The notes beneath the pieces are model-generated. The model was not told the origin of the DNA. It did not search any database and saw only the letters and a program-made list of their open reading frames with translations. A stretch of 64,000 bases of DNA from Antedon mediterranea (lineage: Eukaryota > Echinodermata > Crinoidea > Comatulida > Antedonidae): positions 29,461,871 to 29,525,870 of the forward strand of contig NC_092676.1 of the NCBI RefSeq assembly GCF_964355755.1. Reading direction: 5' to 3'. This document shows, in pieces, positions 1-64,000 of the stretch. A program made the position numbers and the translations under genes. The first letter of the stretch is position 1; each line of letters begins with the position of its first letter.

Positions 1-1061
1 TTTCATTTTCTTTAAGCCTCTCTGTCCCAAAATGGTTGTTACCTTTAAACCCACTTGGCGCACCTTCTCATTTCCTGATTTTGTTGTATGAATTACAGAG
101 AAGTTTATTTTCAAATGTTTGTTTTTTAATATGTTCAGTAATAATCACAAAATCGAAGGATAATCTAGAACATAACGTTCTCATTTCCTTTAAAATCCTC
201 ATTTGATTAATTTGAAATTCTAATTTCCAAGGCTTACGCACGGACTTGGCTTAATGTATTCTTAGGAATTCGTGAATGATATTACAACGTTATTAGCTTG
301 TTTGGCAATGAAGGCAACTCACGAAAAGGTTCTCAAATACGAACACCTATTAGTTAAAAAAAAAACTTAAGGAAGAATACCGTAAAATAGAATCACAAAC
401 ATTGTTAGTAAAAGAAGTAGGCTTAGAGGCCTAAAAATGAACCGTTGCCATTTTGAAAATGTGATAATGTCAGAAAGACGTGAAAATGCTTTTTGGGGCA
501 CAATACATAGGCCTACTATTAATGTATAATAATGTTTTATTATAAATATGGTATGATGTAAGCCAAATACAGATAATTATCACATTTTATAGTTCCTTTT
601 CCTTTTTCTCCATCATTTTAAGAGAGGCATCACTTTCTTACTATTGGTATTATTAGCTATTTTTTAATGTCTGTATTCAGTTAAAAATAAAAAATTTGAA
701 TCTAAAATTGTCCATCGGAATTGCATAGCTGTCGTAAAAAAACATTATCATTGGTGACAATTTAAAATAGTAAAACCCTATTAAAAAAACAACGATCTTT
801 TTATCATGGCCTTAAGTTCGTCACCTGGAATTAGCGATAGGTAAGTACCAGTAGGTCCCCTGACATCCCACAAATTTGTTAGGATCTTGCAAAACATCTT
901 ATTCGACAAGTTTAAAGTCGTAAAATTGTCGCCACGGTTCACGGTTAGGTTACATCCTGTGGTGCGTGCGGTGATTATACAATGTTAAAACAACCCATTT
1001 GACGTTTGTATCGTGAGTGGGGTACTATGAAGACGAGAAGGCCGTTAAAGGGATTTGTAAT

Positions 1062-1216
1062 CAAGTTTGGTTTCCACTAGCTAAGCAACGCAAGGACGTG
1101 ACGCAACGTACAAGTGATTTGACCACAGTCACACAGTCACAGTGGCTTGTGTTTGGTCAACACGCTTGCGTTGCGTTTACTTCCTTGTGTTACGTCCTAG
1201 TTGGGAACCAAGCTTA
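1062..1216. mobile_element. Harbinger-like MITE copy (GGTTCCCACTAG family)
   Basis: Inverted termini resemble AAGCTTGGTTCCCACTAG at the left (here TTTGGTTTCCACTAG) and end in GGGAACCAAGCTTAA at the right. The subterminal CGCAACGCAAGGACGT and the central motif family match the better copies at 7285-7425 and 59884-60066. The left end is mutated. It has no coding capacity. Confidence 0.7.
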
Positions 1217-2257
1217 ATATAAGGAACATATCTGGTAATATTCTGAGGTAGTACGATTTGTATAGTTTTTGCTTTATTACAGGTCTATATCTTCTATATA
1301 GACCCACAGTTCACAAATACATCCCATTCAACTTGTTGAAAAGACAACCCAAGAATTGTTCTTCATAAAAAATATAGTTTGAAGTTTTACAAACATTGAA
1401 TGCTTAAATTAGTATAGTACCTTTGGGGGGCCGTGTTCTATATGTTACTGAATAAACTCCCCGATTGGGACATTTGGTACACAAACATAATTATGCCACT
1501 CTTCCATAATATATAATGCCAATCCAGGAGCAAGCACGTTAAAATAATAATTATAATAAAATAAGTTGACAGGTTAAAGTCATTAAATATCGATATAGCT
1601 GTTAAAATAGTTATATCTTGGATGTAGTATTCCCTTAGTACGAAACCTTTAACCCGAACCTTCAAAATAAACGAAAGGGTAAATAGAAAAGCCAGTGAAT
1701 TTAGGACCTCCTGTAGATGACGAAATGAGTTTTCATCGCCAGCAATTCGGCACGTAATACTTAAAGATGTCTCCCAAAAACTTTAAAAATGAAGAATAAA
1801 ATCAGACTTTAAATAGGTTATTTTGTAGTTTTAACAAAGTTATCACTTCTAAAAAGACAAAAGAACGAATAAACCATTTTTTGCTTTAAATTACTTTTTT
1901 TTCGAGGTAAATAATTTTTTTTTTTATTCAGTTTTGGGTCAAATCTTTATAAAATAACTATTACGTGACATTAAAATGGCATTATAAAAAAAAGTGAAAA
2001 AAAATATTTATTTAATATTTTTCAGGGGCACAATGTATATCTTTAAGTAACAGCAAAACAACGTGTTACGCACATGAAGCGAACGCAAGTAATTTAATCC
2101 AATCACGAGCGACAATTCTTATAATATTTAACGTTCTTGATCTGCGCCAGTTGATTCCCAATGCATCGATTCTGCGATGTCTTTTTCGAGGAATTTACAA
2201 ACGGTTTCTTTTACCATGGGAATTCCTTAAATTTGGTTTGTTACCTCAGCCTATTTT

Positions 2258-2560
2258 CATAATGTTAAGCTCCAGTGGTGTTCGGGTTAAGAAAATGGGC
2301 GTTTCTTGATTCTGGCCGATACCAATTATTATAATGTTAAGCTCCAGTGGTGTCCGGGTTAAAGCTTGGTTCCCACTAGGACACAACGTAAGGACGTAAG
2401 ACGCAACGCAGGCGAATTGACCGATCAAAAGCAATAGAATATTCGAACTCTCGCTTATGATTGGTCAATTTCCTTGTGTTGCGGCTTACGTCCTTGTGTT
2501 TCGTCCGAATTTCGTTTCGTCAATTAAGAAAATTGGCGTTGATTCTGGCCGATACGAATT
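2258..2560 (+). repeat. Duplicated ~75-bp unit, second copy split by a MITE
   Basis: The unit starting AATGTTAAGCTCCAGTGGTG and ending CCGATACCAATTATTATAAT occurs at about 2260-2335. It begins again at 2334, is interrupted after GGGTTAA by a Harbinger-like MITE (about 2359-2528), and resumes with TTAAGAAAATTGGCG to about 2565. The undisturbed first copy therefore serves as the empty site for the insertion in the second. Confidence 0.7.
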
Positions 2561-2942
2561 ATCATAATCAACATACAGTTATCCTGACCACCTGTATCGT
2601 GATCTTCTTAAGCTTGAGTTGCCACTAGGATTCAACACAACCAATCACGGCACAATGGGATCGCCTAAACTGTCGATTGTGGTTGTCATCGCTCCAGTAA
2701 CAGTTATTCCCTTATCGTATTCCCTTATCGTCGTATTGAGTAAAAAAAGAAAATTATCAAATCAGACGGCGTTTCTGTAGTTCAAAACCTCAAAATCTGG
2801 AGTTTAATGAAACACTTTCTAAGTAATTAGTAAGTTGTTTCGCCGAAGACAAAATTAGAAAAAAAATTATGTAACGAATTTCTTTTTAAAAGCAGCTGTG
2901 TTTTGGAATAACTGGTCTTGATACAGACTAGGGGCAAGTCAA

Positions 2943-3735
2943 ACTGATAGGATGGTCATGGGATAATTATGAATTCTGTACTCGCGTGTCAACTTGACGG
3001 CACGCGCGCTCAAATACTGATAGGATGATCATGGATGATTATGAATTCTTTAATCGCGTGCCAACTTGACCACAAGTGCGTTCAAATACTGATAGGATGA
3101 CCATGGATGATTATCAATTCTGTACTCGCGTGTCAACTTGACTGCACGCGCGCTCAAATACTGATAGGATGATCATGGATGATTATCAATTCTGTACTCG
3201 CGTGCCACCTTGACGACACGCGTGCTTAAATACTGATAGAATGATCATGGGATGATTATCAATTCTGTACTCGCGTGTCAACTTGACTGCACGCGCGCTC
3301 AAATACTGATAGGATGATCATGGATGATTATCAATTCTGTACTCGCGTGTCAACTTGACTTCACGCGCGCTCAAATACTGATAGGATGATCATGGATGAT
3401 TATCAATTCGGTACTCGCGTGCCACCTTAACGACACGCGTGCTTAAATACTGATAGAATGATCATGGATGATTATCAATTCTGTACTCGCGTGTCAACTT
3501 GACTGCACGCGCGCTCAAATACTGATAGGATGATCATGGATGATTATCAATTCTGTACTCGCGTGCCACCTTGACGACACGCGTGCTTAAATACTGATAG
3601 CAGGATAATGGGATGATTATGAATTGTGTACTCGCGTGCCACCAATTTGACGACACGCGCGCTCAAATACTGATAGGATGATCATGGGATGATTATCAAT
3701 TCTGTACTCGCGTGCCAACTTTGACGGCACGCCGC
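2943..3735 (+). repeat. 72-bp tandem array, ~11 units
   Basis: Units start at ACTGATAGGATGATCATGG with starts near 2943, 3015, 3087, 3159, 3231, 3304, 3376, 3448, 3520, 3592 and 3665. Each unit carries an imperfect palindrome around GTCAACTTGAC flanked by CGCGTG and CACGCG. Variants (GTGTCAACTTGACTGC against GTGCCACCTTGACGAC) alternate, which suggests a multi-unit higher-order pattern. Confidence 0.9.
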
Positions 3736-3904
3736 CATATGTTGATAGATAGATGTTTATATCGTAAACTTGACATTCGCTGTAATTAATGGAATTGAGA
3801 TATCGTTCATTCAGTTCATGATAAGTGCTGACATTCATCAATGGACAACTGAGTTCGTTATGTAAACTGTTGCGTCATCACGATAAGCACGTCATAAATT
3901 AGGT

Positions 3905-4140
3905 TTTTTTAAATTTCATTTCATTTATTTTTGTCTCCATAAAAATACGATTTTTGTTGATTAACTATATACAGACTTTATTTTTTTTTTTTTTTCATTT
4001 CATTTATTTTTGTCTCTATAAAAATACCGATTTTGTTGATAAATTCGGTATACAGACTTTAAAAAAAAAATTTATTTCTTTTATTTTTGTGTCCATAAAA
4101 ATACAATTTTTGCTGGTAAATTATACAAACTTTATTTTTT
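3905..4140 (+). repeat. AT-rich ~80-bp unit, three degraded copies
   Basis: Three successive units share TTTCATTTATTTTTGTCTC, then ATAAAAATAC, a GATTTTTGTTGATAA-like block and TATACAGACTTT. They differ mainly in homopolymer length. Confidence 0.7.
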
Positions 4141-4647
4141 AATAAAATGATCAAATTATTAAATAGGCCTATAGCTGATAATTCGCAATATGGCGGAATG
4201 TTAATAAAAATATTGTTTAGGCCTACGTTCTAGTTATTTCAGTAACAAATGTTCATGTTATTTCTAACGTTTCATCGAACCTTTCTATATTTGTGACAAG
4301 CAGCTTCAGTAATTCATTGAATTTGTTATGTGATTTATAACTATGTTTAAATGCATATAAATAAATTCCAACTGTTGAAAAAAAATAAACTGTTGAAAAC
4401 TATAATATAAACTGTCTACACATGTGAATAAATGCAAGGTTAGTGGGTCACAAAACAACCCCATAGAAAGAAGGATACTACGACAACTTATGATTTGCCG
4501 CCGCAATTAATGCAACGTAAAGGATTCTACTTTACTAGTATATGGTGTATATTTGAAGAGGTACATATAAACTGCATGTTGTAGTATTTAGGAGATAATT
4601 TACCATCAAAGGGTAGAATACAGAATCATAGTTGATGGTTTTATATC

Positions 4648-4684
4648 TTTAATTTTTTTAGAGTAACAATCAAAAGTGTTCAAG
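4648..4684 (+). promoter_or_regulatory. 3' splice site upstream of the GPCR start codon
   Basis: The tract TTTAATTTTTTTAG ends at 4662, 22 bases before the ATG at 4685. It looks like a good acceptor and suggests at least one upstream non-coding exon, with the whole coding region in the last exon. The position of the upstream exon cannot be seen. Confidence 0.5.
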
Positions 4685-5740
4685 ATGCCGGTAGAGGAGG
4701 GAGTAGTCTATGACATTGAGTGGGTATTGGCCAACTACAATGGGACGATATATTATGAAGATGCCCAAGGAAGTACTGAAAACTGGAGACTGATAACTAC
4801 TACGTGTGTAGGTACAATTGCAGTGATTGCCAACGTTCTGTTGCTGTTTATTGTCGTGGTCATGGTAGACACACGTAAAAAGCCTTCCATGATACTGGTT
4901 GCTAACATCACAATCGCTGACTTACTCATGGTTATAAATAGATCCTTCTACGTCGTCATTTTCTACACGTATGTGGGCCAAGATCTTGAACGTACAGAGT
5001 TTTACTGTAAATTTAGCAGCGGAACTTATATATTAGCATTTACTTGTTCAAGTTATACGCTCGCGTCTCTTGCGGGTACGCGTTACCAGGGTATTGTGCG
5101 TCCTTTTGGGAAACTCTCTCGGCATCCACGTAGATTCAGACATATCTTGATAACCTCTGTCGTTATCTGGATTATGTCAATATTAATAAGCATTCCACAG
5201 TATATTTTAGCCACGAATGGCAACGATACGTTTTCCGACACGCATCAGTGTGAATATCTACCGCATTTTACAACGCTTGCCAAAACGCACGAGATTCTCT
5301 TTGTAACCCTTTCTTACATTTTGCCTCTTTTTATAATTGGATTTTGCTACGGTGGAATCTCGCTTTATTTACGGAAGTCGTCACGAGAATTACGCGAAAT
5401 GGACAAACATTCGTTAAACGTCACAAAAGTGGTCAAGCGTCGAACGCGTCTGGCGAAATCGTTTGTGTGTGTCGTAATCGCTTTTGCTTTGATGTATTTT
5501 CCCAGCATGCTCTATCGTATCCTTGTACAATTTCAAATCGTAGGTCACAATACGGCGTTGTACATGAGCGGTGTTGCAACCATCACGTGTTATTTAAACA
5601 CCTGCGTCAATCCAATCATGTTCTGTTTTTTCACCAAGAATATCAGACAGGGATTCATTGATATGTTTTTCTGCCGATGGAAGAAAATTAAACTCTACAA
5701 TGTGAATTCTACAAACTCTAGAACACGAACGAAAACGTAA
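4685..5740 (+). CDS. Class A (rhodopsin-type) G-protein-coupled receptor, peptide-receptor-like
   Basis: A single-exon frame encodes 351 aa. The start chosen is the ATG at 4685; the frame also opens at a GTG nine bases earlier, which is not a likely start. Seven hydrophobic segments are visible. TM1 has IANVLLL, TM2 has NITIADLLM with the conserved Asp, and the Cys before TM3 (EFYCKF) can pair with the Cys in extracellular loop 2 (HQCEYLP). TM5 has the conserved Pro, TM6 has FALMYFP in place of FxxCWxP, and TM7 has NPIMF in place of NPxxY. The DRY box reads TRY. Short Asn-glycosylation sites lie in the N-terminus (NGT). The basic TM5-TM6 loop ends VVKRRTRLAKSF, as in receptors for small neuropeptides. 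The ligand and subfamily cannot be assigned by eye. Class membership is nearly certain; peptide ligand is an inference. Confidence 0.92.
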   Translation: MPVEEGVVYDIEWVLANYNGTIYYEDAQGSTENWRLITTTCVGTIAVIANVLLLFIVVVMVDTRKKPSMILVANITIADLLMVINRSFYVVIFYTYVGQDLERTEFYCKFSSGTYILAFTCSSYTLASLAGTRYQGIVRPFGKLSRHPRRFRHILITSVVIWIMSILISIPQYILATNGNDTFSDTHQCEYLPHFTTLAKTHEILFVTLSYILPLFIIGFCYGGISLYLRKSSRELREMDKHSLNVTKVVKRRTRLAKSFVCVVIAFALMYFPSMLYRILVQFQIVGHNTALYMSGVATITCYLNTCVNPIMFCFFTKNIRQGFIDMFFCRWKKIKLYNVNSTNSRTRTKT

Positions 5741-5747
5741 CAAGTTA

Positions 5748-5801
5748 GTAGACCTATGGAGTAAAGAATAATTATTCTTTACTCCATGGTAGACCTATGG
5801 C
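5748..5801. repeat. Perfect 32-bp palindrome flanked by direct repeats, after the GPCR stop
   Basis: Positions 5756-5787 read the same on both strands: half-site ATGGAGTAAAGAATAA followed directly by TTATTCTTTACTCCAT. A 12-bp direct repeat, GTAGACCTATGG, flanks it at about 5748-5759 and 5789-5800. It starts 16 bases after the GPCR stop codon, so it probably lies in the 3' UTR and could form a loopless hairpin in RNA. Confidence 0.9.
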
Positions 5802-6159
5802 AATGTGTTGGTTTTTTGTTGATGGAAGACAACAAGAGAGTGCCTTTGAAAACATATTATAATTGTTTCAGTGGGACATATTTTGTGTAGTAAAATGCTG
5901 GAAATATATTGTTATAAAAAGGTTAACTTTTCTTTTTAATTCAGTTCTCAGGCTTTGTGTTAGACGGGTTTAGGCTATATATATATCATTTGTCGGATAT
6001 ATGCAATACATATGTATGTGTTTGATCTATTTAAACATAGGAACAAAGAAAATAATTAAGACTAGACATTTTGATGAGGGGTTTACTATTATTAGCTACA
6101 TGAAAATTATAGTAGTTTAAAAGTACATTTACATATCGGAACTTGTCGGAACTAGAATT

Positions 6160-6811
6160 CAGTCTTGATGAAACTATAGCATGTTAACAGGACGAAATTC
6201 TTGAAGAATCTATGGCATGTTAACAGGAGTAAAAAAATTGATGAAACTATGTTAACAGGAAGAAAATGTTGATGAAACTATGGCCTGTTACCAGGAAGAA
6301 AATCTTGATGAAACTATGGCCTTTTAGCAGGAAGAAAATCTTGATGAAACTATGGCATGTTAACAGGAAGAAAATGTTGATGAAACTATGTTCTGTTAAC
6401 AGGAAGAAAATGTTGAAAATATGGCCTGTTAACAGGAAAGAAAATCTTGATGAAACTATTGCCTTTTAATAGGAAGAAAATCTTGATGAAACTATTGCCT
6501 TTTAATAGAAAGAAAATCTTGATGAAACTATGGCCTGTTAACAGGAAGAAAATCTTGATGAAACTATGGCATGTTACATGAAGAAAATCTTGATGAAACT
6601 ATTTTAACAGAAAGAAAATCATAAAGAACTACGGTATGGCCTTTTAACAGGAAGAACATATTGATGAAATTATGGCATGTTAACAGAAAGAAAACTTTGA
6701 TAAAACTATGGTATGTTAACAGAAAGAACCTTGTTGAAACTACTTCTTAACAAGAAGAAAATCATGATGAAACTATGGCCTTTTAACAGGAAAACAATCT
6801 TGATGAAGATT
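6160..6811 (+). repeat. ~35-bp degenerate minisatellite
   Basis: About 18 imperfect units follow the pattern AGGAAGAAAATCTTGATGAA then ACTATGGCATGTTAAC. Units vary by small deletions and substitutions. The frame at 6266-6469 is a by-product of this array. Confidence 0.85.
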
Positions 6812-7284
6812 ATGTTTAAATTTGAATAGAACGACTATTTTTCAATTTACGTATACGTGTGTGAAAATGTATAACGCGTAGTTTTATAGGTTTTCCCTGT
6901 CAAATGAGGCTATTTATTTTGTAAAATTCAGCAAAATATTTTACATTAAAAATATATTACTGTTAAATATTTGAGTAAGCTGTGGTAAAGTGTAGAATTT
7001 TTGTAAAATTCGGAACAGATGTATAATAAATATACCTATATAATACATTTAATAGTGTTTTATAGTTTTTATAAGGTTAATACGAAAATGTGACCTTAGA
7101 GTGTGCCAATCTCTTGGAGACAATTTACATTCTCAAGACGACAGGCCAGTCAGCGACGAACCCGACAAGTGTCGGAAAGCCAACCATGCTAGTCAGGTGA
7201 TGTGTAATAATTTTAAATAAACAACATTAAAGATGAAATACATATTGAAATAATAGAAATAATTTGCTCTGTAGTAGACCCTAA

Positions 7285-7425
7285 AGCTTGGTTCCCACTA
7301 GGGCGCAGCGCATGCGAGTTGACCAATCAAAAGCGACAGTTTGAATAATCCATCGCTTTTGATTGGTCAATTGGATTGCGTTGCGGATTACGTCCTTGCG
7401 TTGCATCCTAGTGGGAACCAAGCTT
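7285..7425. mobile_element. Harbinger-like MITE with TAA target duplication
   Basis: The termini AGCTTGGTTCCCACTAG and CTAGTGGGAACCAAGCT are exact inverted repeats. The element is flanked by TAA at 7282-7284 and TAA at 7426-7428, the 3-bp duplication expected of PIF/Harbinger transposition. A central palindrome, CCAATCAAAAGCG / CGCTTTTGATTGG, makes the whole element foldback-like. A second, degraded piece follows at about 7430-7515. Confidence 0.85.
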
Positions 7426-8115
7426 AATAAGGACGTAACGCAGGGGCGACGCAAGCGCCACTTTTGACTGATCAACATTAAACTCACTAGCTTCTGTTCC
7501 CGCTTGGACGCAACGCAATGAATAGCGAGAACCAAAGCGTTAGAGCAGAAGCCAATATGAAAACAATATTTCATTTCATACTTGTACTTCTCTCGTTTAA
7601 TATTGAAGTCAATCAGTCTATTGCGTGCAAATACAATTCCCAGTAGAGAGTTTTATTTTTACATTCCGGGTCATGATGTAGTATTTTCGAATTATTTACT
7701 TTATCACCTGTCATAATTGGTAGTGATACTGTACTAGTGTTTGCATCCAATATTGTTTTTTTACGACTTTATTTCGTGGAAAATCTCCGATAACGAATAC
7801 CACAGCCAACCGGAATATCGTAAATTCTTCTTCTTGTTACGGTGACTTGTAAGTGACATGGCAAAACGTTTATGACGCCGCGCTGCCGTGGCAGTTACAT
7901 GCCGCCACAGTTTCTGTGAGAGGATATTCTGAAAAGAACCAATACATAATTATAATGATGTATGATACTGTAGGCCTAATAGGTTCAATTTTTGATCGAA
8001 GCAAGATTCCGGCGTTGACGGATTTGAACGGTATTTAATTAAGTAATAGGCCTATTCGATTGAAGGCCTCCATGTACCAAAGCGCGTGGGAAGGGAACGG
8101 CGGGTTGTTAACTAA

Positions 8116-8315
8116 AGCTTGGTTCCCACTGGCGAAGCAACGTAATGCAACATACGCAACGTAAGAAAATGCTCTTCCAATAATTGTGTTTCCCCTCGCC
8201 TACTTGAAATCAAGAAGCCTGCACAGTTGTTGCGTCGTCAGTTCCACTTGTGATTACGCAATACATCCCTTTGCGTCGATACGTCGTTGCGTTGCGTCCT
8301 AGTGGGAACCAAGCT
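8116..8315. mobile_element. Harbinger-like MITE, second subfamily, with TAA target duplication
   Basis: The ends AGCTTGGTTCCCACT and AGTGGGAACCAAGCT are flanked by TAA (8113-8115) and TAA (8316-8318). The interior (GTAAGAAAATGCTCTTCC) matches the copy at about 62780-62985 but differs from the 7285 type, so two subfamilies share the same ends. Confidence 0.85.
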
Positions 8316-9404
8316 TAAAGATTACATTACATAGACATTTAAATCATTTTTTTATAATTTGTTTAACAAAAAAATAGAAATAGCTGTTCTGTTTTGATAA
8401 GTTTTTGATAGTTTGTACATAATTTAAACTTATCCACATGTATCCAAAGAAACATTTCACATGTTTACCATAATATTTATGTTATACGTTTTTATGTTTC
8501 TGGTCCTATTTCACCCATTTTTATTTGAATAATATATTTTATGAAGTCTCCCACTGAGAAAAAATATCAAAAGCCAAACTATTTAACATTTCGTCAATAG
8601 AAGTTTTACGTGCAAGAACTCTGGGCCAAAAATATCCGTCTGCATTAAATTTTCGTTTCTTTTTTTTTGTTTGTTGAGCGCTCGTCCAATTGTGCTTTTA
8701 TTATGAAAAGAAAGTACATATTATATTAATTATTATTAATCGATTATCGTCGAATTGGCGAGAGAAGATGAGCTAACGATAGGCACGCCGAGAATAGGAA
8801 ACATCTCAATAAACCATTGTCTATACAGACAACCCGACATACCGTACCGACAGAACAGGGAATCAGTTATAGGAAACGCCTGAACACATCGAAAGTAATT
8901 ATGGAATAAGTTATTATGAAGAAAAGTAATCTGAAACTAATGAAGGCAAAATTTGATATGTCACGTCCGATGGTGATGACCCGTGCCTGAGGAGAAGGAA
9001 GGATCCGTTGAGATGTATGATTGACCCAGGTTGACCCGGGGGCAGAGTATAGGCCCACACGTCTGGTGACGGTATTGAGTGATATCTAGCCCGAGGAGTA
9101 GCGTCTAGTGGGGAGATTTATCTTGTTTATCACAGCTTGAAGAAAATTACATCATTTTCTCTCTTTAATACATGGTCACCGCTCAAGAAACAAAACGCAC
9201 AAAATAACAAAAAGAGAGCAAAATACTAAAATTTTAAAATCGTGAAAACCGGGTTTCATATAACGTTGTTTACAAAAAATGAGTTAGAATTGAATTAAAT
9301 TCCCGTCGTAAATCAACCAAACCGATTTGATTTCAAATAAAAATTTCACTTATTTGATTTCAGGAGAGGCAAAACTCCCACACGACGCAATTTGGAACCC
9401 CGAA

Positions 9405-9772
9405 AACAAGTGTAAAAGCAAATTTACACAGACGAGCGGTAACGTAACAAATATAAAATCTATGTTATTCCTTATGACCATTTACACACAACGCGGAGAG
9501 GATGGGTGGTTTACGCTCTGAGGAGGATAGACACAGATTCTGCGTGGGACAAGCTACTCGGTTTTCCACTTACCGTTACCGCTCGTCTGTGTAAATTGGC
9601 TTTTAAGCGTCTTTTCATACCTGCTCCGGTCCGGTTACAATAAATAAAATCGAACCTCAATGTTTCGTTTTCACATGAATAAAATAAGTATTTATTTATG
9701 GTTTCCACAACGCTCCAAATTCGATTTTATTTGCCGAAGCCGGACATGAGCAGGTGTGAAAGACCCTTAAGG
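9405..9772. repeat. Two adjacent inverted-repeat pairs
   Basis: Pair 1: AATTTACACAGACGAGCGG with TAACG (about 9421-9445) recurs inverted without mismatch at 9575-9598, and the similarity extends outward through AAAAGC. Pair 2: GTCTTTTCATACCTGCTCC through ATAAAATCGAA (about 9607-9655) recurs inverted at 9719-9772. The outermost sequence, GGGTCTTTCACACCTGCTC, looks like a terminal inverted repeat. These are probably remnants of foldback or MITE elements of families other than the GGTTCCCACTAG one. Confidence 0.7.
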
Positions 9773-10627
9773 CGGTAGATGACAGTGGAGTTATTATTAG
9801 TTCGTAATACAATCAACCAAAACAATAGAACTGCAAAGGGATTCATTTCGTTGTCTCATAAAGATACTATAATTGTATTGTATAAAGCTACCGACGATAA
9901 TGCTATATAGTATTACACTCTTTAATAGGCCTTATATTATCTATATCATTTGCGGTTTCATTTAACGGCTTTAATAATTGAAATCTTCATCTAAAACTAA
10001 TTCACTTTTGTTGTCGGTTGCAGAAGAATAATCTAATAATACTGTGAACTTTCAGAGTACTTGATTCATTTTTTCCAAATGTACGATGCAATGCGATACG
10101 ATTAAATAATATAAAGTTTATTTCTATTTAAAAGTAGGGCACCTCACAAAGATCAAATAACATAACAATAATTGTATATTTGTGCAAGTTAATTAGAGTC
10201 TGGGTTCGCGTCCTATAATGTTTGATGAAAAAGAAGCTTGAATATATTTATAATTTCCTCATCAAAACATTTTGATATAATACATTTTATAATATCTGAC
10301 TCGTCAGTTTATGCGTTTGTAACGCGTCAGCTTCTTTATTGAGACATTATACCTTATTAGTCTAATGCACCATCTGCAGAATATTGCCTGGCGACAAAAC
10401 AAACATTTTCATAAATTTAAATATAACAAAGGCTGTTATTAATATATAGGATTGTTATATTTTATCTTTTTCCCGATTTCATTGCAATTTGGAATTTCAG
10501 ATTACGGTATTAAAATGATCAGCAGATACAACACATGGAAGTAGACAATCCGCATCTGGTAAATGAATAATGGTGGATATACTTCGTCAGTTTTTCGGCG
10601 TGTCATTTTTTGTTGTTGACGCGGGCT

Positions 10628-10780
10628 CGTAAACTGATTCAAACTAGTTAGGACGCCCAACGCAAGTAATTTGACCAATCAATCGACGATGGATTATTCG
10701 AACTTTCGCTTTTCATTGGTCACTCGCTTGCATTGTTCTTGTTGCGAAACTTGAGTCCTCTAGTGGGAACCAGGTTTAAA
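10628..10780. mobile_element. Degraded Harbinger-like MITE copy
   Basis: The right end, CTAGTGGGAACCAGGTTTAA, and the interior with GACCAATCAATCG and CATTGGTCACTCGC match the family. The left end is eroded. Confidence 0.6.
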
Positions 10781-11215
10781 AATAGACATTGATATGGGTA
10801 TCCGTAACAAACTTCATTGCAAGACCTCAAGCAGGATTCGTGCTCACAACGAACAAATTGGACTACTGGACGTGACACGACGAGAGAATGTTGACCCTTT
10901 CAAATTGTCAAACAATTCGAGAAAATAAATAGTTATACAACACCTTTATACAACCACCCCCAGGTGTTTGTATTGGTATAATAATTATTATTTATATTGA
11001 CATTTAAAATCAACGAAAAAATGATTAAAAATCCCTGAAGCACTATGGGGTGAAGATGACCTCGAACTAATCTGTAATCACACATCGTGCGATCTGAAAA
11101 ATCACGACAGTTACAACGAGTAATTACATGATTGTGATTTTCTAATCCTCTTCTTAACTTTTTTGGTCTTGTGTAGGATCGACCCACTTTTATTTCTTCA
11201 TCAATAAAATGTTCG

Positions 11216-11300
11216 TTTACAATGCATAATAATAATATAATAATAACAGGATTTTTATAGCGCACATACCACTCAAGAGTGCTCAAGGCGCATTCAAAAA
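11216..11300 (-). mobile_element. 3' tail of a retroposed element (SINE/LINE)
   Basis: Read on the minus strand, CTTGAGTGGTATGTGCGCTA is followed by TAAAAATCCTG and an ATT-rich tail. The same kind of tail (GCGCTCTATAAATCC then ATT repeats) ends the SINE at 40545-40805. The frame at 10933-11331 is a by-product. Confidence 0.55.
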
Positions 11301-11927
11301 AATAAAAACAAATTATACAAATGCCTGACAAATAAAATGCAATTTCTTTGGAGGGTCTCGTTCTGTCGCGGTCCCGGACCCCTACCTAGGTGACCAAACA
11401 AAGGATGCATTGCACATGAGCAATGTAATGATACAATACAGTAGTATAATTGACATTAAATAACTTTCAGTATATCTGATATCTTACTCCTACCATTACA
11501 TTTTATATATAATAGTATAAGGAAAGAATAAAAAAAAATGTCCTCTATGTTATACACTCTTTACACGTTTTTCAATCCTTAACAATGTACGTATAATTTA
11601 CCACAGAATTCTTTATTTTATAACTCTTTTTATCTCTTTTAAGCAATCAAAAAAAAAAAAGTTATATTTTACTTTACCTAAATATCAATTTTATAAACGT
11701 TAATTTTATACCTTGCTAAATTGTTAAGGTCCATATCTGACCACATTTTTTTTTGCCTTTTCTTTATTTATTAAAAACTCACAATTGATTATACCTTCTA
11801 ACTCCGCAGTGAACATTAACCATGGACATTTTTTAACAAGTCCTAGTCTATGTTTGACTTTACTTTTATAAACACAGAAAGTTAAAATGGAAAATATTTC
11901 ATTAATTTTGACATCATATTTTCCAAG

Positions 11928-12443
11928 TCAAATTTTCTCCAATGTAACTTCCTGAGTAAATGCAAAACATGTTTTCAGCATAGCGCAACATTTTACCCAG
12001 CAATGTTTTACTTCTTTGCATGTAAATAATATATGCTTTTCATTTTCAACCTCCTCATTACAATATTCACAATAATTACTGTTTGACAAATTCCATAATT
12101 TTAGCTTACACCTAGTTGGTAAAATGTTATGAAGCAACTTGAAATTAAAGAAAGCCACTCTTTTTATGTGCAACATAGGCCCTACTCTTAACTTTGTTTT
12201 TCCAACATAGATTCCAGTCAATACAAAATTTTGAAGTTGGTTTTCCCATTTATCTTGTGCTTTTGGTATGCACGCTTTATATGCTACATCGGTAAAAGTG
12301 GAATAGAATAGTTTGACAGTTGTATAATTTGAAGTAACATTAACATTTTTCTTTATTGTATCAACCTCTTTATGTATATAACAATAGGGTTTCTCAGCCA
12401 CTATAACTTTACAGTTTCTCGGAATAGCGTCAATTAGTGCCAT
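11928..12443 (-). pseudogene. Non-LTR retrotransposon fragment (end of the reverse-transcriptase polyprotein)
   Basis: The 171-residue frame contains a stretch typical of the zinc-binding module at the end of LINE reverse transcriptases (zf-RVT): AFFNFKLLHNILPTRCKLKL, then a knuckle with CEYC, 10 residues later HILFTC, and a following W. No fingers-palm (YxDD) part is present on either side, so this is a 5'-truncated or decayed copy. It cannot move by itself. Assignment to a LINE is by motif; the clade cannot be named. Confidence 0.75.
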
Positions 12444-12727
12444 ATATTTTTAAAATCCTCTTCTTAACTTTAAAGAACATTACAAGGCCTAAATATTAAC
12501 ATTTTATTTATAATTTCAAAAAGGACCAATAAAAAAAATATTGATTTTATTTAATTCAAGCCTGAAAAGAAAACGAGCTAGTCCGATGTCGATTAGAACA
12601 TTGTGAAGTGTGTTTGTTTTTTAAATTATTGGTTTATTTAAAGTGTGCTGCTTTACAAAAGTACGATAGGAATTTGAGTTGGCCGGCTTCAAAGGTAAAG
12701 TTCATCATCATTTTCTATTTATTTTAC

Positions 12728-12945
12728 TCCCGCCAAGGAGGTATATGTAATCGATTGCGTGTGTTTGTTTGTTAGCAGGATTACTCAAAAAGTAATTACA
12801 AGATCTTTACCAAAATGAATGTACAGATAGATATGTGGTCAAGGACCATTCAATTAAATTTTGGGACCATAGTCCCAATTCTGGACCACTTTTTAGTATA
12901 CTTTTCAGATCTGCTAGTGTTAAAAGATAGGACAGAATTTTTCAA
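12728..12945 (+). repeat. Dispersed repeat starting CCCGCCAAGGAGGT
   Basis: The block CCCGCCAAGGAGGTATATGT, then GCGTGTGTTTGTTTGTTAGC and AGGATTACTCAAAAAGTAAT, is familiar to me as a sequence type scattered through many unrelated genomes. No second copy is visible in this window, so the call rests on recognition alone. Confidence 0.4.
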
Positions 12946-13754
12946 AAGCCGGCGAGCAAGTAAACTGAAATTGCATTTTCTCGAGAACTACTAATCCAAA
13001 AAACTTCATTTTTGTACAAGAGGCAAGAGTTACAATTTGTGATTTGTAATTTTAAAACATAATTTGATTAGGCATAATGTTTTTGATGCGAGTAGTTTAA
13101 AAAACCTCAGATTTCTTTTCAAATTCACTTGTTTGATTTTCGCGTTGCTGTTCTATTGTTAGTCAACTGAAAGCTATTGTTAATTGAAAGGCTTGTTACA
13201 TAACCATTACACCAAACTCCCATACACATGCTTGTAGTGAAATTAGCCTAAATCACAAACAGCAATAAGACACACACAAATAAATATATATTTTTCCGGA
13301 GAAATCTTTTGTGAGTTTTGTTTTTGTAGGAGAATTTACAGTAGGCGGAGGTATGCACTCTCGGAGTGGTCCATGACTTCAAACCAGTTAACATGTTTAA
13401 GGGTAGCCTATGCATGCTAGTTTTAAATATGACATTTCGTTCATACAGACAGACGTAATTAGTTTTATAAACCAACTGTAGGCCGGGCTGTAGGCCTAAT
13501 TCGATTTGATTATTATGTAATAAAATACAAAAAATATGCCGGATGTAGGAGGCCCTCTTTTGATAAGTACAATACAAAAATGGCGGAAAATCAATTTCGA
13601 AGTTTGTTGTTATTAAAATAGAATGCTCAAAACTCTAAATCGTAGATGTCTTAATACGTATAAGGTAATTTAGCATAATGATTCTGGGATCACTGTTTAA
13701 ATGTAATGTTAACTGCTATTTTTATGTGCCCCTATCTTCAGGTAGGTCTACAAT

Positions 13755-14960
13755 CTAGGCCTGTAAGCGCCTACTCTAGCTAGAGAGAGGCCTAGCCTAG
13801 GCCTTAGGCTTAGTAATAGTAGTAGCTAGTTAGGCCGCGACACAGCGACGAAGATGAGACTAGGTAGAGCTCTAGCAGGACGAATGGTGACGAATTCACT
13901 CTAGGGCTTAGGCCTAGTCAAAGCAGTAATAACTAATATACACACCGGCATAGGGCCTAGCAGTGAGATAATAAATGTCTGCTACCGTATGATACATTAT
14001 ACACACAACACAGTCACTCACAGAGTTTAGGCCCTCTGTCTGGCCTATATATAGGCCTACCGGATTAGGCCAAGTTGAGCCGCCGCCAGAAAAACGTTAT
14101 TTTCTATGAAACGCCAAATGCTTACTTTCGCCGGTGCTCGTTTCTATTTAATAGAAGTTCTATTTATATTAATTATTAGATATAATGATGTATATTCCAA
14201 AGTTTATATATCACGGTTTTTAGTATATATTATTAAATATTATAATTAAAGAGAAATAATTATGAATATCTGACTTGTTTGTAGATTCCAAAATATAAGG
14301 CCTAAAACATGACCGAAAGTGATCGTTTTTAGCCAAAAATGACGTAAAAGATAGTAGATAAAAAAAATAATTATTTAACCTCATTCGAAGAGTATCAATA
14401 CTCAATTAGTCCTGAGTGAGAGACAATGTGATTTTACGCGAGAAAAATATTATGGAGTGCACTGCATTTTTACCTTGAAAGATTAAAAACAATTAAATTA
14501 TTAAATATGACTACTTTCCTTTGCTGTGTTGTTATGGCGGTTCAAACCAACAAAATTGTAGTATGTAATTATTATTTATTTTCATGACACAATAAACCTA
14601 AAGACCATGAACTTATGTACTAGGAAACCCCTCTATCACTACGCGAAATGTCGTAAAAGACGCACTGGGCGTTTCATAGAAATTACCGGCGGCTCAACTT
14701 GTCGGCGGCCCAACCGGTCATATCCCACAGTCCCGGCCTACCTATAGGTTAGGCCTGGCCCTAGCTAGCTAGGCCTAGCCTAGTTACTTTAGTTTTATAA
14801 TTATTAAGTTAGGCCTACCTAGCCTAGGGCTAGGCCTATACTCAGTATAGTATATAGGCCTATAACAATTAAACTAAGGCCTACTAGGCCTAGCCTAGGC
14901 CTATATAGCCTTTTAATGTTATTAGGCCTAGGCTACCTAGTTTGACTAAATAACAAATTA
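13755..14960. repeat. TAGGCC-rich low-complexity patches flanking a foldback element
   Basis: Dense AGGCCTAGCCTAGGCC-type words occur at 13755-13930, 14040-14075 and 14730-14940. Between them, GTTGAGCCGCCG and TTTCTATGAAACGCC (14075-14115) recur inverted as GGCGTTTCATAGAAA and CGGCGGCTCAAC (about 14668-14700). They enclose about 550 bp of AT-rich sequence with no coding potential, just upstream of the first CEP97 coding exon. Confidence 0.65.
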
Positions 14961-15033
14961 TTAATAATAATCGTATAAAATGTGGCTTTTTGATTTATCA
15001 GACGCAGACTTGAATATTGTTTTCTTTTATAAC

Positions 15034-15045
15034 AGGACATTTAAG
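15034..15045 (+). promoter_or_regulatory. Splice acceptor and start context of CEP97
   Basis: The tract TTTTCTTTTATAACAG ends at 15034-15035, ten bases before ATG 15046. An in-frame ATG also exists at 14980, but it lies upstream of the acceptor and before a T-rich tract. The start at 15046 behind a non-coding first exon is preferred. Confidence 0.6.
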
Positions 15046-18000
15046 ATGGCAAAAGATTTATCAAATCTAGGGTTAAAGAAGATAAATACAGCTGTTCCAG
15101 AATTGTCTGATGTTGACCAATACTCAACGTTAATCTTGGACAACAATGTGATTGCCAAGATCGAACAACTAGACAAATGTCTGAATCTTCAACAAGTGAG
15201 AAATATTACTCAACTTTTAAGTTTGTTACATTAAAAAAGTCTTGGATCTGCCCTTTGTACATAATGTAATAATACATTAATTGATAGACTAAGAGCTCTA
15301 TGAGCTCTATCAAGAGACCAAGAGGATGATTCAAAACCACATGGATAATTAAAAATTGTAGGAAATGATACAAAAAGAAAAATAAATAAGTCTATGCAAA
15401 CTGTGGCCAATAATCACTCTGATTGGAGAAGTCCTGGGTGTGCTATGTCACAAGATATTTAGCATTCGTGATGATGATTATATTAAAACTTAAAACCATA
15501 TATCGTGTTATGGGTGGGTTTTTTACCAGTTTTTTTTTTGTTATTCAGCTTTCTATAGCAAACAATCGTATAATACATATGAATGGAGTGGCCAGGCTGA
15601 GAAATCTGCGTGTTTTAAATTTACCAACCAACAGTATTCAGGGAATTGATGGCTTAAAAGATTTGATACAATTGGAATGGTTGAACTTATCGGGCAACAA
15701 CATTAAGGTAAAAACAGGAGTTAATTACCAAATAAGGTACAAAATATCCAAATAAGTGTACAAAATATCCAAATAAGTATTCAAAATAACAATATAATGG
15801 TACAAAATATCCAAATAAGGGTACAAAATATCCAAATAAGTGTACAAAATATCCAAATAAGTGTACAAAATATCCAAATAAGTGTACAAAATATCCAAAT
15901 AAGGGTACAAAATATCCAAATATAAGTGTACAAAATATCCAAATAAGTATTCAAAATAACAATATAATGGTACAAAATATCCAAATAAGGGTACAAAATA
16001 TCCAAATAAGGGTACTAAATATCCAAATAAGTGTACAAAATATCCAAATAAGTGTACAAAATATCCAAATAAGTGTACAAAATATCCAAATAAGTGTACA
16101 AAATATCCAAATAAGGGTACAAAATATCAAAATAAGTATACAAAATATCCAAATAAGTGTACAAAATATCCAAATAAGTGTACAAAATATCCAAATAAGT
16201 GTACAAAATATCCAAATAAGTGTACAAAATATCCAAATAAGTGTACAAAATATCCAAATAAGGGTACAAAATATCCAAATATAAGTGTACAAAATATCCA
16301 AATAAGTATTCAAAATAACAATATAATGGTACAAAATATCCAAATAAGGGTACAAAATATCCAAATAAGGGTACAAAATATCCAAATAAGTGTACAAAAT
16401 ATCCAAATAAGTGTACAAAATATCCAAATAAGTGTACAAAATATCCAAATAAGGGTACAAAATATCAAAATAAGTGTACAAAATATCCAAATAAGTGTAC
16501 AAAATATCCAAATAAGTGTACAAAATATCCAAATAAGTGTACAAAATATCCAAATAAGTGTACAAAATATCCAAATAAGGGTACAAAATATCCAAATTTC
16601 AGTCTTAAAATCAGCATAGTATTCTTGTCTCCACCTTTCCATAAAGCATACAATTGATAACATTGTTAAATTACATTAATTAAAATGTTTTGTTTTGCAG
16701 TCTATGGACAACTTATCTGCTTGTCTTAAACTGAAGCACCTTGATCTGTCTGATAACAGTATATCTGCAGTCAGCAATATCTCACTATTGACCTGTTTAA
16801 AGGTATCATTCATTATTATATCTTAAGTAATGCTACACATTTATGTATTGTGTACATTGACTTAACTTGTTGAATATTATTGCTTTTTTAAAACGTTACG
16901 GTTATCCAACTGGAAAAATCTATTAAAATTGTTTGCAAATTGTTTACTATGTAATGTTGTCTTTAAAATTTTAATTAGGAATTTTCAATGTTTTCATTTT
17001 TTATTGAGGACCCCAATAGAAATATATTTTTTATTCAACTTTCTCAGGTTATCTTCAGTTCATTCAGATAATATGGTTTTTTGTACATTTTTAATTCATG
17101 TCTGTTATATGTAAAATTGAATGAACTGAAATACAAATAAATAAATGAAAACCAGCCTTGTTATCACAGAAATAATTGTTGAGCAAAGTTGTTACAATTA
17201 CAACTGCCAATAGCCATGATGTATGTGTCTAACACATTAATAACAGTACCATCCTTATTGACCTCTTTTAATATCAAGTTCAGATAGTGAAGCTGTAGCT
17301 TGCTGGTTAACATGCTTGCCTTCAAATCCCAAAGTCCAGGGTTCAATCCTGACGTAGTGCCAGGGGTGTAACTTACGACTCTTTCAACTCCACTCTCTCT
17401 GTAGTGTAATTGGCGAGTTTCTCGCTGTTGGATGCATATGATTAAAAAATACATTGGTATCTTTATTCACATACAATAATTGTGATGTATATATTCATTC
17501 TGTACCTGTTTACATAGCAATAATACATTGGTATCTTTATTCACATACAATAATTGTGATGTATATATTCATTCTGTTTACATAGCAATAATGTTGGTAA
17601 TAACGTTGCATTGTATGTGACTATACTTCCTGCGCTATTATGCGTTTTATTTACTATCAATTACTATTAACACTTCAAAGGGAAATTACCAGATAGTTTG
17701 AGAGCAGTGCTGTAGGCCTACTCTGTTGTTACTGTAGAAAAATCTTCTAAACAAGATTTTTTTCAAACAAATGTATAAAATTTAAAAAATTTTATGTGGA
17801 TGGTTTCTTCTTTTGGTTTTATCCACTAAAACTATAATGAGCAAATATTTTTAAATAAATGTTGAATAAAATTTATTAATTTCATTGCTACTATTAATTA
17901 CAATACATCTTCTGAACATCCAATATATCTTCTTGGTACAGATGGCTCAGAGTGTCTGAGCAACTGAGTGATGAGAGATTCCTCCATGCCTTATGATCCT

Positions 18001-21000
18001 GTGCCAACGTAACTGTTTCCACAGCTGTACAACCCTCGCTGCTGTAATTCCGTCCATCCATCTTTTTTTTTGCCTTACTCGCGTCAGTTTACATTGCACA
18101 GACAGCTCCCATTAAACTGTCTTTCTTTAGTCCCAGATATCTAGAGATATGTGCGAAACATACATTTCATTATTGCTACTAAATAACTTGTTTTCAACAA
18201 CATTTAATGTATTTGAACTTAATGCTAATTAAACTTATATTATAAACAATGCTTAATCACCTTTTATTGTACACTTGCCATATGTAGGTAAACTTTATCA
18301 TGACATTGATGTTTTTACTGTTAAGTGGTAAAACATAAGGTCAAATGTCACGTTGCAACATACTGTACTTCATTAGCACTGCTGTCATATCTTTTATAGA
18401 TAAAGTTTGATTTTTTATATTGTGTTTGTTACACTTGATTATGAAGATGCTAGCTTTTTTCACACACACACACTTGACTCTGTTCTATACAGACTAAGCA
18501 GATCCATGTTCACACACACTAGAGTTAACTCTATTCTATACAGGCTAAGCAGATCCATGTTCACACACACTAGAGTTAACTCTGTTCTATACAGGCTAAG
18601 CAGATCCATGTTCACACACACTAGAGTTAACTATTCTATACAGGCTAAGCAGATCCATGTTCACACACACTAGAGTTAACTCTGTTCTATACAGACTAAG
18701 CAGATCCATGTTCACACACACTAGAGTTAACTCTGTTCTATACAGGCTAAGCAGATCCATGTTCACACACACTAGAGTTAATTATGTTCTATACAGGCTA
18801 AGCAGCTCCATGTTCACATACACTAGAGTTAACTCTGTTCTATACAGGCTAAGCAGATCCATGTTCACACACACTAGAGTTAATTCTGTTCTATACAGGC
18901 AAGGCAGATCCATGTTCACACACACTAGAGTTAACTCTGTTCTATACAGGCTAAGCAGCTCCATGTTCACACACACACTAGAGTTAATTCTGTTCTATAC
19001 AGGCTAAGCAGATCCATGTTCACATACACTAGAGTTAACTCTGTTCTATACAGGCTAAGCAGATCCATGTTTACACACACTAGAGTTAATTCTGTTCTAT
19101 ACAGGCTAAGCAGATCCATGTTCACATACACTAGAGTTAACTCTGTTCTATACAGGCTAAGCAGATCCATGTTCACACACACTAGAGTAAATTCTGTTCT
19201 ATACAGGCTAAGCAGATCCATGTTCACACACACTAGAGTTAATTCTGTTCTATACAGGCTAAGCAGATCCATGTTCACACACACACTAGAGTTAATTCTG
19301 TTCTATACAGGCTAAGCAGATCCATGTTCACACACACTAGAGTTAATTCTGTTCTATACAGGCTAAGCAGATCCATGTTCACTACACACTAGAGTTAATT
19401 CTGTTCTATACAGGCTAAGCAGATCCATGTTCACACACATTAGAGTTAACTCTGTTCTATACAGGCTAAGCAGATCCATGTTCACTACACACTAGAGTTA
19501 ATTCTGTTCTATACAGGCTAAGCAGATTCATGTTCACAAACACTAGAGTTAATTCTGTTCTATACAGGCTAAGCAGATCCATGTTCACACACACTAGAGT
19601 TAACTCTGTTCTATACAGGCTAAGCAGATCCATGTTCACACACACTAGAGTTAATTCTGTTCTATACAGGCTAAGCAGATCCATGTTCACACACACTAGA
19701 GTTAATTCTGTTCTATACAGGCTAAGCAGATCCATGTTCACACACACTAGAGTTAATTCTGTTCTATACAGGCTAAGCAGATCCATGTTCACTACACACT
19801 AGAGTTAATTCTGTTCTATACAGGCTAAGCAGATCCATGTTCACACACACTAGAGTTAATTCTGTTCTATACAGGCTAAGCAGATCCATGTTCACACACA
19901 CTAGAGTTAACTCTGTTCTATACAGGCTAAGCAGATCCATGTTCACACACACTAGAGTTAATTCTGTTCTATACAGGCTAAGCAGATCCATGTTCACACA
20001 CACTAGAGTTAACTCTGTTCTATACAGGCTAAGCAGCTCCATGTTCATATACACTAGAGTTAACTCTGTTCTATACAGGCTAAGCAGCTCCATGTTCACA
20101 CACACTAGAGTTAATTCTGTTCTATACAGGCTAAGCAGATCCATGTTCACATACACTAGAGTTAACTCTGTTCTATACAGGCTAAGCAGATCCATGTTCA
20201 CACACACTAGAGTTAATTCTGTTCTATACAGGCTAAGCAGATCCATGTTCACACACACTAGAGTTAACTCTGTTCTATACAGGCTAAGCAGATCCATGTT
20301 CACACACACTAGAGTTAATTCTGTTCTATACAGGCTAAGCAGATCCATGTTCACACACACTAGAGTTAATTCTGTTCTATACAGGCTAAGCAGATCCATG
20401 TTCACACACACACTAGAGTTAATTCTGTTCTATACAGGCTAAGCAGATCCATGTTCACACACACTAGAGTTAATTCTGTTCTATACAGGCTAAGCAGATC
20501 CATGTTCACTACACACTAGAGTTAATTCTGTTCTATACAGGCTAAGCAGATCCATGTTCACACACATTAGAGTTAACTCTGTTCTATACAGGCTAAGCAG
20601 ATCCATGTTCACTACACACTAGAGTTAATTCTGTTCTATACAGGCTAAGCAGATCCATGTTCACAAACACTAGAGTTAATTCTGTTCTATACAGGCTAAG
20701 CAGATCGATAACTAATGAATGAAATATAACTATCGTGAACTTTAGGAATATTTTCAGCTAGAAAAACAGCTGATATAATTTATCAGGTTTTGTCATGTTG
20801 TGACTGACATGAGCAATAAATATTGCAGTCTTGCTACTGACCTTAGCTACTGACCTTAGCTACTGACCTTAGCTACTGACCTTAGCTACTGACCTTAGCT
20901 ACTGACCTTAGCTACTGACCTTAGCTACTGAACCAGCTACTGCACCTTCTTCAAATCTCAATCAATCATATTTCAATATTCAGGTACTCAATACTTTCCC

Positions 21001-24000
21001 CCACATTACTAATTTCGGAAGAGCAATTGCTCTAAATCGTTCATATTTTTGGCATAAATATTTTGATAAAACCATTGATTTTGAAATAAACAATATTATT
21101 TTACCTTGCGTGTTTGTTATTAGTATTAATAGGATTTTTTCATCTTTAGGTCACAAAATAAATTAACGCTAAAGTCATAAAATCATTTGTAAAAATTGAT
21201 AGACAGACACCTAAAATTGCTGCCCAAGGGCAAAAGAAGGAACGAATATATGTAAATTGTAACGAAAACTTAACCTTCTTTGCTGGGGTACTAATTCTGA
21301 AAAAAGTTCAACATAGTTCACAACAATATACTGTTAAAATTCAGTTTAGCTATTTTTTAATAGGATTGAATGTAGGTTACGGTTGAACTTCAGTTAATGT
21401 TTATTTAGTGATGTCCTCAAGGCATGTATGTCGTTCATGAATCTAATATTATTGTATGACATAATGGGAAAGGACCCAGTGATAATTGTTTTATATTACA
21501 AAGTGAAACACCTGGAATGTTATCTGGATAACCATCAGTTGATACATTTTAAAGCTCCACGTGAAGTTCAAACTTTTCAGTGATATTCATCAACCAGTAT
21601 AATGTCGCACAATTTGTAAAGTTTAATATTTTGTGACAAGCCTTTAAGCCCTGTGATCTACACTTTATGTGACAAAAAATGTGTGTGCCCATAATTATAT
21701 GGACATGATGATGTCATATCACTACTATATTTAAGCATATCGCTACCATATATGGGCATATCCCTACCATATTTGGGCACATCACACTTTTATCAAACTT
21801 TTATCATTATCAAACTAGTTTGAGAGTGTAGACAAAGCTTACTCAAGATTTACAATCAACAAATTGATGTTCAGCCTACTTTGTTTCAAATACATTGTTT
21901 ACGTCATCAAGCCTTGTTTGCAAGAATCTTCTCCAAACCTAATGTACATGTATTTGTTATGTAATATTATTTACGATCAGTACAGGGAATTTCCCTTAAG
22001 ACCTAAACACAATTTGTTATTGTTTCTCTGAAGATGAAATGTATTAAAAGAAAAATCACAATAATCCACATTTCAAAATGTCAAATCTGCAAAAACACAT
22101 TTTAGTGCATTTTTTTTCCAGTATTTTTTTATAAGATTTTACTGAATGAAAATTTAATGATAATATAAAAGTATTAATATTTCAGTTTGTTCTCATTTTA
22201 TTTCAAATGTGACATTTCAAATGTGACATTTTTCACTACTTTTAATAGGCCTAGTTTAAAAAAAAAATATTATTTCATTTATAAGTAATGTTCAGTATAA
22301 TATAAGACATAACTGTCCGGAAATAATTTTATTATTTATTTAAAGTTAATATAACATTACCTACAGACATTGAAAACAGATGACATTTTTTCACAAATAT
22401 ATTATTTACTTAATTATATTTTTTTTTAAATACATCGCATAAATGTTCTGAAAGAAACATCAGACACAACCCAAAAGATCATGGTCAATTAAGAGTCTAG
22501 ACAAATGTTGGCGTGCATACCACAATCATTTTAAGTACACATGCTCAAGTATTTATAAGTATTTTAATGCTTTTGGGAGAATCATGATAATGTTGTAATG
22601 TCAAGTTACATTATTGGGATGTTGTAATGTTACTTGGTCATTATTTCCAACACAAAGTTACAGAACCCTCCTTTTGAGAGCTATTTATTGATTTTCTTTG
22701 CAAAATGAAATGTCAATGTATATTCTCCTATTCAGAGGACACACTAATTTTGTGTGATTCCGAAGGTGCCCGCTTAATTCTGGTTCTACTGTATATCTAT
22801 GCATTTTCTTGCATTATGTTCATTATTTCCGTCACAAAGTAACTCTTCCTCTAGGACCTATTAAGAGGACATTTTCTTGCTAAATAAATAAGGATCAATA
22901 TATATTTGAACACTATAACAAACGCCTTATTCAGAAGACACCCCTGTTAAAGAGACACTTCGTTTGTCCCCTTCATAGGGTTCTAACTACTGCATTTCTA
23001 TGATCAACGATATTGAAACACAATTGAAAAGTGACACTGAAATGGCAGAATAATAGTAATACTAAAATAGGCAATGTTATAACATTATAAAAGTATACTT
23101 TTATATGTATTTGCCACATTTTCATAGAGACAATTACACTATCCATTGCCAACTATTATCAGAGGTATAATGTGTATTTAACTAAGTACTGTATGTAAAA
23201 GGTTGATTGGGAATGGTTCAGATCCAGTCTAACTATGAAAATATTGATTATTGAACTTCCACTATATGTTTAGCTAATGGTTACCAATCATGCTCAAACT
23301 GATACTTAACAAATTGACATAGTTCTTAAGTTCTGAAATGTAAAAACCACTCAAATCTTTGTCTAAAAAATTGTGCTTAAATGTAGTTATCTTTAGTGAC
23401 TGCTAGTGATGCATTACTAGTTTAGTATATATACAATTGTGCACAGTTTTTGCATTACAGTAGTTGAGCAGACAAAATGATTAATAGTAATAATTTTTTG
23501 TAAACTTTTGAAACAGTGGCACACTTCTTGAATTAAGGTGCGTCTGGAGTAAAGTAAAAAATGTGATTTAACAACAACAAAAGTAATAGAGGATTTAAAA
23601 ACAAAGAACTTGAAAAGCATTTTCATTGTTGATTTCCACTCTTTTTATTACTTGAATATTAATTATTTTCTTTAAAAAACAGCATCAAGCTGATCTTCAC
23701 CTTAAAAGCAATCATTGTCGGTCAATGACGTCATTCAAGATCTTAGTCACATAACAACGTAATTGAGATGCTTTGATTTGCAACAAAGTTTGACATTATA
23801 ATGTTTAGATTTATGTGAGATTTGTCTGAATTAAATTGATTTCTTCATTAGTTGTTGTAATTCACTTTAGTTAATACTGTTCTTTTTAGTATAAATGGAT
23901 TTGTTAGAAAACAATCTAAATCCTGTTCAAGTGCATTTGGATTCACATAGGTAAGTGGTAGCCACCATTACGGTTGGTAAGGTTTCAACCTGACCACTTT

Positions 24001-27000
24001 TTCACAGAGGCCTTTGACAACCAAGTGGCTTGAACAGAGATTGTTCCCTTTTCTTGTAAAAACCGCACCGCTTTATAACTTGTGTCTACGGTACATCACT
24101 TCAATCAAAGAATATATATCACAAGAATGAGTATTCCGCGATTTTTGCATGAGAAATTTGTAACAGAGAGCTCCAGTGAGTGATGCCCGCCCTCATAAGG
24201 GCGGATGTATACATACTAAATAAGACTTGATTTAATAGATATTATACATGTCACATTAAATAGAATTATGATAATAGTTTTTGCAATTGTAAACTATTTT
24301 ATAATACATATTTATTAACAAACTTTTACAGACAATTATTTACTAACATGCTAAGTTAGTTCACAAAAAAGGCCTAACACAGCAACACCAAAAATCAACG
24401 AATCGTTACTCGGCACGGCCTATTCTTTACCATTGCCGTGTACTACTCTACGCCCGGTAAATTAAGTATTGTTTTTATGATATAAATTAGTATAAAATAC
24501 ATGTTATTAATAGGACAAAATGTTAAATGTCATTAACATTTATTTGTTTTACCAGAAACAAGTTAAATATAGGAATATTATTAAACTATCCTTCGTGAAA
24601 ACGCGTAAACAGCAACACGCCCGGTCATGCTATCGTAGCGCCCGGTTGATAAAGCAAACTGTTTATACGGCAGTTTTTACTAAATAAATTACATAAAACG
24701 AACAATTAAATATCCAAATAGTATTTAACATGATGTTGGCATGTAGTTGATAACATTTTTTATCATGAAAATACTACCGGTGGTCCAGCCTTTGATTAGT
24801 GAAACCGTTACAAAAAGTTGTATACATCCCAGATACATCCACACTTATGGCAGCGCCCTACCACATGGACAATATTACTGTTACAGGGAAAATCGCGGAT
24901 TACTCATTCTTGTGATATATATTCTTTGCTTCAATACATAGTATCTTTGATCAAATTAAATAATGATCAATTATTGCCTCTCCTCTGTTCAAAGTGGGCA
25001 CTGGACGAGAGATGGTCAATGATAGGACCAGCTAAAGATGCCTTAAACAGTCCTGGCTTAGTTTCATCCATCATTCAGATGAATGTAAGACTAATAATAA
25101 AGTATAAAGATGGATTGATCTTGAAGTATCTGTTAAAATAATTGTTTTTTACAGACCTTGCTTCTTCATGGTAACATCTTAACAACGCTACGAGGTGTAC
25201 CTGCCTATTTTCCTACTTCGCTCACCACACTGTCACTCGCAGAAAATGAAATCAGTGACATCACTGAGGTATGTACTTTTGCATCCTTTTGAGATTTTTG
25301 TTTTGAGATTTAATAAATGTAGTTATGGGGCTGTCCTAGTAAGCTTTGGGTCCTGGTTCAAATCCGGTCTGATTCAGTTTTATTTTCATGATACAAAAAA
25401 AAACTCGACTTGTAAGCCTTTATAGATATGTTGTGTTCTGTTGAACTTGCATTACATAAATATTTATAGAGTGAGCAACTTAGCCGATGGCAATTCTTGG
25501 TATTATCCTTAAAAAACCTAGCATTAACAGTCATACACAGTTAGCGTCTCATTTCGCATACGAGACCACAGCCATGGAACTCAATAAATGTTACCTTGCA
25601 TGTGGTTAAACAATAATGTAGCTTATATTGAATTGTCATTTTTTACTAAACTGTGACATTTCACGAACATTATTGTAGGTACAAATTGTCAATTATAGAG
25701 ATTTCTTGAAAGATAATACAAAACATGCTGTGAACGTGCACATGCAATGTAGGTCACCGGATGAACGCAACCATGTGTTCAAAACCAAAAGCTGAAACAA
25801 AGTTTATTCGCTGTGGGAGTAAGAACACATTTTTTTAGGTCATCTTCATGTTGTGATTTTTATATTTGTATATTTTTTTAGATGTCATATTTATGCTGTC
25901 TCACCGAACTGGAACAACTATCGATAAAAAACAACCCCGCTGTTTTAATGACGGCCTCCGTGTATCCTTTAACACGCGTACTATCATTATTCGATTTTTT
26001 AAAATGTCATAGTATTATAAAGGTTGTATTTTTTCTTTAATGTATTTTTTTTTTTATTTTTTAGTATACCAAGTACAACCTATTTTTATAGTCATATAGT
26101 ATTTATATACTTAATTATTTCTTAAGCTCTGTCTACACTATCAAATTTTATGTGACAAAAAATGTGATGTTTTCATATATGGACATGATGATGTATTTGG
26201 GCATGTCTCTACCATATTTTGACACATCACACTTTTTTTGCCAAACTAGTTTGATAGTGTAGACAGAGCTTTAAACTTAAATGTGATTAATATTTCTAGG
26301 AAGAAAGTAGAATATATCTACAACATTTTCAGTATGTGTAAGCTGTAATGCATTTTCTACCAATATCTTGTCTAGAACCATGTCTCTGTGTAATCCTTAA
26401 ACAAATATCTCAGTGGTTTTGATTATAGGCCTTACGTAGCCAATTGGTGTTTGACTCTGCATGTTCTAGATGGCGCTGTTATTATTCAAAGAGAAAGGTA
26501 CGTACTTGATAAGCTCATCCCTAGCAACACCAAAGATTTAGACCCGGACTTGTTGCACAGTAGCAAAGCGTCTTAAACCACCAGTTTATATTCCAGAAAA
26601 AGGTAAATACTTGAATACAAGAATACCCCTCTTGTATTTAATGCCCTCATTTCGTAAGTTGTAATCCATAGTTTAGCTGTGGCTGAGTTATTTTCACAAT
26701 TCATTGCAATATAATTTCCAGTAGCAAAGTCATGTTCCCAAGATATCCAACATTTTGCTATACAATTTATTTTGTGATATTTTATAGTTTTCCATATGAT
26801 ATTTGATGGTAAATATTGCCTTCCGCATTTTTACCAATTTATATTAGTACATGATTACATTATCTTACCAAAAATGTTAAGAAGTAGGTCATGACATGAG
26901 GGCTACTGTTACGCGCCAGGTAAGAGCTGGGGGTGTCTCCTCAGGTAACCATTATGTTGTATCACAGATAATTTTCACCTGTTCAATTTGATACAATTTG

Positions 27001-28900
27001 CATTCAATTCATGTGATTATTATTAGTTTGATTTAAACATGGAGTTTAGTAGCATAAAGCTCTGTCTACACTATCAAACTTTATGTGACAATATATATGA
27101 ACATGATGATGTCATATCACTGCCATATTTGTGTATATCACTACCATATTTAGTTGATAAACTTCTACAAAAAAGAAATAATTAGGGCAGTATAAAGTAG
27201 TTTTTGGTAGACCAAGTTGGAATTAAATTAAATTTATTGATTTTTTTTAGTTGCAATATTCTTTTTTTATTACTGATCATAACACCAGATGTACACATCC
27301 CTCAACAATAATTATGTTTTATTATCAAAATGTGACATATCAAGGTGTTTTAGTAGCTTATCAAATGGATTTGAAGCTCATAACGTCAAATTGTTGTATA
27401 ATCATAGAATTCTCAGTGGACACAAACACTCCCACTAATGTACTCTGATTATTAAAATGCTAGTGTCAGAGCTGTTGCTACCTTGACCTTAATAATATCC
27501 CCTTTCTTTAATAATTCAAAGACATAAAAGTTTGATTTGTAAAATGATCAGTTGTCTGATACATTAATTATGAACTTTCATCAGTAAAGCCTGCAAAATG
27601 GATTTAATAACATTCCAATGTGCGTGTGGTAATGTTTTACTTGATGATACTGTTTCACATTATTTGTAACGTTATGCCGAGTATTTATTTATCACATGCA
27701 GTTGACGCTGAGTGCGGGACTCTCTTGAAAACTGGAAGCTCTTTACAAAACCAAACTTTTCCTAGCTCCAAATAGGTCTTTCATTCTTTTTACATGTTTA
27801 TTTCTTTGTCATATATTTCAAAATTCATCTTTAGTCTTTTTTAATTTTTTAATTTCTTTTTTAATATTAACAACCAATTCTCTTGAAAACTGGAAGCTCT
27901 TTACAAAACCAAACTTTTCCTAGCTCCAAATAGGTCTTTCATTCTTTTCACATGTTTATTTCTTTGTCATATATTTCAAAATTCATCTTTAGTCTTTTTT
28001 AATTTTTTAATTTCTTTTTTAATATTAACAACCAATTGCTAATCTGATGGTCAATAAAATATTTTAAAATTAAAGTTAATTTGTATATTTTAATAGAATA
28101 CAGTAAACATTCCCAATACCTTTGGGCTGACCTAATATGTCTGTTTTTTTGGAATGCGTTTTTAATGATAAAAATTAATTTGCTACATTTTTGGACCTTA
28201 AAAAATGTCTGCATTTGAGAAAGTTTCTGGATTTCAGAGAGTCCGATTTTAAGAAATTTGATTGACTGTATGCAAATCAAATGTAATTATGTAATGGTTA
28301 GAAGTTCCAGTGCATATTATACTGCTGTTCCAATGCTTCTATAAAGTTGATTGGGTTAAGTAACATTCTTGTGGGAATATGAGCAAGTTAGCAAGAATGT
28401 ACTGGCTTTTATGAAGCCCATAAATAATCACAATTTGTTTTTAAACATTGGGTTGCAATCTGCCGACAATGATTTATCTACGTGTTTTATATTAAGTTTA
28501 GAAAGAGGGCGCTGTAACAGATATTCAATATCTATACTATGTGAGAGAGTTTGTACTTTTGGTACATTATACAAACAAAAAGAAAGGTTATTCACTTTTG
28601 TCCATTCCAAAGCTCTGTCTACACTATCAAACTTTATGTGACAAAAAAATGTGATGTGCCCATATATAGTCATGATGATGTCATATCACTACCATATTTG
28701 GCACATATCACACTGTTTTTGTCAAACTAGTTTGAAGTCCAGCTTAAATGACATCAGTTGTTATATTTTCTACATTGTTTTATAGTTTGAAGGCAGAGTG
28801 GCTTTACAGTCAGGGGAAGGGCCGGTCATTCCATCCAGGTCAGCACAAAGAAGTCTGTCAGTATTTAAGCCGTGTCTGTCCATTGACCACCGCATCTGAG
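15046..28900 (+). CDS. CEP97: CEP97 exons 1-7: leucine-rich repeats and LRR cap
   Basis: These exons encode residues 1-268. Repeats visible are [75 protein letters not shown] and [10 protein letters not shown], then the cap with [13 protein letters not shown] and LHVLDG. This order and wording match vertebrate CEP97 closely. Exons 1-4 are phase 0 and each nearly equals one or two repeats. Exon 5 ends with two bases of a Val codon, completed by the first base of exon 6. Confidence 0.92.
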
Positions 28901-31900
28901 GTATACATCATCTTTTTTTTTTAAACTGATACTATGTGTTTATTTGACATTCAATTTTCTTTCAACTTCCATAAAATTATCAGACTTGCCTAGCAAAAAT
29001 CTTAAGATTCTGACTCTTCAGTTTTCAAAATGATTTTCTGTGTTTTTTAAATAAGTCTTAGACGTTCTGTTTGAAGTAGTAAAAGCTTCTTAAATATAAA
29101 AAAATACTGATTGATGAATGATAAATAAAGAAAAATTAAAAAGTTGTGGGATCGTTGAAATATATATAACCATCAAATGATTGTGTTTACGTTTAATTTT
29201 TATAGGACCTATGACCCACTTTATGAATGTTTAACTTTTTTACCACCAAATCCTGCATTTATATTTGTCACTTTGAATTATTTAGTAGATTTACCATTAA
29301 TCGTCATATTCTTGTCATATCTCGTAAATTTTGCTAATTTCGCTATTATTACAAGAAGTAGTAGACTTAGGAAATTGTAACCTGAACCACAACCATCTAC
29401 AAATCATAAAGTGTTGACACATTGGTGTACTATTGGAAATGGCAGGATTACATTTAGGCCTCCTAATTGTTGGCTCTGTGTTGAGATAGCTTAGGGAACA
29501 TGTAAATATTATTCTACTGCAGTTACTGCAGTAAAAAAAGTATTTTACTGTATTAATAACATGATTGTTTCAATTTATGAGGAAGTCAAAAAGTGTTTAT
29601 GATTTAATATCCAAATAAACTAATATCAAAGCAAATAAAAACCAAAATAAAATATTTAAACAAAACATAGTAACACAGTAGAATAATGTTGACATAGTAC
29701 CTTACTGCATACTTAAGTTTGTTCTTAATTACAGACTCAGTTAAAAGAGGATGAGAAGCTGGTAAAAATATTGAACAAACAGCAACTTTACAAGAAGCAG
29801 TTGCTAGAAGAGTCGCTGTCATCGCCGTCTCCGACACCTTCCATGATATCAAAGAAAAGCAAAAGATCTCGATCACAATCCCCGCATAAGGAAGTGCACA
29901 GATCCCCCTCACCACCACCACCAACTGGACCAATTAAGGTTTGGACACAAGAAACACAACAGGATATGGTGCAATGGGTTTTATCTGAGCGAATCAAGAA
30001 CCCTCATTCGGACATCGTCCTTGAAGATTTAGAGGGTCAGTGAGATTTTATAAACCATTTAAATTACCCTATTTAATTAAATAATATTTATTTTGCATTT
30101 AAATTTGTGTATATTTAATCCTCATACTCATTTTATTTACTGTGGCACCGAATAAATTAAATGAAACTTTTTACAATTATATGTTATTTTGATCATAAAT
30201 ATCTGTTTTTTTCATGTTTTTTAGACTCATCATGGAAAAATAGCCTTTTAAAATCCAATTCTTTATACCTACCATTCTTAACCAATCTACCTCCAAACGA
30301 ACTCAATAATGCAAACTTCAGACCATCCACTGCTCCACCAAACCATAAAGAGTCTGAGGCTCAACCATTTGATAATCGTCCAGCTACGGTACTAGGATCA
30401 AAAGGCATATCTGTCAATACACAGACTACAAAATCTGGTCACCAAAACGGCAACGCAAATCCAAACAACACAAATAGTGACCAGTTTTACTTGTTCAACA
30501 CTCCGAAGAATGCCGCTCGGGCGCGAGAACCAACGAGTTACGAGGCGTACGAAAACAAACGACTAATTCCTCCTGATCAGAACACTGGAGTTAAAAAGAC
30601 CAAACCACAAACTTCATTCGATCCAGAGATTAGTCCAAAACTAGGTCATTCTGAACCAAAGAAATCATCTTATAAAAGGTCAAAAAGTGTAACTGATAAA
30701 AAAACATTTAAACAAGAAAAAGTAGAAGAAATAATTTGCCAGGCAGAGTTGAGAAGAATCAGAGAAATTGCTTTGAAGAGACGCAAATCCAACGAAAGAA
30801 AATTGAAATATGACTCAAAAGAAGATGGAAAAGATGTTAATCGGAATGACATCACAGATCAGCAAAGAATCAGATCACACCAATCAGGGACACCAGGAGA
30901 AGACGAAGCTGCTACGCGTATTCAAGCAGTTTGGAAGGGTCATCACCTACGCTGTGGCGACGATATGCAACAGAAATGGGATGACCTTCATCGAAGACGT
31001 TTACAAGAACATATTGATCACCTGACACAGGAATTAAACAGGTTACGTACTTTCCAAGATTTTATTTAAGACTGGTTAATATAAATGAAGTAGGGGTAAT
31101 GTGAACATTTAACATTCATCACACTAGAGAAGGATCTAATGTGACTAATGTGACTACTATGTTTCACATGACCTTTTTAAAACACACATGAACAACTTCA
31201 ATAACACTTGCTTCATAGTTAAAAAAAACATCAATATAACATGAATAAAAGTATTCTCAATGTACTTAGTATAAAGTACAAATTACGTCTAAGTAGGGCA
31301 AAAAATCTGACCAATTACTCAACTCCCTGACGCAAAGCTACTCCAGAGTAGTTAAATACAATTAAAATCCTGTTGGTACAGTACCCACTATTTACTTGGA
31401 CTCGAATCTAACCCCTAGCCATCAGCGCAAGCTCGGTGGTCTAGAGGTATGAATTGTGGTGTGAGTCCCACCCGAGAATTAATTGCAAATAAAAAAAAAT
31501 GAGAGAGTTGTGGAAAGAGTTATCACAACTTGTTGCTACAGGTCAAGTCACACCATTAAAATCAAATTGATGGATTGCATTAATGATTGATTTACTTTGT
31601 TTTCAATGCAGAGTGAAGAAAGAGAATGAAAAGGAAAGGAAGCTAAGAAATGTGCATCTGAACCTGATGCAAGCACTATGTGCACAGGTTAGCAGCTTAT
31701 GTTGTACATCTTTGATTAAACATTAAAAACAACCTTTTTTTATTTTAACGTTATGTATGTGAAGCGCCGCTGATTATGAGTTTATCATAGAAATTTGCGT
31801 TATATAAATGTTAATACATGGTTCCCACTAAAGAAAACGTAACGCAACATAAGGGATTTGACCAATCACAAGCGATGAATTATTCGAACTGTCACTTGTT

Positions 31901-34900
31901 ATTGGTCAACCCGCTTGTGTTGCGTCTACATCCTTGCGTTACGTCCTAGTGGGAACCGAGCTTTAATAATGAATTTAGATGTGAGTATTTGTTTAAGAAT
32001 GCTTTCAATTTAACCTTGTACAAGATTTGTGTTGTGAAAAACAAACTAACTTATTGGGAAAACAGACTTGCATTTAAGTAGTGTGTTTACATCTACAAAG
32101 ATACTGCTGAAATTAAAACTGAAATAACAACATAATTTAATACTATTTTAGACAAAAACATGTGTTTTTTTCCCTTTTAACATTCAAAGTTGTAACATGT
32201 TTGTACTTTATTACTCTTTAGGGAAAATATGAGTATTACATAATCTATTTGATTTATATCCAAAATAAAGTGAGAGTTTTTTATATACTTGAACTCTATT
32301 ATGCTTTATGCGTTTTAAATAAATCAACACAAGCATAAATCTCAAATGGTATAATGACAAACTCCCCTATGAATGATTGTCGGTACCCAATAGATGGGTT
32401 AAACCATTTTTTAATAGGGTAATTATCTTGTAAATGTCTATTGTAGTAAAATAATATTATTTGACATTTTTTTTTGTGATCTGTTGTCAATCTGTTTTAA
32501 ATTCATTATTTTAACTTGCTGCTAATTTGTTTTATTGTTTAAACAAATTCTCATGTGTTTAATTTGTACTTAACAGGTAATTGTTAATTAAAATGAAAAC
32601 AATCCACTGTATTCAACTCCAGTTACTTGACCTCCTGTTCATGTCAACTCTCAAATTAGTTTAATGTACATTTTTTAATGAGTTTTAGTTTCAGTTTCGT
32701 TTCAAGGCATATGTTACTTTGTTAGCTAACATTAATGTTTAAAATACAATTGTCTATAATTGGTTTCAGAAATTTAATCCGTGATTATATGTATAAATCT
32801 AGAAAGTGTGCTGGTTTGATTTTTTAATAGATTTAGAAATGTTTAAAGTGGTATTAATACGAAAGTATAGACTCAATTATTGTAATTATTATGAAATATT
32901 GTTACTATATTTCTACCTTTTAAGTATAAGTGATAATTTTATCACAATATTATTATTTAACAACCATTTTAAGCATGTTAAGTTTTAGAAATGTTTGAAA
33001 TAAGTATAAACTTAATTACTGTACTTATTATAAAATATTGTACCGATATGATAGGATAATAATAAATATTGATAATCATAATTCCAATATTTCTTACTAA
33101 AGGTGGAGTCCCTTACAGAATGGAAGAGGGCGACAGAGGTGAAACTTAACGCTATGGAACAAAGGGACGCTAAGGTGGAGGAGACAATTAATGACTTGAA
33201 ATTGGACACAAACAACCAACTATTAACCAATCTGAATTTTAGTCAGAAGTGTGAATCGCTTCAAAGTCAGGTAACAGTTTTTAAGTATTTCTGTTATTAA
33301 TAATGATAATGATATTTATTCAAAATAACGTATTCCTTCACATTAAAATCAATCAAATATAATAATAAAATCAATAAGAAGTTCAAAATAAATTAAAAAA
33401 CTGTTTTATACCAAACTTACTTTATTGTATAATACTTATTGCATTAGGTTTAATGATTTTTGTTAAGAGTGTTTTATGTTACAATTTTACTTGTTTGTGT
33501 CATGCATAAAATGAAATAAAATAAATAGCAATGTCAATCTATTTCTCCTCAAGTTTTAAAATGTTATTAATTTTTCAAAGGTTGAAAAGATGCAAGACTC
33601 GATGCAATCACTCACAAGAATGTTGCAAGCCAAAGACTCGCAGGCCACACATGGATCCCCAGCAAAGGGGAAGTCTTCAAAAATCAAGTCGACATCACCC
33701 AACAAATCTGGGACTAAAGATTCCTCAGAAAAGAAAACTGGACAACATAACTCACTTAAGACCGAGACTTCATCGGAAAAGAAGGCTGGACAAAAATCAC
33801 CCAAGTCTGGGACTAGTAATACATTGGAAAAAAAGACTGGACAACAGAACTCGCTGAAAAAGTCTGAGGCTAAAGACTCAACAGAGAAGAAAACTGGACA
33901 TCAAATCGCAACAGTATCAGAGTTATCTGAAAATAAGCCTGGACAACAAACGACCTCTAACGAACCTAAGAATGTTCCTGGTAGTGGTACAAGTATCAAA
34001 GCATTAGTTGATAAAGGATCTGGTGGTACAGAGAAAACTACCGGAGTTAAGCAGTCAGCCATTACTAAAGACAATGCTGTTGATAATGGTTTGATCAATA
34101 CCAAAGAACCTGTCAATACCAAATTTACTACTGGTTCAAAAAGTTCTCTTAATACTGAGGATTCCAAGAAAAATCTTGGGAAAAAAGAGTCTAGCGGTAC
34201 CAAAGAACATGCTAAGGAGTCTGCTAGTACCAAAGAGTTTGAAAGTAACAAGTCTGAGAAACACAAGGAGTCGGTTAGTACCAAAGTCTCTGCCAATTTT
34301 TTGCCTGGTATTACAAAACCGGGCAAAACCGAAGTTTCCAAGATGCCAGAAGATTTTAAAAAGTCTTCTACTTCCAGCACGGTAATGTCTGGTACTTCAA
34401 AACCAGCTGAAACCAAAATGTGTACCAAGATCAGAGATGATTCTGCTGATACCAATGAGCATATTGATCCCAAGGTGTCTTCTGGTACTACAGAACCAGC
34501 TGAGGATTCCGTCAGCACCGAGGAATCAGTTGGAACAAAGGAATCTTTGGGCACTGAAGAACCTGATAGTGTTCCGTCTACCAGACATGCAAGATTCTTT
34601 AAAGATTTACTGCCACATGATTTAGAAACAACCATTCCAGTAGAAAAGGAAAAACAAACAGGTAACACAAATGAATCTATTGGTTCAAACAAGTTGTCTG
34701 GCAAGAACGATGGAGAAAGAAAAGATTTATCAGATGATTCTCCTCTGCAAGACAATACTGAAGTGAAGAGCACTTCTGATAGGCAGGTGTTAAGTCTCAC
34801 CGAAGGAAAGAATGACTGTAAAGAAAACAAAATTGATACGTCTGATGAGCAAAAGGAACTGATGCCTAAAGATACTGCCACACAAGAAATCATGAATGAA

Positions 34901-37900
34901 GAGGATGCTAATCAAGAACAGGTAACGTATTCTTTTGTCTTTTTATTTTTGCGTGGCTTAATAACCTATATTGTTTACTATGCAATTCCAAAACAAAGAT
35001 TACATTACAAAGTACAGAAGAACCCTTCCTGTTCAAGAGACACCTCAATTAAAGGATACTGTGAAAAGAACAATTACCAATTTACTGTATATTTTTGTAC
35101 CGATGTAGCCAAACTCTAATATAAAGACACCCCTATTAAATGGACACTTTGTAGAGTCCCTGGTTTCTCTATATCAATCGTTCTACTCGGTACTGCATTT
35201 CTATTTGCTATTTATTATCCAAACTTACATTTGTTTTAGCCTAGTTCAGTAAAACCTCCAGCTCCCAAGAATCTCTGTGTAAGGCGTATATCAGAAACTA
35301 GTCTGCAATTGACCTGGACAGTGCCATTGCTAGCTGAAGGAGAGTGCATCCAGGGTTATACGCTCTGCATCTCACTGAACGATGACCTTATGCAGGAAAT
35401 GTCAACTACACAGACACAAGCTATTCTAGGTGGCCTTAGACCAGGATCATATCGGTAAATTTTGTTTTATTTTTTTTATTTTATGTCTTTAGGCAATGTG
35501 GCCAAGGATTACCAATAGTGAATTAATCACTGTCCTATCAGATAGGTGGTAATCCCCCTGATAGAGGGGCTATTGTGTAAACCAGTTCACCGGGGTAACC
35601 CCCTACTCTTTTCGAATAATGAACTGGGTTCTTTAAAGTACACACAAGTTATAACTGGGTACACTGGACCTACGGTTTATAGTCCTTATCCGAGAAGACT
35701 TGTTCCACCACCAGAACTAGAAGCGAGTCGGCCTCGAACCCTTGCCGATGTTGTTGGCTCTTTAGGTACGGTAAACGGCGCCCCTGCCTTAACCGCTAGG
35801 CCATATGACTTGCTCTAATAATAATAATAATATCCTGGATTTATATAGCGCCTAATGTTATAAAAATAAAAAATAAAATATAAAAATATAAATTTCAATT
35901 CAATTCAATTCAATTTCAATAAATATAAATTTCAATTCAACCTCTAAGCGCTGAACATTATTAGCCCAGTCATGTATGGAAACATACTCCCATAATGCAG
36001 CTAGTAATCAGTGCAAAGTTATGTCTTGATCTAACCGGGTTCCCATTTATACACCTGGGTGGAGAAAGGCAAAAGTAAGTAAGTATCAAGCAAAGCGGCA
36101 AGAGTGGGATTCGAACCTCGATCAGTAGTCGAATGTCCAACAAATGCCCTTAAATGCGTAAATGCTATTAAGCTACATTCACGATTGTATATGATTTTCC
36201 ACACTTGCGCAGTCTTAGTGTAACTGTACCTTTACGCTTTAATTATAAAATGACTACTAGGTACATAGTAGTACCCCAATCTAGTATTACAGTTTATACA
36301 GAAAATCTATTCTTTATTCCATTGTCATTGATTTAATTAAAACTGTTTACAAAAATGAATACAGTATTATCATCGGTAAACCAGGTTATTAGTCAACTAT
36401 TGGAACAAATGAATTAGAAAGAATTGTTATTGAATTAATTAGAATTGAAAAGATTAATTAACTTGAGATAGGACTTAACTTGATTTGTGAAGTGTTATAT
36501 TTTTTATTATTATTGTAGATTTAGCGTGAAAGCAACATCAATCAATGGTGACTCTGAAGATTCAAACATTGTCGTCTTTCAAATGAACACAATCCCGGCA
36601 ACCGATAAAACACCACCTGAAGAGAAAGACGAAGATGATGATTCTGATTCTCAGAAAGAAAATCCAAAGAATGAAAACAGTTCGAATGAACAAAATTCCG
36701 GAGATGCAGCTAAGAAGGAAGAGGCGTCTCAGAAAGAGACTTCAGGTGAAGACGTTACAGGTGCTAGCAAACGAATGATAGAATCCACTGCTGATTATGA
36801 AAACTATGAAGATATTGTTGATAGCACTTATACAAGACAAGATAAATCGATTGGAAGTGGTGGTATGATGGATCAAAATGATGGTTTTATAGTCAATGAT
36901 AGTCAGACAAATCAACTTCATTATAAAATCACTGATAGTCAAGAAAATCAACTTCACCAGATTAATTGTGACAGTTTAGAAGTTGCAAATGATTGTCACT
37001 TTGAAAATGATTGTCACTTATCACAGTTTGTTGAGTCTGAAGTGGACAATCTAGAAGGTGAAACTCTTCAGAAGCTAGAAGGTGAAACTCTTCAGAAGCT
37101 AGAAGATGAAACTCTTCAGAAGCTAGAAGGTGAAACTCGTCGGAAGCTAAAAGGTGAAACTCTTCAGAAGCTAGAAGATGAAACTCTTCAGAAGCTAGAA
37201 GGTGAAACTCGTCGGAAGCTAGAAGATGAAACTCTTCAGAAGCTAGAAGGTGAAACTCTTCAGAAGCTAGAAGGTGAAACTCTTCAGAAGCTAGAAGGTG
37301 AAACTCTTCAGAAGCTAGAAGGTGAAACTCTTCAGAAGCTAGAAGGTGAAACTCTTCAGAAGCTAGAAGGTGAAACTCTTCTGAAGCTAGAAGGTGAAAC
37401 TCTTCAGAAGCTAGAAGGTGAAACTCTTCAGAAGCTAGAAGGTGAAACTCTTCTGAAGCTTGAAGGTGAAACTCTTCAGAAGCTAGAAGGTGAAACTCTT
37501 CAGAAGCTAGAAGCCAAGGCACATATTACAAACATGTCTGGAGATGCTAGGTTTGATGAAGAGTGTGAGCTGTTCAGTCATGGAGATAGCTTGTTAGGAA
37601 AGGTGCAACTTGATTTATCACTTTTAGAGGAGGATGAGGATAAACTTGATAAAATAGAACATTTGCAGACACAAAATTCAGTCTCTTTGTTAACTTCTAT
37701 GGTTACACCTTTACCTTCTGTAAACTTGCCAGCCAAGTCTTCAGACAAAGGTGAAGTTTTAGAAGAATTGAACAACAAACATGTGCCAGAAATCATAGAT
37801 GACAAAAGTTTAAATTTAGAAACAACGGATTTGGCAAAAGAAACTGAAATAGAACCAAAAAGGATAGACGATGAAGTTTACTCGGTGAAAACAAAAGAGA

Positions 37901-40900
37901 TGACTGATGTAAGATTCGAACCAGAAATTGCAGATGCTAAAACTAATTCAGAAAGAATGGAATTCAATGAAGAGACTAATACTGTCCGAATTAAACAATC
38001 AAGCAAGATGGCCGCCAATTTTGCAGTATTAAATGCGTTTGCATTCCAAGCTTTTGAACAGTCACGAAAGCCATCGGAAAGTGACGAGAAATGTTATAAA
38101 TTGCGGCAACCAAAATCTATGTCTGTTGTAACTGCAGATGTATCAAATGCGATCACAACAAATCCAGCAAAGCAACCAAAAGATCCCATCATTAGCATTG
38201 ATGACAAACCAATTCTGACTGGTTACAGTCCCGAGTCGGATACCGAGATCACTTCAGAAAAAAGACAAACACATGCGTTAGGGCGTCCAAGTAGCATACC
38301 TATATCACGGTCCAGATCAGTGTCACCTAGCAAAAGACACAATCACCAAACAATGCCACAGGTAGGTAGACAATAGAAACACAGATTTTATAATGAAACA
38401 CAATGTTCTATTTAAATTTATTTTACCTCAGTACGTTGTCCCATAATAATCAAATAATAGTGTGTAATTGCATTTACAGTGATTACTTGATATTTTAATT
38501 TTCAAAACATATTAGTTTGTTTAATCTAAAAATGTCTCCCTCTTGTGATCTATTTGGATACACACTACCGCTAATACTAAATAATTATTTAATTAGGAGA
38601 TTAATATAAATATATAGTACATTATTTTATATTTAAAAGTCATGAAAATAGCTTGTTGTTGTAAACAATTGTAAATCTAGTTATAAAAACATCTATTATT
38701 TACAGATTAGATTAAACAGACAAATTCATTTTAATGATACCGTAACTCGTCCAAATAGTGAAATTATCAACATCCAAATAAATTTCACTGACCGTACAAT
38801 ATATAATTATTATTTAAAATGCAATTCAACTATATATTAATGTTAAATTTACTGTACATTACAAGTGAAATTATCGACTGCTTGAATGAAGCATTTGATT
38901 TCAGTAATACATTACAACATTTTTTTTTAAACACAATGTTAAATATAGTGTACGTTAGAAGTAGATAAACGATTGATTCAATACTATCTTTTCCCACTTT
39001 AGACCATTGCATTAATGGCTTGGTAAGTGGTTTTTGTTTGAAGCTCTGTCCACACTACTAAACTTTATGTGACAAAAATATGTGCCCATATATGGACACG
39101 ATGATGTCATATCACTACCATATTTGGGCACATCACACTTTTGTTGTCAAACTAGTTTGATAGTGTAGACAGAGCTTTACAGATATTGCATGTGATATTC
39201 ATTTTGTATTCTATGCATACTTTGATGTGCGTGTGAGACATTCATCCCTGTTGATTGTTGTTATAAACATATCAAAACACCTTTCATATGAAACTATTCT
39301 GGCCACCTTTCTAGACCCTTTTCTTACACCTTCCTCCCCCTCCCTCACCTTTTCTTACACCTTCCTCCCCCTCCCTCACCTTTTCTTACACCTTCCTCCC
39401 CCCCTCCTCACATTTTCTTACACCTTCCTCCCCCTCCTCACCTTTTCTTACACCTTCCTCCCCCTCCTCACCTTTTCTTACACCTTCCTCTCCCCCTCAT
39501 CACCTTTTCTTACACCTTCCCCCTCCCCCCTCATCACCTTTTCTTACACCTTTCCCCCCCCCTCCTCCTCACCTTTTCTTACACCTTCCTCCCCTCCCCC
39601 CTCCTCACCTTTTCTTACACCTTCCTCCCCCTCCTCACCTTTTCTTACACCTTCCTCCCCTCCCCCCTCCTCACCTTTTCTTACACCTTCCTCCCCCCTC
39701 CTCACCTTTTCTTACACCTTCCTCCCCCCCCCCTCATCACCTTTTCTTACACCTTCCTCCCCCCTCTCCTCACCTTTTCTTACACCTTCCTCTCCCCCCC
39801 CCTCCTCCTCACCTTTTCTTACACCTTCCTCCCCTCCCCCCTCCTCACCTTTTTTTATACCTTCATAACTTGTTTGCTTGCTGTGTATATTTGTGCTTAC
39901 CACATTTCATGATGTGTATACTGTATTTATTTTTCTTATTTAAAAATTAGGAAGACTTTGTTCAGTCTTGCAAATTTATATGTTCCTGTTTTAAACGCAC
40001 ACATGTAGTTTAGTGTGGTAGTGTGACTATCCCAGACAAACTTGTCCAACAGTTGGTTTTACACTTGTGTCACAAACTATGTGAGTTATGCACTGACTAC
40101 AGCTTTGCAGGATTCAACTTTCACTAGCTGCGTTGAAACTGGTTTGTCAACTTCTAAGAAAATAACTACTGCCCTCACTAGACGAAAGTGTCTTGCACAA
40201 GAAACTTTAGAAACAAGTCTAGAACTGCCGCTTCTGCATCTTTCCTCCAAGAACCACTGCCTCTGGTACATACTTGAGCCCTATGAAATTGTATGAACAT
40301 TTTTTTAGCTTATTAAATCATGTGTGTACACAAACAGCAAGCCACTTCAGTGAAGGGAGTTGGTTTGTGGTTGTGTTCAAAAGACGCATTCAAGCACTTG
40401 CCATTGACCCCTGAAATATCTCAATTCTTATAGGAACTTAATTAAATTGAGACAAGGACAATCTTCAAGTTCTCAACTTGTTCTTTGTTCAATGGAGGTA
40501 CATCAGGCACAAGCTGTCATTTGTAACTCGGTTCACACTATGTTGTAAGGGTGTGCTGTGTGTTGGACGTGGGACTACTGATCGTGAGATCAGGGGTTCG
40601 AATCCACACGCATTAATTGTATCCTTGGGCATGAGACTTTATTTATGCTTGCCTCTCTCCACCCAGGTGTATAAATTGGTACCTGGTTAGGTCAAGACAC
40701 ACCTTTGCATTGATTACTATCTGCATTATGGGAGTATCCATACATGTTTGAACCAAAAATGACTTGGGTACATCGCGTTAGGCGCTCTATAAATCCAGAA
40801 TATTATATTATTACTATTTATTATATAAAAGTTTAATTTGGATAAATTGAGTTTACACATACCTGAACAATCTGTACTATTTCATTTTTAACGGTCACTG

Positions 40901-43900
40901 CCAGGTTGAGATCTGACCATGACTCAATAACTGGACACACTCTTATAAATCTTTTATCTTCTTCTGATCTCTTTGTTCTGTTTACCAATCTCTCGCTGTC
41001 AAACATCGTCATGTTACTGTGTTCTGTAGCATTATCGCCGTCGTTTGCTGTTTCCAAATTTATTACCAAATTTTCATTTTTGGATTTTTTTGCAGTTTTC
41101 AAATTTTTATTGTATTTGTACTTTAACCATTTCAGATATTTTTGTTGTACTTTTAAAGACTTTGGCGTATTATTAAATTGATTAATTGTTTGATTTTTTT
41201 CAACACTTCGCTCACTTCTTTGATTATTAGCAGAACATCTTGCTCGTACTCTTGTATGTTCTTTTACAGCTTCAATTGATGCCAGGTTTGAAATCGTAGC
41301 TGAAGATCTTGGCTTGCCGTCTCGTGGTCGAGATGTAAAGAAGCCTTGGTATTCGTCTATTATTTTCCTCTCTTCGTCGTTGTCTAATCTAACTACCTCT
41401 GTATTTATTTTTGCGATTTGAACGCCATTGTCGACTTGTATTTCTATAGTTTCTAGTTTACGAAATGCTTGCGATATTGACAAAGATGTGGATAATCTGA
41501 ATAGTGTGCTCACTAATGCCAATAGAACCAAGCACTGTATTCGTGGGAAATTCATTTTAATGATTAAATTCTGGAATAAAAAACATTTCTTTGGTTAATG
41601 ATAAAAAAAATAAAGCAATAATGTAATGTTTGCAGTAACAGAATGTAAACTTACCTTACGTAATGGATCCTATGACAATGTAAACTTACCTTACGTAATG
41701 GATCCCATGACAGAATGTAAACTTACCTTACGTAATGGATCCTATGACAGAATGTAAACTTACCTTACGTAATGGATCCTATGACAGAATGTAAACTTAC
41801 CTTACGTAATGGATCCTATGACAGAATGTAAACTTACCTTACGTAATGGATCCTATGACAGAATGTAAACTTACCTTACGTAATGGATCCTATGACAGAA
41901 TGTAAACTTACCTTATGTAATGGATCCTATGACAGAATGTAAACTTACCTTACGTAATGGATCCTATGACAGAATGTAAACTTACCTTACGTAATGGATC
42001 CTATGACAGAATGTAAACTTACCTTACGTAATGGATCCTATGACAGAATGTAAACTTACCTTACGTAATGGATCCTATGACAGAATGTAAACTTACCTTA
42101 CGTAATGGATCCTATGACAGAATGTAAACTTACCTTACGTAATGGATCCTATGACAGAATGTAAACTTACCTTACGTAATGGATCCTATGACAGAATGTA
42201 AACTTACCTTACGTAATGGATCCTATGACAGAATAACGTTTTAAAAACTTAATATCTCTCTTCAAAGAATGTTGAATTTCTTTATATACTGTTGCGACAT
42301 CCCACTCGGGTACCAAACAGACTTGCTCATTTCATTGGTAGGAGCAGTAACAAAATTATGAATAATACATTCTTGACTAAAACATTGCAACTAAATGTAA
42401 ACTATTACAATGTCCCCTGCTAGAAAAATGGAATAACCACTTGAGAAAGTTAAAGTATTAGCACAAGTCGTACTAAATATTCGTGTGCCCAGATGGTTGC
42501 GCGACCACTTGAGCAAAATCAAGGAGATCTCCACATTGCAGACTTCAACATCAATTAGCCTGTTCCGAATTCAACACTTGTTTTATAGTTAAATAATAAG
42601 AACTAATTATTTGTGTGGTTTATTTATAATTACCGGTACTCATTAATTTCTTGTCTGTAAATGTTAATTAAAAGTTGTTTATGTCATCTTGCCTTGCAGG
42701 ATGTAGTTTCCATATTAAGAATTTTAAATCATTTTTGTTTGAGCAACATTCTGCTCACAGCACTCGCTTGCAATTTTAGTTCATATTAGGTAGTCTTTTA
42801 TAAAATATTGGGGCCGTAGCCACCAGTATGCTTAGTAAGGTTTCGACCTGACAACTTTTTCACAAAGGCCTTTGACAACCCAGTGACTCTAACAGAGATT
42901 GAAACTTGAAACTTGTTGTGTGTGGGTATAAATTACATAGGTTAATTTGCCTCTTGTGACTCACAGTCAGTTATGCTTCAAAGCCCAGAATGGTACTAAG
43001 AGATTGTTCCCTTTTCTTGCGAAAATCGGACCACTTTATTTCTCGTGGCTACATCACTGAATAATATCCGTTAAGTTAAGTCAACGACCTACATTTGAAC
43101 AGACCCTGAGTTAGTTTCCTCATAATTTAAAGATTTGAGATGCTAAGTTTCATGCTTCTTTAAGTTTAAGCTTTTTTTTAACATTGTCATAATTGGTTTA
43201 GTTATTTTATTTTATTTTAACTAAACAAGTTATGACAAATTACTGTACACTAATGATTCAAAACAGTTTGTTTTGTCAAACAGTTTTTTTTGTCAAACGG
43301 TTTGTTTTGTCAAACAGTTTGTTTTGTCAAACTTATTAATGGATTCTCTGCTTAATAACCATTAAAGAGCATATTTTTCTATTTTATCTGGTTTCCATCC
43401 AGGTCTACTTTTAACAACGTACAAAGACCATCGTAATATAAAATTACAAACAAGAAAAATATTAATTTTTGTGATATCTTCAATATCTGTGGTTACATTA
43501 TATCCGTGTTGATATTGTATAGATTGTGTTAAGATTACACTAGTGACCAGATGTCAATGGTCTTTGTAAGGTCAGCATGCACTTGACCATCATGCCTTCC
43601 TATCTCCTTACAATAGTCTCTTCACTTCAATACATTGAGTAAACAATCATAAAAATAATTTTTAATTTTGGTAGGTCACGGTCATATAACGACAGCAGAC
43701 GGATAAATTAATAGATTAATAATTAAAATGACTTTTTTGACAATTCGGTAATTTTCAAGGCGTCAAGTGACCGATTACGGATTAAGGAGACAATATTCTG
43801 GACAAATAAATAAATTTTTTATGATTTATAAATTACGAGTATGATTAGTTTTCTTTATGTTAGTTGGATTGATAGATTATGTTTGATATTTTAATATAAT

Positions 43901-45945
43901 TGGTTTTTTATTTATTTAGTTGTGTTATCCTGGTACTTTACTAGTTTGTGGTATTATTACCGTGATGATGCATAATTATTTTTAAATTTTGGTAAAATCC
44001 GCAGTCACAATGATTCGCCTAATAGTAACAAGTTTGTTGGAGAGACACGCCCCTTGGCGATTGTTGTCTTTGACGACAGTTCTTGTCTCTCCTCAGTGCT
44101 CCCTTTTTATGTTTATGTGTAACATGTTTGTTGGAGAGACACGCCCCTTGGCGATTGTTGTCTTTGACGACAGTTCTTGTCTCTCCTCAGTTCTCCTTTT
44201 TTATGTTTATGTGTAACATGTCTGTTGGAGAGACACGCCCCTTGGCGATTGTTGTCTTTGACGACAGTTCTTGTCTCTCCTCAGTGCTCCCTTTTTATGT
44301 TTATGTGTAACATGTTTGTTGGAGAGACACGCCCCTTGGCGATTGTTGTCTTTGACGACAGTTCTTGTCTCTCCTCAGTTCTCCCTTTTTATGTTTATGT
44401 GTAACATGTTTGTTGGAGAGACACGCCCCTTGGCGATTGTTGTCTTTGACGACAGTTCTTGTCTCTCCTCAGTTCTCCCTTTTTATGTTTATGTGTAACA
44501 TGTTTGTTGGAGAGACACGCCCCTTGGCGATTGTTGTCTTTGACGACAGTTCTTGTCTCTCCTCAGTTCTCCCTTTTTATGTTTATGTGTAACATGTTTG
44601 TTGGAGAGACACGCCCCTTGGCGATTGTTGTCTTTGACGACAGTTCTTGTCTCTCCTCAGTTCTCCTTTTTTATGTTTGGTTTTACTGAAAGGAATAAAT
44701 ATAAATAAATAAACATATTATACTCATGATTATGGTAAAACACATTATCATTTTTATCATTATAAACTTCATATAACTTGATTGAAAATGTTCATCTTGT
44801 TTGAAGATACGTTATTATAAAATTCTATTTTGGAAAACCAAAATTATAGTAACTGAGCACTGAAACAGTCAGTCAGGTCAGTTACTAATTTTGGTTTGTC
44901 AAAATAGAATTTTATAATAATTCATAGCTGTTTAATGTATTGTCTTTCCTCCTTGGTTTTTCCAACCTGAGGCTACTGACTAAATTACTCATGACAACAT
45001 TCTGTGTAGACAATGCATCCACATTGATTTATTTCAACTTTTTCTTTCTTTTTGGCCTTTTACTAAAATATTATACAATGCAACATATATAAAATTCTGT
45101 CTACACTATCAAACTTTATGTGACAAAAAAATGTGATGTGCCCATATATTGACATGCTGATGTCATATCACTACCATATTTGGGCATATCACTACCACAT
45201 TTGGATACATCACACTTTTTTAGCAAACTAGTTCGTTTAAATGAAAAAAATAAATATTTTCCAATTAGTAGTGAGATTGGTATTTGTAGTAGACATAGAA
45301 TAGATATATTTTAAACAAGTAAAGGGAATTATGGAAATATGGTATTTCAATAATAAATATTGTTTTTATTTTGTGTAGAATGCATCAAGAAAGAAACAAA
45401 AACTTGTACGCTTGAGATCTCCCAGTCCTGGTAGCAAGATACCAATAGCAACAAGACTTAAAAAGAACCTATCATCAAATAGCCAATCAAGTACAAGTAC
45501 ATTATCAAAGAACCAATCAACTGCTATTACAAATCTCAATAGCCAATCAGGTGCAAGCACATTGTCAAAGAACCAATCATCTGCTGTTTCAAATCTCAAT
45601 AGCCAAGCAGTTACAAGCACATCATCAGAGAACCAATCAGATGCTAATTTAAATCTGAACAGCCAATCAATGTCAAGGATATCATCAGAGAACCAATCAG
45701 ATGCCATATGTTTGAATACTAACCAATCTAACAATACTGAAATCCAGGGTTTACCATACACATTCCAAAATGAAGTAAATACTTTTGAAACTGGACAAAC
45801 TGAAAATGATATGAAGTTTGAAGAAAAGAAAATTGAAAATGAACATTCAAGAAAGTTGCTAACGTCACGTGAGAAGATAAACAAAGCCGAGCAGCTTTTA
45901 AAACAACTGCAACAAGACTTGTTCAAGGCAAAAGTCAAATCATAA
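15046..45945 (+). CDS. CEP97: Centrosomal protein CEP97 (LRR + IQ), greatly extended
   Basis: Fifteen coding exons: 15046-15195, 15549-15707, 16701-16802, 25155-25268, 25880-25959, 26414-26497, 28786-28900, 29735-30035, 30225-31041, 31612-31687, 33103-33270, 33581-34921, 35240-35454, 36519-38361, 45379-45945. All junctions are GT-AG and phases agree, giving 6132 nt and 2043 aa. Order: LRRs (about 20-210), the CEP97 signature [14 protein letters not shown] (about 230), IQ motif (about 595-612), coiled coil (about 640-740), Ser/Thr/Lys-rich region (740-1169), fibronectin III (about 1172-1262), acidic region with 19 copies of GETLQKLE (1420-1572), and a basic Ser-rich tail ending in a short coiled coil. 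Vertebrate CEP97 partners CP110 to cap the mother centriole and suppress cilium assembly. Human CEP97 is about 865 aa and, as far as I know, lacks FN3. The orthology rests on the N-terminal half; that the later exons belong to the same transcript is inferred from phase and from the lack of a stop or polyA signal. Confidence 0.9.
15726..16597 (+). repeat. 21-bp minisatellite in CEP97 intron 2, with higher-order blocks
   Basis: The unit TGTACAAAATATCCAAATAA plus G repeats about 40 times. A variant unit (TATTCAAAATAACAATATAA then TGG) recurs at about 15778, 15950 and 16308, marking duplicated multi-unit blocks. Because 21 is a multiple of 3, all frames stay open on both strands; the resulting frames are not genes. 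Confidence 0.95.
17283..17400 (+). mobile_element. tRNA-derived SINE
   Basis: TAGCTTGCTGGTTAACATGC resembles a polymerase III box A region, and CAGGGTTCAATCCTGA is a clear box B. The acceptor arm does not pair, so it is not a working tRNA gene. Confidence 0.6.
18475..20706 (+). repeat. 51-bp minisatellite, ~44 units, with a higher-order duplication
   Basis: The unit is GTTCTATACAGGCTAAGCAG, ATCCATGTTCACACACACTA, GAGTTAATTCT. Sub-variants (ACTACACACT, ACACATTAG, ACAAACACT) occur in the same order over six units at about 19277-19590 and 20404-20706, showing a recent block duplication of about 300 bp. The length is divisible by three, so long open frames appear on both strands. They lie inside an intron and are not genes. 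Confidence 0.97.
20834..20935 (+). repeat. 13-bp tandem repeat, ~8 copies
   Basis: GACCTTAGCTACT repeats with almost no variation. Confidence 0.95.
21647..21840. mobile_element. Degraded AGCTCTGTCTACAC-family MITE
   Basis: Internal words ACTTTATGTGACAAAAAATG, GATGATGTCATATCACTAC and CATATTTGGGCACATCACAC match the intact copy at 26125-26270, and the end GAGAGTGTAGACAAAGCTT is a mutated terminal repeat. Confidence 0.7.
23936..24120 (+). repeat. Dispersed repeat shared with 42829-43060
   Basis: GTAGCCACCATTACGGTTGG, AAGGTTTCAACCTGACCACT and TTTTTCACAGAGGCCTTTGA, followed by GAGATTGTTCCCTTTTCTTG, recur at 42829-43060 in the same orientation. The second copy begins GTAGCCACC and ends GTGGCTACA, suggesting short inverted termini. 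Confidence 0.75.
25318..25385 (+). mobile_element. tRNA-like SINE fragment
   Basis: GGGCTGTCCTAGTAAGCTTT then TGGTTCAAATCCGGTC resembles the box A to box B part of a tRNA-derived SINE. Only about 70 bp is recognisable. Confidence 0.45.
26125..26270. mobile_element. MITE (AGCTCTGTCTACAC family) with TTA target duplication
   Basis: AGCTCTGTCTACACTATCAA at the left and TTTGATAGTGTAGACAGAGCT at the right form inverted termini. TTA flanks both sides (26122-26124 and 26271-26273), the 3-bp duplication typical of PIF/Harbinger elements. The interior contains two mirrored copies of a CATATTTGGGCACATCACA-like segment. Confidence 0.85.
27721..28036 (+). repeat. 158-bp direct tandem duplication
   Basis: TCTCTTGAAAACTGGAAGCT starts both copies (27721 and 27879), and both end with AATATTAACAACCAATT. 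They differ by about one base, so the duplication is recent. Confidence 0.95.
28610..28735. mobile_element. Truncated MITE (AGCTCTGTCTACAC family)
   Basis: The left end AGCTCTGTCTACACTATCAA and the interior are well kept. The right end stops at CAAACTAGTTTGA and lacks the terminal AGTGTAGACAGAGCT, about 50 bp before CEP97 exon 7. Confidence 0.8.
29735..31041 (+). CDS. CEP97: CEP97 exons 8-9: linker and IQ motif
   Basis: Exon 8 (29735-30035) begins [20 protein letters not shown], matching the segment that follows the LRR cap in vertebrate CEP97, then turns Ser/Pro-rich. Exon 9 (30225-31041) is poorly conserved until [17 protein letters not shown], a calmodulin-binding IQ motif. It then runs into the amphipathic helix [17 protein letters not shown], which matches the vertebrate residues after the IQ. 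The exon joins supply split codons for Asp (exon 8/9) and Arg (exon 9/10). Confidence 0.9.
31424..31530 (+). mobile_element. Possible tRNA-like SINE
   Basis: AGCTCGGTGGTCTAGAGGTA has the look of a box A region, and GTGTGAGTCCCACCC follows at roughly box B distance but is degenerate. Confidence 0.4.
31612..33270 (+). CDS. CEP97: CEP97 exons 10-11: coiled-coil segment
   Basis: Exon 10 (31612-31687) is Lys/Glu-rich ([13 protein letters not shown]). Exon 11 (33103-33270) contains [20 protein letters not shown], which aligns with the vertebrate stretch where VRSLQVWQQTVDQRL is found. It is the last part with clear similarity to vertebrate CEP97. The intron between them carries a MITE copy at 31820-31963 and otherwise nothing I recognise. 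Confidence 0.85.
31820..31963. mobile_element. Harbinger-like MITE copy (GGTTCCCACTAG family)
   Basis: Ends CATGGTTCCCACTAAAG and CTAGTGGGAACCGAGCTTTAA enclose the usual GACCAATCACAAGCG / CACTTGTTATTGGTC central inverted repeat. Confidence 0.8.
33581..34921 (+). CDS. CEP97: CEP97 exon 12: Ser/Thr/Lys-rich low-complexity region
   Basis: 447 codons, phase 0 at both ends. It begins with the end of the coiled coil ([15 protein letters not shown]) and continues with loosely repeated words such as [28 protein letters not shown] and GTKES. The region is presumably disordered. No domain is recognisable. If the donor at 34922 is not used the frame reads on to a stop at about 35117, which would end the protein before the FN3 domain. 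Confidence 0.85.
35240..36610 (+). CDS. CEP97: CEP97 exons 13-14 (start): fibronectin type III domain
   Basis: Exon 13 (35240-35454) and the start of exon 14 (from 36519) together encode one FN3 sandwich. It begins [12 protein letters not shown], with LQLTWTVP carrying the strand B Trp, CIQGYTLCI the strand C Tyr, then [20 protein letters not shown] and [10 protein letters not shown]. The intron splits the YRF segment in phase 2, a place where FN3 domains are often interrupted. Confidence 0.85.
35485..36185 (-). mobile_element. SINE-type insertions in CEP97 intron 13
   Basis: Two retroposed pieces lie side by side, both minus-strand. At about 35531-35815 a tRNA-like element reads (minus) GGCCTAGCGGTTAAGGCAGG with a box B-like CAAGGGTTCGAGGC. 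At about 35823-36185 a second element has GAGGTTCGAATCCCACTC (box B) and an ATT tail, and is the same family as the plus-strand copy at 40545-40805. The piece at 35485-35575 also recurs inverted at 61815-61905. Confidence 0.7.
36519..38361 (+). CDS. CEP97: CEP97 exon 14: acidic region with GETLQKLE octapeptide repeats
   Basis: After the FN3 remnant the exon is Asp/Glu/Ser-rich. Positions 37057-37512 are 19 tandem 24-bp units coding GETLQKLE, with variants [24 protein letters not shown] and GETLLKLE. The frame is kept in every unit, and substitutions are mostly at first or second codon positions. The remainder (to residue 1855) ends in [11 protein letters not shown], an Arg/Ser motif. The antisense frame through the repeat is a by-product. 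Confidence 0.88.
37057..37512 (+). repeat. 24-bp coding minisatellite (19 units)
   Basis: Unit GGTGAAACTCTTCAGAAGCT AGAA. Nineteen units in perfect register, all within CEP97 exon 14. Translation gives an alternating acidic-hydrophobic-basic octamer that could form a helical or coiled assembly. Confidence 0.97.
39042..39176. mobile_element. MITE (AGCTCTGTCTACAC family)
   Basis: Both termini are present (AGCTCTGTCCACACTA and TAGTGTAGACAGAGCT). The flanks are TGA and TTA, so one copy of the 3-bp target duplication has probably mutated. Confidence 0.8.
39318..39858 (+). repeat. CT-rich ~30-bp minisatellite
   Basis: About 17 units of ACCTTTTCTTACACCTTCCT followed by a variable C-rich stretch. 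The plus strand is almost pure pyrimidine over 500 bp, a composition that can form triplex structures. The frame at 39227-39868 is a by-product. Confidence 0.95.
39926..39931 (-). terminator. PolyA signal of the neurotrophin-like gene
   Basis: AATAAA on the minus strand, about 155 bases beyond the stop codon at 40086. Confidence 0.55.
40086..41555 (-). CDS. Secreted neurotrophin-like factor, nested antisense in CEP97
   Basis: Two coding exons, 41555-40863 and 40280-40086, joined in phase 0 (donor CAG/GTATGT, acceptor TTCATAG), give 295 aa. Residues 1-25 are a signal peptide ([11 protein letters not shown] core). The pro-region has Asn-glycosylation sites (NQT, NAT, NMT, NRT), and a furin-type site NRTKR/SEED cuts after residue 196. 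The mature domain (99 aa) begins near RVCPVIESW, where Trp lies six residues after Cys exactly as in NGF and BDNF. After the intron, [10 protein letters not shown] corresponds to the family block QYFxExKC. Cysteines are 207, 246, 259 and 289, matching NGF Cys15, 58, 80 and 108. The partners Cys68 and Cys110 are missing (the C-terminal CxC is SCKA). Neurotrophins bind Trk and p75-type receptors; Spatzle proteins share the fold. Family membership is a sequence inference; the receptor is unknown. Confidence 0.8.
40545..40805 (+). mobile_element. tRNA-derived SINE inside the neurotrophin-like gene intron
   Basis: GATCAGGGGTTCGAATCCAC is a strong box B. It continues with CCACCCAGGTGTATAAATTG, GCATTATGGGAGTATCCATA and GCGCTCTATAAATCC, then an ATT tail. 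The same family, inverted, is at about 35823-36185. It fills most of the 582-bp intron between the two coding exons. Confidence 0.8.
41571..41590 (-). promoter_or_regulatory. Splice acceptor before the neurotrophin-like start codon
   Basis: On the minus strand, ATGTTTTTTATTCCAG ends at 41571, 15 bases before ATG 41555. It is a strong acceptor and implies an upstream non-coding exon in or beyond the adjacent 37-bp array. Confidence 0.55.
41639..42233 (-). repeat. 37-bp array, each unit carrying a consensus 5' splice site
   Basis: About 16 nearly identical units. On the minus strand each contains CATTACGTAAG/GTAAGTTTAC, a full match to the donor consensus AAG/GTAAGT. The last one before the gene is at 41655/41654, giving an intron of only 84 bases to the acceptor at 41571. 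The second plus-strand unit is short by two bases, one unit has ATG for ACG in the exon side, and one has CCC for CCT. Confidence 0.95.
42829..43060 (+). repeat. Dispersed repeat, second copy
   Basis: Same sequence family as 23936-24120 (AAGGTTTCGACCTGACAACT, AGATTGTTCCCTTTTCTTGC), here with an extra segment in the middle and ending CTCGTGGCTACATC. Confidence 0.7.
43262..43332 (+). repeat. 17-bp tandem repeat
   Basis: Four copies of CAGTTTGTTTTGTCAAA with small changes. Confidence 0.9.
44010..44685 (+). repeat. 94-bp array, 7 units, each with a splice-acceptor-like tract
   Basis: Units contain GTTGGAGAGACACGCCCCTT, GGCGATTGTTGTCTTTGACG and TTCTTGTCTCTCCTCAG. The pyrimidine tract ending in CAG lies in the sense direction of CEP97, about 0.7-1.3 kb upstream of the real last-exon acceptor at 45378. 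The 94-bp length shifts frame each unit, which creates the overlapping 75-residue frames; these are not genes. Confidence 0.95.
44812..44920. mobile_element. Long foldback (43-bp stem, 21-bp loop)
   Basis: TTATTATAAAATTCTATTTT with GGAAAACCAAAATT and GTAACTGA (44812-44856) recurs inverted as TCAGTTACTAATTTTGGTTT with GTCAAAATAGAATTTTATAA (44878-44920), with only a few mismatches. It is probably a small MITE; a hairpin RNA is an alternative. Confidence 0.75.
45093..45233. mobile_element. MITE copy (AGCTCTGTCTACAC family), right end lost
   Basis: Starts ATTCTGTCTACACTATCAAA and keeps the internal GTGATGTGCCCATATATTGA type sequence, stopping at CAAACTAGTTCG. Confidence 0.75.
45379..45945 (+). 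CDS. CEP97: CEP97 exon 15: basic, Ser-rich C-terminal tail
   Basis: Acceptor TTTATTTTGTGTAG, phase 0. It starts [20 protein letters not shown] (basic, SP-rich). A degenerate repeat follows with words such as [15 protein letters not shown] and SSENQSDA (about five units). It ends in [20 protein letters not shown], a short amphipathic helix, before TAA at 45943-45945. Confidence 0.85.
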   Translation, partial: NASRKKQKLVRLRSPSPGSKIPIATRLKKNLSSNSQSSTSTLSKNQSTAITNLNSQSGASTLSKNQSSAVSNLNSQAVTSTSSENQSDANLNLNSQSMSRISSENQSDAICLNTNQSNNTEIQGLPYTFQNEVNTFETGQTENDMKFEEKKIENEHSRKLLTSREKINKAEQLLKQLQQDLFKAKVKS

Positions 45946-46223
45946 AACAAATATGTTTTATACAACAACACCAAAATGACATGATGTCATCAAATCACAT
46001 GATGTCATCATCAAATCACATGATGTCATCATCAAATCACATGATGTCATCAAATGGGATGATGTCATCAGATGGCATGATGTCATCAAAATACTTGCAT
46101 ATCATTTACAGATGTTCAGTGACCATTCCAGAATTACTCCACTATGCTACATTTGTGCTTACATTTTAGTAACTTTTGTAATTTGTATTTATTTTTAGAT
46201 TATTTTATTTATACCTTGCTGTG

Positions 46224-46229
46224 AATAAA
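46224..46229 (+). terminator. Candidate CEP97 polyA signal
   Basis: AATAAA about 280 bases after the CEP97 stop. Another AATAAA lies at 46675-46680. Confidence 0.5.
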
Positions 46230-46807
46230 TTTATATTATTTCTTACATTATCATATTGGACCAATGCAAATTATGATTGAACTTCTAAATATATCTTTTT
46301 TTAACGTTTATTCCAGAATGAGTTTGTTAGGATTTGTTACTGATTAACATTTTGTTTGTTACTCTTGTATAATGAAAAGAATTTATTTTTTAATAAATGT
46401 GTTGTATAAATGTGTTGTATAAATTATATCTATGTATATATGGAATTGTTATCAGATTGTAGGATAAAATGTTAACATTCTAAATATGAAATGCAAGAAA
46501 AATTGGACAAAAATTATAATTTTTTTAATATATTGTTGCAATGATTAGTTTTCTATTTATATTAATGTATGTTTTATAGGACATTTAAATGTAATACAAA
46601 CATAATGTAATACAAACATAATGTAATACAAACATAATGTAATACAAACATGTTAGAAAAACAAGAATGTTATTAATAAAATGTCTTAGTTCAGCACATG
46701 AATATGTGCATGATTTCTCACGTTTATGTTTGTGATTTAACAGTAATTTGTCATCATCTATCATATCATCTGTTTACAAATTTGTCTAAGGAAATCTGTT
46801 TATCCTA

Positions 46808-46945
46808 AAGCTAGCTGTCTACGGCATCAAATTTGTTAGACAAATAAATTGTGATGTGCCCAAATATGGTAGTGACATCATCATGTCCATATTTGGGCAC
46901 ATCACATTTTTTTTGTCAAATAAAGTTTGATAGTGTAGACTTTAA
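46808..46945. mobile_element. Diverged MITE (AGCTCTGTCTACAC family), opposite orientation
   Basis: TAGCTGTCTACGGCATCAAA at one end and TTTGATAGTGTAGAC at the other enclose CCAAATATGGTAGTGACATC and CATATTTGGGCACATCACA. Confidence 0.7.
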
Positions 46946-48997
46946 ATAGAAACAAATGTATATGTATATACCAAGTAAGAAAATTTGTGGAAACATAGAG
47001 ATACAGTATTCACCATACTCAGTACTACTACTTAGGAAATGTCATGGTGGCGTGCCATACTGTAAAATGACATGGTGGCGTACCATATATCATATTTTAC
47101 AAAGTCAAGCACCTTTAAACAAAGTCTTTATTTCCTTGTATTTGTTGATTGTTTCCCGCAACCCAAAACAAACTGTTTGTGGTTTTCTATTGCTGTAATA
47201 CAGTATATCATTTCCGATTTCTATTTCCTTTTGTTGTTTATATTTATTAGTTATTTGTTTCGCTTCTATTCATGTATTGTGCCTTTTTACATATTGTAAA
47301 CTGAACCATACATAGTACTACAGATAATTTAAGTATTAAAACCGGATTACATTAATATTTTAATACCGGAAGATTTCCCAAAACCTAATTCTTTCAATAC
47401 TGAAAAATATGACCACTATTAACTCCAATAGTATTTTGAGAACATTTTGAAATTACAAATATGAAAAAAAAATTCCCCAAACCAGAATCTGAGCCTTGCT
47501 TATCTAACTGATAAAAACAACATGTAATGTGTGCCTTTATATTTTGTTATATAATATTTATGAGTCAAAGTTGATATGTTTATAACAGTTTTTTAAGGTG
47601 TAATATGAACAAGTGATTATATTCCTGCGTAATGATTCATTTCATATGATTACATCACATTTTGTATAAATTAAAATAGCCTATTGAACCTATTCTTTTA
47701 TGTTAGGGCCTACACAAACCATTGTTATCAGGCCTACACAAACCATTGTGAAAGTACCAGAGTTCAAAGGTTAGTTTGTATTGATTGTTATTAAGTGATG
47801 ATACATTAAATGGTATTTATTTAGTAGTTTTTGTTTGTAAAATGCAAGCCTCTCTAAAGTACATTTTAAAAATAGTAGTGATGTATTCAGTTGACAATAA
47901 TAATTTATGATTCAATATACTGCACAATTATTTAATTGTAAATATGGTTTTTTTTTCAGAAGAATAATTGTTATAAATTGGTAATATTTGAATTTATATT
48001 TGATATATTTGTCATATGACAAGTATGAAATATTATTTTCATACTTTTTGTTCACTTTTCATTCAGGTTGAATAAATTGCAGTTGTTGCACATGTTTTCC
48101 ATTAGGCCTACTTTATCACTTTTTCATTTCAGAACTCAAAAACTACAAAATACCTTAAATTAACTACAATACCTTAACTTAAACTAATCCACTCCTACTC
48201 ATGTTTTTACACCCCTGACACCCCCCCCCCCCCCCCCACACACATCCAATTCAGATTCAAACCAAGGACCCATTTAACTATGGACCATGGTCCATATTGC
48301 TGTGAAAAGGTTATAGGGAATTTTCCATCATCCTCAAAATAATATACTTGGATTATTGGCTGGAAAACCCCCAATGTATTATTACGACCAAGTTAAGTTC
48401 AAGTCTGTATCTGTTTCTACGCATTCATAATACACACACCAAAGGACGCACAGGATATTGCGAAATATTAGTGGATCTTACTGGAACAGTAGGTTATATT
48501 TTTTCTAGAATTGTTGTACGATATTTAAGAATTAATATACTTTTTATTTATATTATATTTTGTTTTAAAATATTTATTATAGTATATTTATTTGACAAAA
48601 TACCACTAAAATGAAAAAAGGACTGCAATATTCGTTACTACAATAATTATAGTGTATTAATTTATTGTCCAAAGATGTATTATAATATACTTCATGAAAT
48701 ACTGTATGTCATTTATGTAACATAACAATTAAATACTAAAACAACCACATTACAAGACTACAAAAATAAGCATTTTACAATTTAATCAAATCTAGTAAAT
48801 TAAAGAGAGAAACAATTGCACATAATTCATAAATTTACCTGTCTATGCCACTAAAATGTAGTGTAAATTTCGTTCTATAAAATGTTATATTTCATCATCG
48901 TAAAGATACAATTTAGTCCAGATATAATGTGTAAATATACAATATTTGAATTAACACCTTAGAAGCAGTAAAATCAATAATTTATTCATAAAACTTA

Positions 48998-49003
48998 TTT
49001 ATT
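48998..49003 (-). terminator. PolyA signal of the FAAH2-like gene
   Basis: AATAAA on the minus strand, 84 bases past the stop. A second lies at 48981-48986. Confidence 0.6.
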
Positions 49004-49086
49004 CCCAAAAATGTAAACATTAAAAAATAATTTTGTTTAAGGTGTTTCCCAGGAAAGAGGTATATAAGAATCCATTCATTTGGAGC

Positions 49087-51573
49087 TTATTCTGTGGAGT
49101 GAGGATTTCTCCAACCACCAAACTCTTTTTCTAATTGCATAGCAACTGCGATTGTTAAACGGTCTTGATTCCTGTTAGCTACAACCTGTATTCCCAGAGG
49201 TAAGCCGTCTGAGCTCAGACCTAAAGGAACCTGCGTCACGGGCAAGCCTAGCGCATTGAAAATGGCCGTATGCGAAAAGTTCATGGGTGTGAATAGTGGA
49301 GCGTTATGATACTGAGCTAGCTTAGGATGGGATGGATAGAACAACACACCATCATCTCCTAAAATATTACAAATTTCATCTTTTAATTTCTCACAAGATC
49401 TTGTGAGTTTAGCAGTTTGGTCTGGTGATAATTTATGTAAGTTTTCGAACAATGCTAGCAGTATGGCGGGAAGGGTGTGGTCCGACTTCCTAAATATTGA
49501 TTTAATTAGCTCAAGGAACGGCATGACTTTAGGTCCGTTACCGCTTAAAAGGGAATTGAATGATTCGTTGTCGGTGGTCACCATTTTGGCTGACCAAAGT
49601 CCAGTACTGTACTTGAACCGATGTGGCTTGATTCTACTCACTTCAACTCCATACTCACTTTCAAGGTAATTGATAACCTAAAAAAAAGAAAAACAAAATC
49701 AGATTTCTGTAAGTTATACTTTTTTACAATCGAATACTTTTTTTATGATTAACCTAACTGTACAAAAATGTTTAATTTAATATAAAATGATCATTAAAAT
49801 GATCATTACATTTTCTTGTGCTTGCTTCAGTTGAGGGTTAAGACGCGACACCAAATATTCTTCACCACCGTCCTCAATGCTAAAGAACCTTAATTTCTTA
49901 ATGTTTACAGACTTCCCCAAATCCAGATGCTTAATGTTCTCCTCTTCCGCCATAATCCGCAACAGCGGTTCCAGATCCTCTGCGTACCGACACATTGGAC
50001 CAGTTGCTAACAACTCTAATCGGTCGTCCTTCGCATTTGGAAACTGCCCAGCGCTGGATACAATCCCAGGAGAGGGTTTATGACCGAAGATTCCATTGAA
50101 GAAACATGGCATCCGAATACTGCCACCTATGTCGGAACCAACACCAATGATTGAGCCACCACCTCCGATGATTGCCCCTTCACCTCCTAATTATGCAATA
50201 ATGCAATGATTAGTAAAAACAAAAGAACTAGCACAAAATTAACAAACAAAATAAACAAACAATATTTTGTTTCACACAGATAGGTTTTACCCTTGCTTTA
50301 ACTTCTTATCATTCATAAGGACTATTTACCCCTTTTCTTTCAGATAGTAAGAGGTTTAGTAATATCCGTTCTTTGTCTGAAGAATTTACAGCTTATATTT
50401 TGGTTTGTTTTTATTGGCTTATTAATGGACTACTGTAATTTTTCTAGGATTCTAACAAGTTACTTGAAGCCTACCTGAGCTTCCTCAATCCTACCTGAGC
50501 TTCCTCCTACATTCCTCCGCAGGTCATACGGATTATTTGACCTTCCATAGATATGATTGGCTGATTCGTACCACATGCAAAGTTCTGAAGTGTTAGTAGA
50601 ACCAATCACAATGCACCCAGCTTTCTTTAGGTTAGCTACCACATCAGCGTCTTTATCACTGATGATGTCTTTACGCGACATCAACCCACTTGTGTTCGGA
50701 AGACCTAAAAAAAGAAACAAATATTGTGTGAATATATTTTGTCATTTTATGGAAAAGACATTTGGGAGCCATTGCAATTAACAAAGTTGAAGTGGCTGCT
50801 CCTAGTATGTTTTGCAAAATATATTAAACTCCATCATTAGGAATCGCTATCAGCATTGCTAGCAGTGGAACACAAATGGTACTAGCTCTGCCGCAGAAGT
50901 TGCCAGAAAATTGCCTCCATGACTTCAATTTTGCTAGAAATTTCAGTTATTATTTATTCATTTGTTTTTTCATTCACAATATACGTCATTACTTTATCTT
51001 ACCAATGCATGCAAATGCCTCCTTTACGGTCAATGGTACGCCAAGAAATGGGGTGCTGGCTTCAGAGTATTTGTCATCAAGAGTTGGCGAGTCCAGAATT
51101 TTATCAACTTTTCTAGCTTCTTCGAGAGCTTCCTCAAAACGATTTGCAACAACAGCGTTCAAAAATGGATTAACCAATTGAATCCTTTCAATGTAAGCTT
51201 CAATAACGCTCACACATTTTATCTGTTGTAAATTAAAACGAAAACTATTTAATCAAATTAAAATAAACGTCATTCAATAGGGGTGGATTCAGGATTTTAA
51301 ACATGAGAGTGTTAAAATGTAATTATAGTCTGTCAAAATATAAATATCAAAAGTAGTTCATAATTTTATTTTAGCTGCTTTCAATAATATCTTATTTCTT
51401 ACATTACGTGACCGGATTTGTTTTGCAATTTTTGAAGCACTTTGCAAGAGTATGTCATTGGTAACGGCTGGTATTTTGGCTTTTGGTCGCACTCCAATAA
51501 ACAGTAGTGATAACATGTGGCCGATAATTGCAGAAATGAATTTTATTATTGCCCAAAAACCCGAGGTTGCCAT
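49087..51573 (-). CDS. FAAH2: Fatty-acid amide hydrolase 2-like amidase
   Basis: Five exons on the minus strand (51573-51403, 51222-51003, 50704-50495, 50186-49810, 49677-49087) splice in matching phases to 1569 nt, 522 aa; human FAAH2 is 532 aa, so it is full length. The N-terminus has a hydrophobic anchor (about 5-30), as in membrane-bound FAAH2. The amidase-signature triad is visible: Lys124 in GVPLTVKEAF, Ser199 in VGGSSGGEGA and nucleophile Ser223 in GSDIGGSIRMP. The spacings K to S (75) and S to S (24) equal those I recall for human FAAH2 (K131, S206, S230). The enzyme hydrolyses fatty-acid primary amides and N-acylethanolamines such as oleamide and anandamide at membranes or lipid droplets. 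It is divergent to A20 and convergent with CEP97. Exon 3 has a duplicated donor (see the separate entry). Orthology to FAAH2 rather than another FAAH is likely, not proven. Confidence 0.93.
50470..50505 (-). promoter_or_regulatory. Duplicated 5' splice site at FAAH2-like exon 3
   Basis: The minus strand reads GAAGCTCAG/GTAGG twice, 20 bases apart (exon ends 50495 or 50475). Only the first keeps the frame into exon 4 (GGSSGGEGA). Use of the second adds 20 bases and shifts the frame ahead of the nucleophile serine. Confidence 0.8.
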
Positions 51574-53477
51574 CGTTTGTTCACAAACAGTTCTACTATG
51601 AAAAAACCTATGAATAAAAATAGTTTTTATTAGGATTTTAATATGTTATAGAAAGGACTTTGTGCTATCCAGGTTCATTAACCTCATTTTTTGGTATATA
51701 TTGTCAAGGCAACACCATTATAAGTGCATTTGATTACCCTAAAGACTGGGTACAAACTTATTAATAAATAACCTACAGTAACATTGCATAAAACATTAAC
51801 AATATGCCAATGTTTCTAAACAGTCATAATGTGACAGTTGTCCCATCGGCGGCGTACAAAGGAATACTAGCTACTAGGGGGACCTGGAATACACAAGAGT
51901 AAAGGTTTACCGTACTACAGTACTATCTATCTAGTATACTACTAGTACTAAATACTACTAACTACTTCTTTATATAGGAGGCTACTACTACAGTACTACT
52001 ACTACTAGAATAGCCTAGTAAGTCTAATTAATAAATAGTCTATGCGGCGCTACCACGGTATTATAACAACTTAAACACCACTAACAAAATATCCGATTGT
52101 CTGAAATAGATAAAAATACAAATAAAATAGTAAACACTTTTTTAATTGATGTAATCATGTAATTCTTGTCGCGCGCCCTCAATTCTCTTTCAAAGAAAAA
52201 ACGCCTCTTCAACGCCACAGGATTGTACTATTTTTTTAGGGCTAAAATATTAAATTTAAAATCTTTTTAAAGGTTTTATAATTAGTAAATACACAATCTA
52301 AAAATGAAAATAAAACATTACTTTTGAAATAAGAATTATTGATTGAGATTTTATTTACATAATAGTAAAGTTTAGACTTCTGCATTTAGTCACGATTCGT
52401 CCATTATAACGGGGATTTCCCTTACAAATAATTATTTATAAAGACTTTGGAAATTTTGTCAATCTAAAATTAGGGTTTTCAAGCGTCATTTGAAATAACT
52501 GTAGTCAAAGAAGGATGTGATTCGATTTTACCTATAATATAAAATTGCTGAATATACAGTATATTATTTGTGTAAGTTTATTATTGTGTTATTTTTTGTA
52601 ACCATTTTTTAGTCGATTAGCTAGCTAGGCCCAAAATCTTGGCAACGACACAAAATAGTCTTTGTTGACTACACAGTATCGAAGCCTTTTTTGTATGTCA
52701 CGTCACGAATATAAATGGTGGATGTGGCAGTTTGAACAGGCGGAAGTATTTGCATATTAAATGTACTTTGACCTCAGGAAAGTTTCAGATCCTTCCTGAT
52801 CATGAGTCAATCATTACACAAGTTACTTTATATTTACATTCCATTAACACAATTTAGTTTACACAACCATATTTCACATAATAGTACTCTGAGATGGAAA
52901 ATAAACAGATATTATTTATTTTACAGATCATTTTTTTTGGAAATTAGTACTGCGTTATTTTTAGCAGTATCGAGCCAAATGAAAGAATAAATACAACTCT
53001 ATCCTTCAAATTCCTACCACAGTATGAAATATTATTACCTAATACTAATGGTTACAGCATTTTATGTAACATTACTAATTACCAGTAAAATCTAGATATA
53101 TTTTATTTAATAAATTGTAAAAATATTAGACTGAACTCCGTCTCCAGGCCAGATTGAAAGTAGTGCTAGACTGAAACATAATGCTTGATAATTTTATAAT
53201 TTTAAAATAATTTTATTCATATTTGTATATTTTTTATAATTATACTGACATAGCACAGTGCATCAAATTGTCAAAACAAAAGTAAGCCATCCAAATGCCT
53301 AATACTGGACATTTTGTAATAATATAATTATTGTAATCATCTTATTCATTCATTACATTTTACAGTTTATATTCTCAGCCCACCGTTGTTAGGCAGCCAG
53401 GTAAGACAATAAAACCTGTAGATGATCTTGATGTGCAGTTGTTTTATTTTTTATTACAGATTTGAGAAAATTCCAAG
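51574..53477. other. Divergent intergenic region between FAAH2-like and A20
   Basis: About 1.9 kb separates the two start codons. It contains a perfect kappaB site (52411-52421) and an acceptor TTTTATTACAG at about 53460 just before the A20 start codon, implying a non-coding A20 first exon within this stretch. Short CTACTAGTACTA-type low complexity lies at 51910-52020. The frame at 52802-52990 has no recognisable domain. No other feature is evident. Confidence 0.6.
52411..52421 (+). promoter_or_regulatory. Perfect NF-kappaB (Rel) site upstream of A20
   Basis: GGGGATTTCCC matches the GGGRNNYYCC consensus exactly, 1057 bases upstream of the A20 ATG. Vertebrate A20 is a classical NF-kappaB target. 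A second consensus match, GGGAATTTCCC, sits at 21985-21995 in a CEP97 intron, so chance occurrence is possible. Confidence 0.5.
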
Positions 53478-56400
53478 ATGGCTCCAAATGAAAATGGTAA
53501 GCAACGTCACGGCAGTCTCGCATCAGGTTTGCCACAACGCATAGCGGACAGTGATCCGGCCGTCAAAGAAAAGATCCGGCAGAAGGTAAAGAGCGATATT
53601 TTTGTGAATCCAGAACCGCTGAAGCCAATGTTGTTCTTCAACATGTCCATTTTTTCTTTCTTGCTACCTGAGCATTGGGGGTTTCAGCCAGCAGACTTTA
53701 TGAACAGCCTCTATATGAGTCTTTTAGATCTCAACATAATGAAGGCGTTTGAGACCAAGGGAATCATCAATTGGAACAACACTTTCACAAAACTCTATCC
53801 TTTGAAAACTACAGGTTTGTGCTTTTCACTTAAATAATTACAACGCTAAAAAAGAAGTCATGAAAAACAAAAAAAATGAAGATAAAATTGGAAAATACAG
53901 TCAACTGGCCATTTGTTACTTTTTATGAAATTTATTGAAGATAGGTGTGTGGGATAACACTCAAGCACAGGATTACATTCTTGAAATTATATAATTTGAA
54001 TCCTATTCCTGGTTTGTTTAAATTTGTTTTGTAATTTTACTGTTGTGTACTGGGCCCTCTGGGAGAAAAGTTTTTTTACTTTTACTGAAGAGGTCACCCA
54101 GTATAAAGAACAAATAAATAAATAATTATTAATAGAAGTGCAAAAAGAAAATTCACTCATAAACTCTTTCAGTTAGTGATATTGTTTAAAAGCAAATTTC
54201 TTGTTTAACCATCATTTTGTTATATCATATTTGAAGGTGATGGTAACTGCTTGTTGCATGCCATCTCCCTCTTCCTGTGGGGAATTGAGGATCTTGATCT
54301 ACAGATGCGTAGAGTACTCTATCAAGATCTATTCAAGGACAACGGAGTTAAGAAGTATAAACAAAGATGGCAACTTAGAAGAACAGCGTTTGATGAAACA
54401 TTACCCTCTGGTGGCTTGCGTTACGACACGATGGTTAGTTGTATGGTCATATTCAGTGGCGTCATGGCTACCATCTGCTAGTAGAACAATATATTACCTT
54501 TACCTGCTTTATTTATAACAACCCTTGTGTGTCATACAGTAAAGCTCTGTCTAACAGTATCAGACTGTGATGTGTCCAAATAGGGGAGTGATATATCATC
54601 ATGTTTTATGTCATGACTCATATATTAACTTTATTTATAACAAAACCTGTGTGTCATACAGTAAAGCTCTGTCTAACAGTATCAGACTGTGATGTGTCCA
54701 AATAGGAGAGTGATATATCATCATGTTTTATGTCATATATTTACTTTATTTATAACAAAACTTGTGTGTCATGCAGTAAAGCTCTGTCTAACAGTATCAG
54801 ACTGTGATGTGTCCAAATATGGGAGTGATATATCATCATGTTTTATGTCATGACTCATATATTAACTTTATTTATAACAACCCTTGTGTGTCATACAGTA
54901 AAGCTCTGTCTAACAGTATCAGACTGTGATGTGTCCAAATATGGTAGTGATATGACATCATGACAGAGCTTTAGACATGAATAAAATTGCACAAAACCAA
55001 AGCAGAGCAAAGTGTATTATTTTTATAATACTTTACCATAGAAACACACCTTGTACATTTATCAATTTTACAAGTAAATTTTAATACCAAATTTCAATAT
55101 AATTTAATTGTTGAATCCTATTTTTTTATGAATCTAGAACTGGGATGATGAATGGAAGTTAGTCATTCGTAATTCATCCCCAGAACCAAATCCAGAGGGC
55201 CAACATATGTTACCGTTTCACTCTCTGGAAGAAATCCACATATTTATTATGGCAAATATTCTGAGAAGACCGATTATTGTTCTGGCTGACACAATGTTTC
55301 GGGATCACAGAGGGCAGTCTCTCCAGCCACAGAACGTTACAGGAATATACCTACCAGTACTTTCAAAAAGCAAAGATTGTTGTACTTTACCAATTATTCT
55401 AGGTTACCATGGAAACCACTTTGTACCGTTAGTGGGTAAAAAACTTCTACCAGATGAACATTTAGAAATGGCTTTACCGCTTTGTACTAAAGATATTGAA
55501 GCCTTTCCGGTACACTTTCTGCTTCCGGACGAAGAAGCAACAAAGTTTAGTCTGTTGGAATCATATTTGAGTCAGAAAGCACTACCACAATCTGGGATTG
55601 CTGACACAATGGTCGGTATACAAGTAACCATACTCGGTGATAAACAGTTTAATGAATCTGTTAATATTATGGAAACGTACTTCAGGTTAGCAGAAAAGAA
55701 TTACCGAACAGGATCGATGTTCACTCCGCAAAAAAAAGTAGAAACAAGAACTGAATCTGGAAAAGCAGGTGTCAAGATCTGTTGTATGTGTAATAAGAGT
55801 CCAGCTGACGGTGAAAATGATGTGTGCAAAGAGTGCTTAGTGACCACTTGTACGAGTTTTCATCCTTCTGCCTCAGCTCCGCCAGTGAGTATGCCAATTG
55901 ATAGATTCAATGATATGACATTGGAAGAAAATGGAGGAAAGGATCCTCATGAATCAGTATATAGAGGACAACCTCTACTACCATCAGCATCAAATTTTGA
56001 CAACAATGCTCAACAATGCTACTCCATTTGCGTTGACAAGCCTTGCAAAACTCCTGGATGCCAATTTTACTGTTCATCTAAGCTACCTGGTGATTACTGT
56101 CACACATGTGGCTTCAACGCACCAATGGGACAGCAGCATAACCCAATGGGACAGCAGCATAGCCCAATGGGACAACAGCATAGCTCAATTGAGAAATGCA
56201 GAACAACTGGTTGTTCTAATCTAGCTAATTTTGACCGACAAGGTCTTTGTGATCTCTGCTCTGAAACACAGCAATATAAGAAGCCAAGTCGTCCACAAGT
56301 AGTTGGATATGATCTACCTTCTCCGCCACTACCTACAGCCTCTGGATTCCCATCTTCATACAAAGAAAGGTCAAATGCTCCAATTGACCCAAGCGGTTTA

Positions 56401-58266
56401 GATAGCTTGCAGATCTTACAATCATCTACCGGAACTAAGAAGTGCCTTGAAAGAACTTGCAAGCTAACCGGTCAGGAAGCCTTTCAGGGTTTCTGCCAGA
56501 GATGCTATCATAAAAATGTCGATATAAAGAAACGTGTTGAGAGTGTTCCACAACAGAGGATACTAACTAGTACTCTGAAGCAAGGTTCGATGGTACCAAT
56601 GTACTCGGCGGTTAGCAGCGTGGAAGTGTGCAGAACAAAGAATTGTAACTTGTTTGGTACCAAAGAGCAAAATGGTTATTGCACCAAGTGTTTGGGAGAC
56701 GTGTTGATGAAAGAAAGTAATAAATGTAAAAACCACTGGTGTGGTGGACAAACCTTTCACGACGGCTACTGCAAAGAATGCTTTGAGCATACTCCTAGAC
56801 TAGGGGGAGAAAACCTGTCTTCAAACGTCACCTGTGGTCAGGCAATTTCTTTACCAAATCTTTGCATAACTAATGGATGCCAAGGTGTCATCGTAACACT
56901 AGGTGATGGAAAACATTGTCACGGTTGTCACAAAGAAAAAAATGACACTGTTCAACCAATGATGAAGTGCGTCTATCCAAAATGTAATGAAATGACGCCC
57001 AGAGATCAACCAATATGTATAAATTGTCAGGACATCTTAGATGCTAACAAGCCAAAAGATGTCGTTGCTACAGAAACACCAGCGCCCACTACAGCCTTAA
57101 AACTGGCATGCAGTATTTGTCGTAATAGCTTTGCAGGAAGTGATGGCATTTGCAACATATGTAGACCTTATAGTAAGTTATTATTTTTACTAAAATTCAA
57201 AATTATGTTTTGTTTTCCTTATTTTTGTAATTCACGAAAATGGAGGTAACTGACAATTACCAGTTGCGCAATGTAATATATGTATACTGAAGAAGAAGAA
57301 CAAAAAAAAAAAGGACTTCAAAAGAGTCTTTCTATGTACAGCATTATTTAGATACAGTGTTTTGAATTACTAAGCTCTAAATATTATATTTGTTTATAGA
57401 AAAGAATGGTGGAAATGCCACTAATGAAGGTACTCGTTGCAAGAGTCCAGGTATGTTATGGATTGTTGGCTAAACTCTTCTAAGTTTACAGGACCTATTT
57501 TAACAATGTTCACAATTAGAAAGCTACATCTGACACTATATTATTTTTTACCATTTATGTTAGACAGGTATAAAAGACTGCTTAATGATATATATAACAC
57601 TAAATACATTGTTTATTGTCATGACCCCTCACTTCACATGTCTTTCCTAATATGCTTTATAAAGTGTGGCATACACATTAATGTTACCAACACTTAATAG
57701 TAGACATATATTGATTATAAAAATGATAATGTGCTGTTTTCATAACACTTAATTAGACTTTAGACACTAAAGTAAGATAAAGATTGAATACACTGTACGT
57801 ATATGTTTATTAATTTTATAACTGTATATATATATAATGTCTTGTAGGATGTGATATGTTTGGGACGGCAGAGCATGATTGGTTATGTTCCAAATGCTAC
57901 TCTAATAAACCAGCAAAACGTGAAAGCCACTCAGCTCCAATCAAATCTTGCATGACAAAAGACGAACCGTATAATCCGAGAAAATGCGTTAATGGCTGCG
58001 GAGGATGGGCCAACGTTCAAGTTCTCAACGGCTTGTGTAATGATTGTTATCAGTTGTACAAGACTGATAGACCAGGTAAAGGCTCACAGACGCCCGGGAA
58101 GGTCTCGCAGTCCGCAAGAATAGTAAACGATCCGCAAGGATATCAAGCTGAACCAAGGAATCGCAATCGTACGGACGGAAAATGCTTCAACCCAAAATGC
58201 ACGAATCGTGGAAATCCCAAGTCACATGGCTTCTGTAATTCTTGCTCAAAAAAGTTAGAAGTGTGA
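53478..58266 (+). CDS. TNFAIP3: A20 / TNFAIP3 orthologue: OTU deubiquitinase with ~12 A20-type zinc fingers
   Basis: Five exons (53478-53814, 54237-54433, 55138-57172, 57400-57450, 57848-58266) join in frame to 3039 nt, 1012 aa. The OTU domain spans about 30-370: catalytic Cys117 in GDGNCLLHA and His272 in YHGNHFVPL, 155 residues apart (153 in human). Very close matches to human A20 include NWDDEW and SLEEIHIF with NILRRPIIV. Twelve Cys4 fingers follow, near residues 391, 480, 531, 613, 675, 708, 753, 788, 835, 870, 918 and 984. Most have the A20 pattern C-x4-C-x11-C-x2-C, for example CRTKNCNLFGTKEQNGYC; fingers 1 and 9 begin CxxC. Human A20 (790 aa) has seven. A20 edits ubiquitin chains on NF-kappaB pathway proteins such as RIPK1 and limits inflammation. 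Start: ATG after an acceptor at about 53460. Orthology is firm; activity is inferred from retained catalytic residues. Confidence 0.95.
53815..55137 (+). other. A20 introns 1 and 2
   Basis: Intron 1 (53815-54236) holds a retrotransposon-like 3' tail at about 54030-54130 (GTACTGGGCCCTCTGGGAGA through CACCCAGTATAAAGAA and AAATA repeats). Intron 2 (54434-55137) holds about four ~120-bp tandem units (54505-54965), each with the start of the AGCTCTGTCTACAC-type MITE (AAAGCTCTGTCTAACAGTAT). Confidence 0.7.
54505..54965 (+). repeat. ~120-bp tandem repeat containing a MITE end, ~4 units
   Basis: Units share TTTATAACAAAACTTGTGTG, TCATACAGTAAAGCTCTGTC and TAACAGTATCAGACTGTGAT with GTGTCCAAATA. A MITE fragment seems to have been caught in a tandem amplification. 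Confidence 0.85.
56118..56186 (+). repeat. 21-bp coding repeat in A20
   Basis: Three copies of CCAATGGGACAGCAGCATA-type units encode PMGQQHN, PMGQQHS and PMGQQHS between fingers 2 and 3. Confidence 0.9.
57173..57847 (+). CDS. TNFAIP3: A20 exon 4 (51 nt) between introns 3 and 4
   Basis: The coding part is 57400-57450 only. It is joined to exon 3 by a split Lys codon and to exon 5 by a split Gly codon, completing finger 10 as TRCKSPG with CDMFGTAEHDWLCSKC. Acceptor TTTGTTTATAG and donor CCAG/GTATGT both look good. The rest of this span is intron with nothing identifiable. Confidence 0.85.
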
Positions 58267-58626
58267 AAGAGGCTGCAAGTTGATGTGCACTGAACCATGA
58301 AGTCAGAAGGTGTAGGATTCCTCCTCAGAAGACACGGCCGGTTGGAATCCCTGTGGATGATATAATCCAACTGATAGTGGGTACTGTATGTATGTTGATA
58401 GCATCAGCTGAATCAAGCATCAGATGAATCAAGCAAATGTACTGTTGAGAGTATGGATGACTATCATAATATACATGTTCTTAAGTTTATCATTAATGAA
58501 AAATAATGATAACAAATTACTTAATCATATGATAAGATGCACAATTCAGTACAAGATTTCTACCTTTTCTACTAATATAAAAGATGTAGGCATGGTATCC
58601 CCCAAAAAACATGATAAATGAAGATT

Positions 58627-58632
58627 AATAAA
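58627..58632 (+). terminator. Candidate A20 polyA signal
   Basis: AATAAA about 360 bases past the A20 stop codon. Confidence 0.5.
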
Positions 58633-58871
58633 ATCACACTTCGAATATGTTAATCTCTTTAAAAAAATGGAAAAAAAATGTTTTCACCCATAAAGATAAA
58701 TAATCAAAAACCCATTGGCTGGCTGCTAATTTGGTTTAAATTACAGTTTTCATGTAAATAATTTTTTTTTTAAATCCAATTCATTTAAGTGAATAACTAG
58801 TATGTGATAATTAAACGGCACATTTAAAAGAAAATTTAAATTTTTCTTTTGGAGAACAATACATATTTAAA

Positions 58872-59457
58872 TTTTACCACTGCTCCTCCTGTATGTTCCT
58901 CCTGTTGTAATAGCTCCCTCCTCTTCTGATTTTAACTTTTACCACTGCTCCTCCTGTATGTACCTCCTGTTGTAATAGCTCCCTCCTCTTCTGATTTTAA
59001 CTTTTACCACTGCTCCTCCTGTATGTTCCTCCTGTTGTAATAGCTCCCTCCTCTTCTGATTTTAACTTTTACCACTGCTCTTCCTGTATGTTCCTCCTGT
59101 TGTAATAGCTCCCTCCTCTTCTGATTTTAACTTTTACCACTGCTCTTCCTGTATGTTCCTCCTGTTGTAATAGCTCCCTCCTCTTCTGATTTTAACTTTT
59201 ACCACTGCTCCTCCTGTATGTACCTCCTGTTGTAATAGCTCCCTCCTCTTCTGATTTTAACTTTTACCACTGCTCCTCCTGTATGTACCTCCTGTTGTAA
59301 TAGCTCCCTCCTCTTCTGATTTTAACTTTTACCACTGCTCCTCCTGTATGTACCTCCTGTTGTAATAGCTCCCTCCTCTTCTGATTTTAACTTTTACCAC
59401 TGCTCCTCCTGTATGTACCTCCTGTTGTAATAGCTCCCTCCTCTTCTGATTTTAACT
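58872..59457 (+). repeat. 65-bp minisatellite, 9 units
   Basis: Unit CTTTTACCACTGCTCCTCCT, GTATGTTCCTCCTGTTGTAA, TAGCTCCCTCCTCTTCTGAT, TTTAA. Units differ only at two sites (CTCCTCC/CTCTTCC and GTATGTT/GTATGTA). Confidence 0.97.
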
Positions 59458-59883
59458 GAGCTTTGTTGATTGTTTGGTTTGATGTGTTTTTATTGTAATT
59501 TCATAACAGTCTACATTAAACTTTTGTTTTGTAATATAGGTATGCCTATATCTTTGTTTACTTAGTGCAATGAATCACTCAGAATTATGTTATTATTATT
59601 GTATATCATTTATTTCATTTTCATTTCATATTTGTAGAAGGCACCCCAGTGAGTCTAATATCCAATTTTGACATTTCGGTAAATTATAAGTATGCTAACA
59701 ATAATTTAAACATGTTTTGCGTAATTTGTGTATACTTTTAGTTTATAATAAGTTTCTTCGTATGCATCTTATTGTTGTTTGTGTATTTCAAATCTCATCA
59801 TAGTCTCAAGAACATAACACAATAGAAAAATTTACGAAATAAACAAGATATTTAGACTTCAAATAAAGTTAAGTGTAGAGGTC

Positions 59884-60066
59884 TAAAGCTTGGTTCCCAC
59901 TAGAAAGTAACGCAAAGACGTAAACGCAACGCAAGCGTTTTAACCAATGACAAGCGAAGTTATAGACAGTTAGCAATCACAAGCGAATAAGCCATCGCTT
60001 GTGATTGGTCAATACACTTACGTTGCGTTATGTCCTTGCGTTGCGTCGCTAGTGGGAACCACGCCT
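59884..60066. mobile_element. Harbinger-like MITE copy (GGTTCCCACTAG family)
   Basis: AAAGCTTGGTTCCCACTAG and CTAGTGGGAACCACGCCTTT ends. The centre has the CAATCACAAGCGAA / CGCTTGTGATTGG inverted repeat and the GACAGTTAGC segment that matches, inverted, the cluster at 62.2 kb. Confidence 0.85.
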
Positions 60067-61814
60067 TTGAGGTCTACAAAAATCGAAAACTCAATTTAAA
60101 ATAGTTTAATACCAGTGATACTGTAGTATGATTTATTACTATTATTATTGTATTATTGTCTATTATATATTAAACACATTTAAATGTATTGTAATACAAT
60201 TTAGGAGGCGTACTACTAATTAAAAATTAATATTATCATTAAGGTCCGTGATATGATACGACATTTGATATAAGATTTTGTTTTATAAGATTAATAATAA
60301 AGATACAGTGGTCAACATTGCCATTCGATCAACTAAATGATGGTACATGTTTCATACACATTAGGGTACATATTTTATTCAAAAAGATATAACAATTTTT
60401 CTTTGGAATGCTGATAATATGATAATACGTTGGAAAAACGCAAATTATTAGTTTTGAATATCGGTAAAAATTACCTTTTTGAATGATTATATTTTATAAA
60501 ACGAAAATGATCTGTTTAAATTGATATTTTTTTAATTACCTTTATTACTTATTCTGTCATTTACTATAGGTGTTTTGACTATATTGTACTATTTTTAAGT
60601 GTTATTTGAATTTATTTAAATGACCTTATTTAAATACGCAGGCTTCCTTTGGTAAGCTGTCTGTTAGAATCAGTGTTAGACATGCTGTGGTCTAATTGCA
60701 CACGCTATTGATAAAATATGCCATGTACGCAATGTATGTAATTTTGCAAGCATAAAAGACACATTTACTTGGAATAATGCGCTTCAGAATCCCAAAGACC
60801 ATGTATTGGTGAGTTTATTCATTTGTAGACTTTATAATAATTATTGAAACATTTGATTTTCTTTAATGTTCATATCGAATGAATTAAAACACGAATTACG
60901 TTGTATAGGTCTGATTAGTAGATACACTTCTATGTTCAATAATGGGTAACAGACGTTATTGTTGTTCGGTTATAAAATTAAGTTTTATTTTATTCTAGTA
61001 TTTAGCACGATTGCAAGTCTGACTACAAACAAACTTTGATTGAACTATTATTATTAGTATTACTAAGAAGATATATTTTTTAAACGACAATATAGGCCTA
61101 AATGCTAATTTTTGTTTACGTTCGTTTATAAATTGTTATTGCTGATCATTACTGGTTACGCAAATGTTGTTGCATAATAAGAAATGGTATTGAGCAACCC
61201 AATTTAGTGTCATCATACGTTTCCGAAACTATTGTTTTAGTTGCATAGTATTAAGTAGGTGTAAATGGGCTCTTAATACAAAATATAATTTAAACTAACT
61301 ACCAGTACGTAGGACGCCTACTATTTAATAATCTTTTTTTAAAAAACGTTATCGGCAGAATTTATCGTAAAAATTGCACCGTAATAAATTACGTGAAGTG
61401 TTTAATTCAATATTTTAGTTTCAATTTATCGTTGTGTTATTATTGTCCATCAAACGATGTGTTCTAACAATACCAATTGATCCTAATTCAAAATAATTTC
61501 ACCAAATGTTTCGTAAAATATACACTACCGTATAACGGGTTATTAATAATTAAATAATTTACGAAAACGAAATGAAATATATTAACGGAATTAGGCTCTA
61601 CTAAACGACACTTTTTAAAACAAATTTTCTAAAATCGTAAATCATTCCGGCCCGTGTTCATCCATTTTAGGGTGAAGCACACAAGTTATTCTGTCACATT
61701 CTTGTCCAGGCTGCTGTGTTAATAGGCCTATTTGGTGATTTCATCAATCATTTTAAATCATTTTGATAGCAACGAATTATTAATTATTTAGTTCCACACA
61801 AAATAGCCCCTGAC

Positions 61815-61905
61815 ACCCCGTATCAGGGGGATTACCACCTATCTCGATAGGACAGTGATTAATTCACTATTGGTAATCCTTAGCTACATTGCCTAAAGAC
61901 ATAAA
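61815..61905 (-). mobile_element. Fragment of the SINE-type element seen at 35485-35575
   Basis: GGGGGATTACCACCTATCTC, then GATAGGACAGTGATTAATTC and ACTATTGGTAATCC are the reverse complement of the sequence at 35485-35575, including CTTTAGGCAATGT at its edge. Confidence 0.8.
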
Positions 61906-62149
61906 ATAAAATAAATAAGGCTTAATGATGAGCTAATAGTAACTAACCCGGCGGTATTGATTAAAACGGTTATTGAAAACGTATTTCTACTCCTATAAAA
62001 TAATAATTTATCCTTTTTAATTTTATTTCTAAATACATTAAATAGCAAAATTAAGAAGTGTGCAATTATTGCAACAGGATTATTATTATTGCGACAGTGC
62101 GATAAACGTGCGAACATTACAAAGTGCGGCGGACACTAGTTGCACTCTC

Positions 62150-62990
62150 TAAAACGTGGTTCCCACTAGCGACGCGACGCAAGGACGTAACGCAACGCAA
62201 GTGAATTGACCAATCACAAGCGATAGCTTATTCGCTTGTGATTGCTAACTGTCTATAACTTCGCTTGTCATTGGTTAAGCGTGGTTCCCACTAGCGACGC
62301 AACACAAGGACGTAACGCAACGCAAGTGAATTGACCAATCACAAGCGATGGCTTATTCGCTTGTGATTGCTAAAGCTTGGTTCCCACTAGAACGTAACGC
62401 TTGCGTTGCGTTTACGTCCTTGCGTTACGTTCTAGTGGGAACCAAGCTTAACTGTCTATAACTTCGCTTGTCATTGGTAAAGCGTGGTTCCCACTAGCGA
62501 CGCAACGCAAGGACGTAACGCAACGCAAGTGAATTGACCAATCACAAGCGATGGCTTATTCGCTTGTGATTGCTAACTGTCCATAACTTCGCTTGTCATT
62601 GGTTAAAACGCTTGCGTTGCGTTTACGTCCTTGCGTTACGTTCTAGTGGGAACCAAGCTTTAAAACGTTTGCGTTGCGTTTACGTCCTTGCGTTACGTTT
62701 TAGTGGGAACCAAGCTTTAAAACGCTTGCGTTGCGTTTACGTCCTTGCGTTACGTTCTAGTGGGAACCAAGCTTTAAGCTTGGTTCCCACAAGCAACGTA
62801 ACGCAATCTACGCGCGCAACGTAAGAAAATGCTCTTCCAATCACTGTGTTTGACCCCGCCTGCGTGAAATCAAATCTGCGATGTTTGCAGCACTGTTGTG
62901 TCGTCGGTTCCCACTTGCTGTGATTACGCAATACAGCACTTTGCGTCAATACGTTGTTGCGTTGCGTTCTAGTGGGAACCACGCTTTAGT
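62150..62990. mobile_element. Cluster of nested Harbinger-like MITEs
   Basis: At least five partial or full copies lie within 840 bp. They begin near 62157, 62281, 62374, 62482 and 62782, and additional right ends (CTAGTGGGAACCAAGCTTTA) are near 62660, 62720 and 62775. A complete 74-bp copy, AGCTTGGTTCCCACTAGAAC to CTAGTGGGAACCAAGCT (about 62374-62448), sits inside another copy. The uninterrupted sequence GATTGCTAACTGTC is present nearby (about 62247 and 62567), showing TAA as the duplicated target. Confidence 0.85.
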
Positions 62991-63737
62991 ATCTAATAGT
63001 TTTAAAACATTCCTGATGATCAATTTAGTTTTCACTCCACTCTTGTGTGGGCCTAGTTAATTGTGATGAGGTTGGTTATAAACGGATAAAAAAAACCCCA
63101 ATAATATGCAATTTAATTCAAACAAACCGAAAACCAAAACAAAGTCTAATTACATGATTATATCCTCGTCAATTCACGTCTGCTCTTTCCCCCGATTGTC
63201 CTTGGCATTTTTGCGGGTTGTTTTTCAATGCAATTACTAAATTCGATTTTCCCCTTTTTGGCCTAATTGTATAGTTTCAATTAATAGGCCTATTTTTGTA
63301 AATCTTTGTAGGCCTATTTTGTTGTAGGTCTAATCTAAAAAATATGCCGCAATTTGCTACGTTTATATGGTAAATTTTATGAATCCGTATATTATTATAT
63401 TTATTTGTGTGAATAAAAGAACCAGAATATATATATTTTTATTATAATCAGGTTTTTTAATAGAATAATTAATATTTTATGCATGTGTCAGAGAGAGAGA
63501 GATGAAAATGTACATAGCGCCCTCTATTTTGTTGTACTAAGATCTTTGACTATCCTCCAGTTCATACCACTATCTTAGGAATATTCATAAGATTATAGTG
63601 AGGAATAAATTAGGACATTATAGCCATCTATTATTCTTGACCAGGTTGTTGATTATTTAGTCCAGTTATATTAATATTTAGGAAATAGGTCGGCCATTCT
63701 GTAACATAGTAAAGGTTTACTACTTAGGCAATGTGAA

Positions 63738-63822
63738 AGCAGTCTACACTATCAAAATTGTGACAAAACAATGTAATGTGTCCATACATGGACATGATGA
63801 TGTCATATCACAGTTTTGATAG
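63738..63822. mobile_element. Degraded MITE (AGCTCTGTCTACAC family)
   Basis: GCAGTCTACACTATCAAAAT and GACATGATGATGTCATATCA are kept. The right end is short (ACAGTTTTGATAGTTTT). Confidence 0.6.
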
Positions 63823-64000
63823 TTTTAATAAAAGAAAAAAAGTTTTTAATAATCTTCACGAAAGAACTTTTATTAATTATCCTCTAGTAAAGTCTAAAAC
63901 CAACAAAAATTAACATTTATTCCAACAATTAGTGAAAGTTGACTATTAACGAAAGTTAAAATTAAATACATGCTACGTATAATTAACAAGCATATAAAAT

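Follow-up and report, generated by a model that had tools for sequence, protein, structure and literature searches.

The question raised by this locus is whether a secreted ligand resembling NGF has shed exactly one of the three disulfides of its cystine knot, the element usually regarded as defining and stabilising the growth-factor fold, and whether it stands alone in having done so. The gene lies on the minus strand (41555-40086) of a window of 64,000 nt, the whole stretch of DNA that was analysed, from the crinoid Antedon mediterranea, and its predicted precursor comprises 295 residues over two exons, with the following parts:

40863..41555, minus strand: coding part of exon 1 (693 nt; open frame of 253 aa), with signal peptide, prodomain, RTKR and the start of the mature domain including Cys I (residue 207)
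41481..41555, minus strand: likely signal peptide of about 25 residues, a hydrophobic start judged by eye from the translation
40968..40979, minus strand: RTKR furin-type cleavage site, residues 193-196 (sequence motif)
40281..40862, minus strand: phase-0 GT-AG intron of 582 nt, its site and phase common to six paralogs
40086..40280, minus strand: exon 2, with Cys II (246), Cys IV (259), Cys V (289) and its own stop codon

The splice borders are CAG/GTATGT (donor) and TTTCATAG/GGC (acceptor), and the junction 40863/40280 is a predicted splice model supported by homology to the paralogs. The precursor features named in an earlier, sequence-only reading of this DNA, i.e. a hydrophobic signal-peptide-like start, a basic cleavage site and C-x5-W, are all present in the translation. 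That is, the window protein looks like a secreted precursor with a basic cleavage site (RTKR, with the signal peptide judged by eye), and the mature part after RTKR amounts to 99 aa. Basic runs before Cys I also occur in the paralogs C1a and C1b and are not evident in C11a and C7b. Two further features lie 5' of the gene, the first probably the donor region of a 5'UTR intron and the second possibly a promoter:

41638..42234, minus strand: 37-bp tandem array of about 16 copies, with donor-like AAG/GTAAGT 16 times
42282..42288, minus strand: TATATAA box-like sequence (sequence match)

The locus had been taken for a single unusual gene. The four-Cys gene is real, but it is one of at least seven, since six more two-exon loci were found in the same genome, and a one-gene accident was rejected. 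In all six paralogous loci with both exons, a phase-0 GT-AG intron interrupts the coding sequence at one shared site, behind a conserved Gln. A Gln located seven residues ahead of Cys II, as expected of a neurotrophin, is invariant in 7/7 genes and was taken as Gln44 of Wilson 2009, the column having been identified here. In the exon 2 frames of the seven genes the stop falls 3-5 residues past the Cys VI site. The count of seven excludes a C5 copy (L029), which is an exon fragment with no exon 2 seen, and the weak matches C9:25928538 (3 stops) and C7:1786932 (1 stop). The genome also has a separate canonical six-Cys neurotrophin in one exon (L001), as well as Spaetzle/NT2-like genes, two six-Cys genes on C2 with 16 and 17 residues between Cys II and IV, and 38 TIR matches, i.e. 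many candidate receptors.

The family might consist of decaying duplicates, that is, relaxed and partly pseudogenised genes with an eroding knot. The prodomain of C11a does have a frame break, the C5 copy is an exon fragment, and dN and dS are about equal (0.40 and 0.38) in C11a-C7b, the sole unsaturated pair. However, all seven genes retain Cys I, II, IV and V, as well as the Gln ahead of Cys II, without exception despite dN values of 0.40-1.48 among members, and the replacements by Ala/Gly and by Ser described below are shared, a pattern that leaves decay quite improbable.

Which cysteines are missing was judged from the translation and from the alignment of the seven genes. The precursor of the window gene has Cys at residues 8, 107, 207, 246, 259 and 289, and the last four, which belong to the mature domain and had been listed in the sequence-only reading, have counterparts in every member. 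The relevant codons are:

40935..40937, minus strand: Cys I, residue 207, equivalent to NGF Cys15 (translation and alignment)
40236..40238, minus strand: Cys II, residue 246, equivalent to NGF Cys58 (translation and alignment)
40221..40223, minus strand: Ser (TCT), residue 251, likely Cys III site at Cys II+5 (column counts)
40197..40199, minus strand: Cys IV, residue 259, equivalent to NGF Cys80 (translation and alignment)
40107..40109, minus strand: Cys V, residue 289, equivalent to NGF Cys108 with a one-residue gap (translation and alignment)
40101..40103, minus strand: Ala (GCT), residue 291, Cys VI site (column counts)

Column counts over the shared mature domain of about 90 residues give Cys I, II, IV and V in 7/7 genes, no Cys at the VI site (Ala in six, Gly in one) and, at the likely III site, Ser in six and Cys in one. 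The latter member, C11b, carries Ala at VI, and its loop holds one more new Cys. The seven-gene family therefore lacks the full set of six knot cysteines of neurotrophins (PF00243), and the alignment columns support the proposal that the absent residues are the partner pair NGF 68/110, i.e. III and VI. An extra 3' exon was ruled out as the source of both, because Cys III must sit between II and IV, which is inside exon 2. The position once occupied by Cys III is uncertain in the family, because spacing differs among the six-Cys relatives (the C4 gene has Cys III at II+5, coagulogen and the C2 genes at II+7). Ser at Cys II+5 in six genes suggests that Cys III may have been exchanged where it stood, instead of being lost with a deleted loop. 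A shortening of this loop from 21 to 12 residues had been proposed, and there are indeed 12 residues between 246 and 259, but the figure of 21 is that of NGF, the C2 six-Cys genes having 16 and 17 and coagulogen 12.

The assignment of Cys 289 to NGF 108 stands less firmly, as it fits only with a one-residue gap. An ungapped count from the last beta strand places Cys 289 at NGF 107, and hhalign also leaves it one residue off, as would be expected if the cysteine kept besides I, II and IV were the additional one found ahead of V in CCxC proteins, with V and VI both lost and a pairing other than I-IV/II-V. We consider this improbable in view of the family end (S/C)-C-x-(A/G), which mirrors (S/C)-C-x-C of the six-Cys relatives, the S/C alternation included. 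Furthermore, CC occurs at Cys V in three of the seven members, which supports, short of proof, that V was kept and VI lost. In one gene the loss of a partner pair would be weak evidence, because two of six knot cysteines lost at random are partners in 3/15 cases. The weight of the pair loss lies in the family-wide pattern, which is shared by descent and so probably counts as one event. Taken over the whole genome, at least seven related genes encode secreted NGF-like proteins that seem to be without the same partner Cys pair, which would leave them two of the three disulfides and an open knot.

Placement of these genes in the neurotrophin/Spaetzle/coagulogen superfamily is supported by profile comparison. 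The seven-member profile matched six-Cys superfamily members with P 95.1 and a score of 46.6 (hhalign), far beyond chance as gauged by 400 shuffles (maximum 18.7 in 200 with the Cys columns fixed and 18.8 in 200 full shuffles). In a PDB search with the same profile, 15/15 sequences to E 10 were NGF or BDNF chains or coagulogen, at individually weak E-values of 0.018-0.78; an earlier five-member profile had returned coagulogen at 0.045 and four unrelated proteins. One of the PDB matches is deposited as an ovulation-inducing factor, and the same entry also matches the canonical neurotrophin of this genome. No Pfam family was reached over its cut-off by the window protein: its mature part scored 13.6 bits against 27 for Neurotrophin (PF00243) and 21.3 against 25 for Coagulogen (PF02035), and it had no Spaetzle (PF16077) match at E up to 10. 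Among the other six members the best NGF match had an E-value of 0.00027 (Pfam, where E-values only were listed). The Coagulogen model was matched by one of five and later one of seven members (21 bits), and over the whole genome its profile found no match, the control being silent too. IL-17 was absent from the six Pfam families matched by any of the seven members at E up to 10, HMMER filters dropping most weak matches, and IL-17 membership was rejected.

The weak Pfam scores, together with a splice model predicted by homology, could point to a chance resemblance or a wrong splice model, but the intron site common to seven genes and the shuffle controls make this exceedingly improbable. A weightier alternative is that the window gene encodes a diverged Spaetzle or coagulogen-type protein (a proteolytically activated immune or clotting ligand) rather than specifically a relative of neurotrophins; loss of the bond would then be one among many changes. 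In Pfam the window protein matches Coagulin best (E 0.00027, mature part), coagulogen can be aligned across Cys I, II and IV with the same II-IV spacing, and Spaetzle is matched weakly by 3/7 members (best E 0.028). Against this, the window scores lie under the cut-offs, NGF and BDNF chains outrank coagulogen in the search with the seven-member profile, and Wilson 2009 reports no Spz from deuterostomes, so that such an origin is unlikely, if the strongest of the competing readings.

The proposed neurotrophin or Spaetzle-like identity thus holds at the level of the superfamily, by profile and PDB evidence, but not in the strict neurotrophin sense: in the profile searches proposed as a check the window protein missed the NGF and Spaetzle cut-offs, the Trp after Cys IV (last strand, Trp130 of Wilson 2009) is absent in 7/7 rows, and the canonical six-Cys gene is separate. 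In a tree, support for the split between the seven family rows and six six-Cys rows is 100/100. The six-Cys alignment had five rows (including two exon 1 fragments and one NT-3 chain), and the first C4 gene (L019), L010 and L028 lay outside both alignment and tree. Because the window protein falls under every Pfam cut-off, we call the group a putative sister clade that has diverged and belongs neither to the canonical neurotrophins nor to Spaetzle. Among the titles and abstracts listed for open-licence PMC papers, searched under spellings of Spatzle other than that with the umlaut, none reports a four-Cys neurotrophin family.

We therefore favour, with good though not full confidence, a reading in which the window gene belongs to a clade of secreted ligands that has diverged and expanded within the neurotrophin/Spaetzle/coagulogen superfamily, and would have a two-bond, open-ring mature domain. 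A furin-type protease would cut the precursor at RTKR, and the mature chain would adopt the neurotrophin-protomer fold with bonds I-IV and II-V only. Because III-VI normally closes the ring, its absence would leave the ring open and I-IV no longer threaded. The single-sequence AlphaFold2 model was all-helical, with pLDDT 34-35 in three of five models, and was treated as uninformative, though it lends the fold no support. A dimer is probable, which in the three members carrying an additional Cys next to Cys V could be covalent, the remaining members pairing non-covalently. The ligand would bind a cell-surface receptor, for which a Toll/TLR-type is our first, low-confidence guess from gene counts, Trk/p75 a fainter second, and another kind the remainder. 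Loss of III-VI would most likely have occurred once, before the family expanded. More tentatively, and with belief somewhat withheld, a knot-less ligand family may have arisen by a single dismantling of this bond, in which Ser took the place of Cys III and Ala/Gly that of Cys VI, before the genes spread over four chromosomes, C11b being an intermediate or having a rewired bond. If true, a natural family without one ring bond would make it possible to ask which part of the knot serves folding, dimerisation and receptor binding. It would also widen the range of invertebrate neurotrophins, in a genome with a retained canonical neurotrophin, Spaetzle/NT2-like genes and TIR matches by the dozen.

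Neurotrophins (NGF/BDNF/NT-3) share with the family a prodomain, a basic cleavage site, C-x5-W, the Gln located seven residues ahead of Cys II, and Cys I, II, IV and V, whereas the family lacks Cys III, Cys VI and the Trp that precedes Cys V, has an intron inside the mature domain and, for the window protein, scores under the Pfam cut-off. Coagulogen (PDB 1aoc) shares the register of Cys I, II and IV and the 12-residue II-IV spacing with the window protein, but its loop retains a middle Cys and its disulfides are more numerous. Spaetzle is likewise a processed ligand, and three family members have a CCx end in which the last Cys of CCxC is replaced; Spz has six knot cysteines, however, and the family matches it weakly only. 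Sea urchin NT2 also has a multi-exon precursor and, like acorn worm NTb, an extra Cys next to Cys V as in some family members (compared by description, Wilson 2009). Unlike the family, NT2 and acorn worm NTa and NTb are treated with knot Cys I-VI in those descriptions, which mention no missing knot Cys (Wilson 2009). Sea urchin NT2 and some Spz are described as having an additional Cys adjacent to the fifth knot Cys, with covalent dimers (PMC2772990). Chordate/vertebrate IL-17 is described as a cystine-knot-like cytokine that has two of the three bonds, Ser standing in place of the third Cys pair (PMC4517768). The seven-gene family would similarly be one bond short of a full knot. In IL-17 it is the threading bond that is absent while the ring bonds are kept, the reverse of the seven-gene family, in which a ring bond would be missing.

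The minus-strand neurotrophin-like gene of the window, rebuilt from the sequence, consists of two exons separated by a phase-0 intron:

41555-40863, minus strand: exon 1
40862-40281, minus strand: phase-0 intron
40280-40086, minus strand: exon 2

Its translation gives a protein of 295 residues with cysteines at positions 8, 107, 207, 246, 259 and 289, and an RTKR motif at residues 193-196 is followed by the remaining 99 residues. The rebuilt gene thus bore out the exon, intron, cysteine and RTKR figures of the sequence-only reading, which had claimed a neurotrophin-like factor at 40086-41555 with exactly one knot disulfide missing. Immediately downstream of the gene lies a strand-skewed minisatellite with 31- and 66-bp units (39317-39864). 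A 37-bp unit is repeated about 16 times on the minus strand at 41638-42234, directly downstream of a TATA-like box; within this array the perfect donor AAG|GTAAGT occurs 16 times, and an acceptor-like TCTGTCAT(A/G)GG is found in 15 places, with the AG missing from one copy. A 5′UTR intron located there would have 16 equivalent donors. In a genome search with the 37-bp repeat, which skipped common words, all eight matches listed fell in the window array. Elsewhere in the window, two successive forward-strand open frames at 55138-58263 encode an OTU protease domain and an A20-type zinc finger, respectively, and may belong to a deubiquitinase gene of the A20/Cezanne type. The forward strand also has, at 36484-38373, an open frame of 630 codons with many tandem KLEGETLQ-like repeats, whose sole Pfam match falls below the cut-off.

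Related genes were sought in the genome to which the window belongs (354 Mb in 18 contigs). Searches with the mature domain and then with three paralogs revealed additional loci, and a search with a fourth paralog added one more; candidate numbers for this genome are lower bounds. Six paralogs have both exons:

Two-exon paralogs of the window gene
C7b, C7:21.38M: both exons present
C11a, C11:15.14M (stretch L015, C11:15139000-15144500): both exons present
C11b, C11:17.66M: both exons present
C1a, C1:36.47M: both exons present
C1b, C1:7.72M: both exons present
C6a, C6:22.93M: both exons present

The GT-AG phase-0 intron position of the window gene recurs in 6/6 of them, and it is mainly this shared position that supports the window splice junction. 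A shortened copy of C1b on C5 (L029, C5:18808500-18814000) comprises the first mature exon and flanks, with about 95% identity over 366 bp; its donor is apparently altered, no exon 2 was seen within the 5.5 kb examined, and it was left out of the family count of seven.

All seven aligned members keep Cys I, II, IV and V (7/7), the II-IV spacing is 12 in six members and 11 in C1b, and the Cys VI site of six-Cys proteins, two residues past Cys V, is occupied by Ala in six members and Gly in one. An ungapped count would put the last kept cysteine one residue before V; it was assigned to V because the residue preceding it (Ser in four members, Cys in three) shows the same Ser/Cys choice as in the C2 and C4 genes of this genome, which end in SCCxC or TCCxC. 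At Cys II+5, six of the seven members have Ser, and a C4 six-Cys gene with both splice sites displayed carries its Cys III at II+5 (C-x4-C). Judging from the sequences, Cys III has likely been replaced in place by this Ser; that is likely rather than shown because Cys III lies elsewhere in the C2 genes and coagulogen (II+7) and in NGF (II+10). The seventh member, C11b (positions 3384-3599 of genomic stretch L018), has two additional loop cysteines, one at II+5 and one two residues before IV, and Ala at the VI site. The second could bond to the first; C11b possibly represents an intermediate or a rewired bond. Since random loss of two knot cysteines would remove partners in 3/15 cases, it is the pattern common to the family that carries the argument, rather than the partnership of the two lost cysteines.

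A Pfam profile search matched the window protein to Coagulin, scoring 18.3 bits with the entire protein and 21.3 bits with its mature part (cut-off 25), and the mature part to NGF (13.6 bits; cut-off 27). Both remained below the Pfam cut-off, and the whole protein also matched three unrelated families (E 0.13-0.6). Over the seven members, Pfam returned Spaetzle for three (best E 0.028), NGF for two (best E 0.00027), Coagulin for one and three unrelated families for one each (best E 0.0077). Profile-profile comparison of the family with a five-row superfamily alignment gave P 95.1 and a score of 46.6, against maxima of 18.7 in 200 shuffles with Cys columns held and 18.8 in 200 full shuffles. 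A PDB profile search (E up to 10) recovered 15 sequences, all NGF and BDNF chains or coagulogen (best E 0.018), one NGF/BDNF-type match bearing the depositors' name ovulation-inducing factor; a five-row family profile placed coagulogen on top (E 0.045) together with four unrelated proteins, and the single window protein matched one unrelated chain only (E 0.2). In a 13-row tree, which has several long branches, an unresolved order among the seven and no outgroup root, the seven members split from six six-Cys rows with 100/100 support. The family is a divergent clade of the superfamily, and its cysteine pattern is real and common to the members.

Among mature-domain pairs, dS is saturated or >2.7 in 20/21, the sole remaining pair being C11a-C7b (dN 0.40, dS 0.38). 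The signal-peptide and mature frames of C11a are out of register, which may reflect a pseudogene, a missed intron or an assembly error. Fast change with fixed cysteines would fit fast-evolving immune or recognition ligands. Single-sequence structure modelling gave an all-helical model (mean pLDDT of five models 78.1, 77.1, 35.1, 33.8 and 33.5), which we take to be an artefact, since the sequence was folded without an alignment. How the family folds and pairs its cysteines is thus inferred, and how its members act, apart from being secreted and folding, is guesswork.

The same genome encodes a canonical six-Cys neurotrophin in a single open frame of 250 residues (E 3.6e-21 against an NT-3 chain) and several Spaetzle/NT2-like genes on C2, C4 and C6, each weak by Pfam. 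At least three of the latter are clustered at C4:32443000-32460000 (stretches L019 and L020). The C4 gene with displayed splice sites has its intron directly after Cys II, a site different from that of the window family. TIR searches gave 38 matches (E up to 0.001). Wilson 2009 (PMC2772990) describes an additional cysteine adjacent to the fifth knot cysteine, with covalent dimers, for sea urchin NT2 and certain Spz proteins, and reports that deuterostomes lack Spz.

According to a paper on invertebrate IL-17, members of the IL-17 family build a knot fold with four cysteines; other invertebrates have the third bond, whereas chordates and vertebrates have two serines in its place (PMC4517768). 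A knot-fold cytokine one bond short is therefore already known. For a four-Cys family such as the present one, no report was found in the open-licence literature, judged mostly from titles and abstracts. The bond missing from IL-17 is the threading one, whereas the family described here would lack a ring bond.
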